Source: Leptodontidium sp. MPI-SDFR-AT-0119 (lineage: Eukaryota > Ascomycota > Leotiomycetes > Helotiales > Leptodontidiaceae). Taken from it: a stretch of DNA of 64,000 nucleotides. Location: positions 806,001 through 870,000 of the forward strand of contig JAHLEZ010000022.1 of NCBI GenBank assembly GCA_020726505.1. The letters are read 5' to 3'. The translations under genes and the position numbers were made by a program. The notes under the pieces are model-generated. The model did no database searches, was not told the origin of the DNA, and saw nothing but the letters and a program-made list of their open reading frames with translations. The stretch's first letter is position 1; the number at the start of each line of letters is the position of its first letter. Shown here piece after piece: positions 1 to 64,000 of the stretch.

Positions 1-441
1 AAATGCTGACACAAGTCGATTCTAAAACTAGGGATTTTCAGAGCGTCAGTGTTGCTGTTATCATTATGTTTCACCATTATTGTTTAGAACGCGAATTCCT
101 GTCTGCCATCTGCATGTCATTACAAAGTTGGGAGGCGATGCTCACGTGATACTCGAATGAACTTGACTTCTTCTTGAATCGAGCTGTTATACTTGTTTTC
201 CAAGACACGATGAGGTACTATACTATCGCAGACTATTAGATCGTACTAACGGTCAGCATATTATCCATATGTATGCGAATCCTCAAACCCTATCCCACCC
301 CGGCTTCACCTCGGACTCATCCCCACATCTCAACCCCACCCCAACCCACAAACTTCGACTTTTTGCAAATTCCTCTGCCCTATACAAAACCAAATAAGCA
401 GAACCAATCATATCAGCAGACATATCAGCAGATAGACAACA
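1..441. other. Intergenic, upstream flank of the tRNA gene
   Basis: No coding region is supported here. A TATA-like TATACA lies at 381-386, about 60 bp upstream of the tRNA 5' end. A 12-bp direct repeat (CATATCAGCAGA) occurs at 409-420 and 421-432, immediately upstream of the tRNA. Short ORFs on both strands lack recognisable content. Confidence 0.6.
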
Positions 442-479
442 TCTTCTGTGGCGCAATTGGCTAGCGCGTTCGACTGTTA

Positions 480-507
480 AAGATCTGGATTCATTCAGTG
501 ATTGCAA
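480..507 (+). other. tRNA intron 1, canonical 37/38 site
   Basis: A 28-nt insertion after the base 3' to anticodon GTT. This is the standard position for eukaryotic nuclear tRNA introns, which are cut by the SEN tRNA-splicing endonuclease. The exact edges can slide by a base because A residues flank both sides. Confidence 0.85.
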
Positions 508-523
508 ATCGAGAGGTTGGAGG

Positions 524-580
524 GTATGTTATCTACAACTTCATTCAAAGCAGTTGAGTTGTTACTAATGACATTAACAG
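524..580 (+). other. Non-canonical T-arm intron in tRNA-Asn, spliceosomal-like
   Basis: The 57-nt insert lies exactly between T-stem base 53 (G523) and T-loop base 54 (T581). It starts GTATGT, contains TACTAATGAC (563-572) as a near-perfect branch site 8-17 nt before the end, and finishes AACAG. These match the mRNA introns of this window (for example GTATGT donors at 7915, 8141 and 18134). Removing it restores GGAGG-TTCGAGC-CCTCC. Whether the spliceosome, the tRNA endonuclease or nothing removes it cannot be told from DNA. Confidence 0.8.
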
Positions 581-615
581 TTCGAGCCCTCCCAGAAGAG
601 TTATTCTTCGTTTCC

Positions 616-628
616 TTTTTGTTTTTTT
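616..628 (+). terminator. Oligo-T RNA polymerase III terminator
   Basis: T5 at 616-620 and T7 at 622-628 lie 16 nt downstream of the tRNA 3' end. Such runs are the usual Pol III stop signal and support Pol III transcription of the upstream tRNA. No T4 run occurs inside the tRNA gene or either intron. Confidence 0.75.
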
Positions 629-1177
629 GTCAGTTCTTGCATATTGAGCAGGTTCGGTGGAGAAGCCGGAGAAAGCTCCACTTGAAAGATTTGTTTTCTC
701 CCTTTTTATTATTAATGAGATAGAGTTATTGTTAACTTCAGTTCCTCTGCTGTTTTTTTATTAGAGGTCATATTTCACGTGTCTTAGTCTCTTCGAGTAA
801 CACTGAGTGGGACTCCAAATCTTAGAAGCGAATTGACAAGAGGATCCCAGACCAGACCAGACCTCCAGACCTGTATTCTTTTAGAATCACGTAACATATT
901 CCCGGTTTCTCTTATTGTGGGTATCCGTACAAAATTCAAGATTTCGAACATCCCGCGCGACGAATCGATTTGTCGAAAATTAAAGTATACTCGTCTCCTG
1001 GGTTGGACCAAGCCACTTCTCCCTCCATCGAGTATTCCCCTCGGTAAGATTCTGTATCAAATGATTCTTCTCTACAAGTAGCATCTAGCCCTCTAATTCC
1101 TGGACGGGCAACTCCTCGATATGTTTCAAGAACCACTGCCTGCATTCCTCTCATCCCTCAAACCACTTCTCCTGATT
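629..1177. other. Intergenic, nothing recognised
   Basis: Only short overlapping ORFs without recognisable motifs occur. No RNA gene was identified. Confidence 0.5.
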
Positions 1178-1392
1178 CTAGACCGACGTCTCGATCAGTT
1201 TCAAAACATATCGGCGTTGCCCGAATTTTCGCATTGTCTCGCCATCGGTTAGGGGGATTCGCTCCTGCGTTTTGTAGATGTCGTATTGATGGATGAGGTA
1301 TATGACGATGATGGCATCGACGACGAAGCGTGCGAGGAAGATGCAGCTGGAGCAGAACAAATCGGATATGATTGACATTGACCCCGAATTGG
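1178..1392 (-). CDS. Orphan exon-like segment encoding a hydrophobic peptide
   Basis: On the minus strand an open frame of about 71 codons ends at TAG (1180-1178). It has C-ending, gene-like codons and a hydrophobic stretch (around FVVDAIIVIYLI) flanked by charged residues, as in a membrane segment. A plausible acceptor (ATTCTAG) lies just upstream and a possible donor (GTACCA) at 1442, giving a 50-nt intron. The preceding exon is not convincing: the frame that would splice in phase meets a stop about 55 nt upstream. It could be the last exon of a small membrane-protein gene, a gene relic, or chance. No family is recognised. Confidence 0.28.
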
Positions 1393-1514
1393 CTAGAATG
1401 ATCAAGTGAAGAAATGCGTTTGAGATTTAGCTGAATTGGTACGTTCTGGCTTTTTGAACGTAAAAAGATCTCCAAGTGAGCGAAAATTCCAAACTCATTT
1501 GGGGGATGTTGCAT

Positions 1515-4500
1515 TTATTGACCGCAGATTTTTAGGCGACTTTCGTTTAAGCGTCCGGCCTTGGAAATCTGGGTCCTTTACACCTATTTCATGCTAGGTT
1601 CTTATTAAGTACGAACTATAGTTTTAAGCGCCCTTCGCAGTATTTTTACATAACCCACAACAGAGTATTCATATAAGCACCAGAACCTGTCCACCCCATC
1701 TCCTCTATAAGTCCACCACTCCTTGTGTGCCCCTGGTACCGCAGCCATATTTTGGAGAACCTAGATCCTCTTCCACACTAAAGAATTAGATTCTGAAGCT
1801 TCTCCTAGTTGTGTAGAGACTATTCTGGCATCTACCAGAATGGCAAACACCCGCCCCGGAGATCGGAATATTGCCAGCGAGGTTTTCCCCAGGTTAAGAA
1901 ATCACACATGACCGATGCATTTCTTTGAATGCAAAGGCCGCCCAATTTAGTTTTCGTAGGATTACAACCTGGAAGTGGAGACGGGGGGTTTCCTTAGAAA
2001 TTTGGTCCGCAGCGCGTCAATCTAGTTACTATCTAGCTTTGGATGAGTCTTATTCACTCCCACAGATCACTTTTCCACTTACTCATCGGAAGGCTAAAAC
2101 CCCACAAGTTGAATTTCCCAAAAATCCGGAGGATGATGAAGGGTCTACGAGGCGGGCCAAATTCGTCTCCAATGAAGCGAAGACTGGTCCTCAGTTACCT
2201 ACCTTTCGCTATCTTTACTACCTAGGTATATCCATGAGCGAGAGCCTGTTTAAAGTCTCTAAATAATTTCAGAACATTCATTGACTTTAAGGAAGAGCCG
2301 AATCCAGGCTTGAGCAAGCCTTAGTTTTTGATCTTTAGAGTGAGTTGGAAGTGGAGTAGAGGTAGTAACTCCTGTCGCTGCACCGGAGACGAATTTGGCG
2401 ATCCTTGTTATCTCGTTATATAAGAATTCCCAAAGACATCCACCATGAGCCATTATAAATTAATGTAACGACCTCATTCAGCTTGATACTTGTAAGTGTT
2501 TCTTTAAGTCCTACATTCACGCAGAACTCTCAGAGCCGTTCGCATGAAGTCGGAACACGTACTATTCTAACCCCTTCTTTAATCATTGTCCATCTTTTAA
2601 TCAGGACGTATCACTAAATCCTCTCTTACAACATCACATATGTGCCCGTCAACTCTTACCACTTATCCGTGAAGAGTTCTCAACTGCAATGGGATCTTCA
2701 CTCTCTATACTGCCAAAGAGATGAGAAATGAGTCTTTCCTTTCCATGTCCTTAAACTAGTTCCTCTCCTATCATGTCGGCCACTAAACAGACCGCACGTA
2801 CTTAGTCACAAGTCCTGCGATACATCCTGCATGCTAGGCAGGTAACCGTCACACAAGGCCGTTGAACAAGCTTGATTCAGCTTGCTGTTGTACTGTACTG
2901 TACTCCAGGACCGGCTGTGGTCTGTGAAGCCATATCGTCCGTCATCCCCGAGAATGCCACCGCGGTACTTGTTTTGTGCAGGATGGCGCAGGTCCTGCAT
3001 GGGAATGCGATGCGGTGGAGTCCACGAGGGATTGGTTGCTGGTTGATTGTAAATGATGATGCTGGGTCGGTAGATGTATGAAGGAAGGAAGGGAAAGGGA
3101 GGTCGTGCGATGCGTGGCATCGCTGTTGTGCGCTGTTGTGCGTGATGCTGTGCGATGGAAGACGGGTCGAAGGGTTGTGGAAGATGTATGTCTCTGTGAC
3201 TGGGGATGGAAAAGCTCAAAGATATCAGGCCGACACGGTAGGAGGAGTAGTGGGTAGTTGAATTCGTTAGGGCGGTGCGGTGGGTTTTGGTGCTGTGCTG
3301 TGTATGTGGTGCGCTGCATCGCATTGCCATGCTTGTTTTCTGGCTGTACTTCATAGGATTCGATGCAGTGCTGTATGCTGTGCTTGATGCAGGAACGAGG
3401 ACAGCCGGCTGTGACGATGGGGCTGAGTATCCATCATGTTCCTGGGTATCCATCAACGGATGTGCATACTTTCTCCCGGGCGTGTGCCTTGCAGCAAGTA
3501 ACCGCAGCGCAGTCCAGTGTATCTCAAATCGACGGTTCTGGGAATCGGGAACGGACAGGAACAGGATTTGGGGCCACGCTCGAAAAGATGTGAGGTTATC
3601 TTGCACTTTGGATCTGATCTGGTGTTCGGTTTGGTGTAGAATCTTCGGATGAGTCGTGCATCACCCATTCTCCGGCCAATCCATCCATCCATCCATCTAG
3701 AAAGTTTGATAGAATGTCCTGGTACCTGCATGCATGCAGTCAAGCATGCCAGCCAGCCGCAGTTCCAGGGAAGTTAAGCGCCGACACGCAGATACTAATC
3801 CTAGTATAGATGAAATCTCACTATATTGGCATCCATGAACTATGATTCAGATGCAGATGTGGTGTGGATGGTGGGTGGGTGGGGAAGTAGATTGCTTGCA
3901 TATTGGCATGTATGTAGCCTGTAGCGGGGTGGGTTTGAAGGAGGAGGGAAGGGGAGATTATGCAGGGAGATAAGAGAGTGCTACTACGGAGTAATTCAAG
4001 CGCGTGTATGCGCGTGATTATGTTTGTACTTTACAGTACTTATGGTATGTAGCCTGGATGACAGGTACTGCCGCTGTGCATGCATACGTACCTAGGTAGA
4101 TTGGGGGAGGGGAGGGCCGCGCTTGTGAGGCTGGTGCGTGTGAGGGGGTGAGATGGGCAGGGGAAATGGCAAGATGAGCAAGGAATATGTGTATTTGTGA
4201 TTGTGTAATGGAAGGTCCTTTGTGCGATGGAAGGAAGGATTTGGTGTCAGTGGAGGGTAGGGTAGGTGCCGGTGGAGAGATTGGAAAATAAAATGGAACT
4301 GAGGTACAGCAACGGCGAAGTACTGCACTAGGTGGAAAAGCGAAATGTCGTCCCTACCTGCATTCTGGTTTCCGATCATTGGAGGAGGTGGACAAAGCCT
4401 TCGCCTATTGCTATTGCCTCGATGCAGTGCAGTAGTAGCCAACTTCATGCTCAGTCCTCAGTAGTCACTCTATCCAGATCTTTCAGCCAGCCTCTCTCCT

Positions 4501-6900
4501 CTTGCTTCTTTGTCTGTGAGCAATCACGATGACATCCCGCTCGACTATCTGTATGTCATGTCCTTGCATGCCGTACAATGCAAGTACGAAGCAGATTGGT
4601 GGTCCTGGAAATTGTTGCATCTCGCATGGTGGGGGAGGGGAGGGGGATTGTTCGTCTCACGAAACAAGAGATGTGAAGTTAAAAATAGATCTATTTTTAG
4701 ATAGAACCCTGAACAGAACGGACGTGCATGTTTTAGCGTGCGGGTGGCTGGAGCCTCATTTGTGTGGGAGCAGGGATGTGACTCGAGACTGTGAGGATGG
4801 TTGGCGGAGAGGGTTGATGAGATGGAGAGATGAATGGGATATGGTAGGGGTATGTGTGTAAGACGGGATGTTTTGTTATTCAGAATTTCGATTTTGCGTC
4901 TTGGTTGGTGGAGATGCAGTTGTCAATGTGATTGTTTTGACAGTGATGCAGAAGGTCATTCATTGCTGGCTTGGCATTGGCATCGCATCTTCCCCACCTC
5001 TCTCGTCTACGTACGGCGGACGTTGCAAAAGTAGGATTGATAATTTGTAAATCGTGCTCCAGTCTGCCTGCTGGAAATACAGCGCGGAATAATAATAAAC
5101 TTCTTACTGTATCTCGGTATTTATGCTTCCCGACTGCGAGATCTGCCTTGAGCGAATGGAGTCGTAATCGCTTACACAAGATGCCAAGAAAGACTCATCA
5201 ACATCAACTTGAGATGAAGCTAGAGAGATATGGAATAACGATGACCGGGAGGATGGAAGCCGGGTCATTGAGAGGGTCGAAATCAAGTTGAAGAATTATT
5301 TAATGTGATGTGATGATGGGTCGCATACTCATGACCATGTTGGACAGGAATACACGGCGCCGTGTTACTCACAACTGTTGCAACGGCTGCGTTTCATGTT
5401 CTATGGTAGAAAGACCGAGGCAGATTTCTCTGTTCCTACCATCTCAATCGTGTATATTGGTATGCAAAGATAGAAGTCTGCCCGTTTTCGGTGTTCCAAA
5501 TCCCAATCCCCAGTTCTTCGTCTCCCGACCGAGAAATCCGTAAAGGGTACGTTCCAATGTGATTGTGGTGTTGGATATCGTGGGCCACAGAGCAGGGCCG
5601 GTACTCGGTATCGAGTGAATGAAACGAAACAATCTGCTATCCGATCTCTGTATGGTCTGCTCTCGTCTGTACGTGCTGCAAGTGACAGTACCTGCATATG
5701 TTCCTGTACGAATCGACGAGAATAGAACCTTTCAGTCCCTGGGAACGGAATTTCCCTGAGAGAGCATGTACGGCCATGCAATGCAGACAAGCTAGCAAGA
5801 GAGGAAACAGGGCTGAAAATCCGGTAACACTGCAGAACAGTTCTTCTGGAAGAACACGGGGTCGCATCCCCTTCTACTCGAGTGTGTGTGATTTGACCGG
5901 ACCCCAGGAGGGACATCTTCAGAAAATCTCAATATGTGTGTGACACAGAAGAGGCACGGAATGTGGGAGGTCGAGTTATCTGCAGCTAATTTGCTGCTTC
6001 AACCCCTTGTCGGTAATATGGACAAATAGAGCTTGAAGAGGGCTATTTTGGGACCTTTCTTATGCAGGGAATGGCAAGGGGTCGCTCGTTCAGCCAATGG
6101 CAGGGGGGCTGCTGACAGCGCTGGACGTCGGGTAGGGCTTGTGCAGCCAGTCAGAAGGAAAGGGCTTGCAGCGCTGGGCGCTTAGGGAGAAAACGGTGAT
6201 GAAGAAGGGAGTTATGGTGCAGTGGTGGATTTGGTCTGCCGTAGTTTTTGCCATCAATGCAGCAAATGGAGATGTGCTGAAGACAGGAGAGGATGATCAT
6301 ACAGAAGCTTGATGGGAGGAAACAGACTTTTCGATAGGCAGTTTCTGCGGACAACGTGAGGAAGGTGGTTTGGCTTGCCCCCATAAAAGGACCCAGCTTT
6401 CACTCTATGAGTTATGCGATACAATTTTGAATGCCGTTTTGCCGGCCTTTTGATTCCCTCGCTTCCCGTTGAGAGTCATGAAGATATAAAACAAAGTCAG
6501 GAGTGAAGTGATCAAAAGAAACAAGCGATATGCAATAGCTGATTGGGTGGGCCGAGGAGAGTGAAGACTGCTTCTCAAGCTGTCATAGGTCGGCCTGGAA
6601 GTAGCCTCAATTTATGGAGAAGCCGGTTTTGACAGCTGATACGTCGCTCAAGCTTCTAACGGCCGTTTGGACTGGCGTTGCAGGAGATGACTGGCTGAAA
6701 GGGGAAATGTGGTGGAGTCTTGGTTCGTGAATGGTTAGAAATGCAGTGCCTAGGCCTACCTTGGTGGATGGTGAAAGGTTGACTGATGGAGCTTTGAATT
6801 GAATGCACGCTTTGAAGCAAGCAAGTGAGTGATGAGGTAGGTGGTGAAGTGAAGAAAGAAGTGACTCCATACAGATGATTCACAGATGAAATCATACTTT
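1515..6900. other. Long gene-poor region
   Basis: About 5.4 kb without a supportable gene. Long ORFs, such as 266 codons on the minus strand at 3606-2806, are low-complexity shadows with no gene-like exons or motifs. The stretch 2900-4300 is GT/TG-rich on the plus strand, with short runs such as ATCCATCCATCC near 3680 and TGCATGCATG near 3728. No transposon, tRNA or rRNA was seen. Confidence 0.5.
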
Positions 6901-7858
6901 CGCATAAATAAACTCGCCTCACAAGCTTAACTATTCCATCTTGTCTTCAACCTTTACACTCGCCTTATTTGCGTGCCAGCCAGCCTTGCTTTCACATCAT
7001 GTAACCAAACTTCAACAGTCAGTCCAGTCCAGTCCAGCAGTCAGTCCAGTCTTGTCGGGCCGGTCCATCCTCCCCTCCGTATGGTGTGGGACGAGGGAAG
7101 GTAACATACGGCGACCTGGATCCTCAAACAACGCACTTCCACGCCCGGCCACTGCCACTGCTTCCGCTTCCATCTCTTCTCCCGCCAAGCCCACCCCGTA
7201 CCAAGCCAACTCGCCCAGCCAGTTGTCTTTCTCCCACACTCTTCAACACCCACCTCCCCTCCCTCCCTCCCAACTCTCCGACCACCACCATCTCTATATT
7301 TAGCATCGCGATCCTCTATCGTCTATCAGCCCGGCACAAGTCAATATCAACACCACAAAAAAGTCCCCAGAGCTGCATCCAGGTACCGTCCCACGTACAG
7401 CACTGCTGCTGCTTCTCTATAACACCAACGCGCGCCCCCGTCCAGCAGATCCAACGCCATCCCCGCTGTATCACGATTCGAACTGTTTCAGTCAGGCCTT
7501 CCTTTCCATTTCCCATTCTACTGTATCTGCATCTGTGAAGCCAGCCAGCAGCCTAGACAAAGGTCCCAGACCTCCGGCGCATCCAGTCTCTCCCTCAGCA
7601 GCAATCTCCCTTCTGTCTCGACTCGATCAACACCACGCCGTGCACGTTGCCGGTGTCTGTACTCTAGTTTCCTTGTTGTCGCAGACTCTGCTTTCATGTG
7701 TGCGATCGTGCGCCAGCATTGAGCCAACCACCAGCCGATAGCTACATCAGGCTGTTTCATTCCTCCACAACCTACCACCTGTGCTTCCGCCACCGCTCGA
7801 GGAACTGGATCAATTCACAGAAACCTCTCAGCTTCCGCAAGATCGGCGCGTCGCCGCG
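6901..7858 (+). promoter_or_regulatory. Probable promoter and long 5' leader of the MADS-box gene
   Basis: This CT- and CA-rich stretch precedes the MADS start. It contains CAGTCCAGTCCAGT-type repeats (7018-7050) and pyrimidine-rich blocks (7140-7300) typical of fungal core promoters and leaders. Several ATGs occur, so upstream ORFs are possible. No defined factor site is claimed. Confidence 0.4.
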
Positions 7859-9780
7859 ATGGGAAGAAGAAAGATTGAGATCAAGGCCATCAAGGATGAT
7901 CGGAATCGCTCAGTGTATGTCTGCCTGCTACCCAGCCTGCTCTGCTTTACTCTCGAAACATCTGCTAATCAAAGTTTTTGCAGAACCTTCCTCAAGCGCA
8001 AAGGCGGTTTGTTCAAGAAGGCGCATGAGCTTTCCGTTCTCTGTTCCGTCGATGTCGCAGTTATAATCTTTGGGAACAATAAGAAGCTGTACGAGTACTC
8101 GAGTAGTGATATTGGAGAGATATTGACGAGATATCAATACGTATGTTTGCCCTCCAGAGCGCACGGATAGGAACTGACAATTACTAGTATGGAGGGGCCA
8201 GCGAGCACAAAGGTCCGGCAGACTTCAGTGGGAAGGGAAAGATGGACGACGATGACGACGACGACGATGGATCTGGACCTTCCCATCATGGCTCAGTCGA
8301 GCCTCAAATGATGCCTCCTCAATTCCAGAATCAAGCCGCTTTCCAGCATATCCGACATCAAACTCCATCTGCCTCTCCTCCGATTCCTAATGGCGTCTTC
8401 CCACATCATCCACAACAGCGTCAACATACTCCACAACCGCAACCTGGATCTCGACCATCCTCAAGAAACGGCCCCCGAAGAACAAGCTCCAACCTCGTCC
8501 CCCAACAGCAGCAACAACATCCTCATCCTACACCTCCCAATGGATATGCATTCATGCCAAATCCAGCTATATACAATCCTCATAACGGTCCAAATATCCC
8601 ACCACATGGCCTGCCACAGCATATGCAACAGGGTCCACAGATGCAGCAAGGTCCTCCGCAGGGCGTTCCACAGCAAGGTGGGCCACAATATCCAAATTAC
8701 GGCGCCCCTCCTCAGCAACATCCTCACCCGCAGCAAGTCCAACAACTTTATGCTGAAGAACAGCGAAGAGCTTCTATGCCTCCAGCTTTCCCTCAACAAG
8801 AACGACCACAATCGAGATCTCCACCTCAGCCACAACAACAACAGCCTCCTCAACAACCACCTCAGCAAGAGCAAGAGGAGCAACAGCCTGCACCTCAGCA
8901 AATGCTTGAGCCCGTGAAGAGGATGTCAGTGAAATCTCGAAGTATTTTCACGCCAATCGATGAATCTCGGTCCATATTGTCACAGCACTGGGCATCCTCG
9001 ACTTCTAATACTGAGCCAACTCGTGAAGCACCTACGTCGAACAGAGCTCAATCTGTTGATGTTGGGGCTGTTACTCGTGTCAAGACCAACAACTCTCCGC
9101 CACCTGTTCGCGCTCAAACCCACAACAAGAATCGTAATGTTTCCATGTCCTCCATGTCTTCTATGCCGGATGGTTTTACCCCACCTTCACGAACAAACTC
9201 AGCTCAGCTTGGTGGTGGCAAGCGTCCAGTTTTGAAGGTTCAAATTCCAGACGAGCCATCAGATGGTGGAAGTGCAACGGCAGACTCAAATTCGAGTCCA
9301 CGTTCAAGCACCAATGCAACTGGCTCAAACGCTCGCCGGAATGGGCATACGAATTCGGACTCACACTCTTCCGGTGTCGTCTTACCACCGCCTTCACCTT
9401 CAGCTTCCGCTCTTCTATCTGCTGGTGCTTCTGGTCCGCCAAACCCTTTTGCCCGGCCTCATCCCGTCTCTCAGAATTCCCAAACCAACTCGAACAATGG
9501 GAATATGATTGACACTCCTGTCTCCGCTTTACCTTCGAGATTCATGAACAACGATTTCCTCCCTAGTCCAAGCAGTTTCTATCCTGATTGGAATTATCGA
9601 GGCAGTGACTCGAATACTTTGCCCAGTCCCCTCAACTTTGCAACTCCAGTTGTGGGGACTGGACCGAGCTTCTTAAGAGAAGACAGTGGCAGTCGAGATG
9701 GTGGGAATAATAGCAAGCGGAAAACTCCCGAGGTAGAAGGAGAGAGCAGCGATGCTAAAAGACCTAAACTCGATTCCTAA
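7859..9780 (+). CDS. rlm1: MEF2/Rlm1-type MADS-box transcription factor
   Basis: Exons 7859-7914, 7984-8140 and 8188-9780 give 601 aa. Both introns have GTATGT donors. Residues 1-60 form a MADS box starting [19 protein letters not shown], followed by [19 protein letters not shown] and a MEF2-like extension (YQYYGG...EHKGPADF). That start and extension match the fungal Rlm1/Smp1 class, which acts downstream of the cell-wall-integrity MAP kinase and binds AT-rich MEF2 sites in the nucleus. An eight-residue Asp run follows (about residue 91). The remainder is low-complexity, rich in Gln, Pro and Ser with many SP/TP sites suited to MAPK phosphorylation, ending in a basic KRKTPEVEG...KRPKLDS tail. 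The ATG fits because the MADS box begins at residue 1 in the family. Function in this species is inferred. Confidence 0.93.
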
Positions 9781-11741
9781 TCTTCTCCTACGACATCTTG
9801 TTCGCTTTTCAATCTCCGATTTCTGGATATGATATACCTTTTATACGAGTCTTCTCCATCTGGCTGGGGTTTCTGTTCTCTGGTGTGATGGCTATACCTT
9901 GTCATTCTCTGCATTGGGCGGTGTTTGCTTCTTTTCTGGCGTTTTCTTCTTCTTTATAGGGACGATCTGTTACCAGCGTGATGTTACTTGCGAGAGTCTA
10001 TCACGCGCGGTGCGAGGGGCTCAATTTTTGGTCAGAGGCGGATAAGATAAGAGGGCAAGTGTTGTATGATCGATACCCTTGCTTTCAGATGGATATTTTT
10101 CTTCGTGTGGCTGGTTGGCTTTTGTGGGGCAGAGAGGTCGTTGAGTTGTATCTGATCTGATCAAATGGGCATGGTGTTTTGCTGGCATGGCTTTAGGTGG
10201 GAGGGGAGGATTGTGGTCGTGTAGAGGGAGATCGGACCGAGAGGAGGCAAATATATATGCACGGCACGGCGCAGTGAGGATCCTTCGATGTAGTTTGTGT
10301 GAATGAAAGATCATGAAAAGCTCCCTTTTTCCAATATTTTGGTTGTTGTTGATATTGCTTTATTGAGCATTCTCCCATCTAAAGACGTGAGCAAGCCTAG
10401 TAGATAGTTTCTGCGGCTCCAGTTCTGAGTCTTGCGACACCCAGCCAGCCGCCTGTGAAGTTTGAGTCACTGGAATGGACGGATCTCTGATCAGTCTGGG
10501 CCACAACGTATTTTATCTCTTATGTTTGATTGGAAGGATAAACAAGAATAATCAATTCAGTTGATGCTAGCTAGAGACCGAAGATTCGCTTGAAATGAGA
10601 TGGGTTTCGCGATGGTGCTTACTTGTACATCATACCTAGATCTACGGAATATGCCAATTGTGAAGGTGAAGAATTGAAAAAGGGGCTTAAGCGAGCGAGG
10701 TAGGCCACACTTACTTCAGCGGGCTGGATTACGATACAGACAGACCGTTTGTTTGGTTCCATGTCTTGATCTAAAGAGAGTGAATTACGTAGGCACGCAG
10801 CTTGGCGGACGATAGAGCGGTGATAGAGATTGAATATGGGCGTGGAAAGTTACGGAATGGTGGTCCGTCGTCTTATATACTGATACTGCATATCTGGGCT
10901 GCTAAGGCGCGTTCGTGGGTGGATTGGTTATGATTTGCAATGTTGTGCTATATGTCTCGCCCTCCTCTGGGCATCTTAATGTGTGCTTTTAAAAACATAC
11001 AGTCATGGCAATGAAATGACCAACTTGGTCATCCAGAGCTGTTCTGGTCTGGTCTCATCACAATGCCAATGTAATCAACTTTATGAACGCCAATTACGCC
11101 CTTAAGCGGAAATCAGTCCCATTCATGGTTTCTACTGCACGACTAATATCATATCTAAACCTCTCTAGCGTCGTCCTGTCCTGTTTCAAGCAACAAGGCT
11201 AACTCGACCATATTGAGTTACATTTGGCGTACCTTAAGTTGCGATACTGGTGAGGATAAGAAACGGCTAGTGAATGTCTATGAATGATTTTTGGAGGAAG
11301 TAGCTACACTGTTGAGGTGATGTAACTGTACATTACAATGATTTCATTGCCAGGATGCCCAAAAGCCACATTCACTGGCAGACACCTGAGCCCATCTGGA
11401 GGTGTAAATCGCTTCATTTGGTTGACAAGCACTTGGGGTGGCCGAACATCGAAGCCGGAAATATACGGAGCATTGCAGATTTTCTTGTCATCTCGAGTGC
11501 TGCCACGCTAGCGGCGCAACCGACTTTATATCGAGTGAGCTTATGCCTATCACTCGTCTTGAGATTCCTTTCGTCGAAGGGCGTCTGTTTGGGCTTGGGT
11601 GTTGTTTTGAGAGTCAAATGGTTTGTTGCCAAATTTTTAATATCGATTCTTTTGATGAGTGTTCGGGTTATTGAGCGAGGGGAGCTTCGTCAGGGGAGAT
11701 CTTGGCTGGTGCTTCCCGCTGCTTCCTGAATAGATGGTGAT
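9781..11741. other. Intergenic, no gene supported
   Basis: The 3' flank of the MADS gene plus about 2 kb without a convincing ORF, tRNA or transposon. A 124-codon plus-strand ORF at 11355-11729 has no recognisable features and is probably chance. Confidence 0.5.
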
Positions 11742-12006
11742 CATTGGCTTTGGTACCTTGCATCTCAAACTCTCAGAAGAGATAGACAAATGAATCAGGA
11801 AAGGAAAGGAAGCGATGCCCTCTCGCTAAGAGCCCACCCAATAGCTCACTCAATAGGATCATCGCAGAGACGGATATGAGCACATTGGCTTTGGTACTTT
11901 CCATCCCGAACTCTCAGAAGAGATATAAACAATTGGATCAGGAAAGGAAGTGATGCTCTCTCGCTAAGAGCTCACTCAATAGGGTCATCGCAGAGACGGG
12001 GATGAC
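11742..12006. repeat. Tandem direct duplication, 141-bp offset
   Basis: Copy 1 begins CATTGGCTTTGGTAC at 11742 and copy 2 begins with the same 15 bases at 11883. They stay alignable through CTCTCAGAAGAGATA, ATCAGGAAAGGAA, TCTCGCTAAGAGC and CATCGCAGAGACGG, to about 11873 and 12003. Copy 1 carries a short extra segment near 11835 that looks like a local duplication of the ACCCAATAGCTCACTCAATAG part. Other differences are mostly single-base substitutions. No coding capacity is seen. Confidence 0.85.
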
Positions 12007-12112
12007 ACATGTACTGCACAGAAATTTGGACAGCAGACCCTTTTGGAGATTCAAGTGACATTCAACCACGCTTGAGTGCAAACTGTACAGTAGTGATTGA
12101 GTTCTCCTCCAC

Positions 12113-12997
12113 TCACGCAAAAACCGCAACGCTCTTACTCAATCTGCCACCTCCATGCATCAGTATTGCGTCTAACCAGACCAGATCGCTCTCCTTGTCC
12201 CAACCACGTTCCTCGCCCCAAGCCACGATCTTCTCATGCTTGGAGACCACCGCACCCAACCCAGACATCATATCTCCAGTCCTTGATACTGAGGTATACG
12301 CATCGAACTCCACGACCTTAATGCTGGGAATCTCTTTCAGAACAGCTTCCAGCAGGTTCGCAGAGAAGCGCTCGTAGAAACCTTCGCTCTTCCGGAAGCC
12401 GGCGAAGATAGCATCACTAGGATCGCACTCGACGAAGACCTTGAGCGTCCTGACACTAGTGCAGTCTTTCAATCCCAGCGCATCATTCACAACCCATCCC
12501 TGGGGCGGGTTATTCCAACCCGGACCAACGCGCAACTGGAGCGACGTAATTGACTCACGAGAGTGAGCTGGCAGACGCGCGAGAAGTGGTCGCTTAGTCT
12601 TGAAGTATTTGCCCGGGTATGTAGGGAAGATGCGAAAGGTGTGCGTGCTGAAGAAGTGGTGTTTGGTCTCCTGGTAGACTTGGCGGGAGACTCTGAAGAG
12701 TGCGAAGAGCTGCATTCGGTGGTAGAGTCTGTGGGTGGAGGGATCGAGATCGATCACGGCTGGCGCTGCAGCAAATACCAGGTAGTATATCTTATTTCGC
12801 AGTTCGGAGGGGAGGGAGAGGAATGGGAAGGCTTTCGTCTTCGGGGTGGCGTCTTCATCTTCGGCTTCTGATGGATATGCAGAGTTGACGGCAGAAGTGA
12901 CAGCAGAGGATGCTGGAGTTGTAAATCGAGAAGACTGAGGGGTTGGGAAGGCACTCTTTGGTCGCAGCACGAGTCTGTTGTTTGCACGTCCTTTCAT
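12113..12997 (-). CDS. F-box-like domain protein, fungal hypothetical
   Basis: An intronless 294-aa frame. After a low-complexity Ser/Thr/Pro N-terminus (1-50) comes FLSLPSELRNKIYYLVF (about 59-75), the LPxELRxxIY signature common at the start of fungal F-box-like proteins. In Skp1-bound F-box proteins this helix recruits an SCF ubiquitin ligase. The rest includes LFALFRVSRQVYQET (about 100-115), a conserved feature of this large fungal family whose members mostly lack assigned substrates. It lies divergent to tim50 with 624 bp between the starts. Whether it truly binds Skp1 is inference. The start is the first ATG of the frame. Confidence 0.75.
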   Translation of the reverse strand: MKGRANNRLVLRPKSAFPTPQSSRFTTPASSAVTSAVNSAYPSEAEDEDATPKTKAFPFLSLPSELRNKIYYLVFAAAPAVIDLDPSTHRLYHRMQLFALFRVSRQVYQETKHHFFSTHTFRIFPTYPGKYFKTKRPLLARLPAHSRESITSLQLRVGPGWNNPPQGWVVNDALGLKDCTSVRTLKVFVECDPSDAIFAGFRKSEGFYERFSANLLEAVLKEIPSIKVVEFDAYTSVSRTGDMMSGLGAVVSKHEKIVAWGEERGWDKESDLVWLDAILMHGGGRLSKSVAVFA

Positions 12998-13621
12998 CTT
13001 GGTTGAGGATGGTGGCGGGAGACGTCGGAAGAGTTCTCAGAGCGGGGTATAGGAAGGTGTGTCAGAGGCTTCAATAGAACAAGATGTGATTCGAATCGCG
13101 GTGAATAATCTGAATAAGTATGTATGATTGGCAGTTGTAACTATATTGGAAGAGGTGCTTCTAGGGCAAAGAGGATGAGAGGTTTGCTTTGTAGTATATT
13201 GAAATTGAAATTGTATTGTAGAGGTGCAACGGGATCGAATTGCTACGGACGACCAGTGCCATGAAGCACTGGCCGTCTAGCATCCAATTCTTGAGCATGC
13301 CATTTCTTCTTGTCTACCTTATTCAGCTCGAGGTCCATGGAAAGGAAAAACGAATCAATTTCTGAGAAAGTGACTGATCAACTTGAGGTCCAGAAGAAGG
13401 TCGAGGAGAGCTGAAGGTTTTATAGTCCCTCGTGGCGAGCTCGGAGCTAAATTCTCGGCCTAACTACATCGGATCTAGACCCCATCTGCCCAGAAAGATT
13501 TCTGGATGGCCTCACCCAGCTCGAATGTCGGACTGCCAACCACACATCCAGCCAACCAGCCAGTTTATCTTCTTAATTGAAAATAGCTGTGTATTATAAT
13601 TTGCTTATTTTCTCTTTCAAT
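12998..13621. promoter_or_regulatory. Divergent intergenic region between the F-box-like gene and tim50
   Basis: 624 bp separate the two start codons, so both promoters must lie here. No specific factor site is recognised. A GCCAACCAGCCAGC-type stretch lies just before tim50. Confidence 0.5.
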
Positions 13622-15399
13622 ATGTTGGCCAGAGCAGCTACCCGTTCGTTGCGAACCCCCGGCTTAAGGACGACGCCGGCAACATACAGGATAGCCTCAT
13701 CAACAGTATGGATTCGGTCGATGGCACGCAACAATCGGCCACCTAATCAAGGGCAAAAGAAACCCACGGATTTCTCGAAGCCGGTGAATGCCCCCGTAGG
13801 ACGACAAGGAGGACCAGCTCCAACATCGAGTCAACAGCCACCCAAGAGCTTCGATAGGAGACCTGACTTCCCAAGGAAGCAACCCGAAGTCGGCAAGGGC
13901 GCTGCAGGAGGAGCAGGAGCTGGAATCTTGAATGCGGCTTCAGGGAAAGGAGAACACAAGGATATCTCAGGGAAGGAAGCAGAGTTCGATACTGGAGCCT
14001 CTGCATCAGAAAACACAGCTTCTCAAGAATCTTCCCCATCTACCATTGATCCCGCAGAACCCAAAGCTCCAAGCCAACCGCTACCGGATCTGACGAGGGG
14101 CATTCCATCTACTCTGGAATTCGAAACTATGGGCAGCACGTCGAAGTCGCCACTGAAGTTCAATTTGACTGAGGCAGAGGAGCCCGAAGCTCCAGGTGGA
14201 GGTGGACGGGGTCGGGGAGAACTCCCGGCATCAGCATATGTCTCCTCATCTGAGAGGAAGCGGTTACGGGTCGCAAATTACATGTACGCCATGTTTGCTG
14301 TCTTGTCAGTGACTGGAACAGTTTTCTTGGGACGAAATTGGGAAACAGAAGAGGAGGAAAAGGCACACCCAGATGCGCCTTCGGGATGGGCAGTGGGATT
14401 GATGTGGAACCGTGCGAAGGCTCGATTGGGAGATCAATTGAACTACTACAACGAGCCAGCTTTCCGAAAGCTTCTACCAGATCCAGATCCAATCTTCGAA
14501 CGCCCATATACCCTGGTGTTGAGTATGGAGGATCTCCTTATTCACAGCGAATGGACAAGAGAGCATGGATGGAGAATGGCAAAGCGACCTGGAGTTGATT
14601 ATTTCCTGCGATACTTGAGTCAATACTACGAGCTGGTCATTTTCACCAGTCAACCTTGGGCAATGGCGGAACCCATTATTCGGAAACTAGATCCTTTCCA
14701 TATCGTCACCTGGCCACTTTTCAGAGAGGCCACCCGCTATGAGAATGGGGAATATATCAAGGTAGATAGCCCTAGCAATATGCAACTGAATTGGACTGAC
14801 ACATGCAGGATCTCGAATATCTCAACCGCGACCTTTCAAAAGTGATCATACTTGACACCAAAGCTGCACATGTCCAGAAACAACCCGAGAATGCCATTGT
14901 CCTCAAGCCATGGGAGGGCAATGTCCAAGATAAGGAACTCGTCTCCTTAATCCCCTTCCTAGAATATATCCACACAATGGCATACTCCGACGTACGGAAA
15001 GCAATCGCCTCCTTTGACGGGCAACATATCCCTACTGAATTTGCCCGCCGCGAAGCCATTGCGAGGAAGAAGTTCCAGGAACAAGTTGAAGAAGAGAAGA
15101 AGAAGCGCCCTAAGCACTCCGGCATGGGATTTTTGGGTAACGCGCTAGGCATCAAGCATCAGAGCATGATGATGGACCCCGCGGACCAGACACCAGCGGA
15201 AGCATTCGCACAAGGCAAGATGTTGCAAGACCAAGCAAGAGAAAGAGGACAGCGGAACTACGAAGCTCTAGAGAAGGAGATCCGAGAGAACGGTGAGAAA
15301 TGGCTGAAGGAGGAAGCGGCGCTCGAGGAGAGAGCTAAGGAGGAAGCGACTAAAGCCATGAAATCAGGTTTCTCAGGCTGGTTCGGCAGCTCGAAATAA
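13622..15399 (+). CDS. tim50: Mitochondrial import inner membrane translocase subunit Tim50
   Basis: Exons 13622-14761 and 14809-15399 (47-nt intron, GTAGAT...CATGCAG) give 576 aa. The start is the ATG at MLARAATRSLRTPG, an Arg-rich amphipathic presequence as expected for mitochondrial targeting. A Pro/Gly/Ser-rich linker follows, then one membrane segment at about 220-236 (YMYAMFAVLSVTGTVFLG). The intermembrane-space FCP1-like domain begins near 296, with a degenerate phosphatase motif (SMEDLL in place of DxDxT), as usual for Tim50, which is a receptor and not an active phosphatase. Conserved blocks include RPGVDYFLRYLSQYYELVIFT and ITWPLFREAT-like sequence ahead of the splice. The C-terminus is Lys/Glu-rich and helical. 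Tim50 receives presequences from TOM and gates TIM23. Confidence 0.95.
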
Positions 15400-16311
15400 G
15401 TTCCCGAAGAAGCGGTCTGAGGGATGGTGTTGGTCTTGGTGTAATAGGGTAGGGAGTGCAGCAGAAGGCGGGCACTCGTGTATGATTTTTCGACGGACGG
15501 TGATGGTCTCATGAGCACCGGCTCGCATCTCTTCTCTCTAACGGGTATGGACTGGTCTGGTCTTCGCATAGCGAGCATGAGCGTGTGTTGGGTTGTGTTC
15601 ATTTGTGTGGGTATACCAGGCGGCGGATTCACTGAGATCCGCTCCGTCTGCTGTTCTGTATCTAGGCAGCACGATTGTACAATAGTGTGTCATGAATAAA
15701 GTCGAAAACGAACAAAGACAGCGAGGAAAGCGAGTCTTTCTTCAATGGAAGCACAACAGCAGCATAAGTGATGAGGTGGCGCAGGGGCATGTTCAACGTC
15801 GATGGATAAGAATGAGGGGCGGTTACATATCGATGCGGCTCCTTGCAGGATGGTGATCTCGTGGCTTTTGCTGTGCTCGGTCATTCCAAATGTCTTGCTG
15901 CGTTCCTGTTGTCATGTATGAGATGGACAACGAGTTTACTTCTTCTCTCTTAGCAGGTAATTCAAAGATCATCAAATGACTAGTGTCATTATCGTATACT
16001 GTATTTCCTTCCTTGCTTCCTATATTTCGTATGCATGGGTACATATAACGTTGTCAATTCCAAACGCTTACCACTCCGAGTATAGAGCCAGGACATGACA
16101 GGAAATGTATTACCGAATCCGTTTCCTGTTTTGTTTTAAGTGCGCTCCTTACAGATCCCTTCCTCCGCACAAATCTACATCTCTCTACATATTCACCGTC
16201 CAGTTTATTTCTCACTCCTGCTCAAACAGTCTCTGGTCAATATCATCCTAATATTCCACAAAATCGATTCCAAGTTCGATTCCAAGTTCAGCAGAAGATA
16301 CAAGGAAATAA
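15400..16311. other. Intergenic, no gene supported
   Basis: The 3' flank of tim50 and the upstream region of the secreted-protein gene at 16312. No ORF or RNA gene is convincing. Confidence 0.5.
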
Positions 16312-16818
16312 ATGCTTCACTTCCTCAACACCTCCCTCCTCGGCCTCACCCTCACCCTCGCTCTCACCATCCTCTTCACTTCCACACTCGCAGCTCCAAC
16401 TTCCCTCTCCACTTCTACCGATATAGGAATCCTCAGTCTCATGACCCGCGACTCAGGAGGCATGTAAATGTTATCATCCCTGCTACAACAAAGCCTACTG
16501 TGACAGTTGTGGAAGCATCCAGGACCCCTTGTGAGCCTTTCCACATTTTCATTTTTCCATTCCATTCCATTTCAACACTTCCCGTGTCCGTTGCGTTTCG
16601 GGGTTTATGGCTTTGTACACTTTGCAAACGAACTGGTGGGAAATCAAGGAAGTAGGGCTAGAGTGGAGTGGAGATAATAGTATTGAAGGAGAGAATAGGG
16701 AGAGAAAAGAATGTCAAGCAGGAGAGGAAGGATTTCTGCTAATATGTTCTCTGGGACGAATAGTCAGCAGTTCAATTGCTTCAGGAGTGTTTGCTGCGAG
16801 TGTGCTGCTTCTTGCTAG
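16312..16818 (+). pseudogene. Small secreted cysteine-rich protein, copy A, frameshifted
   Basis: The ATG at 16312 opens a classic signal peptide (MLHFLNTSLLGLTLTLALTI..., cleavage near LAAP), but this frame stops at TAA 16465 just after ...RDSGGM. In the next frame, from 16463, a cysteine block CKCYHPCYNKAYCDSC begins, followed by a GTGAGC donor at 16531. A proposed exon at 16764-16818 (acceptor AATAG, CTAAT branch near 16738) encodes FNCFRSVCCECAASC and ends in TAG. The ten cysteines match the neighbouring gene at 17850 (C-x3-C-x5-C-x2-C early, C-x4-CC-x-C late), and the intron sits at the same place and phase. No GT donor inside the first 120 nt could join the two frames, so this looks like a one-base frameshift: a recent pseudogene or a sequencing error. 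Function is unknown. Confidence 0.6.
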
Positions 16819-17849
16819 ATATATATGCATGCATTTATGCGTCTCTGTGTGGAATGAGGAGAGGGCAGGCTCTGCGAAGAGTAAGAGAGGACGAGACCGA
16901 GAGGTTGTCTTAGGTTAGGAGACCACAAAACAGAATGGGTATATCAAATGGTGCTGGGAAAATAATCCGGATACCGTTTTTTGGATTAGGGGGGAAAACT
17001 TGGTGTACGCAAGGGGAAAATGGGTTTCCTAAGAGTAGTGAGGGATGATGCTTTCTGAGTTTTAACGATACTGATAGTGACATCTACTGGCTACCAACAA
17101 AACAGAGAAAGTACATGACTCTACAAGGGATAGACGTTTTTTTTTTCCTGATCTCTTCGCGAGTCGCATCCTTGAGCCAGAACTTCGAATCGATATCTTT
17201 CTACCACCGTTCCAATATTCCAAACTTGCCCGTGATTGTTGATTCTGCAGTGTATGCAATAGTAATTTTCTCTGTTTAGTAGATTTCATATGGCAAAAGC
17301 TTCAGCATCATTCCAATTCTCAGATCGTATCTGACATCTGTACCTCCGTCCACAACAGCAACAACCCCATCTTCCCTCACACAAAAGAGACCCTCGTGGC
17401 GTTTTGTTCTCATCGGCAACTGTTTGCCTGCCTTGGCATCTACCACAATCTACTTCACTCACGCCTCACTGTCCCACTCCACAGCACATCATCAACTGAC
17501 ACCGATCTCGCTCGGATACTCTCTACCCGTGGCCGGGTAGGTACGAGTCCACTCTATTTAGCCAGTACCATTTCAAAGCCAAGGATTGTGTGCAGTTATG
17601 ATGACTTGTACTATACTGTATCGTACAAATGTGAACGATTTGTCCAGTGCGTCGTGCAGAAATATGGCAAACGGGATATTATCCAAAGTGGGTGCAAGTG
17701 AGTTTAGTATATAATTGTTCTACTCCCTACTCCCTACTTCTAGTCCATTACTCTTCGTCCTTCCTCACTTATCTAGAAATCCAAAATCCCATATTTCAAC
17801 ACCTGACTCCATCTAAATCCCCTTTCGTGAACTCACCGCCAACCCCATC
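16819..17849. other. Intergenic between the two cysteine-rich genes
   Basis: No supportable ORF. It probably contains the promoter of the downstream secreted-protein gene. A T-run lies at 17138-17147. Confidence 0.5.
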
Positions 17850-18377
17850 ATGGCTTGCTCCCTCAATCCTCTCTCGGCAGTCCTCTTCTTCATCTCAGCA
17901 CTCACTCTCGCCTTCCCAACAGACCTCTCATCCACCACCGACCTGTCATCCAGCATGGACCTCTCATCTACCCCAGATATATCCTCCATCCCCTCGACAT
18001 CCACAACCACAGACACATCATCCCTCACACCCAGCATTAAAGAAAGCGACAACTACGTCTGCGAAGAAGGATGTCGACGTCCCTGTTTCGACTACGGATA
18101 CTGTAGTAGCTGTGATGATTTGACCGGCTGGGAGTATGTTCCCCAAACTATCTCCCCCCCCCTCTTCTATATTTCTTTCTTTCAGAAAATGAGAATCGTA
18201 GGAGCAGTTAGAAGGAAAAGTTACAGGGAAAAAATGGAAGAAAAAAGTAGCAGATGGAAAGAAGATGATGGCATGAGACAAATGAAATGAGGCAGGAGGA
18301 AATATGCTGACTGATTTGCGTGTGCTTCTAGGCAAACGAAATGCGATACGTGGTGGTGTTGCGAGTGCCTCTGCTAA
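17850..18377 (+). CDS. Small secreted cysteine-rich protein, copy B
   Basis: Exons 17850-18133 and 18332-18377 join in phase 2 to give 109 aa. The 198-nt intron begins GTATGTT, has CTGACTGAT near 18308 and ends TTCTAG. Residues 1-21 form a signal peptide (MACSLNPLSAVLFFISALTLA). A Ser/Thr/Asp-rich spacer with repeated DLSSTTDLSS-type units follows, then a ten-cysteine module: C-x3-C-x3-C-x5-C-x2-C before the intron and KCDTWWCCECLC at the very end. The short second exon is easily missed, but it carries half the cysteines. The paralogous layout in the copy at 16312 supports the model. Secretion and disulfide bonding are inferred. Small secreted cysteine-rich proteins in fungi are often effector- or antimicrobial-like, but no family is recognised here. 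Confidence 0.72.
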
Positions 18378-18879
18378 ACCTCGCCCAGTCCATCTTTCAA
18401 TGAAGAGGGAGGAGCGGAGGGTGAACGGAGAGGAAAGACCTGACCGTACTGTTGGAATTGGATGATCATTGGGAGCTTAGAGCTGGAAGCGGCGTTATGG
18501 CCGACGAAATCTGCAGTCGTGCAACGACATGATGAAAAAGGACTAAAGTATACATGACTTCAAAAGAACAAGGCAATGACGACAACACATGTAATGGGTA
18601 TTGAGTAATGACAAAGCAGAAAATAAACAAAAGCAAAGCAAAGCAAAGAGAATAACACAAATTATACACATCCCAACTCCGTGGTATCTATTCTCGTAAT
18701 CCAAACCAGTCCCATCCCTTCCCATCCAGTCCACTACTATACAAAGCGCTTGCTCCTCAGAACGCCAATCCCAGATTATATCCGTCGCTAATTCTAAATA
18801 AAACATGAGCAGAGAAGAGTAGAATAAATTAAGAGATATATATGAACGCCAAAGGACTTTTTCCAACCCATTGATGAAG
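18378..18879. other. Intergenic between convergent genes
   Basis: 502 bp between the stop of the cysteine-rich gene and the stop of the minus-strand gene. It contains an AAGCAAAGC repeat (18631-18648). Nothing else is recognised. Confidence 0.5.
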
Positions 18880-19723
18880 TCATGACTCGTTGCTCGTCTC
18901 ACGTCCTCTCGTTTCGGTGGATGACGGACTGCCAGTACGTTGCCGCTCTTTTCCCTTCTCGTCTTCCTTGTCTTTATATCTCTTCTCCCTACTGCTTGTA
19001 TGGGTTGGCCTCCTGGAAACCTTGGCTAGATGATGCCGACGAGCCGCACCGTCTTTGCCCCGTCCTGCTCTGGCGTAGGAAAATTGAGATTTGTCAATCT
19101 CCAGACCTAGCGGGATACGCTCATGGTTTTGATAATCGCCGACGTATAGCTCCATCTGACTTGGTCCGTCTGGCATTGAGCTCAAGGTTGTCTCGACTTC
19201 ATGCGAGTTCGAGGGGCCAGCCCCATGGTGGCAAGTCGCTCTGAGCTTATCGGTATTCGGATGTTTTCTTTTACGGACTCTGGACTTCGTATCCATTTTC
19301 GGACTTGGCTTTGAGGTTGGGAGAGATGGTAGTGGACGTTTGCTATAAAGTGACATGATGTTGGGGTCACTAGGCGTATATGGCATGTGGGTAGGTACGG
19401 GCGACGACCGCATGGAGGGAACCATAACCCAGCCTTCATCCAAAGGAGTAAGTGGTTCCTCTGGCTGGAGCTCTGAGAGTGTAGGAAGCTCCAATCTCCA
19501 GTCTCGAATACATTTGGTGACCTGTGAAACTCTAAAGCAGGTCAGCTCCAGAACGGGTAAAGAACCAGTGAAATACACACGTGACTTCGAGCCTATAATT
19601 CTCCCAGAGTAAACTGACGATTTCCACCTCTGTCTTCCTCTCTTCGAGATAGAGGCTGGTGATAAAGTATCGATGCATAATCAAGAGTTCCTCTTCGGTG
19701 AATTCGAGAGTCTGGATCTCCAT
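18880..19723 (-). CDS. Conserved-looking hypothetical protein, two exons
   Basis: Exons 19723-19581 and 19531-18880 join in phase 2 across a 49-nt intron (GTGTGT...CTTTAG, with CTGAC as branch) to give 264 aa. The N-terminus (MEIQTLEFTEEELLIMHRYF..., then LYLEERKTEVEIVSLLWENY) is predicted helical and regular. It is followed by IRDWRLELPTLSEL and a long basic, Ser/Pro-rich tail with RKRK and KRYKDKEDEKGKERQ stretches resembling nuclear-localisation sequence. No family is recognised. The ATG at 19723 is the first in the frame. A 215-codon open frame upstream on the same strand (20240-19593) could hold a 5' exon or extension, but a clean splice into this frame was not found. Nuclear location is inference. 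Confidence 0.6.
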
Positions 19724-22700
19724 ACTTGGCGATGGTGATAGAAGGCTCAAAATGTAAGCTTATTCGTGATGGAAAGTCAACCAACCCGTGGACGAGATCA
19801 GTTGGTGGCGATTTGGTTTTGATATATGTGGCTATGGATGGTCCCAGCGCCGGGAGAGAGCAAGGATCAGTAGTAGGTTGCGGAGCACTGCACTGTAGCG
19901 CTTCGGAAACAGAGCAGATCTTGGGTTGATGTCGGGGAAAAGAGACTTGACCAGATGTAAAAGAACGTGCATAACACGGCACATAAGCGGGCAAGGAACC
20001 TGTCAGGGAATCATAATCAAAAGAGGGGAAAGATACAAAACAAAAAACTACCTGGTACTGGTGAGTCTTCTGGTTGGACGGCGTTACGAGGGATGGATTT
20101 TTAATGGAGGGACTTTCTTCAGCCGTAATAATAGTGCGTACCAAAATTGGATCCCGACCCAACAACGTGGATTTCTGCGGCAAGTAACCCGATGGACTGG
20201 TCAGCCCACCTTCAGAGGACTGGGAGGCGGCATATAACATCCAAGGAATAGAAAGAACGAACTTCGACTTTGTAAGGAATCTTCGAAATCTTCAAAATCT
20301 TGGAGAATGGAAGCGGTGAACTAACTGTCTTCCAGCTTCATTGGAACTTTGAACAGCTGAGCATCCTTTAATTTTGCAGTGGATCGCCGATGCTTCCCCT
20401 GCATCGCACCTCAGGCTGTAGCATAGGAGGAAATGCAAGGCTTGGACGCTAGTAAGCCCCTATCTGACATCGTGCCAGCTTTTGGACCTCGAGAGGGGGA
20501 CCTAAAAGGGCATTTGGGGGTTTTCACCTTGCCCCCAATTAATCGCAAGCACTGCAAGCTGAGAGTAGGTATCGTAAATTGTATGCAGGGGACATGATTG
20601 TGTGTAATAATGATCCACCAAGTACCAAAGTTTTGGATACATTCCGCTCATCTGTGCAATATGCCTTCGTCTGATGAACCGATGCAGCCGCTGGGGATAA
20701 AAAGCAAGCCCGTGCCACTCTGGCGGGACGAGGATCTCTGGAGCCGGAAGACATGGTGCGGAGACAAAAGAAAAAGCAAACATTCACGGTGCTGGCTCCC
20801 AATAAGGACTTTGTCCGCACCCACTTTTTGGCTTCATGTGCCTCTGGTTGGTCGATAAGGTTGCTTTACAATAGCTGACGAAAATGATATCGTACAGAGA
20901 TTACAGAGGCGTAAGAAACAGTACATCGAATGCACCCCTGTCCTGCGCATCTTCACGATCGATGAGCAAGACCAACCTTGTAATGGATGTGACTGGCTAC
21001 ATGAGCGAAGGGCGTTCTGATCCCTGAGGGTCGATACTCATGGGGTTCTGTACGGCCGGTTCGGCAACTACAAGTTCGGGATTTGATGTACCTTTACGGA
21101 GTATGCAAGGGGGACTTTCGGTTTCGCGGGTCGCGGGTCGCTTTTAAGGCGGGCCGGGTCTGATTTGTGTCACACGGCGCCAATATTATCAGCTCATGAT
21201 TGATGGCTAGTTCCTGCTTTGAGATGTCTATGGGCGACGAAGCGAGAGGATCTAAGGCTTGTTTCATGAGCAAGGCCACCACGTGGAATACAAATAGTGG
21301 CCGGCCAATTGGGTCTGGACAAGAAAAGAGTCCTGCCAAAGTCGTTCAAACCGTCGGAGCTGGAAGCTGCATGGCGTTGGCAATGATAAGACCGGGGGTT
21401 GGGGCTGCATTTATCAACTCCTGCCAGCTTCCCCCATCGGCTGTCTATCGCTTAGTGATATGACATGTCAACTGATAGGTTCAATAGAACTCAAGGCGGA
21501 TATTGGGTTTCATTCGATCGAGAACTAATTGTGTCCGGATGGGATGAATAGGCGACGATGAGTCAACCACAACAGCTTCTCTTATTGTTGTTGTTGTTGT
21601 TGTTGTTGTTGTTCGAACCCATGAATCGGTTCCAATTCGGCCTTTAATGAGACTGTTGAATCCTCATCGTCGAACTCCCAGGAGACCGGATGGCAATCCG
21701 GGACAAGGATCATGGAACATTCGACTGGCCTTCGATTTCAAGGAATCATCCCCAAGCGAAACGCCCATGCATGCGAATGAACCTCGACCCGAAGTTTGAA
21801 GCAGTCGTATTCGCGTGTTCGCTGCAGTCAGCAACACTTTCATTTCTCTCGACCAACTTGGGAAGGAAACCGCGCGCATCGAAATGGTGTTTGACGTTCC
21901 ACTGCAGCTGGAAAGGGAGACTGCATGGAAGGCTGCAGGGAAGTAATTTGGAAGGCAGTCAGCCAAATCCTTGTTGCTCGCATCAACCTCCCGACTTGGC
22001 TCTCCAACTGGGTTGAGCATGCGGTGTTTTTCCTATCTGTCCAGTAGGGTATGAAAGCAGACATGCAGGCTCTCGGGTATGTGTCTTGATTCTACTCGTT
22101 GAAACGGTCTTGTCCCATGGTAGCCTTTGCAAACTTCTTTCCAGGAGTTGTAGAGCACATGTGGCTTTCCAAACATCTGCAGAAGGCTGCGTAGAAGGCA
22201 ACATGGAAGGAAGAAATGGAAGTTTCAAGTCCACCTTCAGGCCAAAGCTCTCAGCGAAAGTGCATTTGTTCGATTCGTCATACCCAAGACGACGACTCGA
22301 CCCAATGAGGCTCGAAGTGCATGGCGAGGAAAAAGGCGCCGTTGCTCTACAGAGGCCAGTCTCCGTATCAATAAGACGTTATAGGTGGTCATGCATACAC
22401 TCGGGAATGCAATTCCGCCAAGGTACCTTTTGCATCCACGAGATCCTCTTGTTGGAAAGCCAGAAGGAGGTTCGGTCTGCAAACTATGTCTTCTTTCCAA
22501 GGAAGCTGTGTGGTGGAATCCAAGACCTATCACAAGCGCTCCCCAATCAATGCTACCCAGGGAACATGGACTCTGTCTACGATGTGAGACTGGTCCACAC
22601 ATACACCCATCTCGAAGCCATCTCATGAAGGAGTTAAACTGACCAAGGCAGTGGTTGTCCAAAATGTAGCTCGTAAGAGCGTTGTGGCTTGCTGCGAAGC

Positions 22701-23872
22701 GGAAGGCGTTCGGAAGTTTCCCACGAGGCGAGAGTGGTGTTATCGAAATGCAATAGCCCCCTAATCCCGGTCCTGTTGGTTGTTGATGCTTTGTGGGTTC
22801 GGGTGTGCGAAGCCACCAGTAACGGCGGGCCTTCGACAACAGGATGATTTAACTTCTTGATCAAACATCTGCGTTGAAGTCGACTGTAGAGTGACAAGTC
22901 GTCCGCAGAAAAAGAAGTGAGAGATCTGCACTGCAAGATGTCGGAGGTCACGAAGACGTCAAGTCCTAAGGAGGGATGCCATCTGCATATCTCCGGCATG
23001 TCTGGGGCATGGAGGTCGATTCTCCTTTCCTAACTCAGGTAAACCTCTATCCGTCTCTCTGCAGCTTCAGGAGTCTCTATGATACTTTGCTTACAATGTG
23101 AGTGTAGCTGCAGATACAAGCATATTGTGTTGTGTCTTTCTTCCTCCAGACATGGAGCGCTAGGTAGGAAGGAGATGGGATTTGCAAGCGTAGGTTGGAA
23201 TTGCGACAAGACGGCCGTGGGAGAAGAAAGACATGGAACCAACTCTCTGAAGGCATACTCCAGCGACACCTTGTCATAGGCTGAAGTTGCTTGTGGAAGT
23301 CAAAGCTATTATCTATCTGGGAGATAACAGTACAGAGCTGGGCGAAATTGGAATGGAATTGAGGTTGGAAAGAAGCTGGCGTCGAAATTGAATCGACCTT
23401 AAAGAACGTGAGTTTCATTAGCTTCCCGAACGAGGGTATGAAATGGCTCTTGCTAACTCGGAAGGAACGATCCAGGCCATGCCCATTGATGCCCAACCTC
23501 GCCACAAATAGACTGCAATCTAAACCAGAACTTAGAATGGCCGTTCCCCTTAAGTGTGGAGATACGGTAGTTTTGACAAGCAATCTACCTCTTCCAATGC
23601 CCATCTTTTCCTCTTCGAGTGTGACCATTTTCGTTCGTGAAAGGTTTCTGGTGGTTCAAACAAGGAAACATGTACCGTTGGCGGTGACACTTGGCACCCT
23701 TCGAATACCCTAGAAACTCGCAAAAAAGAACAATGAACAAAAATACTCGGAACTCCGCAAATGCTCCTAATATTGACTCTAGCACCCGACGAACCACGCC
23801 TTGCATAGAGTTTCACCTGATGCTAGAGAGAACCGAACGCCTATTGTACAGTACAGTGCAATGCAGATATCA
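19724..23872. other. Long intergenic region, no gene supported
   Basis: About 4.1 kb. It includes open frames of 180-215 codons (20240-19593 minus, 22086-22628 plus, 22839-22237 minus) that overlap one another on opposite strands and show no domain, signal or clean intron structure. A TTG microsatellite lies at 21585-21613. No tRNA or transposon was recognised. Confidence 0.45.
21585..21613. repeat. (TTG)n microsatellite
   Basis: An uninterrupted TTG trinucleotide tract of about 29 bp in an intergenic stretch. Likely length-variable between strains. Confidence 0.9.
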
Positions 23873-25008
23873 TTATAGCTCCTCCTCCACATCCATAGCA
23901 TCACCGTTTGCATGCCCATTTGCATTGGACTTCTCCTTTGGAGCAGAAGCCTCTTTATCGATCATTTGTCTTGAGACTGATACGATGTTGTCCTCGATGA
24001 GCTGTTGTCCGACGTCTTCCAAGTGCTTCTTTGGGTCCACCTTTCCAACATATCTCGTCTTCAGTTGGTCCTTTGTCAGCTCTGTCTCCTCCTTCACCCG
24101 CTTCTCATAGCCGTCTGCAAGGTCGACCAGCTTCTTTAATCGGTCATTGTTTCGACCGCCCTCAACTCGGAAATCATCCATCTGTAGGCCCTCGGTCCAA
24201 ACGTGCTTGTGTAGGTTCATCAACATGTTCTCCTCGAGTGCAGTCTTACGGTAGTTGATACCGATACTGTAGTAGTGTCTGTTCAATCCGTGGATGAGGG
24301 CTTGAATAGAAGGCTTGTTGAGGTGTCCCAAGTTGGAGGTGCTTTGGCGGGGTTCTTGGCCAAGCATGAGTGATTGTGGGTTGATAAGACGGAAAGCATC
24401 AATAACGACCTTGCCCTTGACGGATTGAATGGGGTCAACAACAACTGCGACTGCTCGGGGGGTCAGCTGCTCGAATGATTGTTGGGTATTAATATCAACG
24501 GAAGAGAGCCAGCAGCCAAATCCAGGATGCGAATGGTACCATCCAACAACAGTCTCTGGTCTGCAGATCATGTTAGAATAGTTCATGGGGGTTTGTTTTG
24601 ATTCTTACCGTCCTGTCTGCCTTAACATGTCCATCATCTTCGTTTGAAACACAGGATCAACTGCCTCAACACTGACACCCGTTCCACTTTGCGGCATGGC
24701 AAAGACATCAACAACTCGTACTGTGAAGTCATCCACGAACTCTCCCAACATCAGACCCATAACTTCCATAGGTACTCCAGCCCTGCCGTGTCGCAGCATC
24801 TTCAGGAGCGCAAGGGAGGAAATGTAGACGGTTTCGGAGTTATCGATCAAGGTTGTGTTGTCCTATTCAGAGCACAAATTAGCTTCACTTCTGTTTAAAG
24901 CTTCACAGAAGCTGCATTGCAGATAGCAGAGCTTACAGATCCGGGGGCGGCACTGTTGAGACCTCCCATATTCCCAGCGGAAGCCAGCATGCGATTTAAC
25001 CTATCCAT
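23873..25008 (-). CDS. rpn11: 26S proteasome regulatory subunit Rpn11, JAMM deubiquitinase
   Basis: Exons 25008-24937, 24862-24609 and 24560-23873 give 337 aa, close to the usual Rpn11 length. It starts [20 protein letters not shown], the family N-terminus. The MPN+ domain carries Glu57 in [12 protein letters not shown] and the metal-binding set His118, His120 and Asp131 in [15 protein letters not shown], so it should be an active zinc deubiquitinase. Rpn11 sits in the proteasome lid and removes ubiquitin chains en bloc as substrates enter the core. Introns use GTAAGC and GTAAGA donors. The gene is divergent from rpd3, with 668 bp shared between the starts. The C-terminal [15 protein letters not shown] tail is a fungal-type acidic extension. 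Confidence 0.97.
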
Positions 25009-25676
25009 CTTGACGATTGTGTGTGATTAATGTTGAGGTTGAGATTGAGGTGTTCGTGGCGGAAAGAATTGTTCGTGAGTCGTCAAATTCGTTGCCACAA
25101 GTTCTCGCTGGTTCTGTTGATGCTGAGTTGGAGCTCCCCAGCAGGCAGTTGAAGACGCGCGACCATCAATTTGGAGTTTTAGCGCGGAACTAGCTGGTCA
25201 CCTGATCTCAGCCTCGAATTTCAGCCTCGTCTGTAGGTTTGGCGAGCTCCCTTTGCTGGCTCGCACTTTGGCCGACTAACTTCAAAAAATTGAGGAGGTC
25301 GGTCATTTCGCGTCTTTAAGTAGGGCAAACTGAAAATTTGCCCTCCAATATGACTGTCAAAGGCGAATTGCTGTTTAGACTTGCTGGTGTTACTGTACTC
25401 CCCATGCGGTAAGTGCCGGGCCGGGCTAAGCTTACAATCTGGACTGACTGGTAGGGGTGCTAGTATCATCTCCCAGCCCAGAGCCTCTCCATCTTCTTCC
25501 ACTTCCACTTCCACTTCCCCTCCTCGTTCCATTTTCACACCAACAACACCACATTTTTCTGGCACTCGACTCCTGCCGAGCCATTTCGTTTGCCCCCAGA
25601 ATACATACCTACTACACCGTTGAACTTTCTTCCTAAACTTCCAAATTGGTTGTTACACTTCCTCCAGGTCCTCAAG
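25009..25676. promoter_or_regulatory. Bidirectional promoter region, rpn11 / rpd3
   Basis: 668 bp between divergent start codons. CT-rich blocks occur on the rpd3 side, including CTTCCACTTCCACTTCC around 25495-25515. The Rpn4/PACE element typical of yeast proteasome genes (GGTGGCAAA) was looked for and not found exactly. Shared regulation is possible but unproven. Confidence 0.5.
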
Positions 25677-28043
25677 ATGACCTCCTCGTTCGCGCCCCTC
25701 GATGCGCCGAACTTCAAGAGCGGAGACGACAAGAAGAGAGTTGCTTACTTCTACGATTCCGATGTTGGCAACTATGCCTACGTCGCTGGCCATCCTATGA
25801 AGCCGCACAGAATCAGGTTGGCGCATAGCTTGATCATGAACTACGGCACTTACAAGCACATGGAAATCTACGTAAGTCCCGAGCTTCAGTATCTTTCAAT
25901 CTCTTCCTATCTCTGCTCTACCGGCATACTGCGCAGTTCTCCCCTTTCAAAGCTTTCTTCCCAATGGCATAGTCTTTGCAGGGTCTCTTCAGTTTGTCAA
26001 TGTCTCCCCTCGGTCGCATTTTCTCCACAACCGGCAGCCTGCTTCCAGTACTGCCCGACGCGTTGAAGACGCTCGAGGACCTCCTGATCTTGGTTCCTAC
26101 TGGTCCTCGAGAGTTCTCTGGCTTATTCTGTTGGTTGTGGGAATTTTCCTAGGTGGCTGCGTGGTGGACTTCACTTTTGATGACATTTCTGCTACTTCTG
26201 TTATTTTGCGTCTGCAGCCCTCGGGATTTACCTATTAAAGGACTACGTGCTAATTATGATCACAGCGAGCAAAACCAGCTACTCGACACGAGATGACCCA
26301 ATTCCACACCGACGAGTATATCGACTTCCTTCAGAAAGTTACCCCGGATAACATGGATACATTCTCGAAGGAGCAAGGAAAATACAATGTTGGTGATGAC
26401 TGCCCTGTCTTCGACGGCCTCTTCGAGTTCTGCGGTATCAGTGCTGGTGGTAGCATGGAGGGCGCTGCTCGTCTCAATCGTGGCAAATGCGATATCGCGA
26501 TAAACTGGGCTGGTGGTCTTCATCACGCAAAGAAGAGCGAGGCCAGTGGTTTCTGCTATGTCAACGGTATGTAGAGATCCCAAACAGCGTCAGTGCGAAT
26601 ACTGACCCCATTTAGACATCGTTCTCGGCATTATTGAGCTCTTGCGATTCAAGAAGCGAGTCCTCTACATTGATATCGATGTCCACCACGGTGACGGCGT
26701 TGAGGAGGCTTTCTACACTACCGACCGTGTCATGACCGTCTCATTCCACAAGTACGGCGAGTACTTCCCAGGAACTGGTGAGCTTCGTGACATTGGTGTT
26801 GGCCAAGGCAAGAACTACGCTGTCAACTTCCCTCTTCGTGATGGCATTGATGACACCACCTACAAGTCCATCTTCGAGCCGGTCATCAAGGCTGTCATGG
26901 ATTACTATCAACCAGAGGCCGTCGTTCTCCAATGCGGTGGTGACAGCTTGTCTGGCGATCGTCTTGGCTGCTTCAATCTTAGCATGAGAGGCCATGCCAA
27001 CTGCGTCAAGTTCGTCAAGAGCTTCAACCTCCCTACTCTGGTCCTTGGTGGTGGTGGATATACCATGCGCAATGTAGCCCGTACCTGGGCCTACGAGACC
27101 GGAATTCTCGTCGGTGAGGAGCTAGACTCGACTCTTCCTTACAATGAGTATTACGAGGTAAGTTCGTTTATCATATTCGCGACGCGTCACTAACACATTC
27201 TAGTACTACGGCCCCGACTACGAGCTGGATGTTCGTGCCTCAAACATGGACAATGCCAATTCAAAGGACTACCTTGAGAAGATCAAGATCCAGGTTATTG
27301 AGAATCTCAAGAGAACCGCACACGCTCCCTCCGTTCAGATGACTGACGTTCCTCGCACCACCATGACTGGAGGCATCGATGAGGATGAGGATATCCTTGA
27401 TGACCTTGATGAGGACGAGAATGTTGACACACGCTCTTCTAAGAGACGTAACGATCAACGCATCACTAGAGATGATGAGCTCGATGAGAGTGAGGATGAG
27501 GAGGAGAACTACAAGAACGGCGTTCGCCCACAAGACGGACCAAGCAAGCGACGCAACATGATGGATTACCAGAACGAGAACACTGTTGCCTCCGACGTCG
27601 AGATGGACAGTGGTGCTATCACCCCTGGACCACCAACGCCACCTTCTCCTGCACCAGCCCCCCAAGTAGCGACCACTGCAACTGGCGAAGTTGGATCGAA
27701 CGCACCATCGCGAGCTGACACACCAAAGCCCGCCGTTGATACCGAAGGGGATGTCGATATGGCTGATGGCCCTGCTCAACCTGCTCAATCACCACCAGCT
27801 CCATCACCTGCCCCCACTTCGGCCCCTGTTGTTGAGACCGCCACCAAGTCTGCTGAGCCAGAACCAACACAAGTCAAGCAAGAGGGAGGAAGCGAAAGCG
27901 CCGAAGCTGAGGTCCCCGCTGAGGCAGCAACCAAGCCCAGCGAGGCACCCGAATCAGTCGCTGCAGCGGTTACGGAGGCTAATGCTAAAGTCAATGCCGA
28001 GATTATGGAGCAAAAGGCCAGCGACGCGGAGGCTCAACCATGA
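25677..28043 (+). CDS. rpd3: Class I histone deacetylase Rpd3
   Basis: Exons 25677-25871, 26266-26566, 26616-27157 and 27204-28043 give 625 aa. The deacetylase domain spans about 17-390: [20 protein letters not shown], the active-site GGLHHAKK (His about 151-152), the zinc-binding DIDVHHGDG block, [18 protein letters not shown] and [18 protein letters not shown]. All catalytic motifs are intact. The C-terminal third is low-complexity: an acidic [14 protein letters not shown] block, a basic KRRN block and a long Pro/Ala/Glu tail, as in other filamentous fungi, where it is longer than in yeast. Rpd3 removes acetyl groups from histone tails within Sin3 co-repressor complexes. The first intron (25872-26265, 394 nt) is unusually long for this window. 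Confidence 0.97.
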
Positions 28044-28739
28044 GGAACAACTTTGCATTTACGGTGAAGGTCATGAAGTGATGGATCAGCGACATAGGAG
28101 CCAATGAGCATTGCCATTTCGCGTGTATTTGTACCTTTGAGCAAGGCGCATGGAGTTCGGAGTCGCAGCCAAAAAGGTTAGGGGGCGGCCAGGATAACTA
28201 CAACGTTCATACCAGAGACACATCTTGAGGTTTCAGAAGCTTGGTATATGTAGATTTTCACTTGCACAACAGTTCGCTATACAATAAAACCATGATATAC
28301 AAATGTGCTGTTCTCTTGACTTGGTGCAGGTGCATTGCAAGTGACCCTTCTCTCTCACAGCCGACAAATGACCAGTGATGCCTACGAAATGCTTAACAAG
28401 ATTTTCTGAATGGAATCTTTCGTAAATGGAATCAAATGGACTTAACAGAGTCCCACCTAGCAGAAGGAGGGCTTTTTTTCAATTGTACCTTTCATCGGAA
28501 TATCCAGATGGGGGATGAATTCCACCAGGACATTCATTGCCTCACTTCTGAAATCATGATCAAAATCTCATCATTAAAATGAAAATGAGAACCCATCCCG
28601 TTTATTATTAAGTCTCAATCAATTCCAATTACATCCATCCATTCATCCCAAAATAAAGATGAAGTTCTGATCCTCGTTCGTTCATTGCCCGCCGCAGCAA
28701 GAAAATGGAGCTTAAATTTTAGTGCGCTCGCTTAAGCGA
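28044..28739. other. Intergenic between rpd3 and the uL14 gene
   Basis: rpd3 3' flank, including AATAAA at 28283-28288 as a possible polyadenylation signal, and the distal promoter of the ribosomal protein gene. No ORF or RNA gene is recognised. Confidence 0.5.
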
Positions 28740-28747
28740 TTAGGGCT
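28740..28747 (+). promoter_or_regulatory. TTAGGGCT motif in the ribosomal protein promoter
   Basis: TTAGGGCT lies about 140 bp upstream of the uL14 start. TTAGGG-type sites are bound by Tbf1 and are linked to ribosomal protein promoters in some ascomycetes. The assignment here rests on the motif and its position only. Confidence 0.4.
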
Positions 28748-28879
28748 TTCCACAGTCCGAAATTCGTCGGTCAAGATTTCGCGACGACGAACCTCGAATT
28801 TCTTCCCTCCCCGCAACGACACAACGCCGCATCACCCAATCTTTGACTTTCCAGAAAATCTCAAAGATCTACCGATAAG

Positions 28880-29813
28880 ATGGCAAAGATCTCGTATGTG
28901 CGCCCCTACGCTCTTCCCCTGCTGGTGCGGTCAATGTGGATGGAGGATTGGTGATGAGGTTGATGGGCGATGGGCGATGGGAATTGAATTGAATTGAAGG
29001 AATTGAACTGACTTGGAACAGACGTGGTGCCCCTGGTGGCAAGCTTAAGATGACTCTCGGTCTCCCAGTGTACGTTTACAACTCGAAATCCCCTATACCT
29101 ATACCTGTTCTTGGAGGAGCTTGGATCTGTGCTTGGGCTGGAGTTGAGGTTGAGGTCGAGGCTGGAAGATGAGCCGATACAGCGCATGGGACACGAGCAT
29201 ACCGAACGAACACGAACGATGGCAGAGAAGGGAGTGAAGAAGGCTGGCTAACGGGGGAATAGTGGTGCCGTCATGAACTGCTGCGACAACTCCGGAGCAC
29301 GCAACTTGTACATCATCTCAGTCAAGGGTATCGGAGCGCGTCTCAACAGACTGCCCGCTGGAGGTGTCGGAGATATGGTTATGGCGACCGTCAAGAAGGG
29401 AAAGCCTGAGCTGAGAAAGAAGGTCATGCCCGCTGTTATCGTCAGACAGTCAAAGCCATGGAGAAGAACCGATGGTGTCTTCCTTTACTTCGAGGACAAC
29501 GCTGGTGTTGTAAGTGCTTGGATTTCTATACATATACTTGGAGGATTACGCAGAAGTTTTAAGAAGATTAAGAGCTGCAATTGCGGGATTGGTGCGGACA
29601 TTGGGAAGAAAGGATATTTGCTGACGGTTTACCTATAGATCGTCAACCCCAAGGGAGAGATGAAGGGATCTGCTATCACAGGACCAGTAGGAAAGGAGGC
29701 TGCTGAGCTCTGGCCAGTAAGTTCACCATCCACAACCCCCCATTCCCTGCAGCGAAGAATGAACTAACATCTTCCTCCAGCGTATTGCCAGCAACTCCGG
29801 TGTCGTGATGTAA
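28880..29813 (+). CDS. rpl23: 60S ribosomal protein uL14 (L23)
   Basis: Five exons (28880-28893, 29022-29069, 29263-29509, 29639-29716, 29781-29813) give 139 aa, the family length. The first coding exon is only 14 nt and the last 33 nt. The protein starts [20 protein letters not shown] and contains [40 protein letters not shown] and [20 protein letters not shown], the diagnostic uL14 blocks, ending [10 protein letters not shown]. uL14 is a core protein of the large cytosolic subunit near the GTPase-factor interface. Dense short 5' introns are common in fungal ribosomal protein genes. No snoRNA could be supported in the introns. Confidence 0.97.
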
Positions 29814-31287
29814 AGGGTTGTTTCTTTCGGGGTTTGGGCATGGAAATGGGTTTGCTGTTGCATGGGTCTCACGATAGCGATCACACCAACAAAAATTTGA
29901 CGCATTCCACAAGGACTTGAAGACAATACTGGTTCCACGACTTCTTCGGAAAGTGATTTCGATCGATCAATGTGCTTTTGAGACTTGCAAGCTGGCAGAA
30001 GGTGTGGGGAAGTGGATTGGCTCGGAGACTCGAAGCTCTTGGTGGCAAGTGTCGAGGAATCAGGATGAACGTTGAGGATCTGCTCACCTTGAACATGTCT
30101 GAGTACCGCCTCTCGAAATCAGGCTCTAGAAATCGAAGCCATTCGTTCTCTGCGCAAGAACGTGGCGAAAGCCCTTCACATACTTCATACCTCGTCACCC
30201 AGCAAAGCAACTGGACACACCCACCGCTAGCGAGTGCCATTTCCTACGAACCACTTTCCCACTCTCATAGCCTACATTTGCGCTCCCTCTTCCCTCCTTC
30301 CCTTGTGTTTGCATACCGTGTTGCCTGAGTATGATTTCTACCCTCTTGATGATTTAATGGCGTGGACCAAGTGACCAAGCTAAATTGCTCGTCTGATGCA
30401 TTTGCTTCTGTGTTTGACTTTGATTGCCTGTCGGTTTACCTGCTTCCGTGTTTCCTACTACTATTACTACTACAAGCTGAGCTTGCTGTGTTATGCTTTT
30501 AGCTTGTTGCTTAGAAGGATTGTGCTATTTTGAATGAGAGTGGGAATAGTCTTATATACTCCTATAAAAACTCTCTCACAGAAGCTTTGAGCTTGACGAT
30601 TTGCGATTGCGATGATTGTGTTCTTCGAATGATGGTGGGAAGTGCTTTGCAATGCTAGCACATATTGCTGTGCTTAGAGCAGAGGATATTTTCTCGCAAG
30701 CAATTTGGCTGGCGTACAAACCCTCATTTCTCTTCTAGAAAAAGCAGGATTCCCCACAAACATTAAGTTCAAGCCCCAAATCCTCGCAAGTGGATTCAAA
30801 GATCATTCCATTTCCACATTCTTTCAGAAGATTGCAACTCCCCACAAACATCAAGCTCAGAGCCGTAGCTTGGCCATCTTGGCTTAGTTAACCGGTGGTA
30901 TAAAGACAATCCCTCTTTCCTTTCAGCACTCACCTATTTTCCATCTCATCTGCTCAAAAACTTCTGTTGATGATCGTATATCTACACTCAACTCAATTCA
31001 CATTCTCTGATTTAAGTTACATCTTGTCCTTAGTCTGGGACAGGTGAATAACGGCGAACTCGAACACCTAGTAATTTTTGTATGATAATCAATCAATATG
31101 GCCAAGGACCTCGAGCCTTGCCTCTTCTCCTCTGTCTCTTCGTCTTCTTCCTGAACAACCTACGACCTTCGAGATGTGACGACAACCACCGCCATCAGAC
31201 AGCAAAGAACTACCTCGATCTCCAACAAGATTACCTACCTGCTTCCTCTCTCCTAAAGAGCACAGAAATCCACTACAGTACAACAGA
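29814..31287. other. Intergenic, no gene supported
   Basis: About 1.5 kb containing the uL14 3' flank and the RNase III-like gene promoter. A 69-codon ORF at 31082-31291 overlaps the next start codon in another frame and is probably leader sequence. Nothing else is recognised. Confidence 0.5.
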
Positions 31288-32013
31288 ATGACTCGCAGCG
31301 CCAATCAACGGGCGCACCGGAAGAGGAGGCAAGCTGCTGCTGCTGCCGCCGCGGCTGTGCTACCGGCCGAGCATCACCACGACCTAGAGCAGAAGTTAGG
31401 CCATGCCTTTGCCGATCCAACTATCCTACAAGAAGCACTCCAAGCAGCCGGAAATGGTGTGAGACAGATAGGAGACAGAACAATTGAGGATGGAAACAAG
31501 AGGCTCGCATTGCTCGGGGATTCGATCATGACCCTCGTATTGTTGAGAGGATGGTACAAAGATGGAGAGAGTCGAAGTAAGCTAATTCCCCTAGATCCTC
31601 GTTATTCCTGATGTCTCTGTTTTCCCACGGACATTTTTTTTTTTCTGTTGTTGTTTCTTATTTTGAAGACTTTACTTTTCCTTTGATTCTGACTTCAATT
31701 GCTTGTACTACAATCCTTAAAGCGCAAAGCTCTCCGTTTAGCCAACAATTGAAAATATATACAAACTAACTTCTTTCTAGAGTCTGGTCACGACGCACTT
31801 GTAGCAATCTCCAGCAACAAAAACCTCAACGAGCGCGGCCAGGAAAGTGGCTTGTCGGTCTTCATTAACAAGAACAAGAGCTTCCCCAACGGAGTTGTTC
31901 CTCCACGGACCATGTCTGACACTGTTGAGGCCTTGATTGGGGCTGTTTTCGTGGATTCGAGTGAGAGCCTTGAGGCGGTCAAGGTTGCCATGACAGGTTT
32001 GGGTTTAGTTTGA
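31288..32013 (+). CDS. Small RNase III-like domain protein, active site partly lost
   Basis: Exons 31288-31576 and 31781-32013 (204-nt intron, GTAAGC...TTTCTAG) give 173 aa. After a basic N-terminus with an eight-Ala run, residues 33-165 resemble a single RNase III domain: LEQKLGHAFADPTILQEAL, NKRLALLGDSIM (the signature helix, normally NERLEFLGD) and SDTVEALIGAVFVD. Of the four metal ligands, Asp78, Asp143 and Glu146 are kept, but the signature Glu is Ala74 and the nearby Glu is Lys71. Catalysis is therefore doubtful; such domains can act as dimerising or RNA-binding folds. No dsRBD or helicase is present, so it is not a Dicer. It could belong to the mitochondrial ribosomal or fungal stand-alone RNase III-like group. 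Confidence 0.78.
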
Positions 32014-32910
32014 TTCTGGACGCTAGTCTTACCGGCTCGGTGGAAATACACTGGGTACCGCACAGATCTGGAATTGACACGGCAGCAGTATGAGAATTGG
32101 GTTGGTTTCTTGGGGTTGGTTGAGTTTGGCAGTTGGATGTGATGGGACAATCAAGGTGCCTCCTCGAAGAAGAGTAATTAATCCGCTATCTGAGTTGATC
32201 AACTTGGAAAAATAGCCAAAACCCTACTTTGGACAACACCATTTCCCTTGCTGCGACCTACACTTATGTTTGCTGCGTAGTTCGTAAAGTTGTTGAATGG
32301 AGTGTTGCCAATGCCGTTGCCAAAATAGCTCAAAGCCCGTTCCCTCTTCTCCCTCTCCTGCAAAGCCCCGAGGGAAAGTCAACGATCTGATCAATGATTT
32401 TCAAGGATTTTCAAGGATTTAGGTTATCATTTTCTAGATTCCTTAAATTATATCAGATATCGCTAGACTACCAAATCAGTACAATGAATGAGGTTGCTGG
32501 ACCATTAATGATGAGCAAGGTTCTCTAGCTCTGTTTTCCAAACAGTTGGGAAGATCGCTTAAACCCGAGAGTGTTTATTACGAGTGAGAATGTGCTTACT
32601 GACCTTTTTCCTGTGACAGTATGTCCTTGATTAAATTCAGTGACCTTTCTCTTCATATAACATAGAGAAGTACAAGTCATTTGTCACATGGTACAATTTC
32701 AAGCTTGACATTGTCGAACCTCATCAGGCTGGTAAGCTTTTGGAACTGGAGAAATTGCTGATGATTCCATTATTGGCATTCAAAATACACACAGAGAACT
32801 CAGCACTGCGGTACAACATCTAATATTTACAGATTAGATTAAAGCCTCCCCCTCTCTCCTACTCCCTCAATTCCACATCTCCCACAACAACCCCTCATCA
32901 CACCAACAAA
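32014..32910. other. Intergenic between convergent genes
   Basis: No gene supported. A short direct repeat, GATTTTCAAGGATTTTCAAG, occurs near 32396. Confidence 0.5.
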
Positions 32911-33438
32911 TCATCCCGCAAAATCAATAGCCTTAGCCGTCTGTCCCTTCGCAGCAACATCCAGCGCAACATTCGTATCCAACTTCTTCTGCTGCTGCGC
33001 AATCTGAGCATCGAGACCCGTCTTCCCCTGCGCAGCCTGGATCTGCAATCTCAACACATCCGTCTGCAGCTTGAGCACCTTATTCTTAATCTTGCCAACC
33101 TGCAGAGCCTTGCCCTCAGTCGTACCCTGGCCACCCGCCGCTGCGATGGCGTCGTTGAACCCGCCCGTTGCGACTTCAGCTTGCTCGGATACCTGGGCTG
33201 CGGCGGAGATGATAGCCAGATCGGAGGCGGACACGGCACTCAGGTCGCTGCCGACGGGGAAGTTGGCGTTGACTTCTGCGAGGGCGGAACCTGCTACACC
33301 GGAGGAGACGGAGAAGTCGTTGTAGGGCTTGGAGGTGAGCGCGCGCTTGACGCTGTGAGCTCTTTTTGCGTGGTGGGTTGGTGCTGAGAGGGTGGTTGCC
33401 ACGAGGGCGAAGAGGAGGGTGACGGTTGAGAAGTGCAT
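32911..33438 (-). CDS. Small secreted protein, helical, cysteine-free
   Basis: An intronless 175-aa frame. Residues 1-18 form a signal peptide (MHFSTVTLLFALVATTLS) followed by APTHHAKRAHSVKRALTSK with two Lys-Arg dipeptides suited to Kex2-like processing. The mature part has no cysteine, is Ala/Gly/Gln-rich and is predicted helical (VGKIKNKVLKLQTDVLRLQ; IAQQQKKLDTNVALD), with heptad-like spacing suggesting coiled coil. Small secreted proteins of this kind occur widely in filamentous ascomycetes without assigned function. No enzyme motif is visible. The 5' flank (33439-33620) is a plausible short leader and promoter. Convergent with the RNase III-like gene. Confidence 0.8.
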   Translation of the reverse strand: MHFSTVTLLFALVATTLSAPTHHAKRAHSVKRALTSKPYNDFSVSSGVAGSALAEVNANFPVGSDLSAVSASDLAIISAAAQVSEQAEVATGGFNDAIAAAGGQGTTEGKALQVGKIKNKVLKLQTDVLRLQIQAAQGKTGLDAQIAQQQKKLDTNVALDVAAKGQTAKAIDFAG

Positions 33439-34688
33439 GATGTTTTAGGTTGAGAGAAGTGGTACGTGAGGTATGTTGAGGTATCGGTCGAAAGAGTGAA
33501 ACTTGGATCGATCGAGCGAATGGTGAAGAGGAAGATAGACAACAGCACAGCTGGAAGAATAGAATAAAACAGAACAACGAATAAATGAGCGGCTGAATCA
33601 AAACACGAGGCGAATGCAATGGCTTCCCAAGAAAAAGAGAACGACGATCCCCCTCCTTCTTATACCGTTTCTAAGACTCGTTCTCATCTGATATATAATC
33701 AGACGGTCTTGTATCATACCACTCCACCCATGTTCTCATCCGGCCTCATCTCAACCTCGAACGTCAAGTAAGTTTAACAATAAACTTAAACACAGCCAAT
33801 GGACTTGGCTTGGAGATCTGGAAATAATGGGGCGAATGAGCCGCAACTGGCATAGCTGTTCCATGTTGCGAGATGAGGAAGGAGGAAGGTTTTCGCGGTG
33901 CGCTATGCGGGCTGTGTGGGAAGGCGTTGGGATGGTTTGGAGACGAGATTTGTGTGAGGTTCTGGTGATCAGATGGCGAGACGTTTGAGCTGCGATAAGC
34001 GAGGTTTCGAAAGGGGGTCGGTCACGTGAAATGGCCCCTTGAGGCTCGAACGCTGCTGTGTGGTGGGTTAATTTGCGCCGAGGGGAAGCTCGTGGATGAG
34101 CGCATGGAACGGAGAAGAATTCCTCTTGGGTGCGTTGGTTGCACATTCATACATAAGTTGGGTCACCAGAGACCGAGTGGTACGTACGTATCAATATTAA
34201 ATTTTCCAACTATATGTCTTTTGGGAACGGAATACTAACGCCCGCTTTCTGCTTCGTACATACAGAAACTCCTAGACGCCATGCAGCGTGTGCTGTAATT
34301 ATCCAATACATTGTTCATTTTGGGTATATCCTCCTCTTAACGCTTCACCGTAACATTATCCAATATACTCTCCCAGATCCTGATTCCAACCACGACGCCG
34401 CTAACCCTAATATTCCCCACCCACGATCGCCAGCTAGATTGAACACCTGATAAGTGCTTCCATAAGATGGTCCTACTATGATAAATGTTGTGGTGAAATG
34501 GTATCGTGACATGGCGTGTTGATGAATCGGCCGCCATCGAGTGACCTTGACAGCAGTAATCCCTGGCTCGAAGAACCAACTCCAGAGAGAGCTAGTCTTC
34601 TCAACCACCAAAAGATTATGATTCCTCAAGCCTGTTTGCCTTCAACAGCTGCAGCTCTCTTCTCATCCGCCTTCTTCTGGCTCGCAAT
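33439..34688. other. Intergenic, no gene supported
   Basis: Promoter of the small secreted protein gene plus the 3' flank of the LicD-like gene. No ORF with recognisable features. Confidence 0.5.
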
Positions 34689-36212
34689 TCACTTCTCCTC
34701 CTTCACAATTGCTTTCTCCTCGAGCGTCTTACGTTTCTCCTCCGTCTTCCTCATCAGCTCCTCTCTCTTGATCTCCTTCTTCGCCATCTTCTCCTCGGCA
34801 GCACGCTGGGCGGTAGGTTGTTGCGGCTCGGCTCGCTTCGAAACCGCGGCCATTTCTGGAGTGGACTCGGCTGGCTGCTTTGCAACTGGTGGGGTCGAAT
34901 CGTCTTTCATGATTTCAGTTTGGGACCTGGAGGGCTTTGTGGCCTCTTCTATCTTCTGCTGTTCATGGGCGGGTGGTGCTGCTTGTTGGGCAGGTTCGAC
35001 CTTTTTCTGTTCTTCCTTCTTTGGCTCTTCCTTCTCGGGCTCGACCTTTTCAGGTACGGGTATCCACTCGTATTTCTCGTCGTCGAAGTGGTGGCTAAGG
35101 ATATGTCAGTTCGAAATCTCTAGAGTTAGTTGAAATTCCTACCCTTCAAAGTCGGTCAGAGTCAACGCCTTCTGGTGATACTCTGCCTCCAAAACCTCCT
35201 TGTAAGCAAAGGGGATTTTTGCTGGTGTCCCTTCGAAGAATGTGTCCCGCAACGGAAAGATGTACGAATCCTAAAAGATGTCAGTATTTTTCCGATGCAA
35301 TTCCACGGCCAAAGCATACTCTGTATTCATGTCCATCCTTGCAACTCAACATTCCAGCGCCTGCCGGATGTGTAAGGTTGTATCGTGCAGTCGTGATATC
35401 GATGAACAATCCACTCGTAGTATCAACCCATCTCGCATCAATCACATTCAGCTTGTCCGATTGTTCTCTGTTGACATAATGTGGGTTGATTTCCAGCAGG
35501 TAGTCTCTCCCCTCCGGGATCCGCGGGGTCTTGTAGTGGAAGACGGACATGTTGTAATACGACGCAAGGTAGTGCATCGAAGCTTCGGTGACTTGCACAT
35601 CGGAATCGGAGTCCCATGGGAGAATCTGCGCAGATATCGTTAGCTGGAGTGCATGGAATAACTCCGTTTACCCGCACCTTCCGATTCCACCACCAACCCA
35701 ACAGTGTACCGTGCATCAACCATGTCTCTACGCCTATATCTGAAAATGTTGCTAAGTATGTTTGGATGAGATTCGATAAGGCTTGTTTTCGTTCTCGATA
35801 GCCTAATTGATGGTCCGCGAATCTGTCGTGCAACTGTTAGTATCTGGATTCGGTACCACGGAACCAAGCTGCTGGGACATACCGGCCGTCATAATGTGGA
35901 TGAAATCTAATCGAGTTAGAGTTAGCAATCACTCAAGCTTCGTTTATACATCCGGAGGCGTCCGGTTAAATGGAAATACATACGTGCTTTCATCTGTTTT
36001 GTCGGATGGGATTAGCAGGCGTCCAAATTGAAGGGGCACGCGACAGTTGACTACTTACGAAAATATTTCTCTGCTGGGTCACCTCTCCGTCCACTCATGT
36101 CCTTGTGCATATGCGTCCGGACACTGTAGAAGTCCGCATCTCTCTTCTGAATAGCGAGCGCCGAAGCTGTCGAGAGAACAGCGGGGAGTGAAAGCAGCCA
36201 TGAGAGCCGCAT
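34689..36212 (-). CDS. LicD-family (Mnn4-like) secretory-pathway protein
   Basis: Seven exons (36212-36059, 35993-35984, 35906-35883, 35822-35678, 35625-35320, 35270-35143, 35094-34689) join in frame to give 390 aa. Exon 2 is only 10 nt and exon 3 only 24 nt; both are needed to produce EKYFHESTFHPHYDGRFADH. Residues 1-22 form a signal peptide or anchor. The LicD domain shows METWLMHGTLLGWWW-type sequence (about 95-108, here VETWLMHGTLLGWWW), PWDSDSDVQV (Asp116/118/120, the metal- or nucleotide-binding block) and FIDITTARY. The C-terminal 120 residues are Lys/Glu/Pro-rich, as in yeast Mnn4. Family members promote phosphorylation or phosphodiester modification of glycans in the Golgi. The exact substrate here is unknown. 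Confidence 0.88.
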
Positions 36213-38848
36213 GGTGTTGAACAAGAATTGAAGTTGTTGGGTTCGAAAGCGGGACTGCAATTGACAGCCTTGGCAGATGACGGATGATGCACTCACGGTC
36301 TTGGCAAAGGCTATCGAGGACCTGTTCCGTGAGCCTCAAAGCTTGACAATGAGGATGACTAGGAGAATAAGTAGAGAAATCTTATGGTTGGACGGCAGAG
36401 AATACGAAATCATACGGTTCGCCAAAGCAGAAGAGAGAGAAGGGAAGGGAAGCGGGCAAGTACTTATCACTGGCGCATCGAAAAGTCTTGTACTCGTCGC
36501 CCAGCCCAGGTATTCGTCGCCAGTGGAGCTTAGAGTGGAGCCTCGAAGCATGTCTGTGGACTAATACAGGACCTCCCCGTTGCTCGTGTGCTAACTAATA
36601 TATCCCTGCACGCGCAACTACAGGGCACGCGACCAACGAAATGTAAAGTGACGAATCTGAGGATGTTCAAGCAACCCACCCGCGATTTGAAAAGAGCGGT
36701 TTGCTGTAAATCAAAAAGAAAAACTCTTTCAAAGAATGGCTTGTCGTCTCAGGTGTAACGAATGAGATATCTCTCTTCAGGAGATGGCTGAAAACTGTCA
36801 CCTCTCTGATCTGCTTGGCCGTCTAACCCTTCGTCGTTCGTAGCCGCCAAGCCTATTTGTCTTGCCCTAGGAATGCAAGGAGGATTCGAAGCGCATACCA
36901 GTGGACACCGCCGACTTTCGCGGCTGAGACCTTCATAAGCAGGGGGATCCTTCAAGGCTACCAATCTTTTGGACGCCGTTCTCGTTGCGTAAAAGGCGCC
37001 GCTGAACGATTGCTCGGATCAGATGAATTCTTAAAATTCATGAAACCGCAGTCGATCATGACGGAAGCCAACGCGTCAGAAGTCCGGACGATTCGCATCC
37101 GCAGTCGCTATCCTTGACTCCAAACCTCTCAGCATTTTCAACTTTGATCTGTTCACATGCTCAGCTGCTCTCCGCTTTCTGCACCCAGAGGAAAAGAGTC
37201 CTCGTGGCACCGGCAATTCATTCTTCTCTCAAATGCACCAATCCCCAAAGCTATCAATATCTAAGACCCTGCCATTCGGAGGGCCGCGTCAGCGCTCAAC
37301 TCGAGCTGCATCCGGCCCTGGTCACAACATAAGCTTTTTGACGAATGGCTTGGCAAAGCTTGTCAACGCCCTGTGCTCCCCTTTTCCCGTTCGGGTTGTT
37401 CGGGTAGTTCAGCAAACGCTATCGTTCAGCCTTCGCTGAAAGCCATACGACAACTCGTATCTCAGAACAATAAACTTCCAAGCCTTCGGTAGCACAGAAT
37501 AGTGAGCACTACTGACGAAACTGACGAATGTGTATTTGACCGACGAGGGGGGGGGGAGAGTCCATAGTGCATTTGCATATTTGAATTGAACAAAGTCCAC
37601 TCCACACGACGCTGTTTACGGACTCCGTAAAGGCTCCTATCCATGAACAGGCCAAACTCGCCAGACCGATCTTTGGTAACTAATAACACTTCTAGGCCAG
37701 AAACAAATTGGAATGTATCCGCTAATACTAGTAAAATATGAAAATAGGATAGGCAGTGTAGAACAGAGGCATGGTGGCGTAGAAACAATTCGCGCAGAGT
37801 GTAGCTCTCTCCCCGAGGCCTGCAAGTTCACGGACTTCGTCTAAATAAGGTTAGCCGATGCTTGTTAATACTAGCGCGAGAACGACAACTTTCCCCTTTT
37901 CTATGGTGACAGCTGGCATATTTGACTGAGAGGTAGAAAAGCGCCTGCAATATTCACGATTTTAAGAGTCGTACAAATAAAACTGTCCTTCGCTTCACTC
38001 ATGCTTCCAGCTCCTGCTTCCAAGTACATCTCCTCCCCGTTCAGAAAACCGAAATCCGCCACGAGCAGAAAACATTGCCTGGTTTACATTGCTGCTTGGT
38101 AAGTACCCTTGGAATGTTTTCGCAGATCTGTACTTTTCTGGAAACAATATGGTGACCTTTTATCCCTTCATGCCTGCCAAGAAGGCGAAGAAATGTGATC
38201 GTACGATTTTATTTCTGTGTTTTTCTTGGCTTATATTTATACATTCCTTTTGTTGGGTGTCTTTCTGGTGTCTAAAACTTGTTCTGCTTGTCATTTTTTC
38301 CATGTCACGTGGATAAAGACATCATTTCAGGGCCGATTGGGATGAGGCAATCCAGCCCTTGATATTGTTCATCAAAATGCCCCCAAAACCTCTCCTTGCC
38401 GATGTGTACAGTCTTTCAAAAGTATTCAATGTCAAAGGTCGAAAGCCCTCCGGATGCCAGGTTCCCTCTCCCATTTTCGATTCATTTTTCAAACTCAAGT
38501 TCAACGAGTATTTGCTGGTGTAATCGCCCTGATTTCATATCACTCTGTTGGGAAATAAGAGAAGTCTTAAGAAATCTCAAGAAAGTCTTTGGGATTTTCC
38601 AAATACATGTACGAGTGGTTCTTAAATCACCTCCATGCCCTTTCTCAGTTTCGTCACATGCCCAAGCACCCATCTCCAATTGGAAGCAAGTCTTTCGATT
38701 AATTTCAAGGTGCCTTGATTCTATTGGCAGAAAGTCATGTCCTTGCATTTGCTTCTTCAAGTGGTGCTCCGAAGCGATATGCAAGCATGACTCGGGTTGA
38801 ACTTAAAAGACAAAGCCACACCGCATCTACGTACGTTCCCCGCACTTC
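36213..38848. other. Intergenic, no gene supported
   Basis: About 2.6 kb. It contains a G10 run at 37547-37556 and short ORFs on both strands without domains or intron structure. No transposon was recognised. Confidence 0.45.
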
Positions 38849-40691
38849 ATGTCCGCTCCGTCGCAACATCTAGGGACCCCAGCGATTATGGCAAACTCAT
38901 ATATGTACAACTTTATGTTTGCCTTTACAGCTGCTGTTGGACTTGTACGGCTACCCCTCATTAACATGGGTCTTGGTGCTAATCTATCAAACAGGGATTG
39001 CTCTACATCCTGATCAAAGTCACTTACAATATATATTTCCATCCATTATCTAGATTCCCGGGCCCAAAGTGGGCTGCAGCTTCAAACTTATTTTATGTAT
39101 TCGGGTGGTTGGTACTTCCTCTCCTTGACTGTGTCACTGAGACTGACACTCTCCTCAGGACAGGAGGCCGCTGGGCGTTCGTCCTCGAAGACCTACACAA
39201 ACAATATGGACCTGTTGTTAGATTCGCTCCCAATGATTTGTGAGTACCAGAGAGCGTTAGGATTACGCTTTACCGCCCACAATCTGATAGTTCCAGGGAT
39301 TTTGCAACGGCGGATAGCTACCAAGACATCTATGGCACAGCCACCAAAGGCCGTAAACAGTTTCTAAAAGGCGAATGGTACAATCAAGGACCAGGCGGGA
39401 CTCGATCCCTGGTCATGTCTAATGAGCGAGATCCCGTGAAGCACCGTGAAGCAAGAAAACTGCTCGCTCCTGCCTTTAGCTCGAGTGCGCTCCGTGCCCA
39501 GACTGCTTTTGTCATGAAGTATGTCGATATGTGGATTGAGCAGATCAAGAAGCATGGAGATGCAGCTGAGGGTATCAATATGGACGAGGTAATCTTAGCT
39601 CTTGCTTGATGTAAAATTCGATAGATACAAAGCAGCTGACGAAACAGTGGTACAACTGGCTCACATTCGACATCATCGGCGATCTCGCATTCGGGGAGTC
39701 CTTCGGCGCAGTCGAAAATGCCAAAGGCCACGAATGGGTTCCAGCAATCAAGCGTGGCATCGCTGAAGGTCAACTCATCGATGTCTTCCGACGAGTTCCC
39801 CTCTTGAGATATTTCCCTTCGCTTGTCAGGGGTACTGGGAATCCAGCTCATCGACTAGCTAATAGCAAGCGCTCGAGGGACTTGGTGGAGCGGCGATTGA
39901 AGAGTGGTACCGAGCGAGCGGACTTTTTCTCGCATATTATCAAGGATAAGAATCTAGATTTAAGTTTGATGTATCTTACTGGACAGGCAAATATGCTAGT
40001 CATAGCAGGTTCCGAGACTGTTGCTACATTCCTAGCTGGTGAGGAAATCTAGCGCCTTCTTGCTTGTTTTCCGACCATTGTCTCACTGATGGGTTTAGGA
40101 ACAACGTTCTACTTACTCCACACTCCTCGCGCACTCGAACGCCTAACGAAGGAAGTGAGGTCTACTTTCAGTCATCCTGGAGATATCAATGGCGACACTG
40201 CTAAAGCGTTACCTTACCTCAACGCTGTCATCTCCGAAGGTCTACGCATCTTCCCACCAGTCCCAGCTGGCCTCCCACGCCTTAGTTCTGGCGATAAAAT
40301 TTCCGGCTATACTGTCCCCGCTGGAACCAGCGTATCGAGCTCTTTCTGGACAACCACACACTCCTCCCAGTATTTCGCTTCGCCGAGATCTTTCTGTCCT
40401 GAGAGATGGTTGGACCACGATCATACATTCTGGGAAGACAAGTTTGCGGACGATGTCAAGGATGCTTCGAGGCCGTTCTCTATTGGCCCGAGGGCTTGTA
40501 TTGGTATTGGGTTGGCTGAGCTGGAGATGATGTGTATTCTTGCGAGATTGGTTTGGGAGTTTGAGTGGGAGGCTGTGAATGGGACGGAAGTGATGGATTG
40601 GGAGGAAGATGTTAGGATGAGGATGTTGTGGGAAAAGCCAGCGTTGTGGGTGCGGTTTAGGGAGGTTGAGAGGAGAGAGGAGGAACTGTGA
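38849..40691 (+). CDS. Cytochrome P450 monooxygenase
   Basis: Proposed exons 38849-38944, 38995-39104, 39159-39239, 39291-39588, 39648-40038 and 40099-40691 give 522 aa. The N-terminus has a membrane anchor (MYNFMFAFTAAVGLGLLYIL) followed by HPLSRFPGPK, the proline-rich hinge. Later come the I-helix AGSETVAT, the K-helix ExxR (EGLR), a PERW motif and the haem-binding FSIGPRACIG with Cys at about 459. All hallmarks are intact, so it should be an ER-bound haem-thiolate enzyme. The overall pattern resembles the fungal CYP65-like class (isotrichodermin C-15 hydroxylase-like by general appearance), but the substrate cannot be told. The 54-nt intron at 39105-39158 has a weak GTGGTT donor and is in frame, so retention would add 18 residues. 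No synthase or transporter lies nearby. Confidence 0.92.
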
Positions 40692-42494
40692 TGAGTAATG
40701 AGGAGAAGATATACGAAATGCATATATATGAGCCGCTGAAAGACTGATAGAGGCTGACGTAGATCCGCACTAACCGAGAGCATCGTTTTCAGGGTGTGGT
40801 TCCAGCATCGTGATTCAAAAAAATTGAGAAGCTTCAATGATTTAGAGGACTGAGGCCGAGTGACCTAAGCGCAAGAGATATTGCCTAACCTTCTTGCATA
40901 TGCCCAGCCTGCTTCCATCTTCCATCTTCTTATTTCCCATCCATTTCAATACATTACCATCACCATCTGCTTCTTATGCGAAATAAGAGATTGTGCAACC
41001 GCCAAATAGCCTTTGAATATGAGGGATTTTGCACTACTCCCAGCCGATAATCACATCGCTCTCAGAGTATTTGAACTTGCCGATTCCTCAGCACTACTCC
41101 ATTCGGTACGAGAAACATTTCTCGAACACCTCTCAGACCCTCGCGGTCTAACGCAGAGCCAATGTTTCTCATCCCGCCAAACATTGAAACAATGACGAAC
41201 AGATGCGGGGTTGAGTTTGTTCTTGTACTTGGACCTCCTCGGATTGGGCTCTCGACGGAACCTTATTGGATTTGCTTGCTGTTTGCGAGGATTATCCTTT
41301 GCTAGGGAGTAAAGAAGCCTTTCGGAAGATGTTATGCGTGATCTAGAACTTCGGCTCGAGGCCAATGGGGCCTTTGCATGTTAGACTAGCAGGAAGAAGG
41401 CTATCCCATTCTCTCGGACCGAACTTGGATTGAATTGCAAGCGTATGGGTTTGATATGTTGGACACTGCAAAGCTTAACTGTTTAGATGTTTACTAGAAA
41501 CATCTACAATACAGGAGGGAGTCTTGGAACACATTTCAAGTTCTCACCCTTCGAGAGTTGAGTTGAGACTCGAGATGCCTCCAACGATGCGAAGAATTTC
41601 GACAAAGCAGATCAGATGCAACTCACAACACCGCAAAACATCGTGACTCGATACTCATCCAAAGCCCATCTGTGCACTACTTCCATTGGCCTGGTTTCAT
41701 ACCTGCACGTTCATACCTTCTCGCTACTTTGAGTTTGGCTTGTGTTGGTCCGCAACCAATGATGCTGCCGCTTGGCTCCCTAACTTTGAGTTTATTTCGA
41801 CGTCGATGCCCGAGCTCGAGCTCTAGTCTCCAGTTCGTGTCTTCATCATCCAATCAAAATCCAGCGGCATTCTCTAGGACTAGGGATATGACTCTCGATA
41901 GACTTTGGATGGGACTCGAAAGACTGTAAGCGATTTGTTCGGAGCTTTCGCAACGTGGTAAGCCGAATGTTTTTCCACGGATGACGGGCATATCGCTTGG
42001 TAGTCAGACTCCATTGATTCTACCTGGCTTCTCAAACCATAGCACCTACAATTTTGTAGCTTCACAGTACTGTACGTCCTCCCGGTGTCTCCGCAAACTC
42101 TACTGAGAGACTGTCCTCATCCATATGTCTGAACCACCGGCTAGCCACTCTTGTGTCGGTGGCACTGGGCATCCACTGACTACATCACATTAATCCTCGA
42201 AGCTCAGGAGAGGTCTATGCCTTTGCTCGAACCCAAGGTTTAAGCTGGATCCGAGAGTTTTGACTGTGCCGTTGGGGGAGTACGAAAAGCTAGGCCGTGG
42301 AGGCTGTTCATCCTGTTCTTAAGCTCTGAGCATAAAGCAAGAGAGTTCCGCTTGAAAAGCATGTCTGCCCGGCGCCACTTCACAAACGGCAAGGGAAGGT
42401 TTCTGTAAAGCGCAGAGACCTCCTGCCAAAGCCAGAGCTAGAAGATGGGCCTGAATCCCCTCCAAAGCACTCATCCATCTTCATCATTATCACG
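40692..42494. other. Intergenic, no gene supported
   Basis: About 1.8 kb between the P450 and the BTB gene. Short ORFs only, none with recognisable features. Confidence 0.45.
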
Positions 42495-43830
42495 ATGTCT
42501 CGATTCTCATTCATCGATCCAACTTCTCCACTTCAAGCAAAGGTGAACAGGCCATCGCTTGATTGTTTACACCGGCGGACCGCCCAACCACACGACGAAT
42601 CGGGCAAGCAATTCACCACCAACGCCATGGTCCCGCCGTTAGAATTCGCCAAAATGAACCTCGCTTTCTATGTCGACTTGATCTCAGCCCTCGAAAAGGA
42701 CGACAACGACGGTCAACCAGCAACTTCGCCCGTGGCGTCCGCGAAACGCATCACCTCATTCAACATGTCGCGCAACGGATCTTGGAGTCAGATCTCGAGC
42801 TCGAGTGGAATCCCGAAGGCTTTCCATGCTCCTGGTATGAAGACCGATGTGCGGATCCGTGTTTTCGAAAGAGAATTCCATGTCCATTCTGTGGTGTTGC
42901 GTTTGTATTCTGCGTTCTTCAGAACGTTTCTCGATTCGGCGGATAAGGGACCTGTGAGTGGTGAGGGACAGTTTCGGTATGATTATGTTTCTGTGCTTGA
43001 TCCTGATGGAGGATGGGGATTGGAGGTTGCTAAACCGGTACGTTACTGTTCTTTCTAAGTATCGCGTTGGAAAATCCTACTCACTCACTCAGGGCATGCA
43101 ATCTCCCACCGTCCTCAGTCCTCTGAAGGAAGGAATGGAAACTAGCTCCGACGAAGTAGCCTTCGAGAAACTCCTCTGCGCTATCTACCACAAGAAATAC
43201 AGCATCAGCGGACTCCGAGAATTGTCAGACATGACCCGCCTCGCAGATTTCTACTGCTGCCTCCCAACGTTTTCCACATCTCTCTACTCAGCACTCTGGC
43301 ACAGTCCACTTCTCATCGCCGAGATCCCCTCAAACTGTAACTCAACACTCATCCTCGCTCAGAAGCTCCGACACCCGCTCCTCTTCCGCGAAGCTCTCGT
43401 CCACGTCGTCTGTCAGTGGAAAGGCTACAGTCGTTTCCTCGAAGGACACTACGGTCTCGTATGCTCCGTCACGTCAGCCTACAACCGCGTTTGTGAGCGT
43501 CTGCTAGCTTCTAACCAGGAACTGTTCCTCGCTATGAATCTTGGTGGGCAAGTCAGAGTCGATATCTGTGCTGCAACGAATGATCTTGAGAGAGAGGAGT
43601 TGCCGACTCAGAATGCTCATTTCTATCGCCATTTGTACAACCAGTGGGAGGGCGAGCAGGAGGAAGGTATGCAGAGTGTGATGGAGGCGTTGAGAGTGCT
43701 GTTGGAGAATAATTTAGTGCTGGAGAGGAAGGGTGGGTTGGCTGGGGAGGATGAGTATAAGCATGGATTTCTGTGTGCTGAGATCTCTGATTCGGAGTTG
43801 CCTTGGAATATGGAGGAAGAAGATTGGTGA
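42495..43830 (+). CDS. BTB/POZ domain protein
   Basis: Exons 42495-43037 and 43093-43830 (55-nt intron, GTACGT...CACTCAG) give 426 aa. After a variable N-terminus, TDVRIRVFEREFHVHSVVL begins at about residue 116 and continues LRLYSAFFRTFLDSA. This is the BTB core in which a D-h-x-h-h strand is followed by H-x-x-V-L and S-x-F-F. The fold resumes after the intron (FEKLLCAIYHKKYSISGL, then LADFYCCLPTFSTSLYSAL), the BTB helix plus BACK-like region. Fungal BTB-only proteins form dimers and some act as Cul3 adaptors; no partner can be assigned here. An acidic Glu-rich C-terminus ends NMEEEDW. Function is inferred from the fold only. Confidence 0.85.
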
Positions 43831-44660
43831 GGTGGTTACTTCCTGTTTCATTCTTTGAAAGTTCAAGTTCTGGTCTGCATTGCGAAATGGGTGAAAAAGG
43901 ATTGATCTGGAGATTCTGGAGTTTGGCGTTCGGAGGCCGCACATCTTTCGGATAGGGTATTTTGTTTGTGGTTTCTGTAATGTTTGTTCCTCGAGTGCGA
44001 GAGATATCCAGGCGTGCTAGATTAGCAACGGACCGCTGGATCTATGATATGAAAGGAGAAAAAAGACTACAGGACCTTCTGGTAGCTAACTGACTCTTCT
44101 ACAAGACTTACGAATAATGAAACGACGAGTACAAAGAATGATCTATGACTCTTGCTTCCTCTCACTTGCTTCTATAATATATCTCTGGAAGAAAGATAAT
44201 TCTGTGGTTTATTTGATGATACCAGGAACCTCCTACGTGACCAAGTCCAACATACATACCTTCCTCGCTTGAGGTATCCATCTTCTGGCCTGAACATAGA
44301 GATTAAGGCACGTCTCCGGTCTTCAAAATGCAGAAGATATCTCAATTTAGTGGAAATATCTTGTCACTTCCATCCGTATGTATTTAGGTGTGATACTTTA
44401 TTGTTTACTCTCGTCCAGATAGCCAGTCTCCAAACCAGCCCCGGCCAGGCCCTGAAACCCCCGCGATGGGCACTAACCAGCTCGCTAATCTGGAAATCGG
44501 GCGCTAAACTATCCCCCTGCATTAGCCCCTGTTGATGACGTTAACGATCACAGACAGCATCGAAGCTCCATCGCGTCAACTTCATTCCCCAAAACAACAA
44601 TTGGAGTTCTTTCAGTATCTCAACAGTGGAGTTTGACATTTCTTGAACAACTTCCTTTTG
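43831..44660. promoter_or_regulatory. BTB gene 3' flank and photolyase promoter
   Basis: 830 bp between tandem genes. No RNA gene or ORF supported, and no defined light-response element claimed. Confidence 0.4.
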
Positions 44661-46577
44661 ATGTTTACATCTCGACGTCTGACGCCGAGAACGAGAGCCG
44701 TCACTAAACCACTCCACATTGCAATCATCGCGAAAACCCTCAACCTCCCCCCAAAGGTCCTCATCAACAGTTTCACAACCTCCATAAAACACAACATGCC
44801 ACCCAAGAAAGCCAGCACAAACGGGAAGCGCAAAGCCTCACCACCATCCGAGCCTGAACCTAAGAAATCCAAGCTCGGCAATGGTTCCTCGGACCCTTTG
44901 GGAGCACCTCACGAATCCGCCCAAGAAGCAGAAGACAACGGCATAGTCCTCCGCAAATTCTACCCCCACGAAATGTCCAACGCGCGAGCAAAAGCATATA
45001 ACAACGACGAATTACCCCGGCCGATCGAACTCCTCAACGACGCTCTCGCGGAGACGAAAGCGGAACGTGAGAATGTAGAGGTCAAGGATGCCGTTGTGCA
45101 TTGGTTCAAGTGCGATTTGCGCACGAAGGATAATAAGAGTCTGCATCTAGCGAGTGAGAAAGCGAGGGAGAAGGGGGTGTCGCTTATTGCGATTTACATC
45201 GTCAGTCCGCAGGATTTCGAGGCGCATTTGACGGCTCCTGTGAGGGTGGATTTCATTCTGCGGACGCTGGAGGTTTTGAAGGGGGATTTGGCGAAGCTGG
45301 ATATCCCGCTGTATGTAGAGACCGTGGAGAAGAGGAAGGATGTACAAGGGAGGATTTTGGAGTTGTTGGAGGAGTGGGGTGCCAGTCATTTATTTGCGAA
45401 CGTGGAGTATGAGGTTGATGAGTTGAGGCGGGAGGCGAGGATGGTGAGGGCTTGTTTGGAGAAGGGTGTTGCCATGGATGTTGTGTCTGATACTTGTGTG
45501 GTCAGTCCTGGAGAACTGTCTAGTGGAACTGGAAAGCAGTACTCGGTCTATACGCCCTGGTTCCGAGCTTGGGTGGCGTATATTGATAAAGATCCCAAGG
45601 TCCTGGATCTATTCGATGTGCCTGGCAAGAATCCTGGAAGCGCGAGGGAGAAATTCGAAAGGCTTTTTGAGAGCCCAATTCCCGATGCACCTTCCAACAA
45701 GAAGTTAACGGATGAAGAGAAGAAGAGGTTCAGATCAATGTGGCCGGCAGGCGAAGCAGAAGCTCACGAGAGATTGGCAAAGTTCTGCGACGACCGAATT
45801 GCAAAGTACGGAGACAAGCGGAATTTCCCAGCGCAAGGAGCAACATCTTCACTCAGCGTCCACTTCGCCAGCGGGACACTGAGTGCTAGAACTGCAATCC
45901 GCACAGCACGGGACTACAACACGACGAAGAAACTCGACGGCGGGAACAGCGGCATCCAGACCTGGATCAGCGAAGTAGCCTGGCGAGATTTCTACAAGCA
46001 CGTCCTTGCACACTGGCCATACGTGTGCATGAACAAACCTTTCAAGCCGGAATACACTAATATCACATGGGAGTACAACCAAGAACACTTCAAAGCTTGG
46101 TGCGAAGGCAAAACCGGGTATCCCATCGTCGATGCAGCTATGCGGCAACTGAACCACTGCGGCTACATGCATAACCGATGCCGCATGATCGTCGGATCGT
46201 TCCTGGCCAAACACCTCCTCCTCGACTGGCGCATGGGCGAGCGGTATTTCATGGAACATCTCATTGATGGAGATTTCGCGTCGAATAACGGCGGGTGGGG
46301 GTTCAGTGCCTCGACAGGGGTGGATCCGCAGCCGTATTTCAGGATCTTCAATCCGTTGTTGCAGAGTGAGAAGTTTGATGCTGAGGGCGAGTATATTAGG
46401 AAGTGGGTTAAGGAGTTGGAGGGCGTGAAGGGGAAGGCGATACATGATCCTTATGCGAGGGGTGAGGGGGTGAGGGTGAAGAAGTTGGGGTATCCCGAGA
46501 GGATTGTTGATCATAAGGAGTGTAGGGAGAGGGCGTTGGCTAGGTATAAAGAGGGACTAGGGAGGGATACTGCCTAA
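44661..46577 (+). CDS. phr1: Class I CPD photolyase
   Basis: An intronless frame of 638 aa from the ATG at 44661; an in-frame ATG at 44796 would give 593 aa. The N-terminal photolyase domain starts near DAVVHWFKCDLRTKDNKSL, and the FAD-binding domain includes WISEVAWRDFYKHVL, GYPIVDAAMRQL and MHNRCRMIVGSFLAKHLLLDW. WRMGERYFMEHLIDGDFASN and NGGWGFSASTGVDPQPYFRI follow, diagnostic for fungal class I CPD photolyases. The enzyme uses blue light and reduced FAD to split cyclobutane pyrimidine dimers. The longer start adds an Arg-rich, acid-poor leader (MFTSRRLTPRTRAVTKPL) resembling a mitochondrial presequence, while the shorter start is followed by basic KKAS...KRKASPP and KKSK, resembling nuclear signals. 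Both forms may be made. Confidence 0.95.
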   Translation: MFTSRRLTPRTRAVTKPLHIAIIAKTLNLPPKVLINSFTTSIKHNMPPKKASTNGKRKASPPSEPEPKKSKLGNGSSDPLGAPHESAQEAEDNGIVLRKFYPHEMSNARAKAYNNDELPRPIELLNDALAETKAERENVEVKDAVVHWFKCDLRTKDNKSLHLASEKAREKGVSLIAIYIVSPQDFEAHLTAPVRVDFILRTLEVLKGDLAKLDIPLYVETVEKRKDVQGRILELLEEWGASHLFANVEYEVDELRREARMVRACLEKGVAMDVVSDTCVVSPGELSSGTGKQYSVYTPWFRAWVAYIDKDPKVLDLFDVPGKNPGSAREKFERLFESPIPDAPSNKKLTDEEKKRFRSMWPAGEAEAHERLAKFCDDRIAKYGDKRNFPAQGATSSLSVHFASGTLSARTAIRTARDYNTTKKLDGGNSGIQTWISEVAWRDFYKHVLAHWPYVCMNKPFKPEYTNITWEYNQEHFKAWCEGKTGYPIVDAAMRQLNHCGYMHNRCRMIVGSFLAKHLLLDWRMGERYFMEHLIDGDFASNNGGWGFSASTGVDPQPYFRIFNPLLQSEKFDAEGEYIRKWVKELEGVKGKAIHDPYARGEGVRVKKLGYPERIVDHKECRERALARYKEGLGRDTA

Positions 46578-47750
46578 GTAGTGGGGATGTAAGGTTGATC
46601 AATGTATTGAAAATGGAAATGTACCAATAGAAAGTGTTTGTATTATACATTGGGTTTAGCACTCGACTCGACTCGGCTCGAATTCTTAAGAACCTTTCGA
46701 ATACCCATTGCACTTATCGCTCGATACTCCCTTCCCTCCCTGATACATTTTCCTGTCGCAATATACTATATACTCAGCTTCCATTTTCTCTTCATAGGTC
46801 TCTGTCCCTGTCTCTGCTACAACTTTCTTCCTCCCTCTCTAATCTCTAATCTTCACTCCCTTCCTCTACAGTTCCTCCGTCCCATCCCAACCTAAATCAT
46901 CCCACCCCTCTTCCCAGCATAAATCCTTACCATCATCCAACCCAACTGTTCCTCCACTGTATACCTTCTTCACCAGCCTCAAACGTACGCTCACTCACCC
47001 GCACCCGAACCTTAAATCTCTCAGGAGACAAGGAGTTAGAAAGGTGGAGGACAATCACAAGGATAAAAGAGGGTGGGGGGGTTCGTTTGGGAGTGGTTCG
47101 GTACATGAAGCAGGAAGGAGGCATCCAACTCTCAAAGGCACAGTCCTCCCATGTTCCTCCGCACTCATTCTCTCTTCATGATCACAGTCATAATCACATC
47201 TAAAATAAGACAGGCAAGACAAAGTAACAGATTTTTTTTTAATGAAAGGTGGTATCTACACAAGTCTGCTCCCCTCCCCCCTCCCCTCCTCTCCAATCCA
47301 TCTCATCCCTCCCTTCTCATTCTTCCTTTCCCATCTCCCCTCCATCCTCCCCTCCCAAAGAAAAAAAAAAGAAAGAAAAATAGTCAAACAAACAGAACAA
47401 AAAAAGGAGAAAAGGTCATGACATTCATGAGACTCGTAGCGCGTAAAAAGCGCTATTGATGACAGCGCTGATGCTTTTTGATGGTGACGGACGGACCCTG
47501 GGAAAACCTGCCTGCAGTCCTGGATATACATGTGTGTATGTGCGTTTGTATGTGTGTGTGTATACGTATGTGAAGAGTGGAATGGAGGGGGATGAAATAC
47601 AGAATTGTGCATATGATCCTCCTCGATGAAATGATCCATCAATCCTACTCAATTCAACGAGTTGCCCTCGCTTTTCTCGCTCCCTGATATCTCTCCACAA
47701 GATTTCCATCTCGCTCTCCGCCTCCAGGCCACTTCTCCGCTTGGATTCCT
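46578..47750. other. Convergent 3' flanks, pyrimidine-rich tract
   Basis: Space between the photolyase and AT-hook gene stops. It holds a C/T-rich stretch at 47268-47357 followed directly by an A/G-rich run to about 47380, and a TGTGTATG-type repeat around 47530-47575. No gene supported. Confidence 0.55.
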
Positions 47751-50700
47751 TTAGAAAGAATCATCGTCATCATCTCTCATAGCAGAGAGATCCATGAGGC
47801 TCTTGCGCTTACGCTTGCCCAAAGTCAACGGACTACGAGGCGAAGTCAGGGCTTGGTATCGCTCATACTCGCTGCGGAACTGGTGTGAGATATCCATGTC
47901 TTCGTCACCAGCGCCATCCATTCCCATTGCGAGACGGCTTGGTTTGCGGACGCGTGTGCTGCCTCGAGTGGGAGCTGGGGCGGTGGGTATTGATGCTGAG
48001 GTGTTTGCAGAGGTGGATGCAGATGCGTTGGATGCTGTGGTTGCCTGCGATTGATTGTTCTGCTGAGAGGAGGATGCCGAGGCAGTGGTGTTGTTACTGT
48101 TGGTGCTCTGCGCAGTGGTCTTTCGCTTCTTTGGTGGTGCGCCTCTGGGCTTGCGTTGCAATGGGTTTGAAGGCGCAATTGTGACGGGGACGAAGGTGGT
48201 TGTGTTGGAAGGGAGAGGGGCACCGACGTATGAAATTGCATCAAGAGAAGCGAACATATCAGGGGCGCCACCTGTGGGGTTGCTGAATGGGTTTTGTGGT
48301 GCTGCGACGAAGGTTGGTGGGTTGTCGAATGTCATTGGTTGAGAGGGATTGGGAGGAACTGTGAAGAATGGGTTTGGAGTGAAAGATGAAGCTGGGATAC
48401 CACCGTTAGAAACACCACCTTTGGCGGCATCCTTTGCGGCCTTCTTAGCGGCGTTGGTAGCGGCTCTCTTCTCCATGGGACCCTTCATCAAACCCTTGGC
48501 CCATCGCTCTCTTGTGGCTTCGGCGAGTTTGCGACTCTTCTGTAACTTCTTTCTGGCCTCCTCTTGAGCAGCTGAGTCACCGCCATCTTCCCCATCACCA
48601 TCATGACCTGATTGCTCTGCTCCGCTTTCAAGGTTTGGTGTATAGCTTCCAGCTTTGCTCGTTGCTCTCTTGGAAACTGACTTGGAATTCATGCTGAAAC
48701 CATCTGTATCGTCGCCAGTCTGGAGTCCACTTGGGATCTCTGAGCCTTGATGAGTTGTACCAGTTGCAGCTGATGACTCTCCACCCGCATCCTCATAGGT
48801 ATACTCCTGGATCTCCTTTCCTTTGCCGTTGCCCTTTGGAGCGCGTGACTGCTTGGGTGCTGGAGTGTAATGATCTGAGATCTCGAGGCTGTCTTGGATA
48901 CCCTCAGACTCTGCCTTCACAAGCTTTCTGGTGTTCCCAAAGCGAATCATATGTTTCTTTGGTGGAGGCTGAGCATCTTCTGCTGCGTCGCTGAAGTACT
49001 CAGACTCGGTAGCATCTTGCTTGACAGCCTTGCTCTTTCTAGGCGCACGAGCTGACTTACCACCCTTGCGTCGCTTCTGTGGTGGAGGCTCACTCTCATC
49101 ATCTTGAGCGAAGTCTTCTCCGTCACCCGGAAGGGCGACATAGATAGAATCGGGTAGTGCGGCTGCCTTCTTTCTCTTTGGGCGTCCACTAGCCGTAATT
49201 GAACCTTCACCTAGCACTTCAACAGTGGCCTCTGGAGTAACAGGGTCTTCCTCATCAATCTCTTGGACAGTCTCCTGCTTCTTGCCAGCTGTCTTGCGTT
49301 TCTTGGGAACAGGAGCAGCTGGTTGAGTCAGCTCGGATACTCCATTCTCAACGCCAGCACGCTTGCGCTTGCGCTTGCTACCTCTACCTTTGTTAGCTGG
49401 AAGACCCAGAACGCCGATGGAACCTCCGATTTGTGCAGATAGCTCACGTGTAGCGGCTCTGGAAGCTGCTCTCGAAGCGCGACCAGTTGATGTAGTCATG
49501 GCAGAAGATGATGTAGTGGGTCGGGAAGTAGATGCAGAGGCAAAACGAGACTCGTCATCTTGTTCGGTAGACTGAATGACATCGTTCTCCTCAGCGGTCT
49601 GGACTTGCTCGACAGGTGCTTCAACTTCCTTCTTGGCACGTCTGCCTCGAGCAGCCTTGGGCTTTGCGGCTGCACGACCACCCTTCTTTGGGCTTGGCTT
49701 GACCTCAGGAGTCTCATCCTCGCTCCTCAAGTTGAGAATGAGAGTGGCTTTCTTGGGTCTGCCTCCTGCGTGCTTGGGTTTGGCTGGGGCAACATTTGCT
49801 GACTGAGTTTGTTGAACGAGTGCCTCAGCTGCCTCTTGAAGTTGTGCTTCTTCAATCGGCTCGAGTTCTCGGGGAGTTTGTGCGTTGGCAAGTTCATCCT
49901 CCGAGCCAGTGCTATCTGCTGGTTCAGAGACGGGTGGAAGGTGAGATTGTTGAAGCTTAGACTTGGAAGCGGATTTTGGCACCGGTGGAAGAACATCGCC
50001 CCTAACCTTTGGTGGCCGACCGATTCTCTTGCCGGACTTGGGGAAGACCGAGACCTTGGGACTACCCTCTCGAGTTGCTGTTCTACGACGAGCAGGTGAA
50101 GTGGGCAAGTCTTGAACAACTCTAGCAGTGCGTCTGCGCTTCCCAAGAGGTGCTTCGTCCGAGTCTGAACCGCCAGGGGTGTTGGTTTGCTCGGTATCAT
50201 AAGCACGCTTGCCTCTGCTTCTCTTTGGTCGACCGTTCTCATCTTTCTCCTCCTCAACAACGATAGCACGACGATCCTTGAGAACCTGGTAGCCGATAGC
50301 GTCTTTGTGCTTGCTGTAATCAGCCATGTAGACATCTGCAGTCTTTCGATCTTCGAAGACAACCGGGTCTATCAACAGATTGCGCTTCTTGCGAATCTCC
50401 TCATCACCCTTTCTCAAGGCAGGGTATGGTGTGTCCTCGAGGAGAGAAGTAGGTTTGGCTTCCTGCTTCTCCAACTGTCTGCGACGCTTGTGGACCTTGG
50501 ACATAACTTCGGGATTCTTGATTTGTTTCATGAAATCCCAATGGCTAGGAGGAGTGGTTTCGGGGTTAGAAGCTGCTTGGAGCTGCTCCAGCCAGGTATT
50601 GTAGTCTTTCAACGGCTGCTTGACCTCTTCCCTGTACTGAGCGTGAAGTCTAAGAAGAATGGCATCAGACTCTGCAGCCTCCTTGTCATCTTGTTCCTTC

Positions 50701-52006
50701 TTAGCATCAGCTGCCATCTTTGCTTGAAACTTCTTCGCAGCCTCGTAATCGTCGGTCTCCTTGTCTAGGCTGTCGTACTCTTCTTGAAGCAAGGTCATGG
50801 CCTCGGCAACATAAGCGGTTTTCTGGTAGAGCTCTTCATAGGACATTTCTTCAGGCTTCGCAAGATACTCTTCAAAGACTTCGATTGGGGTCAACTTGTG
50901 AAAGGGCTGTCTGCGTTGGACCTTCTTCGTCTTGGGACGCATTGGGGTAATTTTTGGTACTGAGCCGGAACGAGCCGACCTGGAAATTGAACCAGAACGA
51001 GCAGTCTTGGGAATCGAGCAAGAGCGAACGGACTTGGACTCTGAGCCGGAACGACCAGGCTTGTGACTTGGAACACTTGGAACCTTCAAGATGGTCTTCC
51101 AGGTCTTTGGGGTCTCGGAATTCGTGAAGGATTCAGTGACGACAATGTCAGGGATTTCGGAGCTTTGCGATGGTTGTGGTTCGTCGACATCTGTGGGTGA
51201 TTGAGACGATCTGGATTTATTGGTGCTTTGTGAAGCCTGAACGCTTTGAGTGCCATTGGGACCGAAGGTGGCTTGCGGGTCTTCGGCTTCAGGAGTAGGA
51301 GCAGCGGAGGACTTTGCTGAGGATTTCGCTGAAGATTTGGTGGAGATCTTGCCCGAGTTTTTCGCTGAGCTCTTGGTTGAATTCTTGCCTGAGCTTTTGA
51401 CCGAAGATCTCCTACTGACAGCTTCGACGGCAGATGCTTCCTCATCCTCATCAGACTCGTAGTAGACTTTCTCATTCCAAACATAGGGTGAGATAGAGGC
51501 GGTATCATCGAATTTGGCATCGGAATCTTGGTCCTCCTCTGACTTCACTTGATGACCAGCATCAGCCTCAGGATTTTGGTCAAGAAATACGGCCTTCGAT
51601 ACACCGCCAACAGGCTCATTGTCCTGAGTGGGGATATTACTGTGACGACCAGCGGATGGAGATTCAGGTGGAGAGGAGAGAGAGCTTGTCAAGCCGTCAC
51701 TGGGAGGACTGGCAGGTTCGGAATTGCCATTGCAGGTTGCCACGTGACTGTGGAAGTCCTGTAACAGGGTTAGAAGGTGAACTCGGAGAAGAGGAAAAGT
51801 CGGGGAGTAAGAACACCAACCTCGATTGGAATGTTTGCCATGTCAGTATTGCAGTGGCGACAGATTGTCTTGCCTGCGATGGATGTAGATGATGCCGTAG
51901 GAGCAGAAGTAGGAATTGAGTCTGACGGCGCAGGCGCAACAGCTGGCGGAAGTTGAGCTGGCGGCGAAGCGCGCGTATCAAGGACAACGCCCTTGGTTCT
52001 CGCCAT
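47751..52006 (-). CDS. Large AT-hook nuclear protein with N-terminal CCHC-type finger
   Basis: Exons 52006-51821 and 51758-47751 give 1397 aa; the intron (62 nt) begins GTTGGT, contains CTAAC and ends TTACAG. Residues 49-71 form a possible zinc finger (CRHCNTDM...HSHVATC; Cys49, Cys52, His67, Cys71) split by the intron between residues 62 and 63. Two Ser/Lys-rich repeat blocks follow (SSAKNSGKISTKSSAK-type; RSGS-type). About 290-480 is a charged helical region (EEYLAKPEEMSYEELYQKTA onwards). Several AT-hook cores occur: KRIGRPPKVRG, AGGRPKKATL, SGRPKRKKAAAL and GRPKRSRGKR, with many KRK nuclear signals. The C-terminus is acidic, ending MRDDDDDSF. AT-hooks bind the DNA minor groove, so a chromatin role is likely. 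No named family is recognised. It is divergent from the Mtc1-like gene. Confidence 0.82.
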
Positions 52007-52857
52007 GATGTACGATCTTGATGTTGAGATTTTCAATCAGATTGGAGATGCTGAGAGAGAAAGAATGGTGGTTGTAGAGAGCGCAAATGATTGCGGCGAG
52101 AACAGTTTTCGGGGGTGCGGGCGTCTCACGACAAAGTGCGCAGGGCGAAAGAAAGATTTGTTATGTAGAAAAAGGGTGGTGAAGAAGTCGAGAGATCAAG
52201 AGGCCCGAGATATCAGAGTTAGACGAAGAGAAGAGAAGGACGTCCGAGTTGGTGCAACAATAGCAAAGTCGTCTGTGGTATTGTGAGTTGAAGTTGAGTA
52301 GAGCGAGCGTCTTGATATTGTCGGTCACTGGTGCTGTCTCGCTGTCTCTGGTCTAGTCCAGCGGATTTTGGAGCGCCGCAAGATCGTTCTGCTGTGGCTG
52401 ACCGACCCGACCTAGTGCCTCGGGCCAGGTGCGCATCCTCCAATCAGAGGCTGCGCTAGTACCCGGGGAGACTAGTCTGGCCTGACCAGGATGGAGTGGA
52501 CTTACTAGCTGGGCCCTCAACTGATAGGTATCAACGACTTCAGAGTGCTGTAATTGTGTCAACTCTTTGCTGATACTTCTAAAATAACAGGTTGTTAGCT
52601 ATTTCTAAAGAATTTGCAAAGACGGATATCGATTTGATTTGCGTTGAGTTGTAAAATAATAATCAGTCAAGACGTTGGTTTTGGTGTTCTTCCTGCGCCA
52701 AGACCCGCCATTTACCTGGGAAGAGGCTGGGCTGGTGGGTGCTGGTGGGTGCGGTGGGTAGCGACAGTATCAACAGCCTCATGCAACCTTCCACCGTACT
52801 ACTCCAGACTTCCAAACGCACCACCACGACGAAATACACCCCCCTCTGAAGCTGCAA
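52007..52857. promoter_or_regulatory. Divergent promoter region, AT-hook gene / mtc1
   Basis: 851 bp separate the two starts. A GTGGGTGCTGGTGGGTGCGG repeat lies at 52735-52754. No specific factor site is claimed and no ORF is supported. Confidence 0.45.
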
Positions 52858-54594
52858 ATGGCTACGAAAAAGTCCAAGGCCGCTGCGCCTACCGACGATG
52901 AGTTGAACAAGCTGCTCGAGGGCATCGGCGAGGAGGGATCAACAGCTCCTCCTGCCCCTACTTCCAAGGGAGCTTCCAAAACAGCAAAGCCAGCTACTCA
53001 ATCCGAGCAAGACTTACTAGCCGAACTGGACAACCTGGAGAACCTGGGAGCTCAACCACCCTCGAGACCACATACTCCTCGCATCCAGTCCATCAAGCGT
53101 ACTGCAACTGGAACCCCTCCTCCAGCATCCTCTCGAACCAGCGAGGAGAAGACAGCTGGTCCCCGGCCGTCGGGTGATAGCACGCGGTCGTTCCATACTT
53201 CATTTACACCTTCTGCGACCAGCAGTGAGTTGCAAGAGGCAGAGAAGAAAACACCTATTGCACAACCAGCTGAGGAGGTTCCTGCTGCTACGGGTGGAGG
53301 TGGAGGATGGTGGGGAAGCGTGTTCGCAACTGCAACTGCTGCTGTCAAGACCGCCGAAGCTGCCGTGAAGGAGATCCAGCAGAACGAGGAGGCAAAGCGA
53401 TGGGCTGAACAAGTAAAGGGGAATGTTGGAGTATTGAGAGGATTTGGTAAGACTTCTTTCTTTCCCAATCGTTCATTCAAGAATCTATTTCCAATCAATC
53501 GACTTATTCCATTTGCTCTATTGCTTCTCTTTTCACATTCTCCTCTTTATATCCAATTCATACAATCACATCACTGACATCCACCAGGTGGTGAACTCCG
53601 CTCTCGTGCCCTCCCAACATTCACCAACATCCTCCACACCCTCGCCCCTCCCATCTCCTCGCACGAAAGGCTCCAAATCCACATCACCCACGATTTCATC
53701 GGCTACCCCTCCCTCGACCCCCTCATATACAGCACCTTCTCGCGCGTAATGGCCCAAGTCGAAGGCGGCGATCTCCTCGTCATCCAACGCGGCCACGAAT
53801 CTACGGCCCGCCGTAACTCAGAAGCAGGCTACTCAGGCGGCAGCGCAGGCTGGAGCGACGGGCCCTGGTGGCGCCAAAGCAACGAGCACCGCGACCTAGG
53901 ATCCGTGAAAGGTCTCGTCGAAGGCACGAAGCTCGTCCGTGTGAGCGCAGAGGCATATGCGAATGAATACTTCTCCTCGCACGGTGGCCTCGAAGCAGCA
54001 GCGCAGCGCGCAACTGAGAATCTGAGCGAGTCCAACCCAGTGCGGAGCAGTGATATCTTCTTAGCTGTGCAGGCCATCTCGCATGATGCTCCCGAGGAAC
54101 TCTTCCAGGGCCCGACGAAAGAGAAGGATGAGAGTGGTGCTGTGGTGGAGGATAAAGAGAAGGCGGATGAACTTATCTCTTTCGCGCTGTATCTCCACGA
54201 TCCGGTGCACAGTATTACCTTCTACACTGTCTCACAATCCGTGCCGGCTAAGTGGATGAGGTGGCTAGATGCGCCTTCGCCCATGACTCCTGCCTCTCCA
54301 ACCTCACCAAGTGAGCAGAAAGCAGGCTTCTTTGGGAACGAGGCAGATGGATACCAATCCTCCAACCTCCCAGAGGAGATCGCGGAGATCATCGAGAGTG
54401 GAGGTGTCGATCCCAGAGAATGGGTTGCGGAGTGGGTCGAAGAGATCCTGACGCTAGGCACGGGTGTAGTGGCACAGAGATATGTAGCCAGAAGGATGGG
54501 TGTTGGTGAGGGCGGTATTGGGAAGGGCAAAGCGAGACAGGAGGAGATTATGAATGATGGTGGTGGAGAAGCCGCTAGAGCTGGTTTGTTTTGA
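52858..54594 (+). CDS. mtc1: Maintenance of telomere capping protein 1-like (Mtc1)
   Basis: Exons 52858-53446 and 53588-54594 (141-nt intron, GTAAGA...CACCAG) give 531 aa. The N-terminus MATKKSKAAAPTDDELNKLL followed by a Pro/Ser/Thr-rich linker, then GGGGGWWGSVFATATAAVKT and AAVKEIQQNEEAKRWAEQVK, matches the layout of fungal Mtc1 homologues as I remember it. The C-terminal domain contains LPTFTNILHTLAPPISSHE and DFIGYPSLDPLIYSTFSRVM and ends with LGTGVVAQRYVARRMGVGE. Yeast Mtc1 was named from genetic interaction with cdc13 telomere capping but is cytoplasmic and Golgi-linked; its molecular role is unsettled. The assignment is by recognition of the overall pattern, not a computed match. Confidence 0.78.
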
Positions 54595-56032
54595 TACAAT
54601 GACCGAGAGAGTGTGAGGCGGTTCAGCGAGTCGGTTTAATTGGGTGGATGGCGTTTTGTTGTTTGTGTTTGTGTTTGGATGCATGCATTGTTATTATTCT
54701 CTCGTTGAAGAGACCAGACTCGCTCTTGTTTTTTGTCTTCGGCTGTTGTACCTACGCCCACCTTACGCACGCTTTTCGACACTTTGAGATCAGAATATCA
54801 GAATACACCACCTTTCAATACTCTCTTCTTATATCATTATTCCCCTCCCTCCTTGACGAGGGTTCAACATCTCACTCCTCCCCGGAATTTCTCTCATTCT
54901 GTTAAATTTCCCATCTAAGGTAGCGAAGGAGAAAGAGCTGAGTAGAGATGAATTAACCTCTGTGTACCTGTTTGTGTAACTCGCACCTCAATGGCCCATC
55001 CAGTATGTCTCGATTATAAGATAAGTACAAACAACTCTTGTTCCTTCTGCTTAAATTGGTCATATTGTGTTGTGTTGATATGATGTGTTGATATGATAGT
55101 TGGATCATTTCCTTCGACGGCTATTTGGTACTTGCTGTACTTAAATCACAACACAATTCAACTGTCGTAAGATGGAATCAAGCAGTTAGTATCGTATCGT
55201 ATAATATCGTATCATCGTCTACAAATAAAAAATGAAAATTTAAATAAATATAAATATTTAAAGCCTAATATTGGAAGAAAAGATCTTGTGATTTATGGGA
55301 TCTCAAGTTAGTAAGAAGGGAGGGCTACAGTCGAGAAAAAAAAATTAAGAAGGGGGGAAATGAGTTTAGAAAAAACATAGTACCTACTCAATCGGTACTG
55401 TACCGAAAGAAAAATAGGTCACGTCTCTATCCATCACACACAATTAAATAGTGGTTTTTAATGCATTCCATTCCATGAATCATGCTGTTTCTACTCTCTC
55501 AATTCCAACCCCAACCCCAATCCCACCTCCATATCCATGGCCATGTCCATTTCCATAACCCTTTCCCATTCCTCCCGTCTGTCCGTCATCTAATCCATCC
55601 ACCCAGCCACCCAGCCATCCATCCACTATCCATCAAAAGAAGAGGAAACAAAAACAGAAAACGAAGTAAAAAAGTCCAACGCAAGCAATGGATAACCACC
55701 GATCAATCTTTAACTCGATCCCAGCCAGACCAGACCCGACCAGCACAAACAACAAGAAGAGAAGTCCAACCCCCCCCCCCCCCCCCCCCCACCTATCCGT
55801 CCAGGCAAGGGAAAAACGAAGAAGAGAACAAAAGAGCGTTCAGTTAAACTTCCTTTCCCGAACGCCTGAGTGACATATCCTCCAATTCCTTTCTTCGTCC
55901 ACCCAAACCATTGCATTTCATCGTCAAAGAATAGAAAGGAATATTCTTATGCATGCTTCAACCCCCCAACGAGCTGACACTCCACATCCTGTTCGTGTTC
56001 GGCTTCGGCTTCGGCTTCAACACCACTGAATC
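54595..56032. other. Convergent 3' flanks with C21 homopolymer
   Basis: 1.4 kb between the stops of the Mtc1-like and kinase genes. It contains an AT-rich patch around 55225-55265, repeated GTATCGTATAATATCGTATC near 55190, and a 21-base C run at 55770-55790. No gene supported. Confidence 0.55.
55770..55790. repeat. C21 homopolymer run
   Basis: An uninterrupted run of 21 C on the plus strand, which would be poly-G in a transcript of the minus-strand kinase gene if its 3' UTR extends about 250 nt past the stop. Exact length is prone to sequencing and replication slippage. Confidence 0.9.
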
Positions 56033-58341
56033 TCATTCGGCCATCGTCGACTCTCGTAAGTTACTAGGTCCCTTGTTGCCCCTCCTCCCAAGCAATGTTG
56101 CATTATCGAGACTCAACTCAAAGTTGCCCTTCCTCTGACGTACTTGTTGCTTAGCAGCAGCTGTCACCGCCGCACTGTGCTGACCGTATCCCTTCTGCAC
56201 TGGAGGAGCTCGTGCGGCAGCTGCAGCGTTGAGATTGGTATTTCTCAAACCCTGCTCAACTTGGTGGACGTCAGCGTCACGGGCCTTGGGAACCTTTGAA
56301 GGAATGCCGTTATCTTCTTGGTACTCTTCTTCCTCGTCGAACTCATCGTCATCGATAGGGTTGAGACCGTTCATGGCTGCTGCATTGCGATATCCTGGCT
56401 TGAAGTTCTTGCGGCGCTTACCTTCCTCTTCTTGTCTGTGAACGGCATAGCTGACATCAAAGACTTCGCGGAGATTGACTTGGCCTGGACTACGGAAATC
56501 CATTCGCTTTCCGGCACCAGGTGACTCGAGCAGGGCAGGGTTGATACCTAGTTGTTTTTGGCGTTCAGCAGCTGGGGTGGCGAGAGGCGGTGCGTCATGA
56601 GCAGCATATGTCGGTTCTCGAGTGTTCTTGATCCATGGATGTTCTAGGAATTCCTTGATGGTGTAACGCTTTGCGGGGTCGACGGTCAGGAGGTGAGATA
56701 CAAGATCTTGAGCGGATTTGGAAATATCGTCCCACCAAGGAGACAAGAAGGTGTACTGGCCTCTGGCAACCTTCTCGGTAAGCACCTGGATACTCTCATC
56801 GTAGAATGGTGGGAATCCACAGAGCAATGTGTAAAGTACACAACCCATAGCCCACATGTCCACACTCTTCGAATATCGCTCGTCCTTTACAATCTCGGGC
56901 GCGGTGTACCCAACAGTTCCACATGGCGTCATTGTTTGGTTGTCCCACACGATCTTGCTAAGACCGAAATCCGCAATCTTGATCTTTCCAATTCCACCAG
57001 CACCAAGGCCTGGAACGAACTCTCCCTCATCAACCTTGTCTTCATCTTCGGGGCCTCTAGGCTTTGGGTTCTTCGTAGGCATATGGGGAATTGGCGAAAA
57101 TAATAAGTTCTCTGGCTTGATATCTCTGTCATGACGTCAGCGAAGGCCAAATAGAGGGGTTTTGGAACCTCGTACCTGTGAACAACACCACACTCCTCAT
57201 GCAGATATTCCAATGCCTGGGCAACCTGAGTAATGACATGTCTGGAAAGGTCCTCGCTGAAGTATGTGAGGCGAACAATCTGGTGAAACAATTCTCCTCC
57301 TGGGGCCAATTCTAGTACGATGTAGTAGTACTGCTTCGATTCCGAAAAGTCGACGAGCTTCACGATGTTAGGATGATCTAGCTGGCGCATGATCTGAACC
57401 TCCTTCAGGATATTCGCTCTCTGCAATTCACATATTAGTGTCGGTCCTGGATAGAACAAACAGAGGCCAGAGGCCAGTCAAAATTAAAAAGTTTGCGCAC
57501 CTCCACAGTCTTGGGTTGCTTCTTGAAGTCCGGATGGAGGTGAGCTTCTCCCTAGAACGCCACACATGTTGGCATAAATTCCAAAAGAAGACGGACGAGC
57601 AAAAGAAGAAACCTGTTGCAGTTCCTACTTACCTGGCCAGAGTTCATCTCAAACTTGCGGACGACCTTGATAGCGACCTCTCCGGCGTTCCCCTCTAAAT
57701 CGCATGCTCTGTAGACATTGCTGAAGGCGCCGTCGCCCATCTTCTCGATGAGCTGCCATCGTTGCAGGTCGGGATATCTGGGCAGTTTTCCTTTGCTCTC
57801 GTTCTCTTCCGCGACGATCCGAGCCAACTCGTCGTGATCTACCTTCTTGCTCTTCTTCTGCTTCTGTTCGGCCGCATGTGCGGCGACGTTGCCTGCCTGG
57901 GCCCCGCGATTCCGGTTGTCGAGATCTGCGGTCGAGTATGCGTCGGCGCCGTGTGGGATGTTGTGTTGCTGGTTCATGGTTGGATCACTGTTGGCGTAGT
58001 GGTTATTCGGATGTTGTGGAGGGGCATGTTCTTGGTGACGACTGGTGTGGACGTTGACGGGCGAAACATGGGTGGTTGGGTCGTCTTGAGGTTGTGATGC
58101 TCGGCCGCCCTTTCCTATTGCAGAGATTAGATCATTCCCTGTTCTTGTATCCAAATGACGGTGTTGAGGCAGTGGTAATGGTGATGGTGAGGATTCGGTG
58201 GTTGTGTTGCCCGTGGCGGGGTAGTTGGGAAAGGTAGATAGAGATGAAATGGAATTAAGGAAGAGACTGCAGCGCAACACAGTGCAGATCGTACATACCG
58301 TGACGGATTAAGTTCTTGATGGACTGCGAGATACTCGACAT
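56033..58341 (-). CDS. srk1: Ser/Thr protein kinase, Srk1/Rck2 (CaMK-like) type
   Basis: Five exons (58341-58299, 58114-57633, 57551-57501, 57420-57176, 57125-56033) give 637 aa. The kinase domain runs from about 136 to 425: glycine loop GDGAFSNV (141-148), Lys164 in VAIKVVRK, HRDIKPENLL (273-282), DFG (326-328) and GTVGYTAPEI (343-352), all intact. About 40 residues rich in acid and Gly lie between HRD and DFG, as seen in the Rck/Srk group. N-terminal Gln/His/Pro-rich and C-terminal tails (NPIDDDEFDEEEEYQEDNG; basic end) resemble MAPK-activated kinases. Yeast Rck2 and fission yeast Srk1 are targets of the Hog1/Sty1 stress MAPK; that role is inferred here. Exon 3 is only 51 nt. Its promoter is full of pentanucleotide repeats. 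Confidence 0.93.
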
Positions 58342-58615
58342 GATTAGAAATCGGATAACCAGCGGCGAGTGTGAGTTTGAGGGGCAGGCCAACTGAGAAA
58401 GCGTGGGACGAAATGAAGAGCGTAAGGTGCAGAGGAGAGCGCAGAGCAGAGCAGAGCAGAGCAAAGAGAGTTGAGTGAGCGGCGGCAGCGGCAGCAATAG
58501 CGTCCTGTCCTGTCCTGTCCTGGGAGTGGAGTGGAGTTGGAGTGGAGGGAGAGGAAAGCGTAAGCGAGAGAGCGAGTATGACTATGGGGGGGAGAGACGG
58601 AGAGAGGGAGGGATT

Positions 58616-58655
58616 GGGATGGGATGGGATGGGATGGGATGGGATGGGATTGGGG
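58616..58655 (+). repeat. (GGGAT)7 tandem repeat
   Basis: Seven GGGAT units ending in TGGGG. G-runs of three spaced by AT could form a G-quadruplex on the plus strand, 275 bp upstream of the kinase start. Confidence 0.9.
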
Positions 58656-61600
58656 AAGAAGAGGGAATGATCGTCCTCCTTCAATGCAGCAATTAATGAA
58701 GGGTGAATCAACGATGACGTGCAACAATGTAGATGTATGTATGTGTTGAGAGAGTTCGAGATAACAAAATAAGAGTCTCGAGTAAAGTAAAGTATTGTAC
58801 CAAGCAAGCATGCCCAGTCCCTGTGACATTCATTGCTCTTCTGGGGACTGACTAACTTTTTAGATTTGAAAGGCTACTAGTTGCCATTCAATACCCCTAC
58901 CCTGCCCTGCCCTGTCCTTCCCTGTCCTTCCCTGTCCTTCCCTACTGCTACTGCTACTACTACTCCCAGCATGCATCATTATGAGCATTATCAAGCAGGA
59001 TCAGGACCAAGATGCACTGCTGACTGGTTGATGCGGGGCGTGAGGCGAGTAGGGTACGTTAGGTGGTGGGCTATGGGCGGTGGGTTCAGGTTGTGGCTGT
59101 GGCTTTTGCTTTGGCTTGGCCTCTCGCTCCTCGCTCTCACAACGTCATCGACCCGATGACGCTCACTGGGCTGGAATGCATGGGGCTAGAACTGCTGGAA
59201 TTGCCGGGATGGATGATTATTGACATGAGACGAGGAGGAAAGCGCCTCCTCAATCAATCAATACTTTTGACAATTATCATCATCTCTCCTTATTATTCCG
59301 GCGAGAGAGAGAAGTTATCAGGGTCCGGGGTCTTCCCCAATGCAGTAATCAAATAGATGTATTGCACCCGCTTCCCTCCGCTTAGAAAGATTTAAACGCT
59401 GCACGGAGAAAACGCATGTTGATGACTGATGCACGGAAGCATTGATTCTAGACCGCAACGCAACGCAGCGCAACACATTGGCTAAGCTACAATACAGCAG
59501 AGTAAAGGACGAAATGCATGCAAGCATCCAGGGACGACGGAGAACGGAAGACTAGGTAGGTGAGGTGAGGTAGTTCAACCAGAACGGCGGTGGATTGCGG
59601 AATGCGGAATGACTTCATAAGCCACTGCCACGGCCAATGCCAGCCTGGGCAAACAAGTTGAAAACAGGCAATAAAGTATGATACAGAACCAATACTCTGC
59701 AGTACGATACGGTACGGGACAAACAAGGTAACATCTCGGCAGGACATGCAAACAAGGAACCTGGAAGCAACAAATTTTCAAAAAGGGGTATGGACTTACA
59801 CCAAACATAACTCCTTGCTCGAAATAGACTTTTTTTCCTATTTCTATTTCCAATTCTTTCTCTCTTCTTCTCTTCCCTTTGTTTCTTCTCCCACCGAAAG
59901 CGTTCCCTACTGCAGCAATGACGACTTCAGCAGGTATTCTGCAGAGCCTCTCGGATACCGAACCGGTTTTGTACCGTCCAGAATGTACGGAGTATTCGAA
60001 GGAGCTATTCGTCCGACCGGCCGGATAATACCCTGCTTTTATCTGCCAAGCCGATCTCTTCTTGAATTCAACTGGTTTCAATTCGATTCGATCTCGATTA
60101 GGTATGCTTGCAGGGTTGGTGGTGTGATTTCGAGATCTACGTGATTGCCGTGTTTGGGATCAATAGAATGTAACCTTTGCTCAAGAAGGAAAAATCCATC
60201 GAACTCGTGGAGGGTATGAATTTGATAGAAGTGAAAGGGGAGTAAGGAGCTGAAGGGATTGGGGTGAGGTAACGATGTTTAGAGAGCCATTTGTGAGGAT
60301 GAGCGTGATGGAATTTGATGTGGGTTGTAGATCAGGAATTGCATTCATTTATGTAGATACCTGCAACCGTTTACTCTGAAAATTACTCTTACGTCTGCAG
60401 TTTATTCTTTCATGGTATCCAGTTGTTCCGCTGGCCAATGGTTTATGCTTAATGTCAACGGTATTAGGTCCCTTCATTCTCGTCTTCCAGCCAGTCTCGG
60501 TCCCAAACTCCATCCTCAGCACCAGCATCTCCCACTCCAACTCAAAGTTACCACCAACTCAATCACGAACACTCTCTACTTTAATCAATAAAACTTATCA
60601 TCACCAAAGGACGAGGTTATCTTTCCTCTCTCTCTGCATCCCACCAACTAAACCAAGAATACCAAGGTCCCATTTCAACATCCACTCTTTTAGAACTTAC
60701 CCCGGATATCTGCAGATCCCTCGTCACAGCTGCAGTATCCCGTCAAGGGTACGGTACCCGTTGATCACAACCTCGAACCCAAGCTATGTTTCAGAACCCA
60801 ATCGATCTGCAGTTCATCCCTCGTCACATCTCACCAGCCACGGCATCACTTGACTCCACACCCGACATCATCTCGCTGCTCCGGTCGTGCCCCCACATAA
60901 CGACCATCCGAGCCTTGGTTAACATCACGATATTCTCATTCATTTACCCTCGGATCAAAAATCCCAACGAAGGGAAAGTTTCAAAAAGCTCCTCCCGCTG
61001 TAGCTACCTAAGTCCAGACCAATACCAAACCAAACCAAACCTCTCACACACCTAGTTACCTTCAGCTTGTGCCTCGTAAACATACTTACCTACTTCTAGC
61101 CCTATCAAATAATAACCTAGACCTACCTAAACCTACATGAATATTCATCATCCAATCATTCAATCCTTCGGAGCCCACACCCGCAACCTAACCTGAGAGC
61201 GCGGAGGCTGATTTGACCCTCACTTCCTCGCTTCGCTCAACATACGTCACTTCTCAACGGCGCCTACGCCTTGCAGCCCCCCGAATCAACCGTAAATTTA
61301 CCTATAGTTTCCCAGGCACCTACGGAGCAAGGCACTCTCGTCTTGGTAGCGAGGGCACTGTATGACGCCAACGGCGCTCCGAGGTCCTCCTTATACATGC
61401 ATGGCCGTTGGAGAAAAGGCCTCGGCATTGATTTGTACTAAGATACTCTTGAAGTTGAAGTGTACTTACTTCCCCACAGTTCATCTAGATGAAAGTAAGC
61501 AGCGAACACAGCTGAAAGGAGACTTCGTACAGATGTTCGAGATAACTGCTTGTACTGTACTTTTATTTCATATTCTGTTATCACAGGCGAGGATAGTACT

Positions 61601-63302
61601 GTACCTGGGTGACATCGTTGCTTTATCCGTACTCCAACACCCCCTGCGCTAACTGTACCGGGGGTCTAGAACTCCGGACTAGACTGTCCTACTGTGATTT
61701 GTAGTTTCTCCCAAATTCTCAAGAATATTAAAAGTCACTTGCTTACCAAATACTCCCACAATCACAGCTAGATAGATGACTTTGAGGTTATAATCATCAT
61801 CATAATCCACATGATCCCTCTCTCCCCTCCTCAACGCAAGCAAGAATCCACAACATCTGCTTGAGGGTAACCTTACATTGACTCACTTCGCCCTTCTCAC
61901 CTCACCACAGTATAGCCCCGGCAGCTGTATATCCAAACCTCAAACGACCGGGTCCCAAGAACCAACCCACCAAGACAAACACGCACCCGCTAAGTCCAGA
62001 CTCCAATCACTTCATGAGCCGGCGGTATATTCTACGGCACCGAGACCACAGGACTTGTATAAACACATGCAGTTAACCTGGTTACTTACCCACTGTTCCG
62101 GACATCTCCAATGACGAAGCGAACCTAAAAGATACCAGACCTTCTCACTTACGGAGCACTCGCTCACTTCTCGAGAGTTGTCGAGAGGAGGAAGGGTGAT
62201 GTTGGTGATGTCCACCCAATACTCACCTAATACTCATTGCTAGGTTTACAGGAAATGAAGAAAGGAAGGAAGGAAACAGGATCTTTCGGATCCTCTCTTC
62301 TCCTCTCCAAGTAAACTTTTATCCCCAACTTAAGTGAGTGAGTCCAAATCGTTAACTGGGCTTTGCCTAGTGTATGTATGTAAGTAAGTACATCACCAGC
62401 TGTGGGCAGGCAAGTCACGGTCTTCTTCAACATCCAATAGATACTTCTCTCCGTGACGCATTCTGTAAGATCTTACCACATCACTGACTCTCCGAATATC
62501 TCCCCGAAATAACTATCCTCTCCCAATCCCGATCCGTAAGAAAATAAATGAAGTAGACAAGCAGACGGGCAAACAAGTAATCCCCAAGCCCTAGCTGCTC
62601 ATCAACCAAATCTAATTTCACGACATGCAACACAAGAACACGCAGACATGAAACCCCTTATTTGAGCATCTATCTCATTAACCTTTTCCCACAACGTCGC
62701 GATAGAGAGAAAGTCTCGAGATGCGGAACTGAACTACCCTACCTGGGTAAGTAAGTATCAAGACTAATTCTCCACTGAGATGTGGTTTGCCCTTCCGAGA
62801 TGAGGAAGTACTTGTACAGTAATTTAGGTGTAATTTTCGATTCTAGGGGTTACGTACGATGTGCCATAGGGGCGGGGGTGTGATTTACAACACAAGACCA
62901 TTGAGTCGGGAGCCAAGTTGTGGTTTAACTTCCAGCTGAGGGAGGAGGAAGCTGAGATGTGATGCTGTGGTGGTGTTCTGGGATCTGCCGTACTCCACCG
63001 TACGTCCAGTTTCTTTTAGTTAAGCCAAAGTTTCAACGACATCCACTTTAACCTTCGATCACTCAATTCTTAGCATCAGAACTTCTGCTTATCATCCATT
63101 AGTAATTTGGAATTATTACCACTTTTGAAACTACATTAGATGAATGAATGAAATGAATGAAAATGGATAATTTCACTTTTGAACTGCTAGAGAGAACATT
63201 ACTCCCATGCTTAACTCAGACAGCCCCCTCATGATGATGTTAGGCTTGATTTGACGCTTGAAGCTTTTGGTTGACTGGAAGTTAGCTATACCTAGCTAAG
63301 TA

Positions 63303-63330
63303 TCTCTCTCTCTCTCTTTCTCTCTCTCTT
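63303..63330. repeat. (CT)n microsatellite
   Basis: A nearly perfect CT dinucleotide tract interrupted by one TTTC. Intergenic and about 330 bp downstream of the last gene's stop. Confidence 0.85.
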
Positions 63331-63657
63331 GTTCTTTAGCAGCCAGTGCTATGTTATGTTATTCTCCCAATCTCCCTCTGACAGAGTGCGTTTCGTTTGT
63401 CTTTGACTTCCCTCTTCAGCTTCACGAGATCAAATCAATACCAATATCAATATAAGCCAGAACCTCACATTTTACGGGTATTTTGCGTTGCCTTGCCTTG
63501 CTTTGATTTTGGTTTGATTTGACTTCATTTATTCTCACTCTTCTTGATGTATGAGGGGGACTCAGTGGGCTTTTCATTCTTTCATGCCCTCTCTCTATCT
63601 ATCGTACACACACTGAATTCGCTAGAACGAGTCCTCAGAGGTTCGTGCCTCCCTATC

Positions 63658-64000
63658 CTATCCGCGTTGTCCACCACGTCCGCCATGAGCACGGCCATCG
63701 CGAGGTCCACATCCACGGCCAGCAGGGCGAACACTGGGGCGGTCGTTGAGAGGTGTACGATCGCGAATGCGACCGGCATCGTACTCCTCGCGGAATTCTG
63801 GGTCGGAGAGGATGGCCTGAGCCCCCTTGATTCTCTTCAATTCCATCCCAGTCTTCTTGACCAAGTTGGGCTTGCCGGATCCGAGCTTGGCACCGCCGAC
63901 GATAGAGTCCGGACTGTGCTCGTTCGCTGGGCAAACATGTCAGTTATCTCTGCAGTATTGCCCGATTCTTCCAATGTTGCGAAACGGACTACGTACATTT
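63658..64000 (-). CDS. C-terminal part of a J-domain-like protein with RG-rich tail (partial)
   Basis: The last exon spans 63926-63658 (stop TAG), preceded by an intron 63996-63927 (GTACGT...TTGCCCAG, CTGAC branch). Only four bases of the previous exon (64000-63997) lie in the window, so the start is missing. The exon encodes GGAKLGSGKPNLVKKTGMEL and KRIKGAQAILSDPEFREEYD. The segment from about MELKRIKGAQAILSDPEFRE resembles the last helix of a DnaJ J-domain (typically xxINxAYxVLSDPxxRxxYD), so the HPD motif would be in the exon outside. The tail after RIRDRTPLNDRPSVRPAGRG is rich in Arg-Gly and ends GGRGGQRG. The J-domain call is inference. Confidence 0.5.

Follow-up and report, generated by a model that had tools for sequence, protein, structure and literature searches.

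By the textbook view, nuclear tRNA introns belong to the SEN endonuclease and the spliceosome belongs to Pol II transcripts; the known eukaryotic nuclear tRNA introns lie mainly at position 37/38 and are cut by SEN. Near the start of a 64,000-nt stretch of the genome of Leptodontidium sp. MPI-SDFR-AT-0119 (the whole stretch is hereafter called the window), a tRNA-Asn(GUU) gene at 442–600 can be read as three exons separated by two inserts, the second of which lies in the T arm. Based on this arrangement, we asked whether the second insert is an intron of the mRNA type, whether the gene is a working one, and by which route its transcript would become a tRNA.

A tRNA-Asn gene with two inserts

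A sequence-only reading had placed the second insert of this gene exactly at 53/54, and the placement proved exact to the base. When 524–580 was excised, ARAGORN returned a fully paired 74-base tRNA-Asn(gtt) cloverleaf with a 28-nt anticodon-loop intron; when 524–580 was retained, it returned no tRNA for this copy, and with default settings it reported zero tRNAs in the whole window. The Rfam tRNA model matched 442–600 from end to end with 31.5 bits (gathering score 29), the sole match in the window above the gathering score. The junction of the second insert can be slid by one base, as exon 2 and the insert each end in G, and GT-AG ends are obtained solely at 524–580. The opening GTATGT, the branch-like TACTAAT and the closing AACAG (576–580) were all read in the insert as had been described. 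The features of the gene and of its flanks are collected in Table 1, in which the A and B boxes were assigned by their consensus.

Table 1. The tRNA-Asn(GUU) gene of the window with its inserts and its putative processing and transcription signals
Feature	Position	Strand	Basis
Probable Pol III upstream element, AAATAAG, 50 nt upstream of the gene	392..398	+	Common to many tRNA genes
Exon 1: acceptor 5' strand, D arm, anticodon arm through A37	442..479	+	Sequence, ARAGORN, Rfam
A box, TGGCGCAATTGG	449..460	+	Motif match, gene position 8
Canonical tRNA intron, 28 nt, site 37/38	480..507	+	ARAGORN once 524–580 is excised
Exon 2: anticodon-stem 3' strand, variable loop, T-stem 5' strand (through G53)	508..523	+	Sequence, ARAGORN
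Second insert, mRNA-type GT-AG intron, 57 nt, site 53/54	524..580	+	Sequence, shuffles, same site in two further tRNA-Asn genes
5' splice site, GTATGT	524..529	+	Sequence; identical hexamer opens a mapped kinase-gene mRNA intron in the window
Branch-site-like TACTAAT, predicted branch A at 568	563..569	+	Sequence; CTAAT 13 nt from the end, against 10–15 in mRNA introns
3' splice site AG, which also supplies the opening dinucleotide of the rebuilt B box	579..580	+	Sequence
B box, AGTTCGAGCCC, formed by the last two bases of the intron and exon 3	579..589	+	Motif match, gene position 138
Exon 3: T loop, T-stem 3' strand, acceptor 3' strand, discriminator G	581..600	+	Sequence, ARAGORN
Pol III terminators: T5 and T7 runs, 16 and 22 nt beyond the gene	616..628	+	Sequence

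Interrupted tRNA genes across the genome

The genome assembly comprises 77 Mb in 69 contigs, and the copy in the window is referred to below as the C15 gene. A homology search with this gene identified two more tRNA-Asn genes, at C12:911075-911216 and C67:1671793-1671926, and all three carry the 37/38 intron plus the insert at 53/54. We then looked for an uninterrupted copy. Allowing three mismatches at most, an 18-mer taken from the anticodon arm matched 55 places in the genome in comparison to 65 for its reversed control; the exact places were the three known Asn genes only, there were none with one mismatch and a single one with two. Thirty of the 55 places were checked for a GTTCRANY B box within the next 260 nt (the three exact places and 27 of the 52 weaker ones, including the lone two-mismatch place; the other 25 have three mismatches), and only the three known Asn genes had one. 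Among the three-mismatch matches TAGCCAGTTCGACTATTA and TAGCTAGTTCGACTATTA recur repeatedly across the genome (e.g., in L037, L042 and L046), which is probably a dispersed repeat. Gapped patterns written for an insert-free Asn T arm (CTGTTA, 13–43 or 44–74 bases, GTTCRANYCC) matched at chance level, with 7 matches against 32 in the control and 13 against 21, respectively. One of these 20 matches, on C27, was examined with its surroundings and is not a tRNA; the remainder were assessed from the matched letters, and the match at C7:1048217 resembles a tRNA-Glu of this genome. Thus, the homology, 18-mer and gapped-pattern searches found no uninterrupted tRNA-Asn gene in the genome. The interrupted Asn T arm also had no match in prokaryote genome contigs and viral contigs, a search that is uninformative on fungi.

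The tRNA-Asn genes are not alone in this respect. Our searches revealed at least ten interrupted tRNA genes of four isotypes, namely three for Asn, four for Thr(AGU), one for Ala(AGC) and two for Arg(UCG), and the recurrence of the insert at the same site in all three Asn genes and across these isotypes supports the spliceosomal-type interpretation that the sequence-only reading had given to a single gene. For tRNA-Thr(AGU), an insert at 53/54 is present in all four genes found (C1:6399841, C45:3249022, C56:10762 and C56:312743). A 63-nt query of joined Thr exons recovered exactly these four genes, through 36–43 nt of the 5' half at 97–100% identity, and every match stopped at the 53/54 junction; no contiguous tRNA-Thr(AGU) gene was found in the genome by this query. 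The tRNA-Ala(AGC) gene in the C23:92238 region (L118) has an insert at 53/54 beside a 37/38 intron, and two tRNA-Arg(UCG) genes have a 59-nt insert at 47/48, again besides a 37/38 intron. Because their upstream flanks are nearly identical, the two interrupted Arg genes count as one recent duplication; three uninterrupted Arg(UCG) genes of different sequence are present in the genome. The second inserts are therefore found at 53/54 or 47/48, off the canonical SEN-type position 37/38 that the first inserts do occupy.

The way in which these genes were recovered bears on how their splice signals are to be read. Patterns demanding GT..AG-like ends before a B box, plus one match from a B-box census, led us to the Ala and Thr genes, and the patterns behind the Thr genes made no demand for a branch motif; the Asn genes were found by homology and the Arg genes by Rfam, in both cases with no demand for splice signals. 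The splice-like-insert pattern gave 15 matches in the genome in comparison to 12 in its control; the Asn, Thr and Ala genes account for eight of the genomic matches, and the remaining seven were taken as chance from their matched letters.

With the inserts excised, ARAGORN produced complete cloverleaves for the three Asn genes, the Ala gene and Arg_C1. For Arg_C23 it drew full acceptor and T stems but recognised no clean anticodon loop, and Thr_C45 with its exons joined yielded no tRNA by ARAGORN. The Thr copies look partly degenerate, and their structure is less clear than that of the Asn genes: the two copies with a 3' exon that could be read both show a C-U mismatch in the T stem, and the acceptor 5' strand is unread or unpaired. 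When the Rfam model was applied to seven of the loci, it gave nothing for the C12 Asn gene (L030) and L143, a partial match for L144 and 26 bits (below 29) for Ala; the C12 Asn gene forms a perfect ARAGORN cloverleaf after removal of its insert, yet has no Rfam match. The genome-wide Rfam tRNA search scored 63 of 2877 candidates, and the tRNA census is accordingly incomplete.

Two of the Thr copies contain an extra insert of 33–34 nt in the D loop (in the stretches 1–42 of L143, on C1, and 1–38 of L145, on C56), which reads GTGATAGAG..(C/T)ACTAAC..TAG and has near-repeats of the D arm on its flanks. The C45 copy (L144) is without this D-loop insert, but has GCTAACAG immediately upstream. A tandem duplication could have given rise to the D-loop insert as a very short intron.

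Splice signals, exon conservation and Pol III signals

All ten inserts are 50–59 nt long, start with GTANG(C/T), end with AG and contain CTNAY 11–14 nt before the end. The branch motif is CTAAY in six of them, in agreement with the strict form CTRAY, and CTCAT in the four Thr inserts. We scored the whole signature (GTRNGY start, CTNAY and AG end) at fixed boundaries on shuffled inserts. One in 100,000 shuffles of the window insert carried it, 0 to 8 per 100,000 passed across the ten inserts, and random fixed stretches of the window passed in 7 of 383,680 cases. As a free-floating signature, GTRNGY..CTRAY..YAG was not enriched in the window (26 found versus a surrogate mean of 35), and the argument therefore draws its weight from the boundaries, the paralogues and the tRNA that is restored. 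A chance origin of the signature was rejected on the fixed-boundary test together with the recurrence.

To compare the inserts with mRNA introns of the same genome, five introns were mapped by aligning homologous proteins to the window: one in TIM50 (13622–15396; 92% identical to Rhexocercosporidium sp.) and four in a Srk1/Rck2-like kinase gene (56036–58341; 99% identical to Cadophora sp. M221). A photolyase gene (44637–46574; 99% identical to Leptodontidium sp. 2 PMI_412 and 94% to Cadophora sp. M221) is intron-free within its homologue match. These protein identities place the genome among the helotialean ascomycetes, close to Leptodontidium and Cadophora. Introns called de novo from codon usage were too few and unconvincing, and the homologue-mapped introns were used instead. 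Their lengths are 47, 50, 80, 81 and 184 nt, a range into which the inserts fall; they start with GTAGAT, GTACGA, GTGCGC, GTAAGT and GTATGT, all end in YAG, and four of the five have CTNAY 10–15 nt before the end. The resemblance of the window insert to the mRNA introns of this genome, as claimed from the sequence alone, holds on these five. By their sequence features, the inserts are thus assigned to the spliceosomal (U2-type) introns. The canonical eukaryotic intron at 37/38, one of which is held by the same Asn, Ala and Arg genes, is without GT-AG or branch-site signals; the second insert has another position and is a separate element.

Alternatively, the T-arm inserts might be introns of the tRNA type, cut by a SEN endonuclease with a relaxed position preference and joined by the ligase, with mRNA-like ends that are coincidental. 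Cyanidioschyzon merolae and cryptophyte nucleomorphs, the only eukaryotic sources described for such introns in PMC4090602, are reported to carry and to splice out non-canonical introns in the D or T arm, and as in our genes the second intron occurs alongside one at 37/38 (PMC4090602 and PMC9602550). Likewise, archaeal non-canonical tRNA introns can share the insertion point 53/54 and the presence of several introns per gene (PMC4090602, PMC4033280 and PMC8450103). The pre-tRNAs considered here would already pass through SEN for their 37/38 intron, and of six second inserts one, that of Asn_C15 after a one-base slide, could form the 4-bp central helix of a bulge-helix-bulge. However, according to the same papers the archaeal introns are removed by EndA at a bulge-helix-bulge, and the red algal and nucleomorph introns are short and linked to that motif and to SEN, with 3–24 nt in the Guillardia nucleomorph (PMC4090602), in contrast to the 50–59 nt GT-AG inserts with a branch-site motif found here. 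No bulge-helix-bulge recurs across our copies, in a motif test that discriminates poorly, as none of six canonical introns used as its control was positive. Furthermore, GTANGY, CTNAY and AG are kept in ten inserts that have otherwise diverged to near the shuffled level, and these signals would be useless to SEN. Removal by SEN is on this evidence very unlikely.

Comparison of the Asn copies revealed how differently exons and inserts have evolved. Between the C15 and C67 genes the exons are identical at 74 of 74 positions, whereas the second inserts agree in 25 of 58 aligned columns and the 37/38 introns in 7 of 28; shuffled Thr inserts, as a baseline for insert identity, align at 34% on average. 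The C12 gene has four exon differences, all of them in the acceptor stem and all accounted for by two compensatory pairs (T3-A70 to C3-G70 and T6-A67 to G6-C67). Bases 3 and 6 precede the second insert and bases 67 and 70 follow it; because the compensatory pairs straddle the insert, both exon sides evolve as one folded molecule. Gene conversion could raise the exon identity, but would not create compensatory pairs. The pattern points to purifying selection on the exons across the insert, with both introns drifting while the signals are kept, and would be expected of a working spliced tRNA gene and not of a dead copy.

This comparison bears directly on a second alternative, in which the interrupted copies are in decay, while genuine tRNA-Asn and tRNA-Thr(AGU) genes are absent from the assembly or escaped the searches. 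According to PMC4090602, a eukaryotic tRNA gene with an insertion in the D or T arm usually has many synonymous copies beside it and is regarded as a pseudogene, and the partly degenerate look of the Thr copies would agree with decay. With 69 contigs, an intact gene may sit in an assembly gap, and the coverage of the family search and of the weaker 18-mer places given above (63 of 2877 and 27 of 52) would also leave room for one. On the other hand, dead copies would not keep 74 of 74 exon positions beside diverged inserts, nor compensatory acceptor pairs, nor splice ends. If all found copies of two isoacceptors were dead, this would be lethal, or a gap would be needed at each live gene. Uninterrupted synonymous copies, three of which exist for Arg(UCG), were not found for Asn or Thr(AGU) in the searches described. 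We therefore give this alternative little chance of being correct. The sequence-only reading had itself named intact tRNA-Asn genes elsewhere, or a recent insertion into a dead copy, as results that would speak against it; instead, the searches found no intact tRNA-Asn elsewhere, and the inserts are old and diverged, with conserved splice signals and exons.

The Pol III signals of the interrupted genes are likewise retained. An A box at position 8, a B box and runs of at least four T within 40 nt are present in all six interrupted genes inspected (three Asn, Ala and two Arg), and AAATAAG lies 41–51 nt upstream in five of the six. In the form RAATAAG, this element precedes 5 of 6 interrupted tRNA genes and 21 of 43 others at a distance of up to 80 nt, in comparison to 22 of 1598 (1.4%) 80-nt stretches of the window; in this fungus it probably serves as an upstream element for Pol III. 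The GAATAAG variant was observed in two tRNA genes. An insert at 53/54 splits the B box, and its AG end rebuilds one, AG/TTCGANYCC (the slash marks the junction). Since the B box is rebuilt in this way at 53/54, and since 47/48 lies outside it, the internal Pol III promoter would survive in both cases. The site 53/54 may thus be tolerated, and recurrent, because an intron ending in AG leaves a usable B box there, as an intron at 47/48 leaves the B box intact.

Probable processing route, precedents and related observations

Taken together, these features suggest that the interrupted genes are working Pol III nuclear tRNA genes whose second intron, of U2 type, is removed by the major spliceosome, a reading to which we assign a probability of about 0.82. 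Under this reading, Pol III would yield a precursor of about 150–190 nt, in which U1 and U6 would read GTANGY and U2 would read the CTNAY branch site. The spliceosome would then join G53 to T54 (47 to 48 in tRNA-Arg), and the T arm would fold only after this removal. Subsequently, the SEN endonuclease and the ligase would excise the 37/38 intron of the Asn, Ala and Arg precursors as usual. We infer the removal of the insert, the spliceosome as its agent and the order of the steps from the gene sequences. Some tRNAs on which translation relies would thus probably require the spliceosome in addition to the ordinary tRNA-splicing enzyme.

Recruitment of the spliceosome is normally tied to Pol II and the cap, which would favor a third alternative, splicing of a longer Pol II transcript from which RNase P and RNase Z later free the tRNA, but this is extremely unlikely, as the interrupted genes retain the A box, a rebuilt B box, T-run terminators no more than 40 nt away and the AAATAAG element common to tRNA genes. 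A Pol III RNA with an mRNA-type intron that is spliced, the U6 of fission yeast (PMC10484740), also argues against it. Among the maturation routes that had been offered from the sequence alone, the kept Pol III signals speak more for a Pol III precursor with access to the spliceosome than for a Pol II route.

The mRNA-type intron of this U6 is by analogy the nearest precedent. In Schizosaccharomyces pombe, splicing of the intron precedes the function of U6 (Tani and Ohshima 1989, 1991, as cited in PMC10484740). Both cases would involve a short spliceosomal intron in a structured Pol III RNA that every cell needs. The S. pombe U6 is itself a part of the spliceosome, and its intron, located near the catalytic nucleotides, is thought to have come from reverse splicing (PMC10484740). 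In contrast, the hosts here are tRNAs of several isotypes, the introns occupy two positions, and most of the genes also carry a SEN-type intron. Within open-access full text, which was the scope of the literature search, we encountered no description of a tRNA gene with a spliceosomal intron, and the stem "spliceosom" is absent from the tRNA papers PMC4033280 and PMC8450103. What appears to be new is therefore the combination of a known intron class with a class of host RNA in which we found none described.

It is fairly likely that in this lineage the spliceosome has become an obligatory component of translation. All nuclear tRNA-Asn and tRNA-Thr(AGU) would need the spliceosome before folding, tRNA-Asn would need SEN in addition, and the decoding of AAY and ACC/ACU codons would depend on splicing; introns would have been gained repeatedly at sites that spare the promoter. 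Spliceosome-dependent tRNA genes, if true, break both of the textbook rules given at the outset. They make testable the path of an uncapped Pol III RNA to the spliceosome, the gain of introns in any transcript that meets the spliceosome, and the throttling of translation via splicing. Such genes are overlooked by tRNA gene finders, as the default ARAGORN run on the window illustrates. For some Helotiales, low counts of 50 to 52 tRNAs have been obtained by tRNAscan-SE (PMC11678538), and overlooked interrupted genes might explain these counts in part.

Several further loci deserve mention. A tRNA-like gene of 168 nt (L010; G000:C2:157628-157795, minus strand) has an insert of 90-odd nt that opens with GTATGT just past position 37; the ARAGORN call for the gene is Trp(cca), and a convincing branch site or loop is lacking. 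Two tRNA-Ile(AAU) genes, L080 and L081 (G000:C4:2090532-2090605 and C68:767900-767971), have AAACAGT and TCACAGT as the acceptor 5' strand, which differ from the GATCGCT of the other copies and do not fit their 3' strand. Finally, a U6-like place at G000:C13:138532-138689 (plus strand) spans 158 nt for the full 105-position model with 40.8 bits (gathering score 44), and an intact U6 of 99 nt with 70.9 bits lies at C13:117239-117337 (minus strand). The 158-nt U6-like place may hold an insert of about 55 nt.
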